A stretch of DNA of 64,000 bases from NCBI RefSeq assembly GCF_025642135.1, contig NZ_CP106793.1, forward strand, positions 1,178,001-1,242,000, written 5' to 3'. Origin of the DNA: Streptomyces cynarae (GTDB lineage: Bacteria > Actinomycetota > Actinomycetes > Streptomycetales > Streptomycetaceae). How positions within the stretch are numbered: the first letter of the stretch is position 1; each line of letters starts with the position of its first letter. The position numbers were made by a program, and so were the translations under genes. Below the pieces are notes generated by a model that was not told the DNA's origin, ran no database searches, and saw nothing but the letters and a program-made list of their open reading frames with translations. Below are positions 1-64,000 of this stretch, piece by piece.

Positions 1-133
1 ACTCCATGGCCCTGCGCGCCGCTTCGCGGTCGACCTCGAAGTTGTGGGAGCCGCCCAGGTAGAAGTCGTACATACGGGCGACACTCGGCACGGAGATGTC
101 GATGCTCCGAGGGGCCCAGGCGGGGCGCTCCAT
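1..133 (-). CDS. SAM-dependent methyltransferase, DUF574 family (N-terminal part)
   Basis: The reverse strand gives 44 codons that run off the window edge. They start at the ATG at 133, preceded by a GGAGAG ribosome site. The readable part contains SVARMYDFYLGGSHNFEVDR, the hallmark opening of the DUF574 S-adenosylmethionine-dependent methyltransferases, which are abundant in Streptomyces (often about 270 residues). The role of these proteins is poorly known; many lie near regulators. Only the N-terminus is visible, so whether the gene is intact cannot be judged. Confidence 0.75.
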   Translation of the reverse strand, partial: MERPAWAPRSIDISVPSVARMYDFYLGGSHNFEVDREAARRAME

Positions 134-303
134 GCAGCTCTCCAAGGCGTTGGCGACGGTGTAGGCGATCCGGTGTTCGAGCAGAGGCTACTGATCGTCC
201 GCCAACCGAGCGAGTAAAAACGGAAATTGACCGTCCGTTCCCGGTCACCACGTGGTCTTTCCGTGGAGAGCGGGGGCGCGCGCAGCCGCCCGCGCCAAAG
301 GGC

Positions 304-334
304 CCACCCCCTCCGTGCGGTGCGGAGGGGGTGG
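304..334 (-). terminator. Strong hairpin terminator downstream of the repeat lipoprotein gene
   Basis: A perfect 12-bp inverted repeat (CCACCCCCTCCG at 304-315 against its complement at 323-334) with a 7-nt loop. It lies about 110 nt past the stop of the leftward lipoprotein gene and before the start of the leftward methyltransferase. There is no U-run, as is usual in Streptomyces. I see no gene in the rest of 134-444. Confidence 0.7.
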
Positions 335-444
335 ACCGGTCGTGCGCGCCTGTGTCCCGTTCGTCCGGCTTGTGCGTCCACTCCCTTCCGCGTTCCGTCG
401 CTGACTGGGTGAGGCGGTCGATCAACCCTGGGGAGGTGTGATCA

Positions 445-1395
445 CTACTTCGGCGCGCCGACCGGCTTTCCGTCGGGCGAGACGGCGTACCAGGTGCCGC
501 CCACACCCTGACCGTTGGTGTCTCCGGGGGCCTTGTCGCCGGAGAAGGTGTAGATGGGCCAGCAGTTGACGGTCATCTGCTTGGCGCCGTCGGGGCGGGT
601 GAAGCCCATGAGGCCCTTCTTCTGGACGCCCTTGGTGTCGTCTGCCGAGACGGGGGCGACGACGGGCCACTTCTCCAGGCAGGCGCCGGTGCAGTTCGAC
701 ACCGGCTCGGGCCAGGCCTTGTCCTTCAGGAAGCGGTAGACCGTCATGCCGTTCTTGTCGACGACGATCGGGCCGAGCTTGGGGTCGTTGCGGACCGACA
801 GGCCGGGCAGGGCGGCGCCGGCCTTCTTGCCGGTGGGTGCGGTCGCGAACCAGGTGCCCTTGACTCCCTGGCCGTTGACGTCACCGGCCTTGGTGTCCTT
901 GGCGTACCGGTACATCGGCCAGCCGGCGATGGTGAGCTGCTTGGTGCCGTCGGAGCGGGTGACCTCACCGAGCAGGGAGGTGTCGATACCCGAGGCGACG
1001 GTGGCCCCTTCGGCGGGGACCGGCGGCCACGCCTTCGCGCAGTCGCCGTCGCAGGAGGACTTCGGCGGCTCGGCCGTGTCCTGGTCGAAGCGGTAGAGGG
1101 TGAAGCCGGCGCCGTCCGTGACGATCTTGCCGAGCTTCGCGTTGTCGACGACGGCGAGCTGACCCGCGGACTGCCCGCCCGCGGAGGCGGAGGCGCTCGG
1201 CGCGGCGGTGGAGTCGGCGCCGTAGCCGTTTCCGGGGAGGGAGGGGCTGGAACCCAGGCCGCCCGGGAGAGCGGTGGCCCCCACGTTCTGGCTGCCCGTC
1301 GACTGGGTGCCGCTCTGCGAACCGCACGCCGTCGTGAGCGCCAGCACGGCGGCAGCGGTCGCCACGAGGGAGGCGCTCCGCCAGGTTGTCTTCAT
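445..1395 (-). CDS. SCO0930-type lipoprotein with repeated COG4315 (PF03640) units
   Basis: A 316-residue secreted lipoprotein. The signal peptide ends in a TTAC lipobox (Cys24), followed by a Ser/Gly/Pro-rich linker. Two long modules follow, each made of a GxTxYRF half containing a Cys pair (SSCDGDCAKAWPP and SNCTGACLEKWPV) and a half containing WPxY and DxNGQGVxGTW. These are the 'secreted repeat of unknown function' units. ATG at 1395 is chosen because GGGAG lies 6 nt upstream; an in-frame TTG at 1401 is less likely. The paired cysteines suggest disulphides or a redox or metal role outside the membrane, which is inference. It is divergent from the proline-rich secreted gene. Confidence 0.85.
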   Translation of the reverse strand: MKTTWRSASLVATAAAVLALTTACGSQSGTQSTGSQNVGATALPGGLGSSPSLPGNGYGADSTAAPSASASAGGQSAGQLAVVDNAKLGKIVTDGAGFTLYRFDQDTAEPPKSSCDGDCAKAWPPVPAEGATVASGIDTSLLGEVTRSDGTKQLTIAGWPMYRYAKDTKAGDVNGQGVKGTWFATAPTGKKAGAALPGLSVRNDPKLGPIVVDKNGMTVYRFLKDKAWPEPVSNCTGACLEKWPVVAPVSADDTKGVQKKGLMGFTRPDGAKQMTVNCWPIYTFSGDKAPGDTNGQGVGGTWYAVSPDGKPVGAPK

Positions 1396-1672
1396 TCTCA
1401 ACTCCCGCTGTCAGCTTCGGTGTTGCAGCGTCCTCTGTGCGCCGCTGTGTGGCCATGGGTACGGGCGGGAGTGCCCGGTGTGTTCAATCGGGCCGGGAAT
1501 TTCTTTCCGGAACCTGTGACGCGTTTCCGGCCACCGCCCCGGCCCGCCCCCGGCACCCCTCGCACGGATGTGCCCAACTCGGTCCGTACCGGACGTGGTT
1601 GCCCGAAACAACTCGAAGGCGGATCTCCCTCCTTCGAGGCAATTCGCCGGGGCCCGGGCGTGCGGGGGCGCG

Positions 1673-2273
1673 GTGAAGCCGATGATCTCGGTCGTGCAAC
1701 GACCCCAACGGCCCCGAACGGCCCTCGTCACCCGGGGATTGGTCCTGGTGACGCTGGCGTGGTTCCTCGTGGGCGTTCCCGCCGGGGCGGCGTCGGCCGA
1801 CGCGTGCGCGTACGCCTCGACCGGCCCGGGCGGCACGGAGGCGGTGGCGGTCGCGGGCGGCGACCTCTGGCCCACGCCGCCGTGCTCCGCACCGAGCCCG
1901 AGCCCCACGCCGCCACCCAGCCCCACCCCGACCCCGACTCCGACGCCCGCCCCCAAGCCGCCGCCCGAGCCACCGCCACCTCCGCGGCCGCACCCCACAC
2001 CGAAGCCCGTGCCGCCGCGCGCCTGCCGCCGGCCCCGCGGCCGGTCCCGAGACCCGCCCCGGTCCCCGTCCACATCCCCCGCCCGCACCGACGCCGTCCC
2101 CGACGCCCCCGCCCAGGCCGAGCCCGCACCCGGCACCGACCCCGGTGCGCTATCCGGCCTACCACCCCGTGTCCCACCCGCGGCCGCCCCACGACGGGCC
2201 GTCGCCGCTCACGTTCACCCTGCTCATCGTCGCGCCCGCGGTGTTCGCCATCGCCGCGCTGCGTCCGCGCTGA
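1673..2273 (+). pseudogene. Secreted proline-rich protein with C-terminal membrane anchor, two frameshifts
   Basis: A signal-peptide-like start (GTG at 1673 or ATG at 1682; hydrophobic LVLVTLAWFLVGV, then ASA) leads into a proline-rich region. Reading continues in this frame to about 2016, in a second frame over about 2020-2080, and in a third from about 2080 to TGA at 2271. The third frame gives more Pro-rich sequence and then a final membrane segment (FTLLIVAPAVFAIAALRPR). All three pieces carry the same Pro/Thr/His character and together make one protein of about 200 residues. Both breaks equal loss of one base in C/G-rich repeats, so sequencing error is as likely as real inactivation. The function is unknown; a wall-spanning spacer protein is plausible. 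Confidence 0.6.
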
Positions 2274-2289
2274 TCTCTGGAGGCACCTG

Positions 2290-3054
2290 TTGTCGGAATG
2301 GCTTGTTCTCACCCTCGCGATGGCGGCCGCGTGCGCCGTCGTGGTCATGGTGACCCTGGTCCGGGCCCGCACGGCCGCCGTGGACGAGGACCCGTCCGAG
2401 ACCCCGGACGTGATCGAGTACATGACGATGTGGATCGGCGTGGTGTACGCCATCGTGCTGGGCCTGGCCATCGCAGGGGTGTGGGAGGCCCGCAGCGCCG
2501 CCCAGGACCATGTGCAGGCCGAGGCACAGGCGCTGCACGAGATCTCGCAGCGCGTCCGCGTCTATCCGGCGGACGTCCGCGACCGCGTCCGCGCCGACGT
2601 CAACGCGTATGTCGGCCATGTGGTCACCACCGAGTGGAAGGCCATGGCCGAGCACGGCGAGGTGACCGCCCGCGGCCAGGAGCTGTTCCAGCGGATCCGT
2701 CAGGACGTCACCGACTACCACCCGAAGACGGACTACGAGGCGCAGGCGTACCAACCGCTCGTGGACCAGGTGACGGCGGCCGACGCGGCGCGCAACGCGC
2801 GCGCCGACGCCACCGGCTCGACGATGCCGCCGGTGGTGTGGTTCGGGCTGATCGCGGGGGCGGTGGTCACCATCGGGATGGTGTTCGCGCTGCAGATCCG
2901 GCGCACGGCCCGCGAACTCCTGCTGGCGGGGCTCTTCTCGGCGCTGATCGCCTTCCTGCTCTTCCTGATCTGGGACTTCGACGCGCCCTACAGCCGGGGC
3001 ATCTCGGCCTCCTCGGAGCCGTTCCTGGCGCTGTTCCCACAGCTGCACGGCTGA
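2290..3054 (+). CDS. DUF4239 membrane protein
   Basis: A 254-residue protein starting at TTG 2290, six nt after CTGGAGG. Two N-terminal membrane segments (residues about 4-22 and 40-62) enclose a short acidic loop. A long soluble helical region with charged residues follows, then two C-terminal membrane segments (about 180-200 and 210-230). This layout matches the DUF4239 (bestrophin-like) family of unknown function. It starts 16 nt after the stop of the proline-rich gene and is probably co-transcribed with it. A longer open frame extending upstream lacks coding character and was not used. Confidence 0.8.
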   Translation: MSEWLVLTLAMAAACAVVVMVTLVRARTAAVDEDPSETPDVIEYMTMWIGVVYAIVLGLAIAGVWEARSAAQDHVQAEAQALHEISQRVRVYPADVRDRVRADVNAYVGHVVTTEWKAMAEHGEVTARGQELFQRIRQDVTDYHPKTDYEAQAYQPLVDQVTAADAARNARADATGSTMPPVVWFGLIAGAVVTIGMVFALQIRRTARELLLAGLFSALIAFLLFLIWDFDAPYSRGISASSEPFLALFPQLHG

Positions 3055-3127
3055 CGGGGCCCGCCCCCTCAACGGGCGGGCGGCCCCTGCCGTTCATGGC
3101 TGGGGCGGACCCACCGAGCCCTCAAGC

Positions 3128-3152
3128 GGGCGGGCGCCCTCCGCGCCCGCCC
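3128..3152 (+). terminator. Hairpin terminator after the DUF4239 gene
   Basis: A perfect 10-bp stem (GGGCGGGCGC and its complement) with a 5-nt loop, about 75 nt after the DUF4239 stop and before the next rightward gene at 3319. Confidence 0.6.
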
Positions 3153-3318
3153 CCTTCACCGCCCCGCGTCCCCTGAGCGGCACATTCCCGTACCCCATTC
3201 GCTCTACTGGGATCGCGCCCAGCCACCCCCTTTCTTAGCGTTTCGGGCAACGAGGTGCATTTTCGACGCAAGCGGAACAGGTCCGCGGCACGGCTCCTCG
3301 GAGACCTGGAGGCTCACC

Positions 3319-3885
3319 ATGCGCGCGATTCGCCTCGCTTCGGCCGCAATGCTGGGCGTCAGTGCCCTGGCCCTCACGGCGTGTACGACGGCCGTCGCCC
3401 GAGGCGGGGAGGCCGGCGCGGGCAACTCGGGTTTCTCCTACAACCTGGAACCGGCGGCGGTCGCGCCCGGCGGGCGGATCAACCTGCCGGTGCGGGGCTG
3501 CAACCAGGACGCCAAGGTCTTCTCGGGCGCCTTCGACGACGTCACCATCCCCCGCGGCCGGAACTCGGCCACGGTCACGGTCGGCCGGAACGCTCTGCCG
3601 GGCACCACGTTCGACGTGCTGTTCCAGTGCGGCCACCAGGCCGGCCACCGGCAGCTCGTCATGGCCGCCGGGCGCGACGACCGCGACGAGGAGTCGCGGG
3701 ACGAGGGCTCGGGTCGCGGACGCGGCGAGGCGGAGCGGCCACAGCACGGCGTGCACGCCGGTGAGGGTGGCAGCATCGGCGGCTTCGACCTGAAGAAGAC
3801 CGGCCTCGGTGCCGCCCTCGTCCTGGTCTCGGTCGGCACGGCCTGGCACCTTACGCGCCGCCGTGGCCGCGGCAGCACCTCCTGA
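3319..3885 (+). CDS. Secreted protein with sorting-signal-like C-terminus, partner of the sortase
   Basis: 188 residues. GGAGG lies 6 nt before ATG. The signal peptide ends in an LTAC lipobox-like motif (Cys22). A beta-rich domain (about 35-115) with two Cys (GCNQD and QCGHQ) is followed by a strongly charged Arg/Glu/Asp/Gly linker (about 118-145). The tail has GGSIGGFD, a hydrophobic segment and RRRGRGSTS. That tail has the layout of a sortase sorting signal but no LPxTG. The class F sortase gene follows 53 nt later, so this is a candidate substrate or partner; this is inference from layout. The exact function is unknown. Confidence 0.75.
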   Translation: MRAIRLASAAMLGVSALALTACTTAVARGGEAGAGNSGFSYNLEPAAVAPGGRINLPVRGCNQDAKVFSGAFDDVTIPRGRNSATVTVGRNALPGTTFDVLFQCGHQAGHRQLVMAAGRDDRDEESRDEGSGRGRGEAERPQHGVHAGEGGSIGGFDLKKTGLGAALVLVSVGTAWHLTRRRGRGSTS

Positions 3886-3938
3886 CCGTCACAGCGTGAA
3901 CGGCGCGGCGAGACGGCGGCGCCGGGAGGGGATGGCGA

Positions 3939-4628
3939 ATGTCTGCTTCCGGGCCTGCCGAAGGAGGAGAGAGCGGGCACCAGCGCAAGAGCGCCCCGTG
4001 GGGCGTGATCGCGCTGGTGCTGCTCACGGGTCTCGCCCTCGTGCGGAACGGTTCGGGCGAGTCCCCTGTGGGCCCGCCCCAGCCCGCGAAGGCGGCGGCC
4101 CCAGCCCCCGACTCCCGCTCGGGCCCCGGCTCGGGCTCGGGCTCGGGGTCCAGCGTCTCGGCGCCCGATCCGCTGCCGTACTCCGCGGTCGAGCGTGTCC
4201 GCATCCCGGCGCTCCAGATCGACGCCCCCGTCATACCCGTGGGCCTGGACACGTCCGGCTGGGTGGCCGCCCCGCCACCCGAGGATCCGAACCTGGCGGG
4301 CTGGTTCACCGGCGCGGTCTCACCCGGTGAGAAGGGCACGGCCGTGATCGTCGGCCATGTCGACAACCATGAGGGGCCGGCCGTCTTCTACGGGCTCGGT
4401 GCACTGGGCAAGGGCCATCACGTCGAGGTCCGGCGCCAGGACGGCAGGACGGCCGTGTTCGAGGTCTACGGCAACGAGGTCTTCGACAAGGCCCACTTCC
4501 CCGGCGACCGCGTCTACGGGAACAAGGGGGCGCCGGAACTGCGGGTCATCACCTGCGGGGGAGAGTTCGTCGACGGGAACTACGCGGGGAACGTGGTGGT
4601 GTTCGCCCGGATGGTCGCCGTGCGCTGA
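3939..4628 (+). CDS. Class F sortase
   Basis: A 229-residue membrane-anchored transpeptidase. An N-terminal membrane segment (residues about 21-36) is followed by a Pro/Ser/Gly-rich spacer (about 45-80) and a sortase beta-barrel. The catalytic His is His140 in VIVGHVDN and the catalytic Cys is Cys206 in VITCGG, both in class F context. The conserved Arg could not be assigned with confidence. The start has a GGAGGG site. It acts outside the membrane, cleaving and joining surface proteins. The preceding gene (3319-3885) encodes a sorting-signal-like protein in the same orientation and is the best local substrate candidate. Confidence 0.9.
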   Translation: MSASGPAEGGESGHQRKSAPWGVIALVLLTGLALVRNGSGESPVGPPQPAKAAAPAPDSRSGPGSGSGSGSSVSAPDPLPYSAVERVRIPALQIDAPVIPVGLDTSGWVAAPPPEDPNLAGWFTGAVSPGEKGTAVIVGHVDNHEGPAVFYGLGALGKGHHVEVRRQDGRTAVFEVYGNEVFDKAHFPGDRVYGNKGAPELRVITCGGEFVDGNYAGNVVVFARMVAVR

Positions 4629-4669
4629 GCGGGGCCGGCCGCGACCGGCGCACGTGCCCGGCAGGGTGT

Positions 4670-5255
4670 TCAGGCCGACCGCCTCCCCGGCACGGTGAGG
4701 TGGTAGCCGGCGCCCAGCAGGAACGGCAGATAGTCGCGCAGCGCCGATCGGAGCGGATCCCGGGGCGGGTCAGCCGGGTGAGCAACGGGTGGGTCCAGGT
4801 GTGGTTGCCGACGATGTGACCGTCGTCGGCCATCTCGCGCAGCAGGTCCTTGTGGTCCGCGGCCATCTCCCCGCAGACGAAGAACATCGCGCGCACGTCG
4901 TACTCGCGCAGGGTCCGCGGGATGCCCGGGGTGTAGCGGGGGTCGGGACCGTCGTCGAAGGTGAGCACCATGCTCCTGCCGCGGCCCGGCATCCGCAGGA
5001 TCGGCTCGCGCCGCGCGGCGGTCCGCACCGGCGTGCGACGCACAGGGCCGGACCCGGTCATGGGCCGCAGCCGGAACGTGGACGGCTTCTGCCGGGTGCG
5101 GGCCCCGGGCCCGGGGCGGCGAGTGCGCCGCGCGCCGCACGTACCGGATCGTCCTCGAGGAACAGTCCGGCCGCTCCCGTCGCCCCGGCCACGCCCAGGA
5201 CGGCGGCTCCGGCGAGCAGCAGGCGGCGCCGCGAGGGCAGCTGATCCTTTTTCAT
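4670..5255 (-). pseudogene. Polysaccharide deacetylase, decayed by a frameshift and a large internal deletion
   Basis: The N-terminus (ATG 5255, signal peptide) reads MKKDQLPSRRRLLLAGAAVL and runs out of frame near 5110. A second frame carries PSTFRLRP, MVLTFDDGPDPRYTPG (the NodB Asp-Asp metal site), MFFVCGEMA and GNHTWTHP (the His-x-x-x-His site). Around 4755 this frame jumps straight to LRDYLPFLLGAGYHLTVP, the last 20 or so residues of the family. The middle of the NodB fold (about 100 codons with the R-A-P-Y and later catalytic motifs) is missing. The protein cannot be active. The N-terminal break is a one-base loss; the internal loss is a real deletion unless misassembled. Confidence 0.85.
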
Positions 5256-5426
5256 GATTCTTCAGTCACGCGGATCGGTGCGCCCGCGGCCGCGCAACAC
5301 CGACCACGACGGGGAAATCACCCCAATGGGACCCAGGTACCCGAATGTACGGACCTGAGCGGACGTCCGGCCCGTGGTCCCCGGCCGCAGCGGCCCGGAC
5401 CTGCGGATTCCGATAGCCTCGCCCAT

Positions 5427-5888
5427 GTGACGGAACAGCACTCGCACCAGTTCGAGCGGGGCACGGACGGGCCCAAGGTCATCCTCGTCGGGGTGGACGG
5501 CTCCGACTCGTCGCTGCGGGCCGCGGCCTACGCCGGCGGTCTCGCCCGGCGGCAGCACGCGCTGCTCGCGGTCGTGTACGTCCAGCCGGTGATGGCGGCC
5601 GGGGCGGCGCTCGGGGTTCCGGTGGCGGAGACGACCGACGAGATCGCCGAGGAGCTGGTCGCCCAGATCCGTGAGGCCGCCGAGCGGGTGAAGGGCATAT
5701 TCGACGTGCGCTGGGAGTTCCACACCTTCCGCGGCGACCCGTACAACGGCCTGGTCAAGGCGGCCGAGGAGTTGAAGGCGGACGCCGTCGTGGTCGGCGC
5801 CTCGGAGCAGGCCGGCCACCGCATCGTCGGCTCGGTGGCGATCCGCCTGGTGAAGGCGGGCCGCTGGCCCGTAACAGTCGTACCGTAG
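5427..5888 (+). CDS. Universal stress protein, UspA family
   Basis: A single-domain 153-residue Usp. It opens with VILVGVDGSDSSLRA (the nucleotide-binding first strand) and ends with ADAVVVGAS...GSVA..PVTVVP, the usual G-rich ATP loop region. The start is GTG at 5427; the overlapping ATG at 5425 hits a stop at once. It is probably a cytoplasmic stress protein. The next rightward gene, an APC permease, begins 95 nt later. Confidence 0.9.
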   Translation: MTEQHSHQFERGTDGPKVILVGVDGSDSSLRAAAYAGGLARRQHALLAVVYVQPVMAAGAALGVPVAETTDEIAEELVAQIREAAERVKGIFDVRWEFHTFRGDPYNGLVKAAEELKADAVVVGASEQAGHRIVGSVAIRLVKAGRWPVTVVP

Positions 5889-5983
5889 GGAGGTCGCCGT
5901 CTTCCCTCCCCGGCGGAGCTGCGCCATCATGATCCGGCCAGCGCATTGCCGTCCGCGAAGAGGTCCGCGAAGAGGTGAGGCTC

Positions 5984-7408
5984 ATGGCCGGACTCCGTAA
6001 GGGCGAGGGAATTCTCCGCCGCAAACCCATCGAGCACATCGACGAGACGGAGGTCGGCGAGGGCACCCGGCTCGAGCGCTCGCTCGGCCTGTGGCAGCTG
6101 ACGGCGATCGGCGTCGGCGGGATCATCGGCGCCGGCATCTTCACCCTCGCCGGCACGGTCGCGAACGGCACCGCCGGACCCGCGGTCCTGGTGTCGTTCC
6201 TGATCGCGGGCCTGGCGAGCGCGACCGCCGCCCTGTCGTACGCCGAGTTCGCCGGGCTCATCCCGAAGGCGGGATCGGCCTACACGTACGGCTACGCGGT
6301 GCTCGGCGAGTACGCCGGCTGGTTCATCGGCTGGGACCTGCTGCTGGAGTACACGGCGATCGTGGCGGTGGTCGCCATCGGCATCTCCGGCTACTTCGGC
6401 TTCCTCGTCGGCGAGATGGGCGCGCACCTGCCGGCGTGGATGCTGGGGGCGCCGGGCACGGGCGCCGGACACCGGGTGGACCTGTTCGCGCTCGTGCTGT
6501 GCCTGCTGATCGCGTACTTGCTGAACCTCGGCATCCGCAACGCGGCCCGTTTCGAGACGTTCGTCGTGGGGTTGAAGATCCTCGTCGTGCTGCTGGTGAT
6601 CGGTGTCGGCGTCTTCCACATCGACAGCGGCAACTACCACCCGTTCTTCCCCTACGGCGTCGGCGGCGCGTTCACCGGTGCGGCGACCGTGTTCTTCGCG
6701 GTCTTCGGCTACGACGCCATGTCGACCGCCGCGGAGGAGTCCAAGGACGCACAGCGCCACATGCCGAAGGCGATCGTCTACTCGCTGGCGATCTCCATGG
6801 TGCTGTACGTGGCGGCCTGCCTGGTCCTGACGGGCATGCAGAAGTACCAGCACATCGACAAGGAGAGCGGCTTCTCCAGTGCGTTCAAGGCGGTCGGCCT
6901 CAGCGGGCTCGCGGACGTGATCGCGATCGGGGCCATCATCGGCATCCTCACCGTCATGTTCACGTTCATGCTGGGCGTCACCCGGGTGTGGTTCTCCATG
7001 TCGCGCGACGGACTGCTGCCCTCGTGGTTCGCCAAGACGCACCCCACACGTCACGTCCCGACCCGTGTGACATGGATCGTCGGGATCGCCTCGGCCCTCA
7101 TCGCCGGGTTCCTGCCGATCGCCCAGGTGGCCGAACTGACCAACATCGGCATCCTGTTGGCGTTCGTCGTGGTGTGTACGGCGGTGATCGTGCTGCGCTA
7201 CCGGCAGCCGGACCTGCCGCGCACGTTCCGGACGCCGTGGATGCCGTTCCTCCCCGCGATGGGTGTGGTCTTCTCGCTCTGGCTGATCACGTTCCTGCGG
7301 TGGGAGACATGGGTGCGGTTCGCCGTGTGGTTCCTGATCGGCCAGATCGTCTACTTCGGTTACTCCTACCGGCGCTCCGAGCTGGCCAAGGCCCCGCCCA
7401 CCTCCTGA
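5984..7408 (+). CDS. APC-family amino acid permease (cationic amino acid transporter type)
   Basis: 474 residues with about 12 membrane segments. The N-terminus carries the APC signature GVGGIIGAGIFTLAG and the conserved KDAQRHMPKAIVYS loop seen in YfnA/CAT-type importers. ATG at 5984 is preferred over GTG at 5975 because the AGAGGTGAGG stretch then serves as the ribosome site. It imports amino acids by proton symport or exchange; the substrate cannot be read from sequence. It stands alone between the stress protein and the ECF sigma gene. Confidence 0.9.
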   Translation: MAGLRKGEGILRRKPIEHIDETEVGEGTRLERSLGLWQLTAIGVGGIIGAGIFTLAGTVANGTAGPAVLVSFLIAGLASATAALSYAEFAGLIPKAGSAYTYGYAVLGEYAGWFIGWDLLLEYTAIVAVVAIGISGYFGFLVGEMGAHLPAWMLGAPGTGAGHRVDLFALVLCLLIAYLLNLGIRNAARFETFVVGLKILVVLLVIGVGVFHIDSGNYHPFFPYGVGGAFTGAATVFFAVFGYDAMSTAAEESKDAQRHMPKAIVYSLAISMVLYVAACLVLTGMQKYQHIDKESGFSSAFKAVGLSGLADVIAIGAIIGILTVMFTFMLGVTRVWFSMSRDGLLPSWFAKTHPTRHVPTRVTWIVGIASALIAGFLPIAQVAELTNIGILLAFVVVCTAVIVLRYRQPDLPRTFRTPWMPFLPAMGVVFSLWLITFLRWETWVRFAVWFLIGQIVYFGYSYRRSELAKAPPTS

Positions 7409-7542
7409 TCCGACACCGGAAGGCCCGCCTCGCCTCTCCGGTCGACCGCTCACCGCACCGTTCACCGACGAACAGCGACCGCCCACCGCACCGCGCCGTC
7501 CCGGCTCTGTCCCGGCGGGCGAAGGCGCGTTGCCATACGCCC

Positions 7543-8091
7543 ATGACGGCCGGAAGCACCACCCCCACCACCGGGACGACCGCCGAGCACGAGCTGGCCG
7601 AGTTGCAGCGCGAGCACGGCCGTCCCCTCTTCGCGCTGCTGCTCAGGCTCTCGGACGGTGACCGTCAGCGCGCCGAGGACCTGCTGCAGGAGACGTTCGT
7701 ACGCGCCTGGCAACACCCCGAAGCGCTGCGCGCGCCTGATTTCGACTCCGTGCGCCCCTGGCTGCTCACCGTCGGCCGGCGGCTCGCCATCGACGCCAAG
7801 CGGGCGCGTCAGGCCCGTCCCGCCGAGGTCGGGGACGCCGTCCCGGAGAACGCCCGGGTGATCGCCGACCACGCCGAACGGGCCGCCGCGACGCTCGACG
7901 TACGGCGGGCTGTGAAGACACTCACTCCCGAGCACAGGGAAGTCCTGGTGCAGGTGTACTTCCACGGGGCGAGTGTGGCGGAGGCCGCCCGAACACTGGG
8001 GATTCCGCCCGGTACTGTGAAGTCCCGTGCGTACTACGCCCTGCGCGCCCTGCGCCGGGTCCTTCCGGGATACGCGGCGGACCTGCGGTGA
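7543..8091 (+). CDS. ECF RNA polymerase sigma factor
   Basis: 182 residues. Sigma region 2 (LLLRLSDGDRQRAEDLLQET...RAW) and region 4 (LTPEHREVLVQVYFHGASVAEAARTLGIPPGTVKSR, described here in two adjacent motifs) are both present and there is no C-terminal extension. The zinc-finger anti-sigma gene at 8902 is almost certainly its regulator, although a separate gene lies between. The trigger is unknown. Start ATG 7543; no strong ribosome site is visible. Confidence 0.9.
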   Translation: MTAGSTTPTTGTTAEHELAELQREHGRPLFALLLRLSDGDRQRAEDLLQETFVRAWQHPEALRAPDFDSVRPWLLTVGRRLAIDAKRARQARPAEVGDAVPENARVIADHAERAAATLDVRRAVKTLTPEHREVLVQVYFHGASVAEAARTLGIPPGTVKSRAYYALRALRRVLPGYAADLR

Positions 8092-8227
8092 AACCGAAGC
8101 CAGAGTCAAGCCTTCGCAAAGCGCCTTGCTGCGGACCATGGTTGAGCAATGGGCTTGCCTCATCCGTGTTGCGGACTGGGGCCCGAGTCTCGGGCGACGC
8201 GCACGCACCGGAGGAAGGCAGGAAGGG

Positions 8228-8743
8228 ATGTTGCACAGAGGCCACGAGAGCACGGACGGCACCGACGGCGGTGAACTGACCGTTCCCATGGCATGGCTGT
8301 ACGCCGAGTACATCGCGGACGAGCTGCTGCGGACCGGCGACCTGATGCCGCCGACGTCCTTCGAGTTCCGCGCCGGGCGCGACGCGCTGGCGTTGACGAT
8401 CTTCCTGTCCGACACGGGTGGCGAGCTCTCCCGCATCCGGGTCGTCTCGCAACTGGAGACCTGGCTCTCGCTGACGGCGTACGACCAGCCCTGGCAGGAC
8501 TGGGTGTGCGAGCGGATGGCGGAGCTGTCCGCGGAAGCGGCCCGGTCGGGCGGACCGGCGCCGGACCTGGAGCTGGCCGCGGCGGCCTGGCGCTGGCTGG
8601 AGGAGACCGAGCTGCTCGCCCCCGATCTGGACGCGGTGCCCGGCGGCGGCCCGGTGGTCGGCGAGGACGACGGCCCCAAGGTGTGGACGCCGGCCTGGCA
8701 GCTGGGACTCCCCCTGGGACATCTCGCCATCCATCTCTTCTGA
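8228..8743 (+). CDS. Conserved hypothetical protein between sigma and anti-sigma genes
   Basis: A 171-residue soluble acidic protein with no family I can name. A conserved-looking core includes FRAGRDALALTIFLSDTG and ETWLSLTAYDQPWQDWVCERM. The start is taken as ATG 8228, after GAGGAAGG; a longer open frame upstream overlaps the sigma gene and lacks coding character. Its place inside a sigma/anti-sigma locus suggests a sensor or modulator of that pair, but this is inference only. Confidence 0.65.
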   Translation: MLHRGHESTDGTDGGELTVPMAWLYAEYIADELLRTGDLMPPTSFEFRAGRDALALTIFLSDTGGELSRIRVVSQLETWLSLTAYDQPWQDWVCERMAELSAEAARSGGPAPDLELAAAAWRWLEETELLAPDLDAVPGGGPVVGEDDGPKVWTPAWQLGLPLGHLAIHLF

Positions 8744-8901
8744 AGAAGTTTCCCGGGACGACCAATCCGCCGGCCCGGCGGCTCCGAACACCTTTCTTGG
8801 CCGCGATTCGGTAACGGCCTTGAGTGATTCGGCCGCCTGGTCCGTACCGGTGGGCAACAGCAGCACCACCCCCACCCCGCCCACCGGCCTGAGGATTTGG
8901 T

Positions 8902-9561
8902 ATGAGGTCCCTGGAACGCCACCGCGACGTCGGCGCCTACGCGCTGGGCGTCCTGGACGAGGCGGAAGCCTTCCGCTTCGAGGACCACCTCATGGAGTGC
9001 CCGACGTGCGCGGCGCACGTGACGCAGTTCCGCCCCGCCGCGCGTCAGTTGATGCTCTACCGCAGGGCGACCCCGCGGTCCGTGCACCCCTTCGCGGCGC
9101 CCGGGCCCCGGCTGCTGGAGCGGCTGCTCGACGAGGTGGCGACCAAGCACCGCAGCGGGCGCCGGCGGTGGCTGTACGCGGTCGCGGCGGCCGTGGTGTT
9201 CGCGGTCGGAGGGCCGACGACGGCTCTGGTCGCCGGGCACGGCTCGACGTCCACCACCGTGACGGCCATGACCGCGACCGACCCGGACACGGGCGTATGG
9301 GCGCGGATCACCGCGCACGACGAGGTCTGGGGCAGCCAGATCGACGTGACGGTCAAGGACCGGTCGGGGCCGCATCCCTGCCGCCTCGTCGTGGTCGGCA
9401 AGGACGGTTCGGAGCAGACGGTGGCGAGCTGGATGGATCCCGCGGAGGACGGCGAGCCGACCACGCTCCAGGGCGGCACGGGGATGCCATCGGACCAGAT
9501 CGACCACTTCGATGTGCGCACCAAGGACGGACAGCACCTGGTCACGCTGAAGGCCCGCTGA
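8902..9561 (+). CDS. Membrane anti-sigma factor with zf-HC2 zinc finger
   Basis: 219 residues. The cytoplasmic anti-sigma zinc-finger motif is clear at residues about 28-36 (HLMECPTC, preceded by LGVLDEAEA). One membrane segment (about 93-112) and an extracytoplasmic beta-rich domain of about 100 residues follow. It would hold the ECF factor encoded at 7543 inactive until an envelope signal is received. It sits 158 nt after the intervening hypothetical gene and has GAGGA upstream of ATG 8902. Confidence 0.88.
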   Translation: MRSLERHRDVGAYALGVLDEAEAFRFEDHLMECPTCAAHVTQFRPAARQLMLYRRATPRSVHPFAAPGPRLLERLLDEVATKHRSGRRRWLYAVAAAVVFAVGGPTTALVAGHGSTSTTVTAMTATDPDTGVWARITAHDEVWGSQIDVTVKDRSGPHPCRLVVVGKDGSEQTVASWMDPAEDGEPTTLQGGTGMPSDQIDHFDVRTKDGQHLVTLKAR

Positions 9562-9602
9562 CCGGCGCTGCCCTCTCTCCTCGAGCAGCCGGGACGGTCC
9601 GC

Positions 9603-10462
9603 CTACTTGAGCAGCCGGGACAGCCTGCGGTCCGCCAGCGGCTTGCCGCCCGTCTGGCAGGTCGGGCAGTACTGCAGCGAGGAGTCGCTGAAGGAGACCT
9701 CGCGGATCGTGTCGCCGCACACCGGACAGGGCTCCCCGGTACGGCCGTGGACCCGGAGGCCGGTCTTCTTCTCCGCCTTCAGGCGCCCGGCGGCCAGGCC
9801 GCGCGAACGCTCGACCGCCTCGGTCAGCGTCGTGCGCAGTGCGTCGTACAGGCGGTGCACATCCTCCGGCGACAGCGACGAGGCCAGCTTGAACGGGGAC
9901 ATCCGGGCGGCGTGCAGGATCTCGTCGCTGTAGGCGTTGCCGATGCCCGCGATCAGGCTCTGGTCACGCAGCGCGCCCTTGATCTGGCGCCGCTCCCCCG
10001 CGAGGAGCTCGGCGAGGCGCTGCTCGCCGAAGCCGTCGGCCAGCGGGTCCGGACCCAGGCGGGCGATGCCCGGCACCTGGAGCGGATCACCGACGACGTA
10101 CACCGCCAGCCGCTTCTGAGTGCCCGCCTCCGTCAGGTCGAAGCCCTCCCCGGTCTCCAGCGCGACCCGCAGCGCGAGCGGGCCCTTGCCGGGGCGGGGC
10201 GCGCCGTCGGGCAGGCGGTCCTTCCACTGGAGCCAGCCGGCCCGGGCCAGGTGTGTCACGAAGTGCAGTCCGCCGGCGTCCAGGTCCAGGAACTTGCCGT
10301 ACGGGCGACGCCGGTGACCTCGCGGCCCTCGAGGGCGGTGACCGGTGGGTCGTACGTCTTCAGGACGCTGATCGCGACGGGCAGCACCCGGACCACCTCG
10401 TGGCCGACGAGACGGTCGGCGAGGAAGTCCCTGAGCGCTTCGACCTCGGGCAGTTCCGGCAT
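9603..10462 (-). pseudogene. Fpg/Nei-family DNA glycosylase with one frameshift
   Basis: The N-terminus MPELPEVEALRDFLADRLVG (ATG 10462) contains the essential Pro2-Glu3 active site. It reads in frame to EVTGVAR near 10305; from there YGKFLDLDAGG continues one base out of phase. The rest holds the helix-two-turn-helix region and a complete C-terminal zinc finger (CPVCGD ... YCPTCQTGG). Everything needed for base-excision repair of oxidised bases is present except one missing base, so a sequencing error is more likely than true loss. It converges with the anti-sigma gene 41 nt away. Confidence 0.85.
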
Positions 10463-10509
10463 GTGTCCAGGGTGCCACCAGCCACCGACGTCGCCACCCG
10501 TCGCGTCCG

Positions 10510-12582
10510 TCAGCCGCGTTCCTGGACCGTGAACTCGCCCCATACGACCTTGCCGCCGCCGCGGGCCTCCACGCCCCACACGTCGGCGAGCCGGTCGACG
10601 AGCAGCAGGCCACGGCCGGAGACCTCCGACTCGCCCGCGTCACGGCGGCGGGGCAGGGCGCTGGAGGCGTCCTCGACCTCGACGCGGAAGCGGCGGGCGT
10701 GGCCGGTGAGGACCCGCAGGGTGACGACGGCGGTGCCTTCGGTGTGCACGAGGACGTTGGTGATCAGCTCGTCGGCGACCAGTTCGATCTCGTCGGAGCG
10801 CTCGCCGGCACCCCATGCGCGGACGGTGGCGCGGATCATGTGCCGGGCGGCGGTGAGGGCTTCCCGGTCCCCGGGCGGGACGTCCTGCCGGAGGCGGTCG
10901 CCGGACCGCTGGGTGAGCCCCCGGCGCCGCAGGAGCAGCAGGGCCACGTCGTCGTCGCCGCCCCGCTCCTCGGCCGCGTCGATGAGCCGGTCGGCGAGGT
11001 CGCACACGTCGTCCGGGCCGGCGCAGACCAGCTCCTGAAGGGTGTGCACGCCCTCGTCGAGGTCGGCGCCCGGCTCTTCGATCAGGCCGTCGGTGCACAG
11101 CACCAGGGTCTGGCCGGGGTCCAGCTCCACCGTGGTGACCGGGTACTCCAGGCGGTCGAACTCGGCGGACAGCCCGAGCGGCAGGCCGCCCTCGACGGGC
11201 AGCCGCCGGCAGGTGCCCTCGGACAGCCTGAGCAGCGGGTCGATATGGCCGGCGCGGACCAGCTGCACCACTCCGGTGGCCAGGTCGGCCTCGGCGTACA
11301 GGCAGGTCGCGAAGCGTTCGGTGTCGAGTTCCTTGAGGAAGACGGAGGCACGGGCCATCACGGTGGCGGGCGGGTGGCCCTCGGCGGCGTAGGCGCGCAG
11401 GACGATGCGCAGCTGGCCCATGACGGCGGCCGCGTGGGTGTCGTGGCCCTGTACGTCACCGATGACGGCGCCGGCCCGGTCCCCGGGCAGCGGGATCAGG
11501 TCGTACCAGTCGCCGCCGATGTCCCGGCCGAGGGCCGCCGAGCGGTAGCGGACGGCGACGTCGGCGCCGGGCACGCTGGGGATGGAGCGCGGCAGCATCG
11601 CCTGCTGGAGGCCCTGGGCGAGGTCCTTCTCCTGTTCGTAGAGCATGGCCCGTTGCAGGCTCTGCGCGATGCTGCTGCCGAGCGCGACGAGGACGTTGCG
11701 CTCGTCGGGGGTGAAGCCGCGCCGGTCGTCGTAGAGCAGGCCCATGGCGCCGATGGGGCGGGCCTGCGCGACGAGCGGGAGATAGGCGGCGGAGGTGATG
11801 CGCAGGTCCGTCAGGTGCGGCCACAGGACGGGGTAGCGCTCGGCGAACTCCTCCGGCGACTCGATGAACCGCGGGCGGAGGGTCCGTACCACCTCGCTCA
11901 TCGGGTAGGCCTCGTCGACGCGCGTGACCCGGGTGCCGGGCACCGAGCTGCCCTCGGGGCCCTCGGCGACGATCCGGATGCGGCCCGCCTCCACCAGGCC
12001 CATGACGAGGCTGGCCGCACCCAGGTGGGTGAGGCCGTGGCTGTCCTTGAGGACGTCGATGACGTCCTGGACGGTGCGGGCGTGGGCGAGCGCGGCGGTG
12101 GTGGACTCGACGATGCTCGTCTGCCGGCGCAGCGCCTCGTCCTGGGCCAGCTGTTCCGTGCGGGCCAGGCCGTCGCGCAGCTCCTGGGTGGCGTCGCGCA
12201 CGATGCCGATGATCCGGCGCGGACGGCCCGTCTCGTCGCGCCGGATGTAGCCCTGGGTGTGGGTCCAGCGCAGGGTGCCGTCGCGGCAGCGGACGCGGAA
12301 GTAGGTGCCGTAGTTCTCGCTGCCGTCCTTGATGGCCCGGGCCACCAGGGCGTCGACGCGGCGGCCCTCGGACGGTGGAACGCGCGACCGCAGGCTATCG
12401 GGGCGGCCGTCGTAGTCCTCGGGGCGTATGTCGAAGATCTCGTGGGCCCGGGCGTCCATGTGGAACAGCCCGGTGTCCAGGTCCCAGTCGAAGCTGCCCA
12501 TGCGGTTGAGCGCCAGGATCGGATCCGGGTGGGCGGGCCAGTCCTCCGGGAGTGACAGGGTGCTCCCTCCCCGATCAACCAT
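10510..12582 (-). CDS. PAS-GAF-PP2C (SpoIIE-type) phosphatase with HATPase domain
   Basis: 690 residues. Domain order: a PAS domain (about 25-135, with RDGTLRWTHTQGYIRR), a GAF domain (about 150-310), a SpoIIE/PP2C phosphatase (about 335-545, with GGDWYDLIPL, GDVQGHD and ERGGDDDVALLLL metal-binding motifs) and an RsbW-like HATPase domain (about 575-685, with VADELITNVLVHTEG and GRGLLLVDRLAD). It senses an unknown signal and probably acts on anti-sigma antagonist partners; none is adjacent. It is divergent from the lipase maturation factor gene. Confidence 0.92.
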   Translation of the reverse strand: MVDRGGSTLSLPEDWPAHPDPILALNRMGSFDWDLDTGLFHMDARAHEIFDIRPEDYDGRPDSLRSRVPPSEGRRVDALVARAIKDGSENYGTYFRVRCRDGTLRWTHTQGYIRRDETGRPRRIIGIVRDATQELRDGLARTEQLAQDEALRRQTSIVESTTAALAHARTVQDVIDVLKDSHGLTHLGAASLVMGLVEAGRIRIVAEGPEGSSVPGTRVTRVDEAYPMSEVVRTLRPRFIESPEEFAERYPVLWPHLTDLRITSAAYLPLVAQARPIGAMGLLYDDRRGFTPDERNVLVALGSSIAQSLQRAMLYEQEKDLAQGLQQAMLPRSIPSVPGADVAVRYRSAALGRDIGGDWYDLIPLPGDRAGAVIGDVQGHDTHAAAVMGQLRIVLRAYAAEGHPPATVMARASVFLKELDTERFATCLYAEADLATGVVQLVRAGHIDPLLRLSEGTCRRLPVEGGLPLGLSAEFDRLEYPVTTVELDPGQTLVLCTDGLIEEPGADLDEGVHTLQELVCAGPDDVCDLADRLIDAAEERGGDDDVALLLLRRRGLTQRSGDRLRQDVPPGDREALTAARHMIRATVRAWGAGERSDEIELVADELITNVLVHTEGTAVVTLRVLTGHARRFRVEVEDASSALPRRRDAGESEVSGRGLLLVDRLADVWGVEARGGGKVVWGEFTVQERG

Positions 12583-12745
12583 GGGGCCACCATGCCAGGG
12601 ATTGCCGGATTCTTCGACTTCTGCCGACTCGGTCGACCAGGGCCCCGGCCCGGCGGTGCCCGGCCCCGCGGTCCGGTACGGCCGTGTGGGCCGGGCCGCC
12701 GTCGTCGGGTCACGCAGGCCGAGCCGAGGTGTACACGGAGTGACG

Positions 12746-12770
12746 GGCTGACCGGTTCGGCCGGGGGTAC
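12746..12770 (+). promoter_or_regulatory. Possible SigB-type promoter for the lipase maturation factor gene
   Basis: GGCT (12746-12749), a 15-nt spacer and GGGTAC (12765-12770) fit the Streptomyces SigB consensus GNNT-N14-16-GGGTAC. It ends 32 nt before the GTG start. The consensus is short, so a chance match is quite possible. Confidence 0.3.
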
Positions 12771-12802
12771 CGGGTCACACTGGAGGGAGAGGAGCGGTTG
12801 CC

Positions 12803-14227
12803 GTGGACTGGTTCGTCGCACCGGAGTACTGGCTGAGCCGACTGGTCTTCCAGCGGGCCCTGGCGGTGGTGTACCTCGTCGCCTTCCTGACCGCCGCGCT
12901 GCAGTTCCGGGCGCTGATCGGGGAGCGCGGCATGCTGCCGGTGCCGCGCTACGTCGCCCGGGTGCCGTTCAAACTGGCGCCCAGCGTCTTCCACTTCCAC
13001 TACTCGGACCGCTTCTTCGCCGCCTGGTCGTGGGCGGGGTGCGCGGTGTCGGCGGCGCTGGTCGCGGGGGCCGACTCGCTGGTGCCGTTGTGGGCGGGGA
13101 TGGTGCTGTGGCTGATCCCGTGGCTGCTGTACCTGTCGATCGTCAACGTCGGCCAGACCTGGTACTCCTTCGGCTGGGAGTCGCTGCTGCTGGAGGTCGG
13201 CTTCCTTGCGGTGTTCCTGGGCAACGACGAGGTGGCGCCGCCGATCGTGGTGCTGTTCCTGTTGCGCTGGATCCTGTTCCGCCTGGAGTTCGGCGCAGGG
13301 CTGATCAAGATGCGCGGGGACGCCTGCTGGCGGCAGCTGACCTGCCTGGACTACCACCACGAGACGCAGCCGATGCCGGGCCCGCTGAGCTGGTTCTTCC
13401 ACCATCTGCCCAAGCCGCTGCACCGGGTGGAGGTGGCGGCCAACCACGTCACCCAACTGGTCGTCCCGGTCCTGCTGTTCACCCCGCAGCCGGTCGCGAC
13501 GGCCGCCGCGTCCCTGATGATCGTGACGCAGCTGTGGCTGGTCCTCTCGGGCAACTTCTCCTGGCTTAACTGGATCACGATCGTGCTGGGCCTGTCGGCG
13601 GTCCTGTTCCCCACCACTGCCCCGAAGGTCTCCGCTGCTCCCCTGTGGTACGAGGTCCTGGTCCTGGCGGTCGGCGCGGGCCTGCTCGCCCTCGGCTACC
13701 ACCCGGTACGCAACATGATCTCCCGCGGCCAGATCATGAACCGCTCCTTCGACCCGCTGCACCTGGTCAACACCTACGGCGCGTTCGGCAGCGTCAGCCG
13801 GATCCGGTACGAGGTGGTGGTGGAGGGCACAGCGGACGACGTGCCGCGGGAGGACTCCGAGTGGCGGGAGTACGAGTTCAAGGGCAAACCGGGCGATCCA
13901 CGGCACTGGCCGCGCCAGTTCGCCCCATACCACCTGCGGCTCGACTGGCTGATGTGGTTCGCGGCGCTGTCCCCCGCGTACGCGGGGTCCTGGTTCGGCG
14001 GCCTGGTGGAACGTCTCCTGGAGAACGACCGCGACACCCTGAAGCTGCTGCGCCGCTCCCCCTTCCCCCCGGACGAGCCGCCGCGCTACATCCGGGCGCG
14101 CCTCTTCCGCTACCGGTACACGACGTGGCGTGAACTGCGGGAGACGGGGGCCTGCTGGCACCGCACCTACGTCCGCGAGTTCATGCCACCGACCCGGCTG
14201 GCCGCGCCGGTGACTCAAAGGCGGTAG
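12803..14227 (+). CDS. Lipase maturation factor family (LMF1-like) membrane protein
   Basis: 474 residues with five to eight membrane segments and the LMF1 family pattern: FQRALAVVYLVAF, QTWYSFGWESLLLEVGFLAV, FRLEFGAGLIKMRGDACWR and LDYHHETQPMPGPLSWF, then a soluble C-terminal domain with YEFKGKPGDPRHWPRQFAPY. In animals LMF1 helps lipases fold; the bacterial role is not known to me. The start is GTG 12803 with GGAG upstream. Its end overlaps the end of the convergent lactonase gene by 13 nt. Confidence 0.88.
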   Translation: MDWFVAPEYWLSRLVFQRALAVVYLVAFLTAALQFRALIGERGMLPVPRYVARVPFKLAPSVFHFHYSDRFFAAWSWAGCAVSAALVAGADSLVPLWAGMVLWLIPWLLYLSIVNVGQTWYSFGWESLLLEVGFLAVFLGNDEVAPPIVVLFLLRWILFRLEFGAGLIKMRGDACWRQLTCLDYHHETQPMPGPLSWFFHHLPKPLHRVEVAANHVTQLVVPVLLFTPQPVATAAASLMIVTQLWLVLSGNFSWLNWITIVLGLSAVLFPTTAPKVSAAPLWYEVLVLAVGAGLLALGYHPVRNMISRGQIMNRSFDPLHLVNTYGAFGSVSRIRYEVVVEGTADDVPREDSEWREYEFKGKPGDPRHWPRQFAPYHLRLDWLMWFAALSPAYAGSWFGGLVERLLENDRDTLKLLRRSPFPPDEPPRYIRARLFRYRYTTWRELRETGACWHRTYVREFMPPTRLAAPVTQRR

Positions 14228-15054
14228 ACGCGGGTGGCGGTGCCCTCGAAGATCTGGCGGCGCTCGTCGTCACGGAGGCCTTCCGTCAGCGCCACCGCCG
14301 CGTCCGAAACGTCCGCGTACGTCGCCGCCAGCGTGCACACCGGCCAGTCCGATCCGAACATCAGCCGGGACGGGCCGAAGGCCTCCAGGACCGTGTCGGT
14401 GCAGGGGCGCAGGTCCTCCACCCGCCAGGTCTTCCAGTCCGCCTCCGTCACCATGCCCGACAGCTTGCAGACCGTGTTCGGCAGGGCGGCGAGGGCACGG
14501 ATGCGGGACGCCCACGGCTCCATGGTTCCGGAGGCGATCGGGGGTTTGCCCAAGTGGTCCAGGACGAAGGTGAGTTCGGGAAGCGACTCCGCCGCCTTGA
14601 CGCACGCCGGGAGCTGGTGGGGCAGCACCAGCAGGTCGTAGACCAAGCCCGCGTCCGCGACGGCGGCGAGGCCCCGGCGTACGTCGGGGCGCAGCAGCCA
14701 CTCGGGGTCCGCCTCACCCTGGACCTGGTGACGGATGCCGCGCAGATACGAGCCCCCGGGCAGCTCCCGCAGGCGGGCCAGCGTGTCCGCCACGTCGGGG
14801 CTCGTCAGGTCCGTCCAGCCGACGACTCCCGCGACGATCTCGTTCCGCTCCGCCAGGTCCAGGAACTCCGGCGTCTCCTCGGCCACGGTGACCGTCTGCA
14901 CCAGTACGGTGCGGTCCACGCCGACGGGGCGGGCCAGACGTTCCAGGTCCGCGATCGTGAAGCTGCGGCGGATCGGCTCCAGTTCCGGGCCCCTGATCCA
15001 GTCCTGGTCGCGGACGGAGAGGTCCCACACGTGGTGGTGCGCGTCCACGGTCAC
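14215..15054 (-). CDS. Amidohydrolase 2 family, probable L-fucono-1,5-lactonase
   Basis: 279 residues. Family motifs include DAHHHVWD (N-terminal metal-site histidines), RGIRHQVQ, FVLDHLGKP and LMFGSDWPV. In L-fucose oxidation this family opens L-fuconolactone to L-fuconate, and the neighbours (mutarotase, aldo/keto reductase, SDR) fit that pathway. The start is GTG 15054, which overlaps the mutarotase stop as GTGA; the frame is open further upstream but only through the mutarotase gene. It is the last gene of the operon and could act on a related sugar lactone. Confidence 0.85.
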   Translation of the reverse strand: MTVDAHHHVWDLSVRDQDWIRGPELEPIRRSFTIADLERLARPVGVDRTVLVQTVTVAEETPEFLDLAERNEIVAGVVGWTDLTSPDVADTLARLRELPGGSYLRGIRHQVQGEADPEWLLRPDVRRGLAAVADAGLVYDLLVLPHQLPACVKAAESLPELTFVLDHLGKPPIASGTMEPWASRIRALAALPNTVCKLSGMVTEADWKTWRVEDLRPCTDTVLEAFGPSRLMFGSDWPVCTLAATYADVSDAAVALTEGLRDDERRQIFEGTATRVYRL

Positions 15055-15407
15055 GGCAGCTCCCAGACCACCGGCAGGCCCGCGTCCGAGCCTTCGGCCG
15101 AGTAGTCGTGCACCACGTCGAGCAGATCCGCCATCCGTGCCTGCCAGGCGACGTTGACGGGCAGCTTCTCCGGCTCGGCCAGCAGCCGCGTGTAGTCCTC
15201 GCACTCCAGTACGTGGAAGAGGTCGGTCCCTCCCCCGAGCTCTCGGCTTCGCTCGAGCAGGGGGTACCCCCACCGCCAGATGGTCCAGGAGGTCGTTCCG
15301 GCGGCACGGATCGCGTCCGTGAGCTCCTTCGGCACCTCCCGGTGGGCGGCCTCGTACTCCTCGACGCGGTCGGCACGGACCTTGGTGTGCAGGGCTACTC
15401 TCATCAC
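15051..15407 (-). CDS. L-rhamnose/L-fucose mutarotase (RhaM-like) carrying an in-frame repeat insertion
   Basis: 118 residues, about 14 longer than the usual 104. It begins MRVALHTKVRADRVEEYEAAH and contains TSWTIWR and DLFHVLECEDYTRLLAE, the RhaM pattern. Between WTIWR and DLFHVLEC lies GYPLLERSRELGGG, encoded by a palindromic Streptomyces interspersed repeat. The extra segment falls in a surface-loop position by family pattern, but whether the enzyme still works is unknown. It speeds alpha/beta anomer exchange of the sugar. It is coupled by about 4-nt overlaps to the upstream aldo/keto reductase and the downstream lactonase. Confidence 0.85.
   Translation of the reverse strand: MMRVALHTKVRADRVEEYEAAHREVPKELTDAIRAAGTTSWTIWRWGYPLLERSRELGGGTDLFHVLECEDYTRLLAEPEKLPVNVAWQARMADLLDVVHDYSAEGSDAGLPVVWELP
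15228..15272. repeat. Interspersed palindromic repeat inserted in the mutarotase gene
   Basis: About 45 bp with an imperfect inverted repeat (CCCCC-GA-GCTC ... GAGC-A-GGGGG) followed by GGGTACCCCCA. It resembles the small GC-rich palindromic elements scattered through Streptomyces genomes, usually between genes. Here it lies inside a coding frame and keeps the frame open. Confidence 0.7.
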
Positions 15408-16387
15408 GGCTCCTCAGTGGGCACGGGGGCGTGCGGGGGCAGGAGGCCGGCTTCTCTCAGCTCCTGCCAGAATCCGGCCGGTACGGTCGCCGCGAACTGC
15501 TCGGCGCAGTCGCGCACCTCGGCCGCCGAACGGGCGCCCACCAGTACGCTCGCCACGGCCGGGTGCGCGGAGCAGAACGCCAGGGCCGCGGCCCGCAGCG
15601 TGGTGCCGTGGCGTTCCGCCAGCGTCTTCAGGCGCAGGGCGCGGTCGAGCAGTTCCTCGGGGGCCGTGGCGTAGTTGAACGTGGCGCCCGGCCGCGGGTC
15701 GGCCAGCAGGCCGGAGTTGAAGGCGCCGCCGACGACGACCGACACCCCGCGTTCGGCCGCCGCGGGCAGCAGCTCGGTCAGGGCGCGCTGGTCGAGCAGG
15801 GTGTACCGGCCCGCGCACAGCACCACGTCCACGTCCGTCTCGCGCACGAACCGGGTCAGCATCTCGGCCTGGTTCATGCCCGCGCCGATCGCCCCCACCA
15901 GGCCCTCGGAACGCAGCCTCTCCAGCGCCGGGTAGCCCTCGCGGAACGCCTGCTCGGCGTGGTCGTCCGGGTCGTGCAGGTAGACCACGTCGACCCGGTC
16001 CACGCCGAGCCGTGCGAGGCTTGCTTCGAGACCGCGTCGTACGCCGTCCGCGCTGAAGTCCCAGACGCGGCGATGGGTGGCGGGGACCGCGAAGCCGTTC
16101 GCGAGGTCGTCGCCGCCCTCGTCCGTGGGCTCAAGCAGGCGGCCCACCTTGGTGGAGACGGTGTACGCGGTGCGGGGGTGCTCGCGCAGGGCAGCGCCGA
16201 GGCGGCGTTCGGACAGGCCGAGGCCGTAGTGCGGGGCGGTGTCGAAGTAGCGGATCCCGCTCTGCCAGGCGGCTTGGACCGCGTCGTACGCCTGCTCCTC
16301 GCTCATCTCGCTGTAGAGGTTGCCGATGCCCGCGGCGCCGAAGGCCAGCGGGCTGACCTCGACCCCGCGCCCGCCGAGCGCGCTCAC
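15404..16387 (-). CDS. Aldo/keto reductase, probable L-fucose dehydrogenase
   Basis: 327 residues. The AKR catalytic tetrad is visible: Asp and Tyr in YFDTAPHYGLGLSE, Lys in VSTKVGRLLEP and His in VVYLHDPDD. The sequence type matches bacterial D-threo-aldose/L-fucose 1-dehydrogenases, which oxidise the sugar to the lactone using NAD(P). It starts at GTG 16387, overlapping the SDR stop (GTGA), and is followed by the mutarotase with a similar overlap. The position in the operon supports the L-fucose assignment. Confidence 0.85.
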   Translation of the reverse strand: MSALGGRGVEVSPLAFGAAGIGNLYSEMSEEQAYDAVQAAWQSGIRYFDTAPHYGLGLSERRLGAALREHPRTAYTVSTKVGRLLEPTDEGGDDLANGFAVPATHRRVWDFSADGVRRGLEASLARLGVDRVDVVYLHDPDDHAEQAFREGYPALERLRSEGLVGAIGAGMNQAEMLTRFVRETDVDVVLCAGRYTLLDQRALTELLPAAAERGVSVVVGGAFNSGLLADPRPGATFNYATAPEELLDRALRLKTLAERHGTTLRAAALAFCSAHPAVASVLVGARSAAEVRDCAEQFAATVPAGFWQELREAGLLPPHAPVPTEEP

Positions 16388-17138
16388 CGGCCCACCGGCC
16401 GCAGCCTGAGGCCCTGCATGCCGCCGTCCACAGCGAGCGCCGTGCCCGTGGTCGCGCCGGACAGGGGCTCGCCAAGTAGGCGATGGCGCCCGCCACTTCG
16501 ATGGCCTCGACCAGTCGGCCGGTGGGCTGGCGGGCCTCGAGCGCCGCCCGTTCGGCGGCCGGGTCCGGGGCGGCGTCGAGGAGGCGGCCGACCCACGGCG
16601 TGTCGACCGTGCCGGGGTTGACGCAGTTGACGCGGATGCCCTCGCGGACGTGGTCGGCGGCCATGGCGAGGGTCAGCGAGTAAACGGCACCCTTGCTGGC
16701 GCTGTACAGGGCCCGCTGCGGCAGGCCCGCCGTGGCGGCGATGGAGCAGGTGTTGACGATCGCCGCGTGGGCGGACTTCCTCAGGTGCGGCAGCGCCGCT
16801 CGGGTCGTCCGGACGACGCCGAGCACATTGACGTCGAACACCCGCCGCCACTGCTCGTCGTCGTTGTCCTCCACCGTGCCCTGGGCGCCGATGCCCGCGT
16901 TGTTGACCAGCACGTCCAGACCGCCGAGGCCCGCGACGGCGGCGGCGACGGCGGCCCGTACGGACGCGTCGTCGCCGACGTCCGCCCGGTGGGCGAGCAA
17001 CGGCTTCTCGACCTGCGAGGGGTCGAGGTCCAGGACGGCCACCTGTGCCCCGCGCTCCAGCAGCAGCTCCGCGGTGGCCCGACCGATGCCGGAGGCCCCG
17101 CCGGTCACCAGGGCCCTGAGGCCCTCGAAGTCGCTCAT
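16384..17138 (-). pseudogene. SDR oxidoreductase (probable 2-keto-3-deoxy-L-fuconate dehydrogenase), one frameshift
   Basis: About 250 residues when rejoined. The N-terminus (ATG 17138) has the Rossmann motif VTGGASGIGRA, LVNNAGIG and the catalytic YSASKGAV. Near 16470, in a run of C, the frame changes after AIAYLAS and continues one base out as PLSGATTGTALAVDGGMQG, the normal SDR ending. One base added to the C-run restores the protein, so a base-calling error is likely. It lies in the L-fucose operon after the 61-codon scar (ATGA overlap) and before the reductase (GTGA overlap). Confidence 0.82.
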
Positions 17139-17320
17139 GCAGCGTGCCCCTTCTTGGGGTTGAGGAAGTGTTCGTGCAGATGGTCCACGTATTCGATCAC
17201 CCGGTCGTGGGTCGTGTCCGACAAGGCGCCGAAGTCGAACAGCGCGGGGTGCTGTTCGAGAACGGAAGGTGGGCCCTCGGGGCCGATGACGCCTCGCGCC
17301 TCAACCGGTGGCGTGCTCAT
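17135..17320 (-). pseudogene. 61-codon deletion scar: start of an ABC ATPase joined to the end of an L-fuconate dehydratase
   Basis: The first 22 or so codons (MSTPPVEARG ... GPPSVLE) look like the leader of a sugar ABC ATPase just before its first strand. The remainder (ALFDFGALSDTTHDRVIEYV then DHLHEHF) matches the closing segment of enolase-superfamily L-fuconate dehydratases. The start overlaps the binding-protein stop as ATGA and the stop overlaps the SDR start as ATGA. A single deletion from early in the ATPase gene to late in the dehydratase gene would remove ATPase, permease and dehydratase and leave exactly this. Family matches are from memory. It may be translated but should have neither activity. 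Confidence 0.6.
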
Positions 17321-18399
17321 GGGAACGCGTTGCCCCAGAGGTGAGGGTCGTCGACGTTGCGCCTGGTGACCAGCGGGGCGGGCAGCTGGTCCTCCAGGAT
17401 GCCGCTCGGCAGCCTGACGATGGTGGAGCCGTGGTCGGTGCGGCCGGGCCTGAACGTCTTCCCCTCCATCGCGGCCTTGATGTAGCACAGGCCGTACTTG
17501 GCGTACGCGTCCGTGGGCTGCGAGACGGTGGCGTCGATCTCGCCCTTGCGGATCGCGCCCAACTCCAGCGGGATGCCGTCGTTGGAGACGATGACGATGT
17601 GGCCCGGCCGACCGGCCGGCTTGAGCATGTTCTGGGACTTGAGGGTCTGTAGCGTGGGCAGCAGGTAGACGCCTCCGGCCTGGAGGTAGATGCCCTTGAT
17701 GTCGGGGTTGGCGCCGAGGAGCGTGCCGAGCTTGGCGGCTGCGGTGTCGGACTCCCACTTGGCGGGGACGTCCAGCACCTCCAGCTTCGGGTACTTCTTC
17801 TCGACACAGGAGCGGAAGCCCTCCGACCGGTCACGTCCGTTGACCGAGTTGAGGTCACCCTCGATCTGCACGATCTTGCCGCTGGGCACGTGCTGCCCGA
17901 GGTAGTCGCAGGCCTTCTCCCCGTACGCCACGTTGTCGGCGCGTACGGTCATCGCGACCCTGCCCTTGTCGGGCGCGACGTCGACGGCGACCACCGGTAC
18001 GCCCTTGCGTCGGGCCTGGTCGAGCCCGGCCTCGATGGCCGAGCTGTCCACCGGGGCGATGACCAGGCCCTTCGCGCCCCGGTTGAGCTCGTTGAGGATG
18101 TCGGTGTACTGCTGCAGGGAGTCGCTGTTGGAGTTGACGGTCGGGAGGGCGTCGACGTGCTCGGCCTTCGCCATCTTGGGCACGTAGTCGTTGTACGACT
18201 GCCAGAACGGCGAGATGAGCTGGGGCAGGATCACAGCGACCGTACCGCTGCGGCCCGGGGCGCTCGAGCTGCCCTCACTCTTGGTACCGGCGCATGCCGT
18301 GAGCGCCAGCGCGCCGCAGGCGGCCGCAGCCGTCGCACGCACCGCCCACGCGGAGGTTCGCCTGCTTCGCCGTCTGTCCCGCGCTGCACTGCCGGCCAC
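17317..18399 (-). CDS. Sugar ABC transporter substrate-binding lipoprotein (Peripla_BP_4)
   Basis: 360 residues. The signal peptide has an LTAC lipobox, and a type-I sugar-binding fold follows (VAVILPQLISPFWQSY, GAKGLVIAPVDSSAIE, VPVVAVDV, HIVIVSNDGIP). Relatives bind simple sugars such as ribose, rhamnose or fucose. GTG 18399 is chosen because AGGAGG lies just upstream; the frame stays open to 18447. Its stop overlaps the scar ORF. No ATPase or permease follows, so import through it is probably lost unless another system supplies them. A half operator for the divergent GntR regulator lies upstream. Confidence 0.85.
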   Translation of the reverse strand: MAGSAARDRRRSRRTSAWAVRATAAAACGALALTACAGTKSEGSSSAPGRSGTVAVILPQLISPFWQSYNDYVPKMAKAEHVDALPTVNSNSDSLQQYTDILNELNRGAKGLVIAPVDSSAIEAGLDQARRKGVPVVAVDVAPDKGRVAMTVRADNVAYGEKACDYLGQHVPSGKIVQIEGDLNSVNGRDRSEGFRSCVEKKYPKLEVLDVPAKWESDTAAAKLGTLLGANPDIKGIYLQAGGVYLLPTLQTLKSQNMLKPAGRPGHIVIVSNDGIPLELGAIRKGEIDATVSQPTDAYAKYGLCYIKAAMEGKTFRPGRTDHGSTIVRLPSGILEDQLPAPLVTRRNVDDPHLWGNAFP

Positions 18400-18452
18400 C
18401 CGTCGGCTCCTCCTCTCCTCAAGCGAGATCCACCGGTCCCCCCGCACACTTA

Positions 18453-18462
18453 TTAGACCACT
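18453..18462 (-). promoter_or_regulatory. Second, partial operator next to the operon -10 region
   Basis: TTAGACCACT repeats one half (GACCACT) of the palindrome at 18512-18526. On the reverse strand it abuts TAATAA, a plausible -10 for the leftward fucose operon. Repressor binding here would block that promoter. Confidence 0.45.
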
Positions 18463-18511
18463 CGTAGCCGACAGCGCCCTTCCGGGTCAGTTTTTTGCGA
18501 TTTACAGGTGT

Positions 18512-18526
18512 AGTGGTCCGACCACT
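18512..18526. promoter_or_regulatory. FadR/GntR-type operator between regulator and fucose operon
   Basis: AGTGGT-CCG-ACCACT is a perfect 6-3-6 palindrome. Its core TGGTCCGACCA fits the TGGTCNGACCA pattern of FadR-subfamily GntR proteins. It sits 43 nt before the regulator start, as expected for autoregulation and for control of the divergent operon. Confidence 0.7.
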
Positions 18527-18568
18527 CCTCGGGCTAGACTGCGGCGCACCGGCGACAGGAGGAGTGGC

Positions 18569-19297
18569 GTGGACGAGACCGCCGACGGGGAGCCGACGGC
18601 CGGGACCGGCACGCAGAAGGGCACGGTGACCCAGCGCGCCATCGAGTGGATCAAGGCGATGATCGCCGAAGGCCGGCTCGAGCCGGGCCAGCGCCTGCCG
18701 ACGGAACGCGACCTCGCGGCACAGCTCGGCATCTCGCGCAGTTCGATGCGGGAGGCGATCCGCGCGCTCACGGTCCTCGGCGTGCTGGAGGCCCGGCACG
18801 GCTCGGGCATCTACGTCACCCGACTGGAGGCCGGGGACCTGCTGGAGACCTTCGGCGTGGTGGCCGATCTCTCGCGCGGGCAGCGCCTGGTGGAACTGCT
18901 GGAGGTGCGCCGGGTCCTGGAGTCGACGGCGACGGCGCTGGCGGCCGCCCGTATCACGGCCGACCAACTCGCCGAGGTGGAGAAGCACTTGGCGGCGATG
19001 AACGCGACGGACGATCCGGAGGAGATCCTCGCGCACGACCTCGCCTTCCACCGGGAGATCGCTGTCGCGGCGGGCAACGAGACGATGGCGGCGATCCTGG
19101 AGGGCCTGTCCTCGCGGACGTTCCGCGCCCGTGTGTGGCGCGGCTATGAGGAAGAGGGCGCCTTCGCACGCACCCGCCGCGAGCACGCGGCGATCCACCG
19201 CGCCCTGGCCGCGCACGACCCGGAGGCGGCCAGGGCGGCGGCCGCCGCGCACGTCGGCGAGGTGGAGGAGTGGCTGCGGAGCCAGTTGCCCTCCTGA
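18569..19297 (+). CDS. GntR family (FadR subfamily) transcriptional regulator
   Basis: 242 residues. A winged helix at residues about 18-80 (QRLPTERDLAAQLGISRSSM, then AIRALTVLGVLEARHGSGIY) is followed by an FCD ligand-binding domain (about 95-235) with Asp and three His in the usual metal-site positions (HDLAFHREIA, EHAAIHRAL, HVGEVEEW). AGGAGG precedes GTG 18569. It is divergent from the fucose operon and should repress it until a pathway intermediate binds. The palindrome at 18512 is its likely site. Confidence 0.9.
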   Translation: MDETADGEPTAGTGTQKGTVTQRAIEWIKAMIAEGRLEPGQRLPTERDLAAQLGISRSSMREAIRALTVLGVLEARHGSGIYVTRLEAGDLLETFGVVADLSRGQRLVELLEVRRVLESTATALAAARITADQLAEVEKHLAAMNATDDPEEILAHDLAFHREIAVAAGNETMAAILEGLSSRTFRARVWRGYEEEGAFARTRREHAAIHRALAAHDPEAARAAAAAHVGEVEEWLRSQLPS

Positions 19298-19658
19298 ACG
19301 GCGCCTGTCCGGCGACGCTGTCCACCGGCGCGGCTCCGGCGGCTCGTTGTGCAGTCCCACATCGGTCTCGACGTCGTGGCCGACCGCGCCATGACCCACC
19401 GCGGGGTCGCCATGCCGGTGCCCAGGTCGAAGCCGGGGCCGGACGCCGTGGTGGTGGTCCCCGGGGCATCGGCTTCGCTCATGGCCCACATGCTCGGCGG
19501 GCGCACGGCGTCCCGGCGACGGCCTGCGGACGGCGAGCGGCGAGCGGCGAGCGGCGAGCGGCGAACTCTGCACGCTCGAGACAGGATTGTGCAGTCCTGG
19601 GCCAGTGCCCCTGCCCGAAGTGTGCGAGAAAGACAACACGCACATGGAAGGAGCGCAC
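19298..19658. other. Gene-free stretch with a 7-bp tandem repeat
   Basis: I see no convincing gene. Frames on both strands are open but lack coding bias and known motifs. It contains five near-perfect copies of GGCGAGC at 19532-19566 and two copies of TTGTGCAGTCC (about 19348 and 19584). Confidence 0.5.
19532..19566. repeat. 7-bp minisatellite, five copies
   Basis: Four exact GGCGAGC units followed by GGCGAAC. It is a slippage-prone tandem array in intergenic DNA; the unit is not a multiple of three. Confidence 0.8.
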
Positions 19659-20123
19659 GTGGCCGACGCAGCGATGGGTGACGAGGTCTACCAGCCGGAC
19701 GGTTCGGAGGTGCAGGACGACGCCGGACTGCTGGACGCGTCCGACACCCTGGACTACCGGGCCGGTGACCAGGCGCTGGACGAGGGGTACTCTCCCCCGG
19801 AGCGGCCCTGGGGCGTGCGGCACACCGGCGTCACGGCGGCGGAGCGGCAGCGAGGGGAGAGCCTGGACGAGCGCCTCGCCGAGGAGGTACCGGACATCGG
19901 TGTCCTGGACGGCGACGGTATCGGGGACGCCTGGGACACGGACGGCGAGCTCATCGACGACGAGGTCGGCCATGTGCGTGCCGGACGGCTGCTCGCGCCC
20001 GACGAGGGAAGCCACGAGAACACCGAGTCCGACCTGGTCGCTTCCGACGTCGGGCTGGACGGCGCCGGCGCGTCGGCCGAGGAGGCCGCGATGCATGTGG
20101 TCCCCGACTCCGACACCTACTGA
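19659..20123 (+). CDS. DUF5709 family acidic protein
   Basis: 154 residues, very acidic, with the DUF5709 opening DEVYQPDGSEVQDDAGLLDA and the RPWGVRHTGVTAAE motif. GTG 19659 follows GGAG; ATG 19644 and ATG 19674 are possible alternatives. These proteins are widespread in actinomycetes, often near stress genes, and their function is unknown. It converges with the ROK regulator 22 nt away. Confidence 0.8.
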   Translation: MADAAMGDEVYQPDGSEVQDDAGLLDASDTLDYRAGDQALDEGYSPPERPWGVRHTGVTAAERQRGESLDERLAEEVPDIGVLDGDGIGDAWDTDGELIDDEVGHVRAGRLLAPDEGSHENTESDLVASDVGLDGAGASAEEAAMHVVPDSDTY

Positions 20124-20145
20124 CGCACGACGGGCGCCTGGTCGC

Positions 20146-21315
20146 CTACTTGAGCGGAGCGAAGACGCGCTGGGCCGCGACCGCGGCACCGCCCCGGGCC
20201 CACTCCTCGAAGGGCAGCGGCCTGACCACGAGATCGCAGTCCGCGGCGGCGCCGAAGGCGTGATCGGCGAAGGTCTGGCGGATCTGGTCGGCGAACAGGT
20301 CGTAGGACGCCACGCCCTCACCGGAGATGATGATCCGTTCCGGGCCGATGAGGTTGGCGACCGAGGCCAGCGCCAGGCCCATGGCATGTCCGGCGCGGGC
20401 GAAGACGGCCCGGACGGCGGGGTCGCCGGCATGGGCGAGCCGGACCGCCTTCTCCATGGTCAACTCCGGGTCGCCGGTGGCCTGGCGGGCCTGCTCGGTG
20501 ATCGCGTGGGTGGACGCGACCGCTTCGACGCAGCCGGTGTTGCCGCAGGTGCAGGTGCGGTCGGTGCCGCCCACCGGGAGGTGGCCGATCTCGCCCGCCA
20601 CGCCGTGCGCCCCCGAGACCACGCGGCCGCCGATGGAGAGACCGGCGCCGATGCCGGCACCGACGGTGACCACGGCGAACGACGACAGGCCGGCACCGGC
20701 GCCGAACCACTGCTCGGCCACGGTCAGGGCACGGACGTCGTTCTCGATGACCGTCGGAGTGCCGGTGGCCGACTCGACCAGCTGAGCCAGCGGTACCCGG
20801 CGCCAGTCCAGGAAGGGTGAGTACTGCACGGTGCCGGTCTGGCCGTCCACGTCGCCGGAAATGGCGACCCCGATGCTGTGGATCCCGTCGGGCCCCGCTG
20901 CGCCTGCCGCCGCCCGCAGCTGATCCACCAGGCGGGCGATCGCCGCCACCACGGTGCCCACATCCCGCGAGCCGAGAGCGGCCCGCCGGGACGCCAGCGG
21001 CTGAGCGGTAAGGTCGGCCAGCACGCCGATGAGTTCGTCCCCGGTGACCTTCACTCCGATGAACCGGGCGCGTTCGGCCCGCACCGCGATCAACGTCGCC
21101 GGACGGCCGTTGGCCCGCTCCACCGTGGGCCGGCCCACCTCGGCGATCCACCCGTCGTCGATCAGCGGGGTGGCCACTTTGGTGACGGCTCCCGGTGACA
21201 GCCCGGTCCGCCGCCCGACCTCGGCACGACTCAGTGGGCCGTGCTGGAGCAGGGTCTGGAAGACCAGGGCGGCAGCGGGGGGCTGGTCGGCGAGGCTCAT
21301 GGAGCGACGATACAT
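20146..21315 (-). CDS. ROK family transcriptional regulator
   Basis: 389 residues from ATG 21315 (384 from ATG 21300). An N-terminal winged helix (GPLSRAEVGRRTGLSPGAVT) is joined to a ROK sugar-kinase-like domain with VTVGAGIGAGLSIGG, HLPVGG and the zinc motif CTCGNTGCVE. It is divergent from the alpha-galactosidase, permease and fucosidase cluster and is probably its sugar-responsive repressor. A TTTCC-N3-GGAAA palindrome overlaps the upstream ATG; if this is its operator, translation from ATG 21300 is more likely. Confidence 0.9.
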   Translation of the reverse strand: MYRRSMSLADQPPAAALVFQTLLQHGPLSRAEVGRRTGLSPGAVTKVATPLIDDGWIAEVGRPTVERANGRPATLIAVRAERARFIGVKVTGDELIGVLADLTAQPLASRRAALGSRDVGTVVAAIARLVDQLRAAAGAAGPDGIHSIGVAISGDVDGQTGTVQYSPFLDWRRVPLAQLVESATGTPTVIENDVRALTVAEQWFGAGAGLSSFAVVTVGAGIGAGLSIGGRVVSGAHGVAGEIGHLPVGGTDRTCTCGNTGCVEAVASTHAITEQARQATGDPELTMEKAVRLAHAGDPAVRAVFARAGHAMGLALASVANLIGPERIIISGEGVASYDLFADQIRQTFADHAFGAAADCDLVVRPLPFEEWARGGAAVAAQRVFAPLK

Positions 21316-21327
21316 TTCCCAAGGAAA
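21315..21327. promoter_or_regulatory. Palindrome at the ROK gene start, possible operator
   Basis: TTTCC-CAA-GGAAA, a perfect 5-3-5 inverted repeat, spans the first possible start codon of the ROK gene. The position suits autoregulation. I found no second exact copy before the galactosidase gene. Confidence 0.45.
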
Positions 21328-21445
21328 CTAAATCAACGGGCTACCCATCCCGCCCGGCCACAGCCTGCGCCGACCTGAAGAGCAACAGGGCGCAGCGGCC
21401 TTGGACTTCCGTCCGGAGACATCGGATTTCTACGAGCCGACTATG

Positions 21446-21475
21446 TTGACGCTGGAAGGAAACCGTGGCTACATT
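21446..21475 (+). promoter_or_regulatory. Promoter of the alpha-galactosidase/transport cluster
   Basis: TTGACG, an 18-nt spacer, then TACATT: a good housekeeping-type promoter pointing at the galactosidase gene. It would leave a leader of about 180 nt that contains the hairpin at 21562-21597. Confidence 0.5.
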
Positions 21476-21561
21476 CGCCGCACTCCTCGTCGGAGCGGAC
21501 GGGACGGATCCGCGCCGTAGAGGGGTGGCCACACATTCCCCGGTGGTCCTCAGTTGTTCTC

Positions 21562-21597
21562 CCCTCGGTGGCGCTCCGGGACGACCACCACCGAGGG
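21562..21597 (+). other. Leader hairpin before the alpha-galactosidase gene
   Basis: A perfect 10-bp stem (CCCTCGGTGG and its complement) with a 16-nt loop, ending 66 nt before ATG. It may stabilise the leader or act in attenuation. I see no known riboswitch pattern in 21328-21663. Confidence 0.4.
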
Positions 21598-21663
21598 AGT
21601 TCCCACCACCCTCGATCCTCAGGCGGAAGACCGCTTGCGCTCGCGCCGAGATGGAGTACATCC

Positions 21664-23736
21664 ATGGCTCGTCCAGCTCGACCCGTACGCCTCAGAACAC
21701 TCACCTGTGCCACCGCGCTGGCGGTGGCCCTCGCCGCGCCCACCGCGTGGGCCACCACCCCGCCGGCTGCTTCCGGCACCCAGGCCTCCGAAGCGACGGC
21801 CGCCTCGGCCGTGGCCGCCAAGCCGTACATGGGCTACAGCACTTGGAGCCTCGAATCCACCAACTTCCCCGGCTACGGCGGGGAGAAGTGGCTCACCGAG
21901 TCCCATGTGCTGCAGCAGGCCGACGTCCTGGCCTCGAAGCTGAAGTCCCACGGCTACGAGTACGTCAACGTGGACGCCGGCTGGAACGTCGACAACGGCA
22001 AGAACGTCGCGGACGACTACGCCCGCCCCACCGCCGACCTGAAGAAGTTCCCGCACGGCATGAAGTACGTCGGGGACTACCTGCACCGGAAGGGGCTGAA
22101 GTTCGGTCTCTACCTGGCGGTCGGCCTCTACATGGACTACTACAACGACGGCAGGACGCCGATCTACAACGCGCCGGGGTGCACGACCAAGGACATCGTC
22201 TACCCGGACCTGCGGAAGACCAGCGGCTGGGACAACGTCTCCTACCAGCTGAACTTCGCCAGCCCCTGCACCACCAAGTACATCCAGTCCGTCGCCGACG
22301 AACTGGCCGGCTGGGGCGTGGACTTCCTCAAGATCGACGGAGTCGGCCCCGGTTCCTTCCAGGGCGACGACGCGCACAACAACGTCCCCGACATCCAGGC
22401 GTGGCACACCGCGCTGCAGAACACCGGCCGCCCCATCCAGTTCATCCTGTCCTGGTCGCTCAGCCACAACCAGGCCGACGTGTGGAAGGCCAACTCCAAC
22501 GGGTGGCGGGTCGACACGGACGTGGAGTGCTACTGCGACACGCTGGTGACCTGGAACAACTCGGTCAAGCAGCGGTGGAACGACGTCGTCCAGTGGATAC
22601 CCGACGCCGGTCCGGGCCACTGGAACAACCTCGACTCCCTCGACGTGGGCGTCGGCGCCATGGACGGCATCAACGACGTCGAGCGGCAGAGCTACATGAC
22701 GCTGTGGGCCATCGAGTCCGCGCCGCTGTACATCGGCGACGACCTCACCAAGCTCGACTCCTACGGTCTGAAGCTGCTCACCAACGACGAGGTCATCGCG
22801 GTCGACCAGGCGGGCCACCCGGCCAGGCCGGTCAGCCAGGACACGCCCCAGCAGGTCTGGTACGCCCGCAACCCGGACGGCAGTTACACCGTGGCGCTGT
22901 TCAACCTCGGCAGCGGCTATGCGGACGTGACCGCGAACTGGAGCGACCTGGGCATCAGCGGCAAGGCGGCGGTCCGTGACCTGTGGAGCCACAAGGACCT
23001 GGGCTCGGTCGGCGGTTCCTTCACCGCCGACCTGCCGCCGCACGGCTCACGCCTGCTGCGCCTGACCCCGAGCAGCACCGGCACCCACCCCGGCGTCCCG
23101 CTCGCCGTGCACGGCACCGCCTCCACCGCCACCAGCGTCTCGCTCGCCTGGGACGCGGTGAACTCCGGTACCGCCACGACGGGTTACGACGTCTACGCGA
23201 ACGGGACGAAGGCCGCCACCGTCACCGGCACCGCCGCCACCGTGAGCGGTCTGAGCGCGGCCACCGGATACTCCTTCACCGTGGTCGCCCACGACGCCAG
23301 GGGCCGCGTCTCCGCGCCGAGCAAGGCAGTGGCCGTCACCACGCCGGCGGCCGGCGGACCGGTCTCCTACGAGGCGGAGGCACCGGGCAACACCCTCAGC
23401 GGCAACGCGAGCATCGCGGACTGTTCCGCGTGCTCCGGCGGCAAGAAGGTCGGCAACCTCGGCTACAACGGGTCGGTCTCCATCACCGACGTGACCGCTC
23501 CCAAGGACGGCACGTACCTGATGAAGCTCGACTACACCGACGGCTCCTCCGGCCGCACGGTCGTCGTCACCGCCGGCGGGACGTCCTTCCAACTGCCGCT
23601 GCCCGGCACCAACGACAACAACTGGGGCCACCCGCAGTCGATCACCGTGCCGGTTCAGCTCAAGGCGGGCGCGAACACGATCAGCTTCGGCAACCCCTCG
23701 GACTACGTGTCCGACGTGGACCGGATCACCCTCTGA
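21664..23736 (+). CDS. Secreted GH27 alpha-galactosidase with fibronectin III and CBM35/6-like domain
   Basis: 690 residues. The signal peptide is cleaved after about TAWA. The GH27 barrel (about 50-400) has GYSTWS, VNVDAGWN, DFLKIDGVG (catalytic nucleophile Asp) and GWRVDTDVE (acid/base Asp). A C-terminal beta domain, an FN3 module (about 480-565) and a carbohydrate-binding module (about 575-690, YEAEAPGNTL...) follow. ATG 21664 has GGAG 7 nt upstream. It removes terminal alpha-galactose outside the cell. It is the first gene of the ROK-controlled cluster. Confidence 0.92.
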   Translation: MARPARPVRLRTLTCATALAVALAAPTAWATTPPAASGTQASEATAASAVAAKPYMGYSTWSLESTNFPGYGGEKWLTESHVLQQADVLASKLKSHGYEYVNVDAGWNVDNGKNVADDYARPTADLKKFPHGMKYVGDYLHRKGLKFGLYLAVGLYMDYYNDGRTPIYNAPGCTTKDIVYPDLRKTSGWDNVSYQLNFASPCTTKYIQSVADELAGWGVDFLKIDGVGPGSFQGDDAHNNVPDIQAWHTALQNTGRPIQFILSWSLSHNQADVWKANSNGWRVDTDVECYCDTLVTWNNSVKQRWNDVVQWIPDAGPGHWNNLDSLDVGVGAMDGINDVERQSYMTLWAIESAPLYIGDDLTKLDSYGLKLLTNDEVIAVDQAGHPARPVSQDTPQQVWYARNPDGSYTVALFNLGSGYADVTANWSDLGISGKAAVRDLWSHKDLGSVGGSFTADLPPHGSRLLRLTPSSTGTHPGVPLAVHGTASTATSVSLAWDAVNSGTATTGYDVYANGTKAATVTGTAATVSGLSAATGYSFTVVAHDARGRVSAPSKAVAVTTPAAGGPVSYEAEAPGNTLSGNASIADCSACSGGKKVGNLGYNGSVSITDVTAPKDGTYLMKLDYTDGSSGRTVVVTAGGTSFQLPLPGTNDNNWGHPQSITVPVQLKAGANTISFGNPSDYVSDVDRITL

Positions 23737-23825
23737 TCGTCCTCTGATCGCCCTTCAGATCACAGTCCGATCCCCGTCCGCCGTCCGTCGGCGATCCAGC
23801 CGCCCGAACACGTAAGGAGAGTGCC

Positions 23826-24833
23826 GTGGTGGTCACATCACAGGGCAACCCCACGACGCCGGTCCCACCGCCGTCCGCCGCGGTGGCCACCACGGCCACC
23901 CGACCGGGCAGGCCCCGCACGGTCCGCAAGCCGGGCCGCCACACCCCGACCAGGTCGGCGGCGGCCCGCCGCCGGGACCTGCCGGCCGCCCTGCTGCTGA
24001 TTTTTCCCGCCGTGGCCGGCTTCGCGGTCTTCTTCGCCTATCCGACCCTGCGCGGCATCTACCTCAGCTTCACCGACTTCCACGTCCTCACCCCGCCGCA
24101 CTGGGTGGGACTGGCCAACTTCAGGGAGATGTCCGGTGACGACGTCTTCTGGCACTCCCTGCTCGTCACCGTCTACTTCGTCGTCCTGTCCGTGTGCTTC
24201 GGCACCCTGATCTCCCTGGTGACGGCGGTGGTGCTGCACCGGGTGGCCCGGTCGTCCGTCCTGCGCGGCGTGATCCTGCTGCCGTTCCTGATCTCCAACG
24301 TCATCGCCGCCCTGGTCTGGCAGTGGATGCTCGACCCGCAACTCGGCGTCGTCAACATCGTGCTCAGGCACCTGACCGGCCACTCGATCCTCTTCTTCGG
24401 CAGCGGAGGATGGGCGATCCCCTCACTCGCCGCGATCAGCGTCTGGAAGTGGATGGGCTACTACGCCCTGCTCATCTTCGCCGGTCTGCAGACCATCCCG
24501 CCGACCATCTACGAGGCGGGCCGGGTCGACGGCGCGAGCGAGGTGCAGATGTTCCGCCGGCTGACGGTGCCCCTGCTGCGACCGATCCTCGTCATGGTGG
24601 TCGTCCTGACCGTGATCAACTCCTTCCAGGTGTTCGACATCGTCCAGGTCACCACCAGGGGCGGCCCGGCGAACGCCTCGAACGTGCTTCAGATGTACAT
24701 CTTCGACAAGGCCTTCCGGCAGTTCGACTTCGGCTACGCCGCCACGCTGTCACTGGCCCTGTTCGCCTTGCTCATCACGGTCACCTTCACCCAGCTGCGG
24801 CTCGCCCGCGCGGGCGAGTCCGACCTGAACTGA
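23826..24833 (+). CDS. ABC sugar permease, MalF type (CUT1)
   Basis: 335 residues with six membrane segments after an unusual Pro/Thr/Arg-rich N-tail of about 45 residues. The EAA loop is clear (YEAGRVDGASEVQMFRRLTV, then PLLRP). AAGGAGA lies 6 nt before GTG 23826. It forms the import channel with the next gene. No ATPase is encoded in the cluster, as is common for Streptomyces CUT1 systems that share MsiK. Confidence 0.9.
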   Translation: MVVTSQGNPTTPVPPPSAAVATTATRPGRPRTVRKPGRHTPTRSAAARRRDLPAALLLIFPAVAGFAVFFAYPTLRGIYLSFTDFHVLTPPHWVGLANFREMSGDDVFWHSLLVTVYFVVLSVCFGTLISLVTAVVLHRVARSSVLRGVILLPFLISNVIAALVWQWMLDPQLGVVNIVLRHLTGHSILFFGSGGWAIPSLAAISVWKWMGYYALLIFAGLQTIPPTIYEAGRVDGASEVQMFRRLTVPLLRPILVMVVVLTVINSFQVFDIVQVTTRGGPANASNVLQMYIFDKAFRQFDFGYAATLSLALFALLITVTFTQLRLARAGESDLN

Positions 24834-24844
24834 AGGAGGCCGAC

Positions 24845-25780
24845 GTGGCTGTCACCCTCGCACCCGGCCGGACGGCCCTCCCGCGCCGGCCCCGCCAGGA
24901 CACCCGCAGGTTCTCACCCGGCAGGATCGCGGCCTGGATCTACCTCGGCGTCATCGTCCTGGCCACCCTCTTCCCGTTCTACTGGATCCTGCGCACCGCC
25001 CTGTCGAACAACTACAAGCTGGCCACCGACCCCTCCTCGCCGTTGCCGGTCGGCTTCACCTGGGGCGCGTTCGAGCGGGCCCTCGGCATCGCCTCCACCG
25101 CCGAGGCGCAGGCCCAGGGCGGCTCCGGGGCCTCCCTCGACATCGCGCTGTACCTGCGCAACTCGCTGATCTACGCGTCCGTGCAGACGGCGCTGATCGT
25201 GCTGTTCTCCGCGTGCGCCGCCTACGCCTTCTCCCGGCTGCACTGGCGTGGCCGCGACCTGGTGTTCAACGTCCTGATCAGCGCCCTGATGGTCCCCGGG
25301 GTGTTCACGCTGCTGCCCAACTTCGTCCTCGTGAAGGACCTCGGCCTCACCAACACCTTCGCCGGGCTGATCCTGCCCGGCGGCCTCTTCCAGGCGTTCA
25401 CGCTGTTCTTCCTGCGGCAGTTCATGCTGGGACTGAGCAGCGAGGTCGAGGAGGCCGCCATCATCGACGGCGCCGGACCGCTGCGGATCTTCCTGCGGAT
25501 CATCCTTCCGATGTCGTCCGCACCGCTCGCCACCGTGTCGCTGCTGATGTTCGTCAACGCCTGGAACGACTACTTCTGGCCGCTGCTGATCACCAACGGG
25601 CAGAACGTGCAGCCGCTGACCCTCGCCCTGGGGGTCTTCAAGCAGTCCTCGCCGCAGGCCGCACCGGACTGGGCGGGTCTGATGGCCGCCGCGCTCATCG
25701 CGGCGCTGCCGATGCTGCTGCTCTTCATCGCCTTCGGCAAGCGCGTCGTCAACTCCATCGGCTTCTCCGGCCTGAAATGA
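24845..25780 (+). CDS. ABC sugar permease, MalG type (CUT1)
   Basis: 311 residues, six membrane segments, with the EAA loop VEEAAIIDGAGPLRIFLRII and a typical ending (FIAFGKRVVNSIGFSGLK). GTG 24845 follows AAGGAGG, 11 nt after the MalF-type gene. Its stop overlaps the fucosidase start as ATGA, so the transporter and the enzyme are translationally coupled. Confidence 0.92.
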   Translation: MAVTLAPGRTALPRRPRQDTRRFSPGRIAAWIYLGVIVLATLFPFYWILRTALSNNYKLATDPSSPLPVGFTWGAFERALGIASTAEAQAQGGSGASLDIALYLRNSLIYASVQTALIVLFSACAAYAFSRLHWRGRDLVFNVLISALMVPGVFTLLPNFVLVKDLGLTNTFAGLILPGGLFQAFTLFFLRQFMLGLSSEVEEAAIIDGAGPLRIFLRIILPMSSAPLATVSLLMFVNAWNDYFWPLLITNGQNVQPLTLALGVFKQSSPQAAPDWAGLMAAALIAALPMLLLFIAFGKRVVNSIGFSGLK

Positions 25781-28230
25781 CCGGCTCCCCACCTCGATTG
25801 GACGGCACAGCCATGCACTCCACCGACCTGGTGCTGCGATGGCCCGCGCCCGCGGCCGAGTGGACCGAGGCCGCGCCCGTCGGCAACGGCCGGCTCGGCG
25901 CGATGGTCTTCGGCGGCGGCCACCGGGCCCGGATCCAGCTCAACGACTCCACCGTGTGGTCCGGAACGCCCGGCGGACCGGCCACCGCCCTCGCCGCGGT
26001 CCGAGCGGCCGGCGCCGGACCACGGCGGCTCGAGGAGGTCCGCGCCGCGCTCCGCTCCGGCGACCAGGACCGGGCCGAGGCGCTGCTGATGGCCTTCGAG
26101 GGGCCGTACAGCCAGGAGTACCTGCCCTACGCCGACCTGTGGCTGACCGTTTCCGGCGGCGAGCGGGCCGCCTACGGCGGCCGGACCCTCAACCTCGACA
26201 CCGCGGTGGCCGAGGAACGCTTCGACCTCGACGGCACGGCGGTGCACCGCCGGGTCTGGGCCGACGCCGTGGCGCGCACCCTGTGCGCGACGATGGACGC
26301 AGCGGGCGGCACCGTGGACCTGCGCGTCGAACTGTCCACCCCGCTGCGGGAGGTGCACCGGTCGGCCACCGTCCGCGGGCTCACCCTGGGCGTGGAGATA
26401 CCGGTGGACGGCGCGCCCGCCCACGAACCGGATGTCGCCGAGCCCCTGCGCTATGCCGACGGACCCGTCGACGGCTACGACCCCTTCGGCGCGCTCGCCC
26501 TCGCCCTGAGCACCGACGGCCAGGTGACCGTCGCGGACGGCAGCCTGCTCGTCGCGGGCGCCTCGCACGTCCTGGTCACCCTCGCCAGTTCCACCAACGC
26601 CGCCCGCCACTGGCGCGGACAGCCCTTGGCGGACCGCGCCACCCACCTCGAGGCCGCGCCCCGTACGGCCGCGCACGCCGCCTTCCAGGGCGCCGAGGAC
26701 CTGCTCAAGGCCCACGAAGCCGATCTGCGCGGCCTCCTCGGCGGCACCGCCCTGCGCATCGGCGGCCGGCGCGGCGGCACCCACGACGTGGCGCGCGACA
26801 TCCTCAGCGGGAACGACGAACGCCTCACCGCCACCGTGCTGTTCCAGTTCGGCCGGTACCTGCTGGCCACCGCCTCCCGCCCGCACGCCGGTCCCCCGGC
26901 CAACCTCCAGGGCATCTGGAACGCCGACCTGCGCCCCGCCTGGTCGTCCAACTACACCCTCAACATCAACGCCCAGATGAACTACTGGGGCGCGGAAGCC
27001 GCCGGCCTCGCCGACTGCCACGAGCCGCTGTTCGACCTGCTCGACCGGATGGCCACTCAGGGCAGCGAGGTGGCGCGGCAGCTGTACGGCGCCCGAGGCT
27101 GGGTGGCGCACCACAACAGCGACCCCTGGGGCTGGGCGCTGCCGGTCGGCATGGGTCACGGCAACCCCTCGTGGGCGATCTGGATGATGGGCGGCGCCTG
27201 GCTGTCCCAGCACCTGTGGGACCACTACGAGTTCACCCGCGACCTGGACTTCCTGCGGGATCGGGCCTGGCCGCTGCTCAGCGGCTGCGCCGAGTTCCTG
27301 CTCGACTGGCTGGTCGACGACGGCACCGGGCACCTCGACACCCTCCCCTCGACCTCTCCCGAGAACCTCTTCCTGGATGCCGACGGCACCCCCCGGTCAC
27401 TGACCCGCTCCTCGGCGATGGACATGGCGCTGACCCGGGCCACCTTCGAACGCGTCCTGCAAGCGGCCGACATCCTCGACCTGGACACCCCGTCGGCCGA
27501 CGAGATCCGCGCCGCGCTGCCCAGGCTGCGCCCGCCGCGGATCTCCGCCGACGGCCGGCTCCAGGAGTGGGCCGAGGACCTGCCCGAGGCCGATCCGCAC
27601 CACCGTCACCTGTCCCATCTGTCCGCCGTGTACCCGCTCGGCCTCATCGATCCCGACACCACCCCCGGACCGGCCGAGGCCGCGCTGCGGTCCCTGGACC
27701 GCCGTGGTCCGGGCGCCATGGGCTGGTCCTGGGCGTGGAAGATCGCCCTGCGGGCCCGGCTGCGCGACGCCGCCACCGCACGCGGCCTTCTGCTTCAGGC
27801 GAGCCGCCCGCTCGACGGCGACCCCGGCGCCGACGCCCCGGTCGACGGATCCCGTTGGGGTGGACTGTTGCCCAACCTCTTCTCCACCCATCCGCCCTTC
27901 CAGATCGACGGCAACCACGGCTTCATGGCCGCCCTCACGGAGATGGTGCTGCAGAGCCACACCGGCACCCTCCACCTGCTGCCCGCCCTGCCCGCCGAGT
28001 GGCCGGACGGCGAGGCGAGGGACCTGCGCTGCCGCGGCGGCCTCGCCGTCGACTTCGCCTGGCGCGGCGGCGCGCTCACCTCGGTCACGGTGCGTCGACT
28101 CGCCGGCGACGACGCCGAGCCGGTCCGGGTCCGCCACCGGGACCGTGGCGTCGTCGTGCGCGTCCCGGCCAGGACACAGGTCACCTTCGACGCGGACCTG
28201 CGCCCGCGAGGGGAGCCGGTGCCGTGCTGA
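25777..28230 (+). CDS. GH95 alpha-L-fucosidase (or alpha-L-galactosidase)
   Basis: 817 residues. The GH95 opening is WPAPAAEWTEAAPVGNGRLG, and LNDSTVWSG, NLQGIWNADLRPAWSSNYTL, NINAQMNYW, HHNSDPWGW, STSPENLF (candidate acid Glu) and DGNHGFMAALTEM (candidate base-side Asp) follow in family order. There is no signal peptide, so it probably acts inside the cell on imported oligosaccharides. ATG 25777 overlaps the permease stop; ATG 25813 is an alternative. GH95 enzymes split alpha-1,2-L-fucosyl or L-galactosyl linkages. L-fucose would feed the catabolic operon at 14-18 kb. Confidence 0.92.
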   Translation: MTGSPPRLDGTAMHSTDLVLRWPAPAAEWTEAAPVGNGRLGAMVFGGGHRARIQLNDSTVWSGTPGGPATALAAVRAAGAGPRRLEEVRAALRSGDQDRAEALLMAFEGPYSQEYLPYADLWLTVSGGERAAYGGRTLNLDTAVAEERFDLDGTAVHRRVWADAVARTLCATMDAAGGTVDLRVELSTPLREVHRSATVRGLTLGVEIPVDGAPAHEPDVAEPLRYADGPVDGYDPFGALALALSTDGQVTVADGSLLVAGASHVLVTLASSTNAARHWRGQPLADRATHLEAAPRTAAHAAFQGAEDLLKAHEADLRGLLGGTALRIGGRRGGTHDVARDILSGNDERLTATVLFQFGRYLLATASRPHAGPPANLQGIWNADLRPAWSSNYTLNINAQMNYWGAEAAGLADCHEPLFDLLDRMATQGSEVARQLYGARGWVAHHNSDPWGWALPVGMGHGNPSWAIWMMGGAWLSQHLWDHYEFTRDLDFLRDRAWPLLSGCAEFLLDWLVDDGTGHLDTLPSTSPENLFLDADGTPRSLTRSSAMDMALTRATFERVLQAADILDLDTPSADEIRAALPRLRPPRISADGRLQEWAEDLPEADPHHRHLSHLSAVYPLGLIDPDTTPGPAEAALRSLDRRGPGAMGWSWAWKIALRARLRDAATARGLLLQASRPLDGDPGADAPVDGSRWGGLLPNLFSTHPPFQIDGNHGFMAALTEMVLQSHTGTLHLLPALPAEWPDGEARDLRCRGGLAVDFAWRGGALTSVTVRRLAGDDAEPVRVRHRDRGVVVRVPARTQVTFDADLRPRGEPVPC

Positions 28231-29240
28231 CCGAGCAGGATCTGCCCGAGCTGTTCTCCTACCGCAGCGCGTACCGGGAGCCCGCCGACTTCGACGTCTT
28301 CTGGAAGGACACCCTCGCCGAGGCACGTGCCCGGCAGGAGGCGACGCTGGACCTGACCCCGGTGGCGACCGGTCTGGAGACCGTGGACGTCTTCGACGCC
28401 GTCTTCCCGGGCTTCGACGGGCATCCGGTCCGCGGCTGGCTGCGCATGCCCCGGCGGCGGTCCGGTCCGCTGCCCGCCGTGGTGCAGTTCCACGGCTACG
28501 GCAGCGGGCGCGGCGCGCCCATCGACGACCTGTTGTGGGCGTCGGCCGGATACGCCCATCTGCTGGTGGACGCGCGCGGTCAGGGCGGCGCCTGGGCGGG
28601 CGGCGGCGGCACGCCCGACCCGGTCGGCAGCGGCCCGGCGCATCCGGGTTTCCTCACCCGCGGCATCGAGGACCGGACCACCTACGTCTACCGGCGCATC
28701 TTCACCGATGCCGTCCGCGCCGTGGAGGCGCTGCGCGGCCGCGCCGATCTGGTGGACCCGGTCAAGGTCGCCGTCGTCGGACCCAGCCAGGGCGGCGGAA
28801 TCGCACTCGCGGTCGCCGGACTCGTACCCGGCCTCGCGGCCGCGCACTTCCAGGCGCCGTTCCTGTGCGACATCCGGCAGGCCACCCGGCTCACCGACGC
28901 GGAGCCCTACGCCGAGATCGTCGGCTATCTGGCCGCCCGCCGGAACCTGGTGGAGCAGACCTTCGAGACGCTCGCCTACTTCGACGGGCTCGCCTTCGCC
29001 CGCCGGGCCACCGCCCCCGCCTGGTTCTCCGCCGGGCTGCGCGACGAGGTGTGCCCGCCGGTCACGGCGATCGCCGCGTACCACGCCTACGCCGGGCCCA
29101 AGCAGCTACGGCTGTGGGAGTTCAACGGCCATGACGCCGGCGGTCCCGAGGACCTGGCCACCGCACTGAGCGCGTTCGGCGCGCTCCTGAAGACGTCGTC
29201 CCGTCCGCCAGGGGTGCCGTCCCCCGCCCCTGCGTCCTGA
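28224..29240 (+). CDS. Acetyl xylan esterase / cephalosporin-C deacetylase family (AXE1)
   Basis: A 338-residue alpha/beta hydrolase. The nucleophile Ser is in VGPSQGGGIALA, the acid is probably the Asp in AGLRDEVCPP, and the His is in EFNGHDAGG; VDARGQGG is the family oxyanion region. There is no signal peptide, so it is intracellular. GTG 28224 overlaps the fucosidase end by 7 nt. It would remove O-acetyl groups from imported oligosaccharides, suggesting that the target glycan is acetylated. Confidence 0.9.
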   Translation: MLTEQDLPELFSYRSAYREPADFDVFWKDTLAEARARQEATLDLTPVATGLETVDVFDAVFPGFDGHPVRGWLRMPRRRSGPLPAVVQFHGYGSGRGAPIDDLLWASAGYAHLLVDARGQGGAWAGGGGTPDPVGSGPAHPGFLTRGIEDRTTYVYRRIFTDAVRAVEALRGRADLVDPVKVAVVGPSQGGGIALAVAGLVPGLAAAHFQAPFLCDIRQATRLTDAEPYAEIVGYLAARRNLVEQTFETLAYFDGLAFARRATAPAWFSAGLRDEVCPPVTAIAAYHAYAGPKQLRLWEFNGHDAGGPEDLATALSAFGALLKTSSRPPGVPSPAPAS

Positions 29241-29255
29241 AGGAAAGAAGGAACG

Positions 29256-30617
29256 ATGAGAAAAGTGCTGCGACTGCGCAAGGCCGTCGCGCTCGGCGCC
29301 ACGGTCACCCTCGCCGCAGTGGTCTCCGCCTGCTCCTCCGGCTCCTCCGCCGGCGGCGGTTCCCGGACCGTCAACTGGTGGACCTGGGACGACAAGCAGG
29401 CCGCCGCGTACCAGGTGTGCGCCGCGGACTTCGAGAAGGCCCATCGCGGTGTCACGGTGAAGATCAGCCAGTACAACGTGGCGGACTACTTCACCAAGCT
29501 GACCGCCGGGTTCGTGGCCGGCAGCGCACCCGACGCCTTCCAGAACAGCGTCCAGTTCTTCCAGGCGTACGCGTCCCAGCACCAGCTGATGCCGTTGGAC
29601 GACTTCATCGCCAAGGACAAGTTCGACCTGTCCCGCTTCTCGGTCGGCGTGGAGGCCTGGAAGTTCACCGACGGCAAGCAGTACGCGTTGCCGCTGGACT
29701 GGGCGGCGACCGGCATCTACTACAGCGCGGACGCGCTGGCCAAGGCCGGGTACAGCAAGAAGGACGTCGACTCGCTGACCTGGAACCCCGACGACGGCGG
29801 CACGCTGGGCAAGATGATCGCCCACATGACGATCGACACCAAGGGACGCCGCGGCGACCAGCCGGGCTTCGACAAGGCGCACGTCAAGACCTACGGCTAC
29901 GGACAGGTCGCAGCCAAGGACTTCATCGGCCAGACCACCTGGAGCCCGCTGGTGGACACCACGGGATGGCGCCTGGGCGACAAGGCCACCTGGCCGACGG
30001 TGTTCAACTACACCGACCCGCGGTTCGTGAAGACCATGGACTGGATCCGCTCGCTGACCGACAAGGGCTACGCACCGAAGATCGGTGACTTCGCCAACAG
30101 TGTCAGCGACGTGGACCTGCTGGCGTCCGGCAAGGTCGCCATGGAGAGCGCCGGCTCGTGGGAGGCCGCGACCTTCGTGAAGATCCCGAACCTGAAGGTC
30201 GGCATCGCCCCCACTCCCTACGGCCCCGACGGCCGGACCAGGGCCGTGCTCAGCAACTCCAACGGCAACAACATCTGGGCCGGCACCAAGAACCCGGACC
30301 TGGCCTGGCAGTGGGTTTCCTACATGGGCTCCGAGTCGTGCCAGTCCAAGGCTTCGCAGACGGGTACATTCTTCCCGTCGATCCCGGCCGCCATGGACTC
30401 CTCGGCCAAGGCGCTGGCCGCCAAGGGTGTGGACCTGTCCGTCTTCACCGACATGCTGAAGAGCAAGGTCCTCTACCCCTCCCCGGTCTACGGCAACGGC
30501 GCCGCCCTGCAGGACGCGCTGGAGCCGTTGTTCGAGGCGTACTTCGCCGGTCAGAAGGACGACTCCGTGTTCACGGACATGCGGGACAAGAGCAGGACGC
30601 TGCTCGCGAAGAGCTGA
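29256..30617 (+). CDS. Extracellular sugar-binding lipoprotein (SBP family 1) of the CUT1 transporter
   Basis: 453 residues. The signal peptide has a VSAC lipobox (Cys26). The mature part has VNWWTWDDKQAAAYQVCAAD, then FVAGSAPDAFQNSVQF and SNGNNIWAGTKNPDLAWQWV, typical of oligosaccharide-binding proteins. It starts 15 nt after the esterase with AAGGAAAGAAGG upstream. It is the receptor for the permeases at 23.8-25.8 kb, placed after the enzymes rather than before the permeases. Confidence 0.92.
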   Translation: MRKVLRLRKAVALGATVTLAAVVSACSSGSSAGGGSRTVNWWTWDDKQAAAYQVCAADFEKAHRGVTVKISQYNVADYFTKLTAGFVAGSAPDAFQNSVQFFQAYASQHQLMPLDDFIAKDKFDLSRFSVGVEAWKFTDGKQYALPLDWAATGIYYSADALAKAGYSKKDVDSLTWNPDDGGTLGKMIAHMTIDTKGRRGDQPGFDKAHVKTYGYGQVAAKDFIGQTTWSPLVDTTGWRLGDKATWPTVFNYTDPRFVKTMDWIRSLTDKGYAPKIGDFANSVSDVDLLASGKVAMESAGSWEAATFVKIPNLKVGIAPTPYGPDGRTRAVLSNSNGNNIWAGTKNPDLAWQWVSYMGSESCQSKASQTGTFFPSIPAAMDSSAKALAAKGVDLSVFTDMLKSKVLYPSPVYGNGAALQDALEPLFEAYFAGQKDDSVFTDMRDKSRTLLAKS

Positions 30618-30705
30618 ACCACCGAAGGCAACCGGTTGTCCGGGCGCCGGACGCGGCCCACGACGAGGGTCCGTCCGGCGGACCGGATCCATGAAAGGAC
30701 TCTGC

Positions 30706-32886
30706 ATGCCTGACACCACCGCGCGGATTCTGACCCTGCGCGCGGCCGGCACCTCACTCGTCGTCGAGCTCGCCGAGCCGGTGCCCAGAGTCCTGCACTG
30801 GGGAGCCGACCTGGGCGAGCTGACGGAGGACGGCCTGGCGGCGCTCGCCCTGACCGGTGAGCCCGCCGTGCTGAACAACTCCATCGACATCCCGCGCCGG
30901 TTCACCGTCTGGCCCACCGAGGCGGACGGCTGGTCCGGCACCCCGGCCCACCAGGGCCACCTGGCCGGCACCGCCGCCGCACCGCGGCTCAGTCTGACCG
31001 GGACGTCGTACCGCCCGCAGGCCGAGGGCGGGGAGCTTTCCCTGGACCTCACCGACCCCGGAGCCGCACTCGACGTCACCGTCACCTACCGCCTGGAGCC
31101 CTCCGGCGTCCTGGGCGTGCAGACGCGGATCGGCCGCCGACCGGACGCCGCCCCGGAGCCGTACGACCTCGCGCAGGTCACCACGATGCTGCCGCTGCCC
31201 CGCCGGGCCGCGGAGATCCTGGACTTCACCGGCAAGTGGAGCCGGGAGCGCTCCCCGCAGCGCCGCCCGCTGGGCTTCGGCACGTACGCCCGCGAGGTGC
31301 GGCGCGGCAAACCCGGCCTGGACTCGCCCTACCTGGTGACGGTCGGCGTGCCGGGGTTCGGTTTCGGCCACGGCGAGGTGTGGGGCGTGCACCTCGCCTG
31401 GAGCGGCGACCAGCGGTATCTCGTCGAGCAGCTGCCGGAGGGCGCGGGCACCCATGCCGCGGTGCTCGGCGGCGGAGAGCTGCTGCGGCCCGGGGAGATC
31501 CGGCTCGCCCCCGGTGAGTCGTACACCACGCCGGTGTGTCACTTCACCTGGTCCGACCAGGGCCTCGACGGGCTCGCGGACCGTTTCCACACCCTGGTGC
31601 GGGCCCGTCCCGCCCACCCGCGCACCCCCCGCCCGCTGATCCTCAACAGCTGGGAGGCGGTGTACTTCGACCACGATCTGGACCGGCTGCTGCGGCTCGC
31701 CGACAAGGCCGCCGAGGTCGGTGTCGAGCGTTTCGTGCTCGACGACGGCTGGTTCCGCGGGCGCCGCTCGGACCACGCCGGGCTGGGGGACTGGACGGTG
31801 GACCCGGTGGTGTGGCCCGAGGGGCTGACCCCGCTGGTGGACCATGTGCGCTCGCTCGGCATGGAGTTCGGGCTGTGGGTCGAGCCGGAGATGGTCAACC
31901 TGGATTCCGACCTTGCCAGGGAACACCCCGACTGGGTCCTCGGCCCGGCGCGCGGCGTCGGACCGTCCTCCCGGCACCAGCACGTCCTGGACCTGGCCAA
32001 CCCGCAGGTGTGGGACTACCTGCTGGGCGCGCTGGACGCCCTGGTCGACAAATACGGCATCGCCTATCTGAAGTGGGACCACAACCGGGAGCTCCACGAG
32101 GCCGTGCACGGCGGCGCCGACCGCCCGGTCGCGCACGCCCAGGTCCTCGCGCTGTACCGGCTGATCGACGCCCTCAAGGAGCGCCACCCCGGGCTGGAGA
32201 TCGAGAGCTGCGCCAGCGGAGGCGGCCGGATCGACCTCGGCATCCTGGCCCGCACCGACCGGGTCTGGGCCTCGGACTGCAACGATCCGGTGGAGCGTCA
32301 GATGATCCAGCGGTGGACGGCCCAACTGCTGCCGCCCGAGCTGATCGGCGCCCACGTCGGCTCCGGCACCAGTCACACCACGGCCCGGGTCAGCTCGGAT
32401 GCCTTCCGGCTGACCACGGCACTGTTCGGGCATGCCGGCATCGAGCAGGACATCACCCGGTGCGCCCCCGAGGAACTCGCGCGGCTCACCGCCTGGGCCG
32501 CGCTCTACCGCGAACTGCGCCCCCTGCTGCACGGCGGCCGCACGGTCCGCGCCGACCTCGCCGGCGACGCGACCCTGCTGCACGGGGTCGTGGCGCACGA
32601 CGGTGCTGCCGCGCTGTACTGCTGGGCCCGGGTGGCCACCTCGCCCGAGGGGCAGTCCGGGCGGGTGCAACTGCCCGGCCTCGCCCCCGAGGCCACCTAC
32701 CGGGTACGTGTCCGTACCGAACTGGGGCTGCCGTCCTTCCACCAGACCTCGGGGCCGGCGTGGCTGACCACCGCACTCGACGACTGGCTCACGCTGCCCG
32801 GTGCGGTGCTCACGGTGGCCGGACTGCCCATGCCCAACCTCAACCCGGACCAGGCACTGCTGCTGGAGGTGCGGCGGAACGACTAG
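30706..32886 (+). CDS. GH36 alpha-galactosidase
   Basis: 726 residues, no signal peptide. The GH36 barrel shows FVLDDGWFRGRR, GLWVEPEMVN, YLKWDHNRE (nucleophile Asp), ESCASGGGRIDLG and WASDCNDPVERQ (acid/base Asp). ATG 30706 has AAAGGA 7 nt upstream; the ATG at 30691 is within that leader. With the secreted GH27 enzyme it gives the cluster an outer and an inner alpha-galactosidase. It is the last gene of the cluster, 88 nt after the binding protein. Confidence 0.93.
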   Translation: MPDTTARILTLRAAGTSLVVELAEPVPRVLHWGADLGELTEDGLAALALTGEPAVLNNSIDIPRRFTVWPTEADGWSGTPAHQGHLAGTAAAPRLSLTGTSYRPQAEGGELSLDLTDPGAALDVTVTYRLEPSGVLGVQTRIGRRPDAAPEPYDLAQVTTMLPLPRRAAEILDFTGKWSRERSPQRRPLGFGTYAREVRRGKPGLDSPYLVTVGVPGFGFGHGEVWGVHLAWSGDQRYLVEQLPEGAGTHAAVLGGGELLRPGEIRLAPGESYTTPVCHFTWSDQGLDGLADRFHTLVRARPAHPRTPRPLILNSWEAVYFDHDLDRLLRLADKAAEVGVERFVLDDGWFRGRRSDHAGLGDWTVDPVVWPEGLTPLVDHVRSLGMEFGLWVEPEMVNLDSDLAREHPDWVLGPARGVGPSSRHQHVLDLANPQVWDYLLGALDALVDKYGIAYLKWDHNRELHEAVHGGADRPVAHAQVLALYRLIDALKERHPGLEIESCASGGGRIDLGILARTDRVWASDCNDPVERQMIQRWTAQLLPPELIGAHVGSGTSHTTARVSSDAFRLTTALFGHAGIEQDITRCAPEELARLTAWAALYRELRPLLHGGRTVRADLAGDATLLHGVVAHDGAAALYCWARVATSPEGQSGRVQLPGLAPEATYRVRVRTELGLPSFHQTSGPAWLTTALDDWLTLPGAVLTVAGLPMPNLNPDQALLLEVRRND

Positions 32887-33030
32887 GGGAAGGGCGGGTC
32901 GTTGGAGGGTGACCCTGGTGACAGGTCTCCCTCGGGCTCTCGACGTGGCGCCGCCCGCACGGCACAGTGCTGCTCGTACTCGCCAGTACGCTCATGCGCC
33001 AACCACGCCGAGCACCGACAGGGAGCGCCC

Positions 33031-34405
33031 GTGACCAGCTGGGTCGGCCGGACCGCCGCCGAAATCGCCGCCGCCGTACGGGAGAAGCGGGTCACCCCGC
33101 GGGAGGTGGCGGCGGAGCACCTCGCGCGGATCGAGGAGCTGGACGGCCGCGTCGGCGCCTTCCGCCGGGTCCGCACGGAGGCGGCGCTGGCCGAGGCCGA
33201 CGAGGTCGCGGCGCGCGCGGATCTGGCCGATCTGCCGCTGGCGGCGTTCCCGTGGCGGTCAAGGACAATCTGGCGGTGCGCGGCGAGTCGGCGCGCAACG
33301 GATCGGCCGCGACCCCCGACACGCCCGCCGAGCGGGACCATGTCACGGTGGCCCGGCTGCGCGCGGCGGGCGCGGTGGTGGTCGGTCTGACCAACGTGCC
33401 GGAGCTGTGCGTCTTCGGCACCACGGAAGGGGTGCACGGGACCGCACGGAACCCGTGGGACCCGACGCGCACGGCGGGCGGCTCCTCCGGCGGCAGCGCG
33501 GCGGCGGTGGCCGCCGGGATGGTGCCGGTCGCGCTCGGCAACGACGGGATGGGGTCGCTGCGCATCCCGGCCGCGAACTGCGGTCTCGTCACCATCAAGC
33601 CCGGCCACGGCGTGATCCCCGCGGGCATCGGCAACGGCGACTGGTTCGGCATGTCCGAGAACGGGCCGCTGGCGACGACGGTCGAGGACGCATGGCTGAT
33701 GTTCGACGTCCTGGCGGGGACAGGGAAGGACCACGCGCCCAGGACCGCGCCGCGCAGGGTCGCGCTCTCCCTGCGCAGCCCCCTGCTCGGCGTCACGGTG
33801 AGCCGCCCGTACGCGGACGCGGCCCGGGCGGCGGGCGCACTGCTGTCGAGGGCCGGTCACGACGTGCGGCCGGACGAGCCGCCGTACCCCTGGTGGCTGG
33901 GCACGACGTCGCTGGCGCACTGGACGGCGGGTACGGCGGTGGACGCGGAGGACCTCGATCCGCGGCGGCGGCCCGGCGCACCCGGGTGCACGCGGCGGTG
34001 GGGCGGCGTTTCGTCGCAAGCGTGCGGTCCGGTGACCGGCGCGAGCAACTGCGTCGGCTCCTCGAACCGTTCTTCGCCGCGCACGACGTGCTGCTCACCC
34101 CGGCGCTCGCCCGTCGCGGCCCGGTCGCCGATGCCTGGCACGAGCGCGGCTGGCTGCGCAACGTGCTGACGAACACCGCCTACTCCCCCATGACCCCGCC
34201 CTGGAACCTCACGGGCTGGCCGGCGATGTCCGTCCCGTTCGACACCCTCCCGAACGGCGCGCCCTGCGCGGTGCAGCTGGTGGGACGGCCGGGCTCGGAG
34301 CGGGAACTGCTGGCGGTGGCTGGCCAGTTGGAATCCCTGCGGCCCTGGCGGCGCACCGCCCCGCTGGGCCGGGACGGTGCCACACGCTCCGAACCGGCCG
34401 GTTGA
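33031..34405 (+). pseudogene. Amidase signature family enzyme with two frameshifts
   Basis: GTG 33031 begins TSWVGRTAAEIAAAVREKRV. Near 33244 the frame shifts (LPLA to VPVAVKDNLAV, which carries the catalytic Lys). The second frame has GGSSGGSAAAVAAGMVP, the amidase signature with its Ser-Ser pair, to about 33965. The third frame (RTRVHAAVGRR ... PPWNLTGWPAMSVP) finishes at 34405. Each change equals one lost base in a G/C run, and all active-site segments are present. It is either a recent pseudogene or, more likely, two base-calling errors. It would hydrolyse an amide of unknown identity. Confidence 0.8.
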
Positions 34406-34413
34406 CACCCGTT

Positions 34414-34836
34414 CTACTGGTTGGACTTCGCGACGCTGATGTCACCGAGCGCCGATTCCGGGTCCCGCTCGATGGCCAGGTCGCCGAGGGACACGATGCC
34501 CACGGGCTCCCCGTTCTCGACGACCGGGACACGGCGCACTGAGTGCTCGCGCATCAGCCGTACCGCGCGGTCCAGTTCGTCCTCGGGGCTCACGGTGACC
34601 AGGTCGCCGCTGCACGCGCGATCGACCGTGGTCTCCCGCGGGTCCGCCCCCTCCGCGACCGTGCGCACCACCAGGTCGCGGTCGCTGACCAGCCCACGCA
34701 GCCGGTCACCCTCCGTCACGAGGACCGCGCCGATGTTCTGGTCGCGCATCACCTGGGCCACGGTCGCCACCGGGGTCTGCGGTCCTACCGTCACGGGTGC
34801 GGCGGTCATGATGTCGCGTACGTGCTGGGGCATCAT
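34414..34836 (-). CDS. CBS-domain-pair protein
   Basis: 140 residues made of two CBS domains (about 5-60 and 72-130), with MTAAPVTVGPQTPVATVAQV and RRVPVVENGEPVGIVSLGDL. Such stand-alone pairs bind adenosyl ligands and act as energy or stress sensors. ATG 34836 follows GGGAG. A 16-bp perfect palindrome lies about 45 nt upstream. It converges with the amidase, 8 nt apart. Confidence 0.92.
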   Translation of the reverse strand: MMPQHVRDIMTAAPVTVGPQTPVATVAQVMRDQNIGAVLVTEGDRLRGLVSDRDLVVRTVAEGADPRETTVDRACSGDLVTVSPEDELDRAVRLMREHSVRRVPVVENGEPVGIVSLGDLAIERDPESALGDISVAKSNQ

Positions 34837-34880
34837 GTCTCCCTTCGCGCATTGCTACGGTGCCGGTCACCGCGCTCGGC

Positions 34881-34896
34881 CGCCGGGTACCCGGCG
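34881..34896. promoter_or_regulatory. 16-bp perfect palindrome upstream of the CBS gene
   Basis: CGCCGGGTACCCGGCG is self-complementary and holds GGGTAC on both strands. It could be an operator or part of a SigB-like promoter for the CBS gene, although the best GNNT box is 17 nt away, slightly outside the consensus spacing. Confidence 0.4.
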
Positions 34897-35078
34897 AACC
34901 CGACGCCTCACCCGGTCGTTTCGGGCGCTGCGGCGCACGAGGCGTTCCGCAGAGAGGCGGCACCCGTCACCGCGGCCCGTTTCCGCCCGCCGTACCTGGG
35001 GACTCGGTCAGCAAGCGCCGTGAGGCCCAGGTGAGATGAGGCCCGGCGCTCGAGGATGCAGAAGGAAGATGAACTGTC

Positions 35079-35252
35079 GTGACCGCACAGCCGAGTGAGA
35101 AGCCCGTCGTCCGCCCGCCCGAGACCGGTTGGGCGCAGGCACGCCGCCTGCGCGACAACCGCCTGCGCACCTGTGTGCCGGCTGTCGACGACGGGAAGAG
35201 GCCCTGGCCGCGCCGCGACCCCGAGGGAAACATCGTCCGGGGCGAGGACTGA
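35079..35252 (+). CDS. Small basic hypothetical protein (57 residues)
   Basis: GTG 35079, with GAAGGAAG about 10 nt upstream, opens a 57-codon frame rich in Arg and Pro (EKPVVRPPETGWAQARRLRD, ending GNIVRGED). Codon third positions are G/C biased and the composition looks coding rather than random. I do not recognise a family. It lies alone between the CBS gene and the catalase. Confidence 0.5.
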   Translation: MTAQPSEKPVVRPPETGWAQARRLRDNRLRTCVPAVDDGKRPWPRRDPEGNIVRGED

Positions 35253-35292
35253 GGGCCGAAGCACAACCGGGGCATTCGGCTGCCGCGTACAC

Positions 35293-35317
35293 GCTTCACC
35301 GACGAGGGCGTGGGTAC
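35293..35317 (+). promoter_or_regulatory. Candidate SigB promoter of the catalase gene
   Basis: GCTT (35293-35296), a 15-nt spacer and GGGTAC (35312-35317) match the Streptomyces SigB consensus GNNT-N14-16-GGGTAC. The catalase start is 116 nt downstream. The S. coelicolor catalase of this type (CatB) is known to be under SigB, which makes the match more credible. Confidence 0.5.
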
Positions 35318-35432
35318 CCAGGCGGGGCAAGCGAACGCGAGCGCGCGGCGCTTCCTCCATGGGCACGGGAGGGCGTCCCCCTCCGCGGCCCGTTTCGCCG
35401 CGTGGACGACACGCCCGGAAGGCGGCAACCAC

Positions 35433-37721
35433 ATGAGCGAGAACCCGGTCAAAGGCATCAAGGACAAGGTGGTCGACACGCTGCGGGGCGACGGGCAGGC
35501 GGACGGCGGTATCCCCGGTAGGCCCGGTGCCGAGTCGCCCGAGGTGGCGGAGCCCACCGAGCCCAGGCCGCCGCTGCCGCCCAAGCCCGACCAGGAGGCC
35601 CCGGCCGCGGTCAGCCCGACCGGCCGCCCCACGGAGGCGGACCCGACGGCGCGGGCCCAGGGCGGCCCCTACCTCACCACTGCGCAGGGCAACCGTCTGT
35701 ACGACACGGACCACTCCCTGAAGGCCGGTGAGCGCGGGCCCGTCCTGCTCCAGGATCACCATCTGCGCGAGAAGATCACGCACTTCGACCACGAGCGCAT
35801 CCCCGAGCGGGTCGTCCACGCCCGCGGCGCCGCGGCCCACGGCGTGTTCCAGAGCTACGGCACCGCCGCGAACGTCACCAAGGCGGCCTTCCTCCAGCGG
35901 GACGCCGAGACACCGGTGTTCGTACGGTTCTCCACGGTGCTCGGCTCACGGGGGTCGGCCGACACGGTGCGCGACACCCGGGGCTTCGCGACCAAGTTCT
36001 ACACCGGCGAAGGTGTCTTCGACCTGGTCGGCAACAACATTCCGGTGTTCTTCATCCAGGACGCGATCAAGTTCCCGGACGTCGTCCACGCCGCGAAGCC
36101 GCACCCCGACCGGGAGATCCCGCAGGCACAGAGTGCGCACGACACGTTCTGGGACTTCGTCACCCTGCACACCGAGGCCACGTTCCACACGATGTGGAAC
36201 ATGTCCGACCGGGGCATTCCGCGCTCGTTCCGCATGATGGAGGGCTTCGGCGTCCACACCTTCCGGCTGGTCGACGCCGAGGGCGCCACCACACTGGCGA
36301 AGTTCCACTGGAAGCCGAAGCTCGGCGTGCACTCCCTGGTGTGGGAGGAGGCCCAGCTCATCGGCGGCACGGACCCTGACTTCCACCGGCGCGACCTGGC
36401 CGACGCGATCGAGGCGGGCGCGTATCCGCAGTGGGAGCTGGGCATTCAGACCTTCCCGGACACTCCCGAACAGACCTTCCAGGGCATCGATCTGCTGGAC
36501 CCGACGAACATCGTCCCCGAGGAACTGGCACCGGTGCAGCCGGTCGGTCAGCTCACACTGAACGCCAACCCGTCGAACTTCTTCGCCGAGACGGAGCAGG
36601 TCGCCTTCCACCCCGGCCATCTCGTGCCCGGCATCGACATCACCGACGACCCGCTGCTGGCCGGCCGCCTCTTCTCCTACCTGGACACCCAGATCACCCG
36701 CCTGGGCGGACCCAACTTCGCGCAGATCCCGGTGAACCGCCCGCACGCCCCGGTGAACGACATGCTGCGCGACGGCATGCACCAGACCGCCGTGCACACC
36801 GGGGTGGCCCCCTATCGGCCCAACTCCCTCGACGGCGGCTGCCCGTTCGTTGCCGGCACGGGCGGCTCGGCGGGCACGGGCGACCACGCGTACGTCGAGG
36901 CTCCGGTGCGGATCCCCGAGGCGACGAAGTCCCGCACGGCGCCGACGTCCTTCGCGGACCACTTCACCCAGCCGAGGATGTTCTGGCTGAGCCTGAGCCC
37001 GGTGGAACGGGAGCACCTGGTCGCCGCCTACACCTTCGAACTCGGCAAATGCTACGAACAGGCCGTCAAGGAACGAGGGCTGCGGGTGCTCGCCAACATC
37101 GACCCCGAGCTGTGCGCACAGGTCGCCGCCGGCCTCGGCCTGCCCGCGCCCGAGGCCACCGTGCCGATCGTCGCGGTCGACCCCAGCCCCGCCCTGTCGC
37201 AGGTGGGCGAGACGTGGCCGCTGGACGGGCGCGTCATCGGTGTCGTCACCGACGGCAGCACCGACCTGGACGGTCTGCGCACGGTGCGGGACGCCGTGTT
37301 CTCCGCGGGCATGGTGCCGCTGGTCATCGCTCCCACCGGCGGGAAGCTCGACCCGGACGGCGAGCCCGTCACAGTCCAGCGCAGCTTCGCCACCGCCCGG
37401 TCCGTCGAGTACGACGCAGTGCTGGTGGCCGGCGCTCCGGCGCCCGCCCCGGACGCGTACGGCGCACGCGACGCGAAGGCAGGGGAGCCCGGAGCCGACG
37501 GCAGCGTCGATCCCCGGGTGCTGCTGATGCTGGCGGAGGCCTTCCGGCACGGCAAGGCGATCGGTGGCTGGGCCGGCGCCGAAGCCGCGCTCCAGGCGGC
37601 CGGTGTGCCCACGAACGCTCCCGGAGTGGTGACCGCCCAGACCGGTTCCGACGCGCTCCAGCAGATCACCGGGCGGCTGACGAAGCACCGCGTATGGGAG
37701 CGGTTCGCCTCCCGCGTGTGA
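35433..37721 (+). CDS. Large-subunit (clade II) catalase
   Basis: 762 residues. A charged, Pro-rich N-extension (about 1-95) is followed by the catalase core: [13 protein letters not shown] (catalytic His), [10 protein letters not shown] (catalytic Asn), [19 protein letters not shown], and [13 protein letters not shown] (haem-ligand Tyr). A C-terminal DJ-1/flavodoxin-like domain (about 580-760, beginning [16 protein letters not shown]) is diagnostic of the large-subunit clade. It breaks down hydrogen peroxide. Start ATG 35433, though the ribosome site is weak. The candidate SigB promoter suggests induction by osmotic or stationary-phase stress. Confidence 0.95.
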
Positions 37722-37839
37722 CCGCCGCGGGCCCCCAGGTCGGTGTGTCGAACCGGGTGCCCCGGGGACTCGGACCGGGAGCCCGGTACTCGGAAGACCG
37801 GTGCGATCCCGCCATGCGGTAGGACCGGAGGAGCAGAAC

Positions 37840-39027
37840 ATGCGAGCACTGACCTGGCAGGGCCGACGCGACGTCCGCGTGGAGACCGTCCCGGACCCCC
37901 GGATCGAGAAGCCCGACGACATCATCGTCAGGGTCACGTCCAGCGGAATCTGCGGTTCCGACCTCCACCTGTACGAGCTGTTCGGTCCCTACATCGACCA
38001 GGGCGACGTCCTGGGCCACGAGCCCATGGGCATCGTCGAGGAGGTCGGGCCGCAGGTTCGCACGCTCAAGCCCGGCGACCGGGTGGTCATCCCGTTCAAC
38101 GTCTCATGCCGTGACTGTTTCATGTGCAACCAGGGCCTGCACTCGCAATGCGAGACGACCCAGGTCCGCGAGCGCGGCACCGGCGCCGCCCTGTTCGGGT
38201 ACACCAAGCTGTACGGACAGGTGCCGGGTGGGCAGGCGGAGCTGATGCGGGTGCCGTTCGGCGACAGGCTGCCCATCAAGGTGCCCGAGGGGCCGCCGGA
38301 CGACCGCTATGTGTACCTTTCCGACGTGCTGCCGACCGCCTGGCAGGCGGTGGAGTACGCGGCGGTGCCGGAGGGCGGCAGCGTGGCCGTCCTCGGCCTC
38401 GGGCCCATCGGCGACATGTGCACCAGGATCGCCCGGCACCGAGGCGCCGGCCTGGTCATCGGCGTGGATCTGGTGGACGAGCGGCTGGAGCGCGCCGCGG
38501 CGCACGGAGTCACCTGCTTCGACCTCCGCCGGCACAGCGGAAAGGACCTGACCGAGGCCGTGCGGGAGCTGACCGACGGGCGGGGGCCGGACTCCGTGAT
38601 CGACGCCGTCGGCATGGAGGCGCACGGCGCGCCGTTCGCCAAGGCCGCGCAGTGGCTGACCGGTCATCTGCCCGACGCGGTGGCGCAACCACTGATGGAG
38701 CACGCCGGAGTGGACCGGCTGGGGGCCCTGCACACGGCCATCGACCTGGTACGCCGCGGCGGCACCCTGTCGATCTCAGGGGTGTACGGCGGGGCCACGA
38801 GCCCCATGCCCCTGCTGACCATGTTCGACAAGCAGGTCCAGGTGCGCATGGGCCAGGCGAACGTCTGGAAGTGGGTGGAGGACATCCTGCCCCTGCTCAC
38901 GGACGAGGACCCCCTCGGCGTGGACGGCTTCAAGACGCACGCCATGCCGCTCGAGGACGCCCCCAAGGCGTACGCGATGTTCCAGGCCAAGGAAGACGGC
39001 ATGATCAAGACCCTGCTCAAGCCGTGA
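37840..39027 (+). CDS. Zinc-dependent alcohol dehydrogenase (MDR family)
   Basis: 395 residues. Catalytic zinc ligands are in GICGSDLHLY and VLGHEPMGIVEEVG; the structural zinc cluster CRDCFMCNQGLHSQC is complete. The Rossmann motif is VAVLGLGPIGDMC. This long subtype is close to formaldehyde- or glutathione-dependent dehydrogenases, but the substrate is not clear. GGAGGAG precedes ATG 37840. It lies 118 nt after the catalase and 34 nt before the DksA-like gene, so it may form a stress unit with them. Confidence 0.9.
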   Translation: MRALTWQGRRDVRVETVPDPRIEKPDDIIVRVTSSGICGSDLHLYELFGPYIDQGDVLGHEPMGIVEEVGPQVRTLKPGDRVVIPFNVSCRDCFMCNQGLHSQCETTQVRERGTGAALFGYTKLYGQVPGGQAELMRVPFGDRLPIKVPEGPPDDRYVYLSDVLPTAWQAVEYAAVPEGGSVAVLGLGPIGDMCTRIARHRGAGLVIGVDLVDERLERAAAHGVTCFDLRRHSGKDLTEAVRELTDGRGPDSVIDAVGMEAHGAPFAKAAQWLTGHLPDAVAQPLMEHAGVDRLGALHTAIDLVRRGGTLSISGVYGGATSPMPLLTMFDKQVQVRMGQANVWKWVEDILPLLTDEDPLGVDGFKTHAMPLEDAPKAYAMFQAKEDGMIKTLLKP

Positions 39028-39061
39028 CCGCCCCGAGGACCGAACCCGAGGTGACGTACCC

Positions 39062-39430
39062 ATGCCGACGACGGAACTGTCGACCGACGACCTGCGTGAC
39101 ATCGCCGAGCGGCTGACCGCCGAGGCGGACGCGCTGCGCGTGGAACTCGCGGCGGCCGAGGCCCAGATGTCCGCCCTGTCCGCGGACTGCGATCTGGACG
39201 CGGGCGACGCGAGCGCGAAGACGGCCGCCCTCGAAAGCCTGCGCACGGACACCGAGCGGGCCCGGACGCTGCTGGACCGGATCCTCACCACCCTGTCCCG
39301 GGTGGGGGCGCCCGGCTTCGGCCGGTGCACGGTCTGCGGCGGCGAGATCGGCCGCGACCGACTGCTGGCGGTGCCGCACACGGACCTCTGCATCGACTGC
39401 GCACGGACGGGGACGGACGCCGGCATGTGA
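39062..39430 (+). CDS. DksA/TraR C4-type zinc-finger protein
   Basis: 122 residues. A long N-terminal coiled-coil region (about 10-85) is followed by the C4 zinc finger GRCTVCGGEI ... LCIDCAR. DksA-like proteins enter the RNA polymerase secondary channel; actinobacterial versions are less studied. It starts 34 nt after the alcohol dehydrogenase, probably in the same transcript. Confidence 0.85.
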   Translation: MPTTELSTDDLRDIAERLTAEADALRVELAAAEAQMSALSADCDLDAGDASAKTAALESLRTDTERARTLLDRILTTLSRVGAPGFGRCTVCGGEIGRDRLLAVPHTDLCIDCARTGTDAGM

Positions 39431-39522
39431 AGCCGGCGTCCGTCCCCGTCCCGTCCGTCCACGTCCGTCCCCGTCCGGCGCCCGAACCGAAGCCGGCGTC
39501 CGCCCGATACCCGTGGGCGTCG

Positions 39523-41049
39523 TCAGACGTCCCGCTGCTCCAGCGGCCGTACGGCCGGGCCCTGCATCACACGTCCGTCGATGTCGAAGCGGGAACCGTG
39601 GCAGGGGCACTCCCACGCCTGCTCGGCGCGGTTGAAGGCGACGAGGCAGCCCAGGTGGGTGCAGCGCGCCGACACGGCGTGCAGCTGCCCCGAGTCGTCC
39701 CGGGACACGGCGCACACATGGCCGCCGACGCGCAGCACCGCGCCGTCTCCCGGGGCGACGTCGTCGAGCGAGCCGCCGCCGATGAACGGCGCCACACGGT
39801 CACCCACGAAGTGCTGGGCGACCTTCGCCTGGTACTTGAGGAAGGCGGGCGCCTCCCTCAGGACCGTGCCGACCCTGCGCGGGTCGTACAACTGTGCCCA
39901 CGGCGGCTCGCGCCCGTCGATCAGCGCGGACAGCAGGAGCCCCGCCATGACACCGCTGCTGAGCCCCCAGCCGCCGAAGCCCGTGGCGACGTAGGTGTGA
40001 CGGCTCGCCGGGTGCAGGAGCCCGACGAGCGGCACCGTGTCCGAGGAGTCGTTGTCCTGAGTGGCCCAGCGGTGCCTGAACTCAAGGGGCCCGAAGTGCT
40101 CGGTGGCCCAGTCGGCCAGTCGGGCGAGGTGTTCCCCCGTGTCGGAGGTGCCCGGAGTGAAGTGCTCGCCGGTGACGATCAGCAGACGTGTACCGTCCTG
40201 GTACGGGGTGGTGCGGATCGACCGCGTGTTCTCCTCGGGGGTGATGTACATGCCCTGCGGCGCGCGTCCGGCGTCGATCGGCGCTGTCAGTACGACCTCG
40301 CGGCGCGGCGAGAGCCGGGCGAAGAGCATCGCGCGGTCGAAGATCGGGTAATGGGTGGCCACCACGACGTGCCGTGCGGTGACCGTGTGCCCGGCCTCGG
40401 TGGTCAGACGGCAGGGCTCGCCCTCGTGGAGTCCGACCACGCGGGTGTGCTCGTACAGCTGCCCGCCACCGCGCGCCAGCGCCTCGGCGAGCGCGAGGAG
40501 GTACTTGCGCGGGTGAAACTGCACCTGGTCGGCCACCCTGACCGCGCCCGCCACGGGAAAGGGCAGATCCGTGTCGGTGACGAACTCGGCGGGCAGCCCC
40601 GCCTCCCGCGCGGCCTCCGCCTCGGCGCGCACCTCGGACACACGGTCGTGGTCCGTCGCGTAGGTGAACGCCGGTGCGGTCTCCCAGTCGCAGTCGATGC
40701 CGAGTTCGTCCACCAGCTCGGCGGCGCGGCCGATCGCCTCCAGCTGGGAACGGCCGTACAGCCGCGCGCCGTCCGCGCCCCGGGTGCGGCGCAGTCGCTG
40801 GTAGACGAGGGAGTGCAGCGCGGAGAGCTTGGCGGTCGTGTACCCGGTGACGCCCTCGGCGAGGCGTCCGGCCTCCAGCACGGCGACGCTGCGGCCGTCG
40901 CGCGCCACCTCCCAGGCGGTGCTCAGGCCCGCGACCCCTCCCCCGACGACGGCCACGTCCACGGTGATGTCCTCGGTGAGGGCCGGCCGGGGAACTCCGG
41001 GTGCCGTTTCGATCCAGTACGACGTCTGCGTGCCGGTGTGGTCACTCAT
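39523..41049 (-). CDS. FAD-dependent oxidoreductase fused to a Rieske [2Fe-2S] domain
   Basis: 508 residues. A DAO-type FAD domain (VAVVGGGVAGLSTAWEVA at about 30-47) fills most of the protein. The C-terminal Rieske domain (about 415-505) has both ligand boxes, CTHLGC and CPCHGS. The same fusion (YhfW-like) is common in bacilli and actinobacteria; the substrate is unknown. ATG 41049. It lies 41 nt after the SDR gene at 41091-41975 and is probably co-transcribed with it. Confidence 0.92.
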   Translation of the reverse strand: MSDHTGTQTSYWIETAPGVPRPALTEDITVDVAVVGGGVAGLSTAWEVARDGRSVAVLEAGRLAEGVTGYTTAKLSALHSLVYQRLRRTRGADGARLYGRSQLEAIGRAAELVDELGIDCDWETAPAFTYATDHDRVSEVRAEAEAAREAGLPAEFVTDTDLPFPVAGAVRVADQVQFHPRKYLLALAEALARGGGQLYEHTRVVGLHEGEPCRLTTEAGHTVTARHVVVATHYPIFDRAMLFARLSPRREVVLTAPIDAGRAPQGMYITPEENTRSIRTTPYQDGTRLLIVTGEHFTPGTSDTGEHLARLADWATEHFGPLEFRHRWATQDNDSSDTVPLVGLLHPASRHTYVATGFGGWGLSSGVMAGLLLSALIDGREPPWAQLYDPRRVGTVLREAPAFLKYQAKVAQHFVGDRVAPFIGGGSLDDVAPGDGAVLRVGGHVCAVSRDDSGQLHAVSARCTHLGCLVAFNRAEQAWECPCHGSRFDIDGRVMQGPAVRPLEQRDV

Positions 41050-41090
41050 GGCGCACCGAGTTCCCCGGGGCGGGCCGTCGAAGCCGCCGG

Positions 41091-41975
41091 TCAGGGCAGT
41101 GGCGTGCCGCCGGTGGCGTTGACGATCTCGGCGGTGATGTAGCTCGCGTACTGCGAGGCGAGGAAGACGTACGCGGGAGCGATCTCGGCGGGTTGGGCGG
41201 GCCTGCCCAGGGGTGCCTGCTTGCCGAAGTCGGTGGTGTCCGGGAGCGTGGCCGGGATCAGCGGGGTCCACACGGGCCCCGGGGCCACCGCGTTCACCCG
41301 GATGCCGTCGGAGGCGACCATCTGCGCCAGACCCTGCGTGAAGGTGACGATGGCGCCCTTGGTCGTGGCGTAGTCGAGCAGGTGCGGACTGGGCTTGTAC
41401 GCCTGGACGGACGTCGTGTTGATGATCGATCCGCCGGGCGGGATGTGCGGCAGAGCCTTCTTGCAGAGCCAGAACATCCCGTACAGGTTCGTCCGCATCA
41501 CCCGGTCGAACTGCTCCGTGGTGATGGCCTGGATGCCGTCGGACTGGGCCATCTGGTACGCCGCGTTGTTGACCAGGACATCGATGCGCCCGAACTCGGA
41601 GAGCGCCCGTTCGATCAGCCGGTCGCACTGCTCCTCGTCACGGATGTCGCAGGACACCGGGACCGCCTTGCGGCCCGCGTCCTCGACCAGACGCGCCGTC
41701 TCACGGGCCTCGCCGCTCTCCTGCTCCAGATGGGTGAACAGGACGTCCGCGCCCTCCCGCGCGTAGGCGAGTGCGACGGCGCGTCCGATCCCGGAGTCGC
41801 CGCCGGTGATGACGGCCTTCCGGTCCGTGAGGAGGCCGCTGCCGCGGTACGACTCCTCCCCGTGGTCCGGCGGCGGGTCCATGGGGCCGGTCCAGCCCGG
41901 GTGCGGCTGGTCCTGCTGCGGGAACTCCGGCTGGGGATGCTGCTGTCCGGGGTGCTGAGGTGCGTTCTCGTTCAC
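41091..41975 (-). CDS. SDR oxidoreductase with long Pro/Gln-rich N-tail (YghA/GspA39-like)
   Basis: 294 residues. The N-tail of about 45 residues is rich in Pro, Gln and His. The Rossmann motif is TGGDSGIGRAVA, then VNNAAYQMA and the catalytic Tyr-Lys in DYATTKGAIV. This subtype is often induced by general stress. The start is taken at GTG 41975 (the frame is open to 42017) because it follows a GGGGGA stretch. It is the first gene of a pair with the Rieske oxidoreductase. Confidence 0.88.
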   Translation of the reverse strand: MNENAPQHPGQQHPQPEFPQQDQPHPGWTGPMDPPPDHGEESYRGSGLLTDRKAVITGGDSGIGRAVALAYAREGADVLFTHLEQESGEARETARLVEDAGRKAVPVSCDIRDEEQCDRLIERALSEFGRIDVLVNNAAYQMAQSDGIQAITTEQFDRVMRTNLYGMFWLCKKALPHIPPGGSIINTTSVQAYKPSPHLLDYATTKGAIVTFTQGLAQMVASDGIRVNAVAPGPVWTPLIPATLPDTTDFGKQAPLGRPAQPAEIAPAYVFLASQYASYITAEIVNATGGTPLP

Positions 41976-42081
41976 GGTGCGCCGAGTCCCCCCGCCGGAC
42001 GGGATCGACACATGCACGGACGCGTCGAAACAGACACATCGAACACATCATTCACGCACGTACGTTCGATTGGGAGGTCCC

Positions 42082-42564
42082 CTACAGCGCCCGGTACATG
42101 ACGTGCAGGCCCACCCTCCCGAACCGGGGATGGTCGTACGCGTCCGGAACGGTGCCCACGATCGCGAAACCGAGTGACGTCCACAGCGCCACCGCGGGGT
42201 TGGTCTCGACGACCGCGTTGAAGACCATGCCCCGGTAGCCCTGGGCCTTGGCCGCGGCCAGAATGTACTCGGCGAGAGCGCGGCCGATGCCCTGTCCCGC
42301 GTGGTCGGGGTCCACCATGAAACCGGCGTTGGCGATACCGGCCGCGGGGCCACCGTAGTTGGGCGTCACGTAGGCCGAGCCGACGACCGCTCCGGTGTCG
42401 TCCTCGGCGACGTACACGCGTTTGGCCGGCGCCATCCACAGGGCGCGGGCCGCATCCTCAGAGGTGTCCGGGTCCCAGGTGTAGGTCTCCCCGGCGGCGA
42501 CGATCCGGTGCCAGAACGGCCAGATGCGCGGCCAGTCGCCGGCCGCGGCTGCTCTGATCAGCAT
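42082..42564 (-). CDS. GNAT family N-acetyltransferase
   Basis: 160 residues. The acetyl-CoA motif is GFMVDPDHAGQGIGRALAEY (Q/RxxGxG/A form) and VFNAVVETNPAVALWTSLGF is the motif B region. The type is close to PhnO/L-amino-acid acetyltransferases; the acceptor is unknown. ATG 42564. Confidence 0.9.
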   Translation of the reverse strand: MLIRAAAAGDWPRIWPFWHRIVAAGETYTWDPDTSEDAARALWMAPAKRVYVAEDDTGAVVGSAYVTPNYGGPAAGIANAGFMVDPDHAGQGIGRALAEYILAAAKAQGYRGMVFNAVVETNPAVALWTSLGFAIVGTVPDAYDHPRFGRVGLHVMYRAL

Positions 42565-42616
42565 GGGCGTGAGTCTGGCACGCCCATGCCGTCAGCGATC
42601 ACGACGGGGCCGACAG

Positions 42617-42796
42617 TCAGTCCACACTCGGCAGGATGTGCGGCTCGGCGAGGTCGTCCTCGTAGCCGGCCAGCCGGATGGGGGCGGAACGGGCCCACAC
42701 GTCCAGGCTGCCGAGCTTCTTCTCGGTACGACGGCCCCCGCGCTCCATGCGTTCCTTGGGGCGCTGTTCGTGATGCGTCGTCTTCTCCGGTGTCAC
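42617..42796 (-). CDS. Small conserved Streptomyces protein (59 residues)
   Basis: GTG 42796 follows AAGGAG at 6 nt. The product has a charged N-half (THHEQRPKERMERGGRRTEK) and an ordered-looking C-half (LDVWARSAPIRLAGYEDDLA, then EPHILPSVD). I recall proteins with this ending in streptomycetes but no assigned function. It stands alone, 52 nt from the acetyltransferase start. Confidence 0.7.
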   Translation of the reverse strand: MTPEKTTHHEQRPKERMERGGRRTEKKLGSLDVWARSAPIRLAGYEDDLAEPHILPSVD

Positions 42797-43290
42797 CGCG
42801 CACTCCTTATGTGTCGGGTAACCCTCAGGACGTTCCGGTCCAGTGCGCCGCTGTGCCCTCGACGTCCGGTCGGGTATGGGTAGAAAGGTCGGACGCGGTG
42901 GCGCCGGCAACTCGTGCGAGAGCAGGCCGTGGTGACCGGCCTGTTCCGGGACGGACCGTGGGTGTGGGTAGGACCCCAATGGCTGTCCGTACACCTCAGG
43001 TTAACCAAATGAGCGGGCTCCCGCTCGATGGGGCTGAAACAAGCGTGTAACTGTCTTGAGTCGTACGGCATCCAACGGTCGCGCTTTCCGCCGTTTTGGC
43101 GGCGTTCGACATGGTTCGCGGCCACCCGTTCGGTCCCCTCCTCGAACTGCTCACCGGTACGGCAGGTGTACGGACCGGCGCGCACGGTGCTCGATTCAGG
43201 TCCCGTTGGCCGATACACAAGCTCAGCCTGACCTGCTACGGGCACCACGCCCTGCGCTCGGGCGATCACGGCCGACCGGGCGCGGGGCCG
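42797..43290. other. 494-bp region without a convincing gene
   Basis: It separates the 59-residue gene from the end of the RlaP-like gene. It contains a 16-bp palindrome GAGCGGGCTCCCGCTC (43011-43026) and locally lower GC near 43000-43080. Frames on both strands are open in parts but have no ribosome site, motif or consistent codon bias. Confidence 0.4.
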
Positions 43291-43992
43291 TCAGGCGGCC
43301 TGCGCACCGGGCGCGTAGAAGTGGGCGCGGACACGGCGCAGCCACGCCTCGACGGCCGTCTCGTCGGGCCGTTCCGGCAGCGCGGCGCGTGCCTCGCCGA
43401 AGGCGTTCTCGTAGAACCGGAGCAGGGGCAGCGCGGCCGTCGGGTCGGTGGCGACGCGCTCGCCGAACTCGTGGTACTCCTGCGGGTTCTCCACGCGGAG
43501 GGTCAGGCGCCCGGTGGTGTACAGCTCCAGGCCCTGGTGGCAGAGCCGCTTGAGGTGGCGGGCGTGTTTGGCGGTGCGTCTGCGCGTGTCGGCGGAGAAG
43601 GAGCCGTCCCCTCGGGACTCCAGGCGGCGGAACTGCTGGGTGGCGTAGCCGAGATAGGCGTCACGGACACGCTTGGCGCACAAGAAGGAGGTCCGGATGC
43701 CGATCAGCTCGTCGCCGAGCGCGGTGCGCACCTCGTACAACTCGTCCGGGAGCCAGACCAGTTCCGTCGCGGTCGGGTTGCCGCCGAGCGCGAGCCGGCA
43801 CCACTTCGCGGCCTCGTGCAGGGTGCGGTCCGGAGCGGTGGAGACGTGGGACTCCTTGGGCGGGTGCAGTCCGTGCAGCCGCTCCGTGGCCGCCGCGAAC
43901 AGGCCGAGCCGGTCCACGTCGGATCCCTCGTGGGCGAGCCCGTACGCCGTCGAGCCGACGATGCCGGACAGCAGGACGTTCGGAACGGTCAT
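43291..43992 (-). CDS. RlaP-like predicted nucleotidyltransferase (DNA polymerase beta superfamily)
   Basis: 233 residues. The nucleotidyltransferase signature is GSTAYGLAHEGSDVDRLG (Gly-Ser and the two Asp of the metal site). A helical C-terminal region has KHARHLKRLCHQGLELY, which may bind RNA. Relatives of the RlaP group are predicted RNA ligase-linked or repair nucleotidyltransferases, but no ligase gene is next to this one. Its target is unknown. ATG 43992. Confidence 0.85.
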   Translation of the reverse strand: MTVPNVLLSGIVGSTAYGLAHEGSDVDRLGLFAAATERLHGLHPPKESHVSTAPDRTLHEAAKWCRLALGGNPTATELVWLPDELYEVRTALGDELIGIRTSFLCAKRVRDAYLGYATQQFRRLESRGDGSFSADTRRRTAKHARHLKRLCHQGLELYTTGRLTLRVENPQEYHEFGERVATDPTAALPLLRFYENAFGEARAALPERPDETAVEAWLRRVRAHFYAPGAQAA

Positions 43993-44107
43993 GGTCGCCG
44001 CCTTCCTCGGTTCTCACGCTGCGCCGGGACGGCCGCGGTCAGTGGGGACTTGAGGTCATGGCGGGACGTTAACCGCCGGGGCGGCACCACGGCGAAGGGT
44101 TTTCGCA

Positions 44108-44142
44108 CGTACGCCCCGGGGCCTCAGCCTCCGGGGCGTACG
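44108..44142 (-). terminator. Hairpin terminator after the small membrane protein gene
   Basis: A perfect 12-bp stem (CGTACGCCCCGG and its complement) with an 11-nt loop, 22 nt past the stop of the leftward gene ending at 44164. Confidence 0.7.
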
Positions 44143-44163
44143 CCGTATGGGACCGGCAGTCGC

Positions 44164-44397
44164 TCAGGGAAACAGCGCGATCCCGAACAGGATCAGCAGG
44201 ATGATGCCGACGATCATCATGGCGGTGGCCCAGGAGCTGCGGTGCTTCACCGGCTCGGTGGGGCCGCCGCCGCGCGGCCGGTCCTCCGGCAGGATGCAGT
44301 CCGCCGGACGATCGGACATGTAGAACTGTTCGTCGCTCGGGTAGACGTTGCGGGGATCACCGGCGGCGCGGGGATCGATCTCATGTGGAGTGGACAT
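44164..44397 (-). CDS. Small membrane protein (77 residues)
   Basis: ATG 44397 directly follows AAGGAGGTCCC. The soluble N-part (DPRNVYPSDEQFYMSDRP) ends in one C-terminal membrane segment (MMIVGIILLILFGIALF). It is likely a tail-anchored small protein, possibly of the DUF6480 type (uncertain). It lies about 100 nt downstream of the large SDR gene, with its own ribosome site and terminator. Confidence 0.75.
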   Translation of the reverse strand: MSTPHEIDPRAAGDPRNVYPSDEQFYMSDRPADCILPEDRPRGGGPTEPVKHRSSWATAMMIVGIILLILFGIALFP

Positions 44398-44496
44398 GGG
44401 ACCTCCTTGCGCGGTGCTCGTCGAGGACGAGTTCCCGGCCTGCGCCGGATGACGCGTCAAGGGCGCCGCCTCACCGCCTTCGGGCCGCTTCCGGGC

Positions 44497-45972
44497 TCAC
44501 CACTTGCCCGGCGCGTAGTCCTTCAGGAAGACGCCGTACAGGTCCTCGCCCTGTTCGCCGCGCACAATCGGATCGTATACCCGCGCCGCGCCGTCGACGA
44601 GGTCGAGCGGCGCGTGGAAGCCCTCGTCCGCCAGGCGCACCTTGTCCGGGTGCGGGCGCTCGTCGGTGATCCACCCGGTGTCGACGGCGGTCATCAGGAT
44701 GCGGTCCTTCTCGAACATCTCCTGGGCGCTGGTGCGGGTGAGCATGTTCAGGGCGGCCTTGGCCATGTTGGTGTGCGGGTGGCCGGCGCCCTTGTAGCCG
44801 CGGCTGAAGACGCCCTCCATGGCGGAGACGTTCACGATGTAGGTCCGGCGGGCCTGCGACGCCGCCATCGCCGGGCGCAGGCGGCTGATCAGGATGAAGG
44901 GCGCCGTCGAGTTGCACAGCTGGACCTCGAGCAGCTCGATGGGCGTGACCTCCTCGACCGTCTGCACCCAGCTGTTGGTGTCGTGCAGGTCGGGGACGAG
45001 GCCGCCCGCGTCGATGGCCGTACCGGCGGCGATGCGCTCCAGGGACGCGGAGCCGGAGACCAGCGCGAGGTCGGTGACGTCCTGCGCGGTCAGCGCGCCG
45101 CCGCCGACCACGGGCAGCGCGGCCACGGCCCCGGAGCCGAACGTGCCGATGACCTCGGCGGCCGGCAGCTCGCCCGCCGGGAGCGGGGCGGACTCGGCTG
45201 CCACCAGTTCGCTGTAGGCCTGCGGGGAGCGGCGCACGGTCTGCGCCGCGTTGTTGATCAGGATGTCCAGCGGCCCCTCGGCGGCGACCGAGTCGGCGAG
45301 CGCCACCACCTGGGCCGGGTCGCGCAGGTCGATGCCGACGATCTTCAGCCGGTGGATCCACTCGTCGCTGTCGGGCTGGGCCTTGAAGCGGCGGATCGCG
45401 TCGTTCGGGAAGCGCGTGGTGATCGTGGTGTGGGCGCCGTCGCGCAGCAGGCGCAGCGCGATGTACATGCCGATCTTGGCGCGGCCACCGGTGAGCAGGG
45501 CGCGCTTGCCGGTGAGGTCGGCCCGGGCGTCGCGGCGGGTCCGGTTCTCGGCGGCGCACTCCTGGCAGAGCTGGTGGTAGAAGTAGTCGACCTCGACGTA
45601 GCGGGTCTTGCAGACGTAGCAGGAACGGGGGCGCTGGAGTATCCCCGCGATCCGGCCGGCCTCGGTGGCCGAGGACGGCAGGATGCCCTCGGTCTCGTCG
45701 TCGATGCGCTGCGCGGAGCCTGTGGCGGTGGCCTCGGTGACCGCCTTGTCGTGGGCGGTCTTGGCGGCACGGCGCTCCTGGCGGCGGCGCTGCTTGACCG
45801 TGCGGTAGATGTGCGAGGTGGCGCGGCGCACCTTGATCGCGTCGGGGTGGTCGACGTCGAGCTTGTCCAACTCCTCGAGCACGCTGAGGCAGACGGCGAG
45901 CCGCTCCGGGTCGATGCCGGGCCCGTACGCCACCTCGTCCATGGCCGCCGGGCCGTCCTGTGTCACCGTCAT
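44497..45972 (-). CDS. Large SDR-fold protein with embedded zinc ribbon and no catalytic tyrosine
   Basis: 491 residues. An N-terminal charged helical part (about 1-120) is followed by a CxxC...CxxC zinc-ribbon-like stretch (CYVCKTRYVEVDYFY, QLCQECAAENR) at about 125-150. A Rossmann fold with TGGRAKIGMYIAL and LDILINNAAQ then begins, with an insertion of about 100 residues. Where the SDR catalytic YxxxK should be, it has TNMAK (HPHTNMAKAALN), so the Tyr is absent. It is probably a non-canonical or scaffolding SDR. ATG 45972 has a good promoter about 65 nt upstream. Confidence 0.85.
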   Translation of the reverse strand: MTVTQDGPAAMDEVAYGPGIDPERLAVCLSVLEELDKLDVDHPDAIKVRRATSHIYRTVKQRRRQERRAAKTAHDKAVTEATATGSAQRIDDETEGILPSSATEAGRIAGILQRPRSCYVCKTRYVEVDYFYHQLCQECAAENRTRRDARADLTGKRALLTGGRAKIGMYIALRLLRDGAHTTITTRFPNDAIRRFKAQPDSDEWIHRLKIVGIDLRDPAQVVALADSVAAEGPLDILINNAAQTVRRSPQAYSELVAAESAPLPAGELPAAEVIGTFGSGAVAALPVVGGGALTAQDVTDLALVSGSASLERIAAGTAIDAGGLVPDLHDTNSWVQTVEEVTPIELLEVQLCNSTAPFILISRLRPAMAASQARRTYIVNVSAMEGVFSRGYKGAGHPHTNMAKAALNMLTRTSAQEMFEKDRILMTAVDTGWITDERPHPDKVRLADEGFHAPLDLVDGAARVYDPIVRGEQGEDLYGVFLKDYAPGKW

Positions 45973-46033
45973 CGCGCTGCCGTTCCTCGCTCTCCCGCGC
46001 AGCGCTCCGACCGCGCTCGCTTTCAAAGGGGGA

Positions 46034-46063
46034 ATTTTACGGAGCGGCGGGGCGGGTCACCAA
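46034..46063 (-). promoter_or_regulatory. Promoter of the large SDR-fold gene
   Basis: On the reverse strand TTGGTG, an 18-nt spacer and TAAAAT, about 60 nt before ATG 45972. The A/T-rich -10 stands out in this GC-rich DNA. Confidence 0.6.
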
Positions 46064-46155
46064 ACTCGCGATGATCCCTTCAGCACTTCCGGGAGTGCCC
46101 CTGCCCGAAGAGCTCGGGGAATTTCGAGGACGAGGCCGTGGGCCGACCGCGGGGG

Positions 46156-46174
46156 CCGGGGGCGCAGCCCCCGG
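46156..46174 (-). terminator. Probable terminator after the WS/DGAT gene
   Basis: A compact all-GC hairpin: CCGGGGGC, loop GCA, GCCCCCGG. It lies 125 nt past the leftward WS/DGAT stop and upstream of the SDR promoter. The rest of 45973-46298 shows no gene. Confidence 0.5.
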
Positions 46175-46298
46175 GGACGGGACCGGTGGCGGGGGCGGCG
46201 GAGGCAGGGAGAACCCCGCCGACGAGCGGCCCGCCCACCACCGCGGACGCGTGCCCCGGCACCACTTCGGATGCCGGGACCGACGCGTCCGTCCCCGT

Positions 46299-47693
46299 TC
46301 AGATGCGGCAGGCCGCCAGCAGTGTCTCGACCTCGTCCGGGACCGCCCGGGCCAGACGCTCCAGGTCCGGTACCGCCCGGCCGTCCGCGACGAGCCCGTA
46401 GTGGACGCGGCCGCGGTACGTGGAGATCGCCACCGCAAGGGACTGGCCGCGGGCCAGGGGGGCGAGCGGGTAGACCTCGGCGAGCGGGTTGCCGCCGAGC
46501 CTCAGGCCGAGGCTCGGCAGCGGCACGCTGGTGACCAGGATGTCGAACCAGAGCCGCGCGGCCTGGCTGACCAGCGGTCCGCCCAGCCGGTGCCCCAGCG
46601 CCGGCACATGGTCGGCGAGCAGCGCGACGGCGCCCGCACCCCGGTTGGGCCCGGCGTCCTTGTTGCGATCCATGGCCGTACGGACCGTCCGCAGCCGCTC
46701 CAGCGGGTCCGGATCACCGACCGGAAGCCGTATCAGGTAGCCGGAGAGCCGGTTGCCCTGTGGGTGCGCGGTGCGCGGCCGGCGCTTGGACACCGGGATG
46801 AGCGCCCGCGGCTCGACACCCGCGCTGCCGTCGCCGCGCTCGTCCAGCCAGCGCCGCAGGGCGCCTGCGACGACCGCGATCAGCACGTCGTTCACGGTGC
46901 CGCCCGCCGACTTGCGCACCCGGTGCACATCGTCGAGGTCGATGGCGACACCGGCCGTACGGCGGGTGCCGCTGGGCTCGGAGGTGAGCGCGGAGGAGGA
47001 GCGCATGCCGAGGGTGGACAGGGCGACGGAGGCGCCGATGTCGAGGGCACGCCCCACGTCGGTGAGCGTGCCGCGCAGCAGTCCCGGGAGCCTGCGCACG
47101 TCCGGCAGGAGGCCCCGGGCGGGCTCCGGCCGGCGCGGCCGGGGCTCGGGCATGTCCATCGGGTCCATGACGGCGGCCGCGAGGGTCAGCGCGCGCAGCC
47201 CGTCGGCGAGCGCGTGGTGGAACTTGAACAGCACGGCGAAGGAGGTGCCGTCCTCCCCCGGCAGCACATGCGCCTCCCACGGCGGACGGCCGCGCACCAG
47301 CGCGCGCTCCATGAGCCGCCCGGCCTCGGCGTGGAAGTCGGCGGTCGGCGCGTGCAGCCGCACATGGCGCAGGGGGTCGAAGTCGGGGTCGGGTTCCCGG
47401 GTCGCGCCGCCCAGGGCGAGCGGAAGGCGCGCGGCGGCGAGGTCGCGCGGAAGGCGGACGTCCGGCAGCCAGACGTCGCGGATCCGCATGCGCAGTCCCG
47501 GGACCGCGGCGGCGCGGGCCGCCAGCAGATCCGCGGCATGGGCGCCCGCGGTCGGCGAGTGGCAGGAGAACACGCCGAGGGCACCGAGGTGCATGGGGTG
47601 CCGGGCGGACTCGATGTTCCAGAACGCCAGGTCGAGTGGTGCGAGCAGGTCAGAAGTCAATGGCTTGCCTCGCGTCGACGATGAGGGAAGCAC
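46299..47693 (-). CDS. Wax ester synthase / diacylglycerol acyltransferase (WS/DGAT)
   Basis: 464 residues. The catalytic HHxxxDG is intact as FHHALADG, and the N-terminal APLDLAFWNIESARHPMHLG and GTVNDVLIAVVAGALR are family marks. It makes triacylglycerol or wax esters from acyl-CoA at the membrane or lipid body. GTG 47693 has GGAGG 7 nt upstream; TTG 47660 is a weaker alternative start. From memory, the S. coelicolor homologue at the matching place (SCO0958) contributes to triacylglycerol formation. Confidence 0.92.
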   Translation of the reverse strand: MLPSSSTRGKPLTSDLLAPLDLAFWNIESARHPMHLGALGVFSCHSPTAGAHAADLLAARAAAVPGLRMRIRDVWLPDVRLPRDLAAARLPLALGGATREPDPDFDPLRHVRLHAPTADFHAEAGRLMERALVRGRPPWEAHVLPGEDGTSFAVLFKFHHALADGLRALTLAAAVMDPMDMPEPRPRRPEPARGLLPDVRRLPGLLRGTLTDVGRALDIGASVALSTLGMRSSSALTSEPSGTRRTAGVAIDLDDVHRVRKSAGGTVNDVLIAVVAGALRRWLDERGDGSAGVEPRALIPVSKRRPRTAHPQGNRLSGYLIRLPVGDPDPLERLRTVRTAMDRNKDAGPNRGAGAVALLADHVPALGHRLGGPLVSQAARLWFDILVTSVPLPSLGLRLGGNPLAEVYPLAPLARGQSLAVAISTYRGRVHYGLVADGRAVPDLERLARAVPDEVETLLAACRI

Positions 47694-47759
47694 GAGTCAA
47701 CCTCCGACAGACGATTACGGTCAAGTACGATCAGGCTACGTACAGTTAACAGCGGATTA

Positions 47760-47788
47760 AGTCCCGCCTCGCCGAGAGAGGCGGGACT
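47760..47788 (-). terminator. Terminator after the GH92 gene
   Basis: A perfect 11-bp stem (AGTCCCGCCTC and its complement) with a 7-nt loop, 17 nt past the leftward stop at 47805 and followed on the reverse strand by T/A-rich sequence. Confidence 0.8.
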
Positions 47789-47804
47789 CATGTGACGGAC
47801 GAGG

Positions 47805-50135
47805 TCATTTCAGCGGGGGCGGCGCGGCCTGCGGTGCCGTACCCCACCCGGACGGCCGCGCGCCGACCGTGAACTCCAGCGTGCCCAGTCGGCGCAAAGC
47901 GTCCGTCGTGACGTACGTGCGTTCGTACGCCGTTCCGTCGATGTGCACCTTCTGGACGTACCGGTCGCTCTGTGACGTGCCGGGGGCGGTGATGGTCAGC
48001 TTGCCGCGCGGGTAGTACGCCCGGTCGAGCACCAGGTCGACGCGGTCGAAGACCGGGGTGGTAAGACCCCAGGTGGGATAGCCGGGCTGCACGGGGAAGA
48101 GGCCGATGGACGACAGCACGTTCCAGGCGGACATGGTGCCGAGGTCGTCGTTGCCGGTCATCCCGGTCGGGCCGTTGGTGAAGAGGGTCAGCGCCGCGTG
48201 CACCACGTCCGTGGTCTTCCACGGCTCACCGGTCGACAGATACGTGTAGGGGGCGATCAGGTCCGGCTCGTTCTGCGGGTTGTACGTGGCCGCGTCGTAG
48301 TAGGCGTACGCCCCGTGCACCCACACCTCACGTGCGGTCTTCTCCGGGTTCTTGAGCAGCTCGTCGTAGGCGAAGAAGGCGTCGAGCCGGTCATTGGCCG
48401 CCTGCCGGCCGCCGATGAGGCCGACCATGCCGGGCAGGTCCTGCGGCACGAGCCACTGGTACTGCCAGGCGGTGCCCTCGTGGAAGCCCTTGCTCCTGGC
48501 CGGATCGGCCGGTCCTGCGAAGGCGCCGGACGCGTCGCGGGCGCGGAAGAAGCCGGTCGAGGGGTCGAAGAGGGTGCGGTAGTTCCGCGACCGGGCGGCG
48601 TACCGGGTGGCGTCCGAGGGGTGTCCGAGGTCGCGTGCCATCTGGGCGAGCATGGCGTCGGCGAGCGCGTACTCCAGCGTCGCCGACCCGCCGTGGTGGT
48701 AGTCGGAGTCGCCGGGCTTGGTGTAGGGGCGGCCCTTGATGTAGGGCGCGAAGCCGTGTGCGATGTACTCGCGGTTCGCCTCACGGCCCGTGTACATGGT
48801 GTCCGCGGGCGGCAGGCCGTCGGCGTTCTTCTTCAGCGCCCGGTACGCCCGCTCCTCGTACCCCTTGAGCAGCCCCTGATGATAGGCGTGGGTCAGGTAC
48901 GGGGTGACGGGGTCGCCGCTCATGATGTTCGTCTCCACCGGGCCGTAGCCCCACTTGGGCAGCCAGCCGCCCTGCTCGTCGACCTTCAGCAGGGAGATCG
49001 CCATGTCGCGCGCCTCGCGCGGCGCGAGCAGGGACAGCAGCTGGGACTGGGTGCGGTAGGTGTCCCACAGCGACCAGTTCTGGAAGTACGTGAAGCCCTG
49101 CGCGCGGTGGACCTTCTGGTCCCAGCCGGTGTAACGGCCGTCGGCGTCGCTGCCGATGTTCGGCGCGAGGAACGACCGGTACAGCGAGGAGTAGAAGGTG
49201 GTGCGCAGGGTGGCGTCACCGCCCTGGACCCGGACGTCGTCGAGACGGTCCTCCCAGGCACGGCGGGCGGCCTCCCGCACGGTGTTGAACGAACGGCCGT
49301 ACGTGGTAGCGAGGTTGACGTCGGCGCCGTGTGCGTCGACGTACGACAGCGCGGTGGTCGCCTCGACGGTGCGGTCCTTGGTGGTGTCGAACGTGACGTA
49401 CGCGCCGTTGCGCCCGGGCCCCGCCGACTTCGTCGCCCCCGGGGTGATCGAGTCCTGGTACCAGGTCCCGTGCGCGGTGAACGGCCGGTTGAAGCGGGTG
49501 ACCGTGTAGACCGTGTACGGCCGGGTGGAGCGGCAGAAGCCACTGCCCGTGATCTCGGTGCGCACGGTGCGGTCGTCGAGGATCTCCACCTTGGAGGACA
49601 CGTTCTTGTGCAGCGCCTGGCCCGCGTTGAGCAGCACGTTCGCCTTGTCGGTGGCCGGGAAGGCGTAGCGCTGCACGGCGGTGCGCCGGGACGCCGTCAG
49701 TTCGGCGTCGATGCCGCTGTCGAGACCGACCCGGTAGTAGCCGGGGCTCGCCTGCTCGTTCGCGTGGCTGAACGTGGCCGCGTACTTGGCGTAGTCCGTC
49801 TCGGTCACGTCACCCGTCGTCGGCAGCACCGGCAGGTCTCCTCCGATGGCGCAGCCGACGCCGGAGAGATGCACGAGGGAGAAGCCGCGGATCCGGTTCT
49901 GGGTGTGGTCGTAGCCGGTGTTGTGCCCGGTGTCCGGGGAGAACTGCACCATGCCGAAGGGCACGGCGGCGCCGGGGAAGGTGTTGCCCTCGTCCTGCGT
50001 GCCGATGAACGGGTTGACCAGACCGGTGAGCCCGCCGTCGCGCGGCTCGGCGGCATGCACGGCCGGTGGGAGGCACAGCGTCGCGGCCACCACCGTGCTC
50101 GCGGCGGCGAGGCGCAGGCGCCGGGTGCGTCTCAT
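47805..50135 (-). CDS. Secreted GH92 alpha-mannosidase
   Basis: 776 residues with a signal peptide (cleavage after AVHA). GH92 motifs: VNPFIGTQDEGNTFPGAAVP, HLSGVGCAIGGD, NWSLWDTYRTQSQLL, GMTGNDDLGTMSAWNVLSSI (calcium and catalytic region) and FHEGTAWQYQW. Family members remove alpha-mannose residues of differing linkage using calcium. ATG 50135 follows CCTCCGGAGG, itself a palindrome. It has no carbohydrate-binding module. It stands alone with its own terminator and likely acts on fungal or plant mannans or N-glycans in the soil. Confidence 0.93.
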   Translation of the reverse strand: MRRTRRLRLAAASTVVAATLCLPPAVHAAEPRDGGLTGLVNPFIGTQDEGNTFPGAAVPFGMVQFSPDTGHNTGYDHTQNRIRGFSLVHLSGVGCAIGGDLPVLPTTGDVTETDYAKYAATFSHANEQASPGYYRVGLDSGIDAELTASRRTAVQRYAFPATDKANVLLNAGQALHKNVSSKVEILDDRTVRTEITGSGFCRSTRPYTVYTVTRFNRPFTAHGTWYQDSITPGATKSAGPGRNGAYVTFDTTKDRTVEATTALSYVDAHGADVNLATTYGRSFNTVREAARRAWEDRLDDVRVQGGDATLRTTFYSSLYRSFLAPNIGSDADGRYTGWDQKVHRAQGFTYFQNWSLWDTYRTQSQLLSLLAPREARDMAISLLKVDEQGGWLPKWGYGPVETNIMSGDPVTPYLTHAYHQGLLKGYEERAYRALKKNADGLPPADTMYTGREANREYIAHGFAPYIKGRPYTKPGDSDYHHGGSATLEYALADAMLAQMARDLGHPSDATRYAARSRNYRTLFDPSTGFFRARDASGAFAGPADPARSKGFHEGTAWQYQWLVPQDLPGMVGLIGGRQAANDRLDAFFAYDELLKNPEKTAREVWVHGAYAYYDAATYNPQNEPDLIAPYTYLSTGEPWKTTDVVHAALTLFTNGPTGMTGNDDLGTMSAWNVLSSIGLFPVQPGYPTWGLTTPVFDRVDLVLDRAYYPRGKLTITAPGTSQSDRYVQKVHIDGTAYERTYVTTDALRRLGTLEFTVGARPSGWGTAPQAAPPPLK

Positions 50136-50524
50136 CTCGGAAGACCTCCGGAGGATCGATGTCGTCGGGCACATGGTGGTGGCGGGGCGTCAGTTTCCCG
50201 GGGAACCAGCGGGGTTGTTCCGTGACGCGTCGCGGATCAGCGCCTGGTGCGCGACCCGCAGACGCGCGCGGTCCGGCTCGAGGACCCGGCGGGAGTGGGT
50301 GAGCGGACCGCGGACGACATCCACGAGTCGTGGATGAGCCTGAGCCGTCCGCCCGGGCCGATCGGCCGGCCGGCGGGCACGCTGAAGGTGCGGCGGTACC
50401 CCATACGGTCCTCGTGCCGCTCGATGCCGGAGAGCTGCGACTTCACGGGATGGGGAACGAGGATGTGCGCGCCGAGGTTCTTCCCGAACGGCGGCCGTTC
50501 ACCCGCCCGTGCCGCCCGGCGGTG
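50136..50524. other. 389-bp region without a clear gene
   Basis: It lies between the GH92 start and the end of the HxlR gene. A rightward frame at 50247-50549 (100 codons, DPQTRAVRLEDPAGVGERTA) looks partly coding but has no ribosome site and its C-half has random composition. It may be a gene remnant. I cannot name it. Confidence 0.3.
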
Positions 50525-50917
50525 CTACCGGGCCGGGTCGGTGTCGTAGTCGTTCCGGGCCCGTTCGACCTCGTCCAGGTGCTCGGCGGACCATTCCGCG
50601 AGGTGCGCGAAGAGCGGCGCGAGACTGCGACCGAGTTCGCTGATCTCGTACTCGACCCGTGGGGGGACCTCCGGGTGGTACGTGCGCACGATCAGCCCGT
50701 CGCGCTCCAGTTGCCTCAGCCGCTGGGTCAGCACCTTGGGCGTGATCCTGTCGATGCGCCGCTGGAGTTCGACGAAACGCTGACGGCCGTGGGTGTGGAG
50801 GGTCCACAGGATGGGGGTCGTCCAGCGGCTGAACACGATGTCGACGACCGGGGCGACGGGACAGGCGAGTTCGGGGTCGGTCGCGGCCGACGCCGCCCAG
50901 GTCGCTTCACCGGCCAT
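50525..50917 (-). CDS. HxlR/MarR-like winged-helix regulator
   Basis: 130 residues. The HxlR domain is clear (CPVAPVVDIVFSRWTTPILW, FVELQRRIDRITPKVLTQRL, RTYHPEVPPRVEYEISELG). The Cys in ACPVAP is in the place used for redox or electrophile sensing in HypR/QorR-type proteins. ATG 50917 is chosen over GTG 50923 from ribosome-site spacing. It is divergent from the NmrA-like gene, with a palindromic operator between them. Confidence 0.92.
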   Translation of the reverse strand: MAGEATWAASAATDPELACPVAPVVDIVFSRWTTPILWTLHTHGRQRFVELQRRIDRITPKVLTQRLRQLERDGLIVRTYHPEVPPRVEYEISELGRSLAPLFAHLAEWSAEHLDEVERARNDYDTDPAR

Positions 50918-50946
50918 GCGCACCCCTTCGGGATAGCCACTTTCCT

Positions 50947-50958
50947 GTAGGTACCTAC
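50947..50958. promoter_or_regulatory. HxlR operator between divergent regulator and NmrA-like genes
   Basis: GTAGGTACCTAC is a perfect 12-bp palindrome, 30 nt before the regulator start, overlapping TACTAT (50957-50962), a possible -10 of the rightward gene. This is the expected position for a QorR-like repressor site. Confidence 0.7.
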
Positions 50959-51021
50959 TATACCGACGGTGTTAGCGTCCCTGTGTCTCGGCAACCACCG
51001 TGAAAAAACAGGGAGTTGACC

Positions 51022-51867
51022 ATGTTCGTAGTGACGGGGGCGACCGGCAACGTCGGCCGGGCGCTCGTACAGATCCTGATGGCCGACGGCGAGCAGGTGA
51101 CCGCGACGTCGCGTGGGATCTCGGAGGCCGACATGCCGGAGGGTGTGCGGCGGCGGACGGCGGACCTGACCGACCCCGAGAGCCTCCGGCCCGTGTTCGA
51201 CGGCGCCGATGCGCTCTTCCTGCAGAACGGCGGCCCCAGTGCGCACCTGCTGAGCCCGCGGGACATCCTGGACGTCGCCAAGGCCGGCGGTGTCGAACGG
51301 GTGGTGCTGCTCTCGTCGCAGGGGGTCGCGACCCGGCCGGAGTCGGGCTCGCACGGGGGCGTCGCGCGCGCCATCGAGGACGCCGTACGGGAGTCGGGCC
51401 TGGAGTGGACGATCCTGCGACCCGGCGGCTTCCACTCCAACGCGTACGCCTGGGCCGAGCCGGTCCGTACCCGGCGGGCCGTCGCGGCACCGTTCGCAGA
51501 CGTCCCACTGCCCACCGTCGACCCTTGGGACATCGCCGAGGTCGCCGCGGCGGCGCTGCGCGAGGACGGGCATCACGGCCGCGTCCACGAATTGACCGGG
51601 CCGTCGCTCACCACGCCCCGGCAACGGGCGGAGGCGATCGGCCATGCGCTCGGCGAACCCGTACGGTTCATCGAGCAGACCCGCGACGAGGCCCGCGCGG
51701 AGATGGTGCGGTTCATGCCCGAGCCGGTGGTCGAGACCACGCTGACCATCCTGGGCGAGCCGACCCCCGCCGAACAACGCGTCAGCCCCGACGTCGAACA
51801 CGTCCTCGGCCGCCCGCCCCGCGCCTTCGCCGACTGGGCCCGGGAGAATGTCGCCGCCTTCCGCTGA
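51022..51867 (+). CDS. NmrA-like NAD(P)H-binding protein (SDR, QOR2-type)
   Basis: 281 residues. The dinucleotide motif is VTGATGNVGRALV, followed by ERVVLLSSQG and LRPGGFHSNAY. No classical YxxxK is seen, as is usual for NmrA/QOR2-type proteins, which reduce quinones or sense redox state. ATG 51022 has GGGAG 6 nt upstream. It is divergent from the HxlR gene and very likely controlled by it in response to electrophiles. Confidence 0.9.
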   Translation: MFVVTGATGNVGRALVQILMADGEQVTATSRGISEADMPEGVRRRTADLTDPESLRPVFDGADALFLQNGGPSAHLLSPRDILDVAKAGGVERVVLLSSQGVATRPESGSHGGVARAIEDAVRESGLEWTILRPGGFHSNAYAWAEPVRTRRAVAAPFADVPLPTVDPWDIAEVAAAALREDGHHGRVHELTGPSLTTPRQRAEAIGHALGEPVRFIEQTRDEARAEMVRFMPEPVVETTLTILGEPTPAEQRVSPDVEHVLGRPPRAFADWARENVAAFR

Positions 51868-51901
51868 CGTACGAGCCGGTGTCGGCCCGGACCCACAGGG
51901 G

Positions 51902-53122
51902 CTACGACACCCGCTGCCCCTTCCCCAGCGCGATCACTCCGCCCTTCGACACCGTGTAGAGCTCGGCGTCCCGCTCCGGGTTGACGCCGATCGTCGCGCC
52001 CGGGGGTACCTCCACGTTCTTGTCGAGGACCGCTCCGCGGACGATCGCGCCGCGGCCGACGTGGACGTTGTCGTGCAGGACCGAGCCCTGGACGACGGCG
52101 CCCGGGTCCACCAGGACGCCCGGGGACAGGACCGACCGCGTCACCTGGCCCCGGATCAGGCACCCGGCGCTGATGATCGACTCGCTGGCGATGCCGCCCG
52201 AGCTGAAGCGGGCCGGCGACAGCTGGTTGGAGTGCGTGTAGATGGGCCAGTTGCGGTTGTAGAGGTTGAAGGCCGGGCGCTCCGCGATCAGGTCCATGTG
52301 CGCCTCGTAGTACGCGTCCAGGGTGCCCACGTCCCGCCAGTAGCCCCGGTCGCGATTGGTCTCGCCGGGCACGTGGTTGGCGCTGAAGTCGTACAGCTGG
52401 GCCTCGCCGCGCTCGGTGAGCTGGGGCAGGATCGAACCGCCCATGTCGTGCACCGAGTTCTCGTCCTCGGCGTCCCGCTGCAACGCCTCGATCAGCGCCT
52501 TGGTGGTGAAGATGTAGTTGCCCATGGAGGCGAAGACGGTGTCGGGGTCGCCCGGCAGTCCGGGCGGGTCGGCGGGCTTCTCCAGGAAGCGTTCGACCGT
52601 CTGGCCGTCCGAGCCGGGCGTGATCACGCCGAAGGAGGAGGATTCCGCGCGCGGCACCCGTATGCCCGCGACGGTCACGCCCGCCCCGCCCTCGATGTGC
52701 TGTGCGAGCATCTGCCGCGGGTCCATGCGGTAGACGTGGTCGGCGCCGAACACCGCCACGTACTCCGGCTGTTCGTCGTGGATCAGGTTCAGCGACTGCA
52801 GGATCGCGTCCGCGCTGCCCAGGTACCAGCGCGGGCCGAGCCGCTGCTGGGCCGGTACCGGGGTGACGTAGTTGCCGAGCAGGCTGGACATCCGCCAGGT
52901 GGTGGTGATGTGCCGGTCCAGCGAGTGCGACTTGTACTGCGTGAGCACGCAGATGCGCAGGATGTCGCCGTTGACGAGGTTCGACAGGACGAAGTCCACG
53001 AGGCGGTAGGTCCCGCCGAAGGTCACGGCTGGTTTCGCACGGTCGGCGGTGAGCGGCATCAGCCGCTTGCCCTCCCCGCCGGCCAGTACGATTCCCAGCA
53101 CCGAAGGTCCACCGCGCCGCAT
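51902..53122 (-). CDS. glgC: Glucose-1-phosphate adenylyltransferase (ADP-glucose synthase)
   Basis: 406 residues. The N-terminal pyrophosphorylase signature is [32 protein letters not shown] and [11 protein letters not shown] are substrate motifs, and a left-handed beta-helix repeat (about 300-390) ends the protein. It makes ADP-glucose for alpha-glucan synthesis. It starts 44 nt after the glgA-type gene, in one operon. There is good identity to the usual length and no defect. Confidence 0.95.
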
Positions 53123-53166
53123 GCCGCCGCCCCTCTACGCCCGGTTGTGCTGCACTTTGCTGATTA

Positions 53167-54318
53167 CTACCCCTGTTTGAGGACACCCTCGTACAGGCGG
53201 ACCGTGCGCCGGGCCACCGCGTCCCAGCCGAACTCCCCCGCCGCGCGCTCCCGTCCGGCCTCGCCCATCCGCCGCGCGGCCACCGGATCGGCGAGGACGG
53301 CGTCGAGAGCACGTGCGAGGTGCTCCTCGAAGCCGTCGTCCACATCGACCAGCAGGCCGGTACGGCCGTCGTCCACGACCTCCGGAATGCCGCCGGTGCG
53401 CGAGGCCACCACGGCGGTGCCGCACGCCATGGCCTCCAGGTTGACGATGCCGAGCGGCTCGTACACCGACGGACAGACGAACACCGTGGCATGGGTGAGG
53501 AGCTGGATCACCTCGGGGCGCGGCAGCATCTTGGGGATCCAGTGCACGCCCTCACGGCCCCTGCTCAGCTCCTCGAACAGGTCACGGAACTCGCGGTCGA
53601 TCTCGGGGGTGTCCGGCGCGCCCGCGCACAGGACGACCTGGGCCGCCGGGTCGATGTGCCGCACCGCGCGCAGCAGATGGGGCACGCCCTTCTGGCGGGT
53701 GATCCGCCCGACGAACAGGACGTAGGGGCGGTCCGGGTCGACGCCGATGCGGGCGAGGACGTCCGTGCCGGGGTCCGGCCGGTACAGGGTGGTGTCGATG
53801 CCGTTGTGCACGACGTGGACCCGTGCCGGATCGAGGGCCGGGTAGCAGGCGAGGATGTCGTCGCGCATGGCGCCGGAGACGGCGATCACCGCGTCCGCGG
53901 CCTCGATCGCGGTGCGCTCCGCCCAGCTGGAGAGCGCGTACCCGCCGCCGAGCTGTTCGGCCTTCCAGGGGCGCAGCGGCTCCAGCGAGTGCGCGGTCAT
54001 CACGTGCGGGATGCCGTACAGCAGCTTGGCGAGGTGGCCGGCGAGGTTGGCGTACCAGGTGTGGGAGTGGACCAGGTCGCGGCCCTGGAGGGCGGCGGTC
54101 ATGGCCAGGTCCACGGAGAAGGTGCGCAGCGCCTCGTTGGCGGAGTCGAGGCCGCTCCACGGCCGGTGGCGTATGACGCCGCCCGCGCCGCCCTCACCCC
54201 AGCAGTGCACGTCGAGGTCGACGAGGGAGCGCAACTCCCGCGCGAGGAACTCGACATGGACGCCCGCACCGCCGTACACGTCCGGCGGGTACTCCCGGGT
54301 CAGCAGTCCCACACGCAC
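53167..54318 (-). CDS. glgA: GT4-type glycogen synthase / maltose-1-phosphate synthase (actinobacterial GlgA/GlgM)
   Basis: 383 residues. It opens MRVGLLTREYPPDVYGGAGV with the KTGG-like site replaced by YGGAGV, and later has FVGRITRQKGVPHLL and CPSVYEPLGIVNLEAMACG (the GT-B ExxxxxxE sugar-nucleotide site). In mycobacteria this actinobacterial type makes maltose-1-phosphate from ADP-glucose; here the adjacent glgC supplies that donor. The start is GTG 54318. glgA and glgC together feed glucan storage. Confidence 0.92.
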   Translation of the reverse strand: MRVGLLTREYPPDVYGGAGVHVEFLARELRSLVDLDVHCWGEGGAGGVIRHRPWSGLDSANEALRTFSVDLAMTAALQGRDLVHSHTWYANLAGHLAKLLYGIPHVMTAHSLEPLRPWKAEQLGGGYALSSWAERTAIEAADAVIAVSGAMRDDILACYPALDPARVHVVHNGIDTTLYRPDPGTDVLARIGVDPDRPYVLFVGRITRQKGVPHLLRAVRHIDPAAQVVLCAGAPDTPEIDREFRDLFEELSRGREGVHWIPKMLPRPEVIQLLTHATVFVCPSVYEPLGIVNLEAMACGTAVVASRTGGIPEVVDDGRTGLLVDVDDGFEEHLARALDAVLADPVAARRMGEAGRERAAGEFGWDAVARRTVRLYEGVLKQG

Positions 54319-54392
54319 CCGGTACCCCCTGTCTCAGCGGCTGGTTCCCACATGGTCACCCAGATGCGGCCGTTGCGGAAGACCACCTGTGT

Positions 54393-55109
54393 TCACTCGC
54401 GCCCCGGCGGGCGGTCGAAGCAGCAGTCGCCGCACAGTCCGCCCGCGGGCAGCCTGTAGTAGAGGCAGCAGCTGCGGCGGCGGCCGGTGGCGGGGTCCAG
54501 GGTGCCGGACAGCTCGGGGTGCGCGAACAGTCCAGCGGCGAGGGAGCGGGCCCGCTCCCGCACGTCCGTACGGCCGGTCTCCCGCGCCCAGCGGTCGACC
54601 ATGCGGACCGTGCCGGCGAGCGCGGAGCCCGCGTTGCCCCACAACAGCCGTGCGGAGACGCTGTGGCGCGCTCTGAGGACGGCCGCAAGGGGCGCGAGGT
54701 GTCCCTCACGTACGACCTTGTCGAGCGAGGCGACGGGCAGCGGGCGCACCTCGCTCAGCCAGAGGTCGTCGGGCACACCGCCCTCCGGGTCCCAGCGCAG
54801 CAGCCGGGGATCGAGGTCGGGCACCCGCCCGTACAGCGCTGCGCTGCCCAGCGCGACGGACCAGATCCGGGCCGCCAGGCCCTGGTGGGCGAGGGAGGCG
54901 GCGACCCGGAGCTCCGGTGCCCGGAGACTGTGCGCGACCTTGCGGATGCGCTCGGCCAGTGGATCCGCGCCGCCCTCCGGCGGCTCGGACGCGTACGCCT
55001 GCGCCAGCGTGGGCAACGCCCCACGCGGCGGTGCTCCGGTGCGCAGGACGAAGAAGCCGCCGAGCGCGCCCAGCGCCGAGAGGTCGGGGTCGAGGTCCAG
55101 GAGGTCCAC
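54393..55109 (-). CDS. FhuF-like (2Fe-2S)-binding protein
   Basis: About 238 residues. The C-terminal cysteine cluster CCLYYRLPAGGLCGDCCF has the CC-x(n)-C-x2-C layout of FhuF siderophore-iron reductases. The start is uncertain: GTG 55109 begins the conserved-looking VDLLDLDPDLSALGALGGF but has no clear ribosome site, and the frame stays open to 55241 through a repeat-like G/C stretch. It likely releases iron from ferri-siderophores in the cytoplasm. No siderophore transporter is adjacent. Confidence 0.82.
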   Translation of the reverse strand: MDLLDLDPDLSALGALGGFFVLRTGAPPRGALPTLAQAYASEPPEGGADPLAERIRKVAHSLRAPELRVAASLAHQGLAARIWSVALGSAALYGRVPDLDPRLLRWDPEGGVPDDLWLSEVRPLPVASLDKVVREGHLAPLAAVLRARHSVSARLLWGNAGSALAGTVRMVDRWARETGRTDVRERARSLAAGLFAHPELSGTLDPATGRRRSCCLYYRLPAGGLCGDCCFDRPPGRE

Positions 55110-55356
55110 GAGGTCAGTACTACCAAGCGCGCTGCGGGCTCCGGGCTTCGGGCTACGGCTCCGGGCTCCGGGACCGGCCCGTCGGCGCCCCTCTCGGGGA
55201 TGAGAGAAACGCTCTCGTACTCCATCGGCAGTATGACCCAATGGGTGCTCAGGGACGACGACGGGGAACAGCCTCGGGCGGCATCGTGTTGACCATGGAA
55301 GAAGACCGTTCGTCGCGCCGGGCCGCCCGCTCCGGCCCCACGCGAAGGAGTCGCTG

Positions 55357-56442
55357 ATGAGCGCCCTCGCGTTGTCCGTGCTCCTGTCGCTCGTCTCCGC
55401 CGTCGCGTACGCGGGCGGGGCGATCGTGCAGGAGCAGGTCGCCGTGTCCGCGCCCGGCCGGTCCTACGCGCCGCTGCGCAGGCCGGTCTGGTGGGCGGCG
55501 GTCGTGCTGAACGGTCTCGGCGGGCTGCTGCACGTGGCGGCGCTCGCCTACGGCCCCTTGAGCCTGGTCCAGCCGCTGGGCGCGCTGACCATCGTGTTCG
55601 CGCTGCCGATGGCGGCCCTGTGCGTGGGTCGCCGGGCGGGGACGACCGCCTGGCGCGGTGCCGTCATGGCGGCCGTGGGTCTCGCGGTCCTGCTGTCCCT
55701 GGTCGGCGTCTCCGACACGCACTCCCTCGGCGGCGCCCAGCGGATGACGCTGGCCCTGGTCACCGCCGGTGGCGTGATGACGCTGATGGTCGCGGGACGG
55801 GCGACGCACCGGCATCCGGCGGTGCGCAGCGTGCTGTTGGCGGTGGCGTCCGGTGTCGCGTTCGGCATGTCGTCGGTGTTCACCAAGACGGTCGCGGTGG
55901 ACTGGACCGGCGGGGTCTCCCTCGCGGACCTGCCGAGCCTGGCGGCGATAGGCGTCTTCGCGACGGCCGGTCTGCTGCTGTCGCAGGCCTCCTACCGGGG
56001 CGCGGGCCTCGCGGCACCGCTCGCCACGCTGACCGTCGTCAATCCGGTGGCGGCGGCCGCGGTGGGCATCACCCTGTTCGGCGAGACCTTCCGCTACGGC
56101 ACCACGGGCACCGTACTCGCCCTGGTCTGCGGTGTTCTCGCCGCCGGCGGACTGATCCTGCTGACCACGGAGCGGATCGACGGCGAGCGGCGCCCGACGG
56201 CGGTCGGCGAGGCCGTCAGGGAGGCCGTGGGCGAGCCGTGGCCGAAGGCGCGGTCGGTCCCGGAGCCTGCGACGCCCGTGCGGAAGACGGTCCCGGGCGA
56301 GCGGGGCATGGTCGAGAAGGCGTACGAGGACTGGGATCCCGCCGCGTACGGCGAGCCGTCGCGCCCGTACGACCCCCTGCACACCGGGGTGTTCATTCCG
56401 GCGCCCGTCCCGGACCGGCATCGCGCTCGGGCGGGGTCCTGA
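55357..56442 (+). CDS. DMT/EamA-type transporter with acidic C-terminal tail
   Basis: 361 residues. About nine or ten membrane segments fill residues 1-270, with the paired EamA repeat (LSLVQPLGALTIVFALPMAA and LAAPLATLTVVNPVAAAAVG). A soluble tail of about 85 residues (EDWDPAAYGEPSRPYDPLHT) follows and is unusual for the family. GAAGGAG precedes ATG 55357. A 20-codon frame (55295-55357) ends on the start as TGATG. The substrate is unknown. It converges with the M23 gene. Confidence 0.88.
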   Translation: MSALALSVLLSLVSAVAYAGGAIVQEQVAVSAPGRSYAPLRRPVWWAAVVLNGLGGLLHVAALAYGPLSLVQPLGALTIVFALPMAALCVGRRAGTTAWRGAVMAAVGLAVLLSLVGVSDTHSLGGAQRMTLALVTAGGVMTLMVAGRATHRHPAVRSVLLAVASGVAFGMSSVFTKTVAVDWTGGVSLADLPSLAAIGVFATAGLLLSQASYRGAGLAAPLATLTVVNPVAAAAVGITLFGETFRYGTTGTVLALVCGVLAAGGLILLTTERIDGERRPTAVGEAVREAVGEPWPKARSVPEPATPVRKTVPGERGMVEKAYEDWDPAAYGEPSRPYDPLHTGVFIPAPVPDRHRARAGS

Positions 56443-56477
56443 CCGGTCCGGTCCCGTCGGTATCGGCCCGACCGGTG

Positions 56478-57710
<1,233 letters not shown>

Positions 57711-57866
57711 TCAGGAGGGGCAAAAGTAAATGCCGCGAACAGGCCATGACAAGACGGGGAATCGGTCGCTCCGTCTCGTGAACTGGCCGGGAATCGCGCC
57801 TGGTTGTGGTTGCGGCCGGCGGAGGGAACTGCCGGGGTGCGCGCGTGGCGCCTGCTCCCCGGCGGG

Positions 57867-57927
57867 AGACCCCGGACGGCGGTGGCAGACCACGGACGGC
57901 ATCGGGAGATTCCGGATGTGCGGCGGG
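57867..57927. repeat. Three imperfect 20-bp tandem repeats between the M23 and gnd genes
   Basis: Units begin AGACCCCGGACGGC (57867), AGACCACGGACGGC (57887) and AGATTCCGGATG (57907), spaced 20 bp, about two helix turns, so each would face the same side of the DNA. They lie about 120-185 nt before gnd and a similar distance before the M23 gene. Nothing else in 57690-58050 looks like a gene; a short AGACGG/CCGTCT hairpin is at 57752-57776. Confidence 0.6.
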
Positions 57928-58050
57928 TGTACCGGCGCGTCACGATGGTCACCGGGCAATACTGACCAGCACGAGCGGCACCACCCTTCGATGATGTCGT
58001 CCGGACCGAACCGGCACCGCCGATTCCAGGACCTCTAGGAGCCAACCGTT

Positions 58051-59490
58051 ATGAGCACTTCAGCCCAGATCGGCGTCACGGGTCTCGCGGTCATGGGCCG
58101 CAACCTCGCCCGTAACTTCGCGCGCAACGGCTACGCGGTCGCCCTGCACAACCGGACCGTGTCACGGACCCATGAACTGGTGAAGGAGTTCGGACACGAG
58201 GGCGACTTCGTGCCGACCGAGTCCGCCGAGGACTTCGTGGCGGCGCTGGAGCGGCCACGGCGCCTGATGATCATGGTGAAGGCGGGCGGGCCTACGGACG
58301 CAGTGATCCAGGAGTTCGCGCCGCTGCTCGAGCCCGGTGACATGATCATCGACGGCGGCAACGCGCACTTCGCGGACACCCGCCGCCGCGAGAAGGAACT
58401 GCGGGAGCAGGGCATCCACTTCGTCGGCACCGGCATCTCCGGAGGCGAGGAGGGCGCGCTGCACGGGCCGAGCATCATGCCGGGCGGCTCGGCCGAGTCG
58501 TACGAGTCGCTGGGTCCGATGCTGGAGAAGATCTCCGCGAAGGCGAAGGACGGCGCGCCGTGTGTGACCCACGTCGGCCCGGACGGCGCCGGGCACTTCG
58601 TGAAGATGGTGCACAACGGCATCGAGTACGCCGACATGCAGCTGATCGGCGAGGCGTACCAGTTGCTGCGCGACGTCGCCGGCTACTCCCCCGCCGAGAT
58701 CGCGGAGATCTTCCGCACCTGGAACACCGGCCGCCTGGACTCGTACCTGATCGAGATCACGGCGGAGGTGCTCTCCCACGTGGACGCGGCGACGGGCAAG
58801 CCGTTCGTGGACGTGGTCCAGGACCAGGCGGAGCAGAAGGGCACCGGCCGCTGGACGGTGCAGATCGCGCTGGACCTCGGCGTTCCGGTGTCCGGCATCG
58901 CGGAGGCGGTCTTCGCCCGCTCGCTGTCCGGGCACACGGCGCTGCGCGAGGCGTCGCGGGGTCTGGCCGGGCCCAAGGCGTCACCGCTCGGCATGTCCGA
59001 GGCGGCGGCCTTCGCGGACCGGGTGGAGCAGGCGCTGTACGCGTCGAAGATCGTGTCGTACACCCAGGGCTTCCACGAGATCGCGTCGGGCAGCGCCGAG
59101 TACGACTGGAACATCGACCTCGGCGAGGTGGCGTCCATCTGGCGCGGCGGCTGCATCATCCGCGCGGCGTTCCTGGACCGCATCCGCTCGGCGTACGACG
59201 CCCGGGCGGACCTGCCGAGCCTGCTGTCGGACGAGACGTTCGCACAGGAGATCGCCGCGGCGCAGGACGACTGGCGCGAGGTCCTGGTGGCCGCGACCCG
59301 CCAGGGCGTGCCGACGCCGGGCTTCTCCGCGGCCCTCGCCTACTACGACGCCCTGCGCGCGGAGCGGCTGCCGGCCGCGCTGACCCAGGGGCAGCGTGAC
59401 TTCTTCGGAGCGCACACGTACCGGCGGACGGACCGTGCGGGGTCGTTCCACACGCTGTGGGGCGGGGACCGGTCCGAGGTCGAGGCGTAG
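58051..59490 (+). CDS. gndA: 6-phosphogluconate dehydrogenase, NADP+-dependent, decarboxylating
   Basis: 479 residues, the normal long form. Motifs: GVTGLAVMGRNLARNFARNG (coenzyme), FVGTGISGGEEGALHGPSIM and GHFVKMVHNGIEYADMQLIG (catalytic Lys). It oxidises 6-phosphogluconate to ribulose-5-phosphate with release of CO2 and NADPH. AGGAG lies upstream of ATG 58051. It is a single gene followed by a strong terminator. Streptomycetes often carry two such enzymes. Confidence 0.96.
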   Translation: MSTSAQIGVTGLAVMGRNLARNFARNGYAVALHNRTVSRTHELVKEFGHEGDFVPTESAEDFVAALERPRRLMIMVKAGGPTDAVIQEFAPLLEPGDMIIDGGNAHFADTRRREKELREQGIHFVGTGISGGEEGALHGPSIMPGGSAESYESLGPMLEKISAKAKDGAPCVTHVGPDGAGHFVKMVHNGIEYADMQLIGEAYQLLRDVAGYSPAEIAEIFRTWNTGRLDSYLIEITAEVLSHVDAATGKPFVDVVQDQAEQKGTGRWTVQIALDLGVPVSGIAEAVFARSLSGHTALREASRGLAGPKASPLGMSEAAAFADRVEQALYASKIVSYTQGFHEIASGSAEYDWNIDLGEVASIWRGGCIIRAAFLDRIRSAYDARADLPSLLSDETFAQEIAAAQDDWREVLVAATRQGVPTPGFSAALAYYDALRAERLPAALTQGQRDFFGAHTYRRTDRAGSFHTLWGGDRSEVEA

Positions 59491-59681
59491 GGCGCGGGGC
59501 GGCGCAGAGGCCGGCAGCTCGGGACTTCTGGGGTGGCGGCTCGGGGGCTTCGGGGGCTTCGTGGGTGGGCGCCTCGGGGGCTTCGGGGGTGGGCGGCTCT
59601 TGGGTCACCGGACGCGGCGTGCCGGTCCGTCGGCGTCCGGGTACGGCAGTGGCCGAGGACGGCAGTGGCCGAGACGGCATT

Positions 59682-59718
59682 GGCCCGGTGCACGGTGTTT
59701 CCGCCAGTGCACCGGGCC
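59682..59718. terminator. Bidirectional terminator between gnd and the proline-rich gene
   Basis: A perfect 12-bp stem (GGCCCGGTGCAC and its complement) with a 13-nt loop, lying between two converging genes (ends at 59490 and 59744). The preceding 59490-59680 holds short direct repeats (GGGGGCTTCGGGGG, ACGGCAGTGGCCGAG). Confidence 0.8.
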
Positions 59719-59743
59719 GATGTGCTTTGCGTGTCGGGGCGCC

Positions 59744-60109
59744 CTACGAAAGGGGTGGCCCCGGTTCTCCGGGTTCGGGGACGGGGTCCGGGCCCGGCGG
59801 TTTCGGGATCGGCGACGGGGGCGGCTCCGGAGTGGGTACCGGCCCCGGGCCGGGGTGCGGACGGTCGGGGCCCGGTTCGGGGTGGGGGCGGTCGGGACCC
59901 GGTCCCGGCGGCACCGGCTCGGGTCCCGGGGGCGTGGGGCCGGGTGCCGGAGGTGTCGGCTCGGGTTCCGGTGGCGCGGGCCCCGGTTCAGGGGGCGCGG
60001 GCTCAGGCCCCGGCGCGGGGCCCGGTTCGGGGGTCGGCTCCGGTCCCGGGGTCGGTCCCGGTCCGGGTGGTGGTCCCGGCTGTGCGGGATCGGGGAACGG
60101 ATGCGTCAT
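59744..60109 (-). CDS. Small proline/glycine-rich protein (121 residues)
   Basis: ATG 60109 follows GGAGGG. After MTHPFPDPAQPG almost the whole protein is Pro with Gly, Glu and Thr in PxPG/PEP units. There is no signal peptide or membrane segment, and it is probably unstructured. Repeat-driven slippage could change its length. The opposite strand is also open here (Gly-rich), but lacks a start and ribosome site. Its function is unknown. Confidence 0.55.
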   Translation of the reverse strand: MTHPFPDPAQPGPPPGPGPTPGPEPTPEPGPAPGPEPAPPEPGPAPPEPEPTPPAPGPTPPGPEPVPPGPGPDRPHPEPGPDRPHPGPGPVPTPEPPPSPIPKPPGPDPVPEPGEPGPPLS

Positions 60110-60270
60110 CGTGCCCTCCAGCCAGTCGTACGTCGGCCTGGACTTGTCCCCCGGGTACCCGGCCGCCGTACGGGCACTCCCCCCGTCGCGGGACGGGCCG
60201 GGGCCCGACCGGACCACCTCGGACCCCCGCGGCCGGTCCGGGCACACCGCACGGCGGCGCCGGCCACCGG

Positions 60271-60954
60271 TCAGCCGTGCGAACCGTTCCGAGGGCCGTG
60301 TGAACCGGCCCGAGGACCATGTGCCGCCGCGGTGGCCGCAGCGGCGAGTCCGAGCTCCGGGCTGGACAGGACGGGGACGGTGGTCGCGGTCAGGTGCCGG
60401 GCCGGGGCCATGGACGCCTGGGCGAGGACGATCGCGTCGGCGTCGGTGACCGCGTCTGCGGCGTCGGCGATCACCCTGAGGTAGCCGTCGGTGTCCCCGG
60501 CCTCGAAACGCGCCCACGCGTCGTCGACGAGCAGGCTGCGCGGTTCGACGGGACCTCGACCCACCGCCTCCTCGCGCACCAGGGCGACGGTCGGCTCCAG
60601 GGTGCTCTCCAGCGCGGCGACGACGACGATCCGGGACCCTTTGGCCACCGCGGCCGCGGCCATCGGCCGGTCCACGCGCAGCACCGGCACACCGACGTCC
60701 GCGCGCTCGGCGACCGCGCCGATGGTCGAGCAGGTGCACAGCACGGCGCGGGCGCCCGCCGCGACGACCCCTCGCAGGACGTCCCGGACGTCGTCGGCCA
60801 CGGCGCCGTACGCGCGGGCGCGGTCCAGCAGCTCCGTCGCCACGTGGTGCGTCAGGCCGAGCTCCGGATGGGCCGCGTCGCGCAGGGCCTCGAAGACGGG
60901 GACGTGGACCGGCGAGGTGTGCAGCAGGGCGAGCGGGCCGGTGTGCGGGGTCAC
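60271..60954 (-). CDS. Asp/Glu racemase-superfamily protein with one catalytic cysteine, coupled to panD
   Basis: 227 residues. The first active-site Cys is present in [12 protein letters not shown], but the second position, normally GCT/GCxG, reads [11 protein letters not shown], so the second Cys is replaced. Racemases need both; decarboxylase- or isomerase-like relatives can use one. GTG 60954 overlaps the panD stop as GTGA, so the two are coupled. A role near aspartate or beta-alanine is suggested by position only. The C-terminal tail has short [10 protein letters not shown] repeats. Confidence 0.82.
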
Positions 60955-61373
60955 CCGGCGGCCATGGCCTGCGGGCTGCGCTCCTGGTCCGAGCCCGGTA
61001 CCGGGGCGGACGGATCGGCGCCCAGGGCCACGATCCGGTTCTCCCCGTCCACGTGCACCACCCGAGGCCGCAGGCTCCGTGCCTCGGCGTCGGAGACCTG
61101 GGCGTAGCTGATGATGATCACAAGGTCGCCGGGGTGGACCAGATGGGCCGCGGCTCCGTTGATGCCGATGACACCGGATCCGCGCTCGCCCTCGATGACG
61201 TACGTCTCCAGGCGGGCGCCGTTGGTGATGTCGACGATGTGGACCAGCTCCCCGGGAAGCAGGTCGGCGGCGTCGAGGAGGTCGGCGTCGATGGTCACCG
61301 ATCCCACGTAGTGCAGGTCGGCCTGAGTGACGGTGGCACGGTGGATCTTCGACTTGAACATCGTACGAAACAC
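60951..61373 (-). CDS. panD: Aspartate 1-decarboxylase
   Basis: 140 residues from GTG 61373 (GGGAG six nt upstream); ATG 61361 would give 136. The family opening is [20 protein letters not shown], followed by YVGSVTID with the Gly-Ser self-cleavage site that makes the pyruvoyl group. It converts aspartate to beta-alanine for pantothenate and coenzyme A. Its C-terminal 20 residues are longer than usual. The racemase-like gene follows with a 4-nt overlap; other pan genes are not in the window. Confidence 0.93.
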
Positions 61374-61609
61374 GGAGTACTCCCGATTTGTCTGCTCCCT
61401 GCCAGCTTTCTGCAGGTCAAGGGCGCCTTCACTGTACACCGGCACGTGTCGGACCCGAAGATTGTCAGGAACATCGGTTCACTCTGGGAAGAAGGCTCCC
61501 TGCCTGCGCTTTCGCGCGGACCAGGCTGTTGCGAGGCCGCCCACCAGGCGTCTGCTCGGACAGCCGTCTCGGAATGTGTGGGGATCGACGCTGCCCAGAT
61601 GCTGACTTG

Positions 61610-61626
61610 CCTGATGAGACATCAGG
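61610..61626. promoter_or_regulatory. Isolated palindrome CCTGATG-AGA-CATCAGG
   Basis: A perfect 7-3-7 inverted repeat in an A/T-richer patch, about 240 nt upstream of panD and far from any rightward gene. It has the shape of a TetR/GntR-type operator. No cognate regulator gene is nearby. Confidence 0.45.
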
Positions 61627-61999
61627 TGGCGCGATGGCCGAAACGGTCAACGGGTGGCAACCAACCGGCCACACCGCGAGGTTGCGAGCCTCACCCCCCT
61701 GAGACCATGCACCGCCACGAACCGGCGTATCGCGGTGGTGAGCCCGAGGTGAGGTCCGCCGCCGGGCGCGGTGTCCACGATCCGTGCGGCAGCCTACTGC
61801 GAGCTCCTCGGTGTCGCGGACCGGCGGCGCCGCCGGCACGCCACGCGCGAGGACGGCTCCGGTGGTGACGCCGGCTGGACGGCCGGACACGCCGGCGTCG
61901 CACCGGGCACCGACCGGAATCCGAGTGCGGCGGCACCACCGCCCCGAGCCGACCGCAGCTGGGCCGTTCCCCCCAGGCGAGACCGCCGGCTACGCCTCA

Positions 62000-62035
62000 C
62001 CCGCAACGCGCGCAGGGGTACGCGCGCGTTGCGGG
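62000..62035 (-). terminator. Terminator of the DUF5302 gene
   Basis: A perfect 14-bp stem (CCCGCAACGCGCGC and its complement) with an 8-nt loop, about 75 nt past the leftward stop at 62109. Confidence 0.8.
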
Positions 62036-62108
62036 CCACTGCACGGGGCGCGTGAGTGAGTGGCGCTCGGAGTGCTGGTTGAGCGGCCAGATCGCGGGAC
62101 TTGTCGAC

Positions 62109-62351
62109 TCAGCCGCCGCTCTTACGCCTGAACGACCGCTGGCTCGCAGCCGGGCCGTGCGCCGCACGCACCTTCGACGCATCGGGGTTTGCGGCAACAT
62201 CGGCGGCGTCCGCCTGCGCACCGCGCTTACGCGCCAAGGCTTCGCGGAACTTGCGCTTGAGGTCGTGGTTGCCGTCGCTGTCCGGCGCCACAGGGGACGT
62301 CTCGGAGGCAGCCGGCTCCGAACCTTCCGTAGATACGGGCTCTGCGGTCAT
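62109..62351 (-). CDS. DUF5302 family small protein
   Basis: 80 residues from ATG 62351 (AGGAGGT six nt upstream). The conserved C-half DLKRKFREALARKRGAQAD and VRAAHGPAASQRSFRRKSGG is the DUF5302 pattern, basic and mostly helical. The N-half is acidic and Ser/Pro/Glu-rich. The function is unknown; it is widespread in streptomycetes. Confidence 0.88.
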   Translation of the reverse strand: MTAEPVSTEGSEPAASETSPVAPDSDGNHDLKRKFREALARKRGAQADAADVAANPDASKVRAAHGPAASQRSFRRKSGG

Positions 62352-62563
62352 GGTGACCTCCTGGGTTCGGGGGTGGGCAAGCACAGCTTGTCATGCCGGG
62401 CGCAGTGCGGGGCGCCGGCAACGTCATCCTGCTCCGCTTCGGCCGGTATCCCTCTCGTGACCAAGGGCGTTCGCTTCGTAGGTGACGCGCACAGGACGGC
62501 TTTGGTCCGGGCCGAGGGTTGTCGATCCCGTGGCCGGCACGTTCACTGCCATGGCAACGACTC

Positions 62564-63967
62564 TCAGCCGTTGCGACGCACGAGGGCGGCCTTGCGGGCC
62601 TCGGCGAGCTTGCGGGCCTCGCCGGCCTTTCGGGACTTGCCACCGGCGCCGCGGGAGGTGTCCTTGCTGGTGCCGAGGCCGCGGAAGGGAGCGTTGCTGT
62701 TCTTGGGTCGGGGGATGGCGGGCCCGCCGTCGAGCGGGGTGCCGGAGGGAGTCTTGGCGCCGGTGATCCGGCTCAGCTCCGCCTCGCCCGAGCGCACCTT
62801 GGTGACGGTTGCCTCGATGCCAACCCCGGCCATCATGCGGCTCGTCTCGCGGCGCTGGCCCGCCAGCACGAGCGTGACCACGCTGCCGGACTCACCGGCC
62901 CGGGCGGTGCGCCCCGCCCGGTGCACATAATCCTTGGGGTCGGTGGGCGGCTCGACGTTGACCACGAGGTCGAGGTCGTCGACGTGCAGGCCACGGGCCG
63001 CGACATTGGTCGCCACCAGAACGGTGATCTGGCCGTTCTTGAACTGCGCCAGGGTCCGTGTGCGCTGTGGCTGGGACTTGCCGCTGTGCAGGGCCCCGGC
63101 GTGCACCCCGCTGGCCCGCAGATGCCGGGTGAGCTGGTCGACGGCGTGCTTGGTGTCCAGGAACAGCAGTACGCGGCCGTCACGGGCGGCGATCTCCGTG
63201 GTGACGGCGTAGCGGTCAGGGCCGTGGACGACCAGAACGTGGTGCTCCATCGTCGTGATCGTGCCCGCGGACGGGTCGACCGAGTGGACGACGGGGTCGT
63301 GGAGGTAGCGGCGGACCAGCTGATCGACGTCGCGATCCAGAGTGGCCGAGAACAGCATCCGCTGACCGTCGGGGTGCACCTGGTCGAGCACGTCGACAAT
63401 CTGCGGCAGGAATCCCAAGTCGCACATCTGGTCGGCCTCGTCCAGCACGGTGATCCTTACCCGTCCCAGGCGGCAGGCGTTGCGCTCGATCAGGTCGTGC
63501 AGGCGTCCGGGGGTCGCGACGACCACCTCGGCTCCCTGGCGCAGCTCGGCGACCTGTCGGCCGATCGACACGCCGCCGACGACCGTGGCCATCCGCAGCC
63601 GCAGTGCCTCGGCGTACGGCGCCAGCGCCTGGGTGACCTGTTGGGCCAGCTCCCGGGTGGGCACAAGGATCAGAGCGAGGGGCTGTTTCGGTTCGGCGCG
63701 CCGCCCTGCCGTACGTGTCAGCAGCGGCAGGCCGAAGGCGAGCGTCTTGCCCGATCCGGTGCGCCCTCGCCCCAGGACGTCGCGCCCCACCAGGGCATCG
63801 GGCAATGTGGCGGCCTGGATCGGAAAGGGTTGGCTCACCCCCAGTCCGCTCAGTGTCCGCAGCACCTCCGCCGGCAGTTCCAGAGCGGCAAAAGAGACGG
63901 CCGGGGTCGTGGTTTCGGGCTGGGCGGGACCGCCGTGAGCGATGCCGAAGTCATCCGGACGTTTCAT
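62564..63967 (-). CDS. DEAD-box RNA helicase
   Basis: 467 residues. All helicase motifs are present: Q motif (GVSQPFPIQ), I (GRTGSGKT), Ia (PTRELAQQV), II (DEAD in VLDEADQM), III (FSAT), V (NVAARGLHV) and VI (HRAGRTARAG). A basic Lys/Arg/Gly-rich tail (about 400-467) probably binds RNA. It remodels RNA in ribosome assembly or decay, often in cold stress. ATG 63967 is near the window end, with GGAAGG upstream. Confidence 0.95.
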   Translation of the reverse strand: MKRPDDFGIAHGGPAQPETTTPAVSFAALELPAEVLRTLSGLGVSQPFPIQAATLPDALVGRDVLGRGRTGSGKTLAFGLPLLTRTAGRRAEPKQPLALILVPTRELAQQVTQALAPYAEALRLRMATVVGGVSIGRQVAELRQGAEVVVATPGRLHDLIERNACRLGRVRITVLDEADQMCDLGFLPQIVDVLDQVHPDGQRMLFSATLDRDVDQLVRRYLHDPVVHSVDPSAGTITTMEHHVLVVHGPDRYAVTTEIAARDGRVLLFLDTKHAVDQLTRHLRASGVHAGALHSGKSQPQRTRTLAQFKNGQITVLVATNVAARGLHVDDLDLVVNVEPPTDPKDYVHRAGRTARAGESGSVVTLVLAGQRRETSRMMAGVGIEATVTKVRSGEAELSRITGAKTPSGTPLDGGPAIPRPKNSNAPFRGLGTSKDTSRGAGGKSRKAGEARKLAEARKAALVRRNG

Positions 63968-64000
63968 GAACAGCCTTCCGAAGGGGAACGTACCGAGGAA

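Follow-up and report, generated by a model that had tools for sequence, protein, structure and literature searches.

A 61-codon chimeric frame in Streptomyces cynarae, probably an old, multi-step loss scar in a fucose-type operon

What is a 61-codon open reading frame doing between a sugar-binding protein gene and a dehydrogenase gene, where related streptomycetes carry a transporter ATPase, a permease and a dehydratase? The question arose in a 64,000-nucleotide stretch of Streptomyces cynarae DNA (NZ_CP106793.1, positions 1,178,001 to 1,242,000; hereafter the window), in which the first-pass annotation had read this frame, the scar, as starting like a sugar ABC ATPase and ending like L-fuconate dehydratase. 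We hold with high confidence that it is an old multi-step loss scar in a redundant L-fucose-type operon, a reading that combines an older allele, recombination and repeated decay, with the scar perhaps preserving coupling. The genes of the locus are the following.

18569..19297, plus strand: GntR/FadR-type regulator gene, divergently transcribed (NCBIfam FadR-type matches, all below cut-offs; adjoins in relatives)
17317..18399, minus strand: orphan sugar-binding lipoprotein gene (Pfam Peripla_BP_4; start as in P0007), full length, with accelerated evolution by dN/dS
17138..17320, minus strand: 61-codon chimeric ORF, the scar (from the sequence; whole-length homologue P0002, 82% identity)
16387..17138, minus strand: SDR dehydrogenase gene, frame broken near the C-terminus (split match; whole in the copy of genome G258)
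15404..16387, minus strand: aldo/keto reductase gene (Pfam)
15051..15407, minus strand: L-rhamnose mutarotase-type gene, rhaM (Pfam)
14215..15054, minus strand: amidohydrolase gene, L-fucono-1,5-lactonase-like (Pfam; NCBIfam FuconLaconase, E 1e-69)

The SDR frame break could be a sequencing slip rather than a real mutation. The lactonase-like match scores 235 bits, against an NCBIfam equivalog cut-off of 400. Inside the rhaM frame, a 41-base GC-rich stretch (15230-15270) adds residues that are absent from the relative L119; it occurs once in the window, some twenty listed places in G258 are similar to it (84-96% identity), the G258 rhaM also has it, and no inverted repeats were found at the insert at the settings used. 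Among the titles and abstract openings of a literature search, none names the window's locus.

The alignment to strains with a full operon proposed at first pass was carried out. We searched 61 genomes with the window DNA and fetched the best-matching places, so that the relatives are the best matches among 60 other genomes and not a random sample. Twelve of the 17 loci fetched from other genomes were used in the operon comparison; L130, L131, L134, L135 and L136 (G013 twice, G023, G010 twice) have other arrangements and were left out. Regulator, binding protein, ATPase, permease, dehydratase, SDR and aldo/keto reductase genes stand together in 10 of these 12 loci outside the species, in ten other Streptomyces genomes. 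The mutarotase gene is found in eight of the ten full loci and the lactonase-like gene in nine, L123 being counted without both because the fetched stretch ends there and L128 without the mutarotase. The two remaining loci, L132 and L133 (G024 and G026), have the regulator and the dehydratase without binding protein, ATPase and permease, and one of them is also without rhaM. Transporter loss from a fucose-type operon thus recurs in two other species. In L124 (G014), one stop codon lies within the binding-protein match of an otherwise full operon, and in G010:C2 (L135, L136) the binding-protein gene is matched at about 496.8 kb and again at 513.7-514.5 kb, as though an insertion or rearrangement had separated two pieces by about 17 kb.

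We take the full operon to be that of the non-phosphorylative L-fucose pathway, with L-fuconate dehydratase and a CUT2 ABC importer. The name fuconate dehydratase is drawn from the source name of P0004, the lactonase-like neighbour and general pathway knowledge; the NCBIfam matches of the L119 dehydratase, ATPase and permease and of the window binding protein all stay under curated cut-offs. The window's binding protein, SDR, aldo/keto reductase, mutarotase and lactonase-like amidohydrolase match the fuller operons of the relatives, whereas its ATPase and permease are gone, its dehydratase is reduced to about 40 codons and its SDR frame is broken. All 11 loci checked for it have an ATGA in which the dehydratase stop overlaps the SDR start; in L127 and L128, outside that count, ATGA is visible around the SDR start. 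Like the window, 11 of 13 loci have an AGAAGG or GGAAGG run ahead of the SDR start.

Read directly from the sequence, the scar runs from an ATG at 17320 to a stop at 17135-17137. In the ORF list it is part of a longer open frame beginning at 17758, and 231 codons are open in all. We chose the ATG at 17320 because it is the one that corresponds to the beginning of the ATPase, and an identical prediction of 61 residues is in the protein database (P0001, present on 2 contigs). The four-nucleotide ATGA overlaps described at first pass are there at both ends, with the binding-protein gene and with the SDR gene. DNA comparison with the relatives bears out the chimera of an ATPase start and a dehydratase end, and divides it as follows.

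17285..17320, minus strand: piece from the 5' end of a sugar ABC ATPase gene, 36 nt, about 12 codons (DNA match)
17261..17284, minus strand: filler, about 24 nt
17157..17260, minus strand: piece of the L-fuconate dehydratase C-terminal region, 104 bases (DNA matches)
17138..17156, minus strand: last six dehydratase codons (KKGHAA), joined straight to the SDR gene (126-nt loss relative to G258)

In 10 of the 13 loci, the DNA match crosses from the end of the binding-protein gene into the beginning of the ATPase gene; it extends as far as 17285 in L119 and L122 and stops short of that in the remaining ones. The comparison also covered the ATPase starts of five relatives. The dehydratase piece is matched in 13 of 13 loci at 74-83% DNA identity, two of them over shorter spans. 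Matches to this part of the scar in 249 of 392 genomes of the genus, counting the window's own, at E <= 1e-6 show that it is no chance match. No convincing source of the filler was found in 15 loci compared (the best ungapped match has 6 mismatches); by eye, six bases at its start may be read as ATPase codons that follow an in-frame loss of 9 nt (three codons). With G258 as reference, a second, in-frame loss of 126 bases, or 42 codons, lies inside the dehydratase part, and the scar as compared here records at least two losses with the frame open across both. The claim that one deletion explains the missing ATPase, permease and central dehydratase therefore stands as regards the loss and falls as regards the single event. 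The six codons left after the second loss contain the Shine-Dalgarno-like AGAAGGGG ahead of the SDR gene. The scar's about 40 dehydratase codons fall short of the about 440 residues of a full-length enolase-superfamily protein, its about 12 ATPase codons hold neither the ATP-binding motifs nor the two ATPase domains, and no Pfam family matches the scar protein at E <= 10.

G258 is listed as the same species as the window. It holds the region twice, at C12:107500-121500 (L158) and C9:26500-40000 (L159), identical over 13,501 bases, whether through a terminal inverted repeat, through duplication or as an effect of assembly. In the G258 binding-protein gene, residues 2-182 are matched, one stop codon interrupting the alignment, and the gene then gives way to permease residues 218-342; the G258 dehydratase match is whole and without stops. 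The G258 deletion differs from that of the window: the binding protein is joined to the permease and the dehydratase is kept. Comparison of the two genomes further delimits one feature.

17157..18638, no strand: divergent allele block versus G258, 70-86% identity in comparable parts against 90.5-100% on the flanks

On the flanks, identity reaches at least 95% in 38 of 43 steps of about 200 bases and 90.5-94.5% in the other five. Within the block it is 70-72% at 18638-18190, 86% from 18190 to 17891 and 79% in the dehydratase piece, window positions 17890-17262 being without counterpart in G258, and from 17156 on it is back to 97%. For the pair of window and G258, the binding protein gives a dS of 0.289 in its first part, whereas the regulator gives 0.062, the SDR 0.061, the aldo/keto reductase 0.051 and the amidohydrolase 0.085. 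Matches under 60% coverage were dropped from the gene sets, which took L132 and L133 out of both binding-protein sets, G258 out of the second and L123 out of the amidohydrolase set. Trees of the regulator, SDR and aldo/keto reductase join window and G258 with support of 100/99 or better. The binding-protein tree also places them side by side, weakly (68/43), on branches of about 0.24 for the window and 0.045 for G258. Because the flanks are mostly 95-100% identical to G258 but the block only 70-86%, we conclude that the block is an allele older than the split between window and G258 that the flanks record. Either the window allele or the G258 allele probably came in by recombination, most likely from a near relative.

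The block contains the binding-protein gene. Its product matches Peripla_BP_4 over the full domain (E 2.1e-48, profile positions 1-257 of 258), has a lipobox-like LTAC by eye, and is a predicted sugar binder; the locus holds this binding protein only, and not the CUT2 set of binding protein, ATPase and permease together. In its first part, dN/dS is 0.52 to G258 (0.150/0.289) and averages 0.43 from the window to ten others against 0.16 among those others, and in its second part 0.35 against 0.21, all values that saturation of silent sites inflates. At otherwise constant sites, the changes found in the window only are non-synonymous in 26 cases and synonymous in 1 for the first part (11 other rows pooled, 15/17), the second part giving 22 and 5 (10 other rows pooled, 26/24), ratios inflated in the same way; some single other rows also exceed 1 with fewer changes, such as L120 in the second part (5/1) and several rows in other genes. 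The database cluster of this protein has 4 member sequences. P0008, encoded on a 1319-base contig, is 84% identical to it. Of 240 columns that do not vary among 13 other Streptomyces proteins, 20 are changed in both, to the same residue in 14 cases. Such columns are broken 33 times by the window protein (one of these being its GTG start) and 30 times by P0008, against 0-7 times by any one of the 13 when that one is left out; these 13 were picked by hand, whatever their operon context, from 120 listed of 2715 matches. By these shared changes and broken columns, P0008 belongs to the same divergent line as the window protein.

Could this lipoprotein, then, have been kept and re-shaped in the absence of its permease, as another transporter's partner or a sensor, next to a selected 61-codon frame that carries ribosomes to the SDR gene? 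We consider this unlikely, while giving it more credit than the other alternatives. Under random change the binding-protein frame stays open in 19% of simulations after 60 substitutions, 7.8% after 100, 2.7% after 150 and 1.1% after 200, figures that depend on the number of substitutions assumed and so give no more than a mild hint that some constraint on the protein persists. Residues that would correspond to the sugar contacts of Escherichia coli RbsB appear to be kept in the alignment. Substitutions clustered at the presumed permease-facing part were also looked for. Of the 17 mature-part changes common to window and P0008, seven lie in a span of 27 residues (scan p about 0.01). The full set of 39 changed columns shows no clustering (p 0.42), however, and we give this candidate little weight. 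According to PMC12980723, the D67R change of RbsB affects transport and not chemotaxis; two of the shared changes lie at most 2 residues from the position matching D67, with the clustering as weak as stated.

We prefer the reading of the scar as a relic of old losses, and its occurrence elsewhere bears on this. A search of 5.8 billion proteins (length limits 0.55-1.75 times the query, E <= 1) gave six matches: the window's own, P0002, and four resembling dehydratase ends, one of them so named. P0002 has 61 residues, is 82% identical to the scar over its full length (11 residues differ by our own count) and has identical first and last residues. Its source is a 946-base metagenome contig, and we would guess that P0008 comes from the same organism. 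Among 392 genus genomes and 395 relatives (the latter at E <= 1e-13), two sets that overlap, only the window's own genome gave a whole-length match; the genus-genome matches listed start at residue 21 and end by residue 59, with the window itself at 1-61, and in a scan of genome contigs the scar was matched from residue 21 or 23 onward only, among at least 80 loci listed.

Two diverged copies alike in length, start, end and frame, a 126-base gap that is a multiple of three and the retention of both ATGA overlaps are what a working small protein or leader peptide under selection would show, and a whole-length homologue in the same gene context had been named as the mark of a real small gene. 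P0002 supplies half of this, a homologue over the whole length on a 946-base contig that shows no neighbours. A shared scar would also be expected to have identical junctions, and P0002 by itself therefore does not make the frame a working small gene. The lack of a Pfam match and of any other whole-length copy in the genome searches also speaks against this possibility, as does the openness of the frame, which is expected by chance: 73% of simulated frames of this length stay open after 18 substitutions, and openness is therefore no evidence of selection. Any purifying selection on the 61 codons is putative, the comparison with P0002 being one of proteins, and we judge a functional small protein improbable.

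A single recent deletion in the window strain would fit a frame that is still open among mostly intact-looking neighbours, and the first-pass annotation had thought the event possibly recent. We reject this as very improbable: the same chimera recurs in P0002 at 82% identity, the allele block is divergent with a dS of 0.289 against 0.051-0.085 on the flanks, and the 126-base loss is a second event. The scar looks shared with another lineage and old rather than recent, because the whole chimera recurs at that identity and sits in a divergent block within flanks that are mostly 95-100% identical to G258. An assembly artefact uniting two separate places, as paralogous clusters might induce by misleading the assembler, is hardly credible given an independent metagenome protein of equal length and ends, a 2-contig assembly with the region within a 9.05 Mb contig, and other clusters whose genes share no more than 44-83% protein identity with the query genes.

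That the missing parts may be supplied elsewhere is supported by two such clusters in the same genome. One comprises regulator, permease, ATPase, binding protein, dehydratase, SDR and aldo/keto reductase, the other binding protein, ATPase, permease, dehydratase and amidohydrolase; in both, matches cover 89-100% of the queries without internal stops, and the CUT2 importer set is therefore complete at two other loci. These clusters likely act on the same substrate as the decayed operon.

We therefore return to the scar as the product of old, multi-step loss. Comparison with the full operons of the relatives shows ATPase, permease and most of the dehydratase to have been lost, in more than one old step, from an L-fucose-type operon. 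The scar allele predates the split of the window and G258 flanks, and the mosaic of identity suggests that one of the species' alleles entered by homologous recombination. Since G258 lost its transporter by a different deletion, decay is repeated within the species, probably because the two other clusters, both present, cover the function. The 61-codon frame is probably inert as a protein; its six retained codons carry the Shine-Dalgarno-like run and it is open, so that ribosomes may follow a continuous path from the binding-protein gene to the SDR start over both ATGA overlaps. Such coupling would serve an SDR gene that is itself frame-broken in the assembly. Also counting against this scenario are the lack of a second genome with the scar in the overlapping sets of 392 and 395, the short contig of P0002 that shows no neighbours, the choice of the relatives as best matches, and the binding-protein tree that puts window and G258 together, if weakly (68/43).

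Deletions that remove an intervening stretch and fuse two gene ends in frame leave ordinary pseudogenes in bacteria, and the scar resembles these in being such a fusion. It differs in being found in two diverged lineages and within a block that looks recombined. The locus shows one operon in decay through different deletions within a species, and a broken allele that persists and probably moves as a block. What becomes of an import protein after its membrane partner is lost can be tested on the orphan binding protein, which evolves fast. Otherwise, this is ordinary genome erosion, probably buffered by similar clusters.
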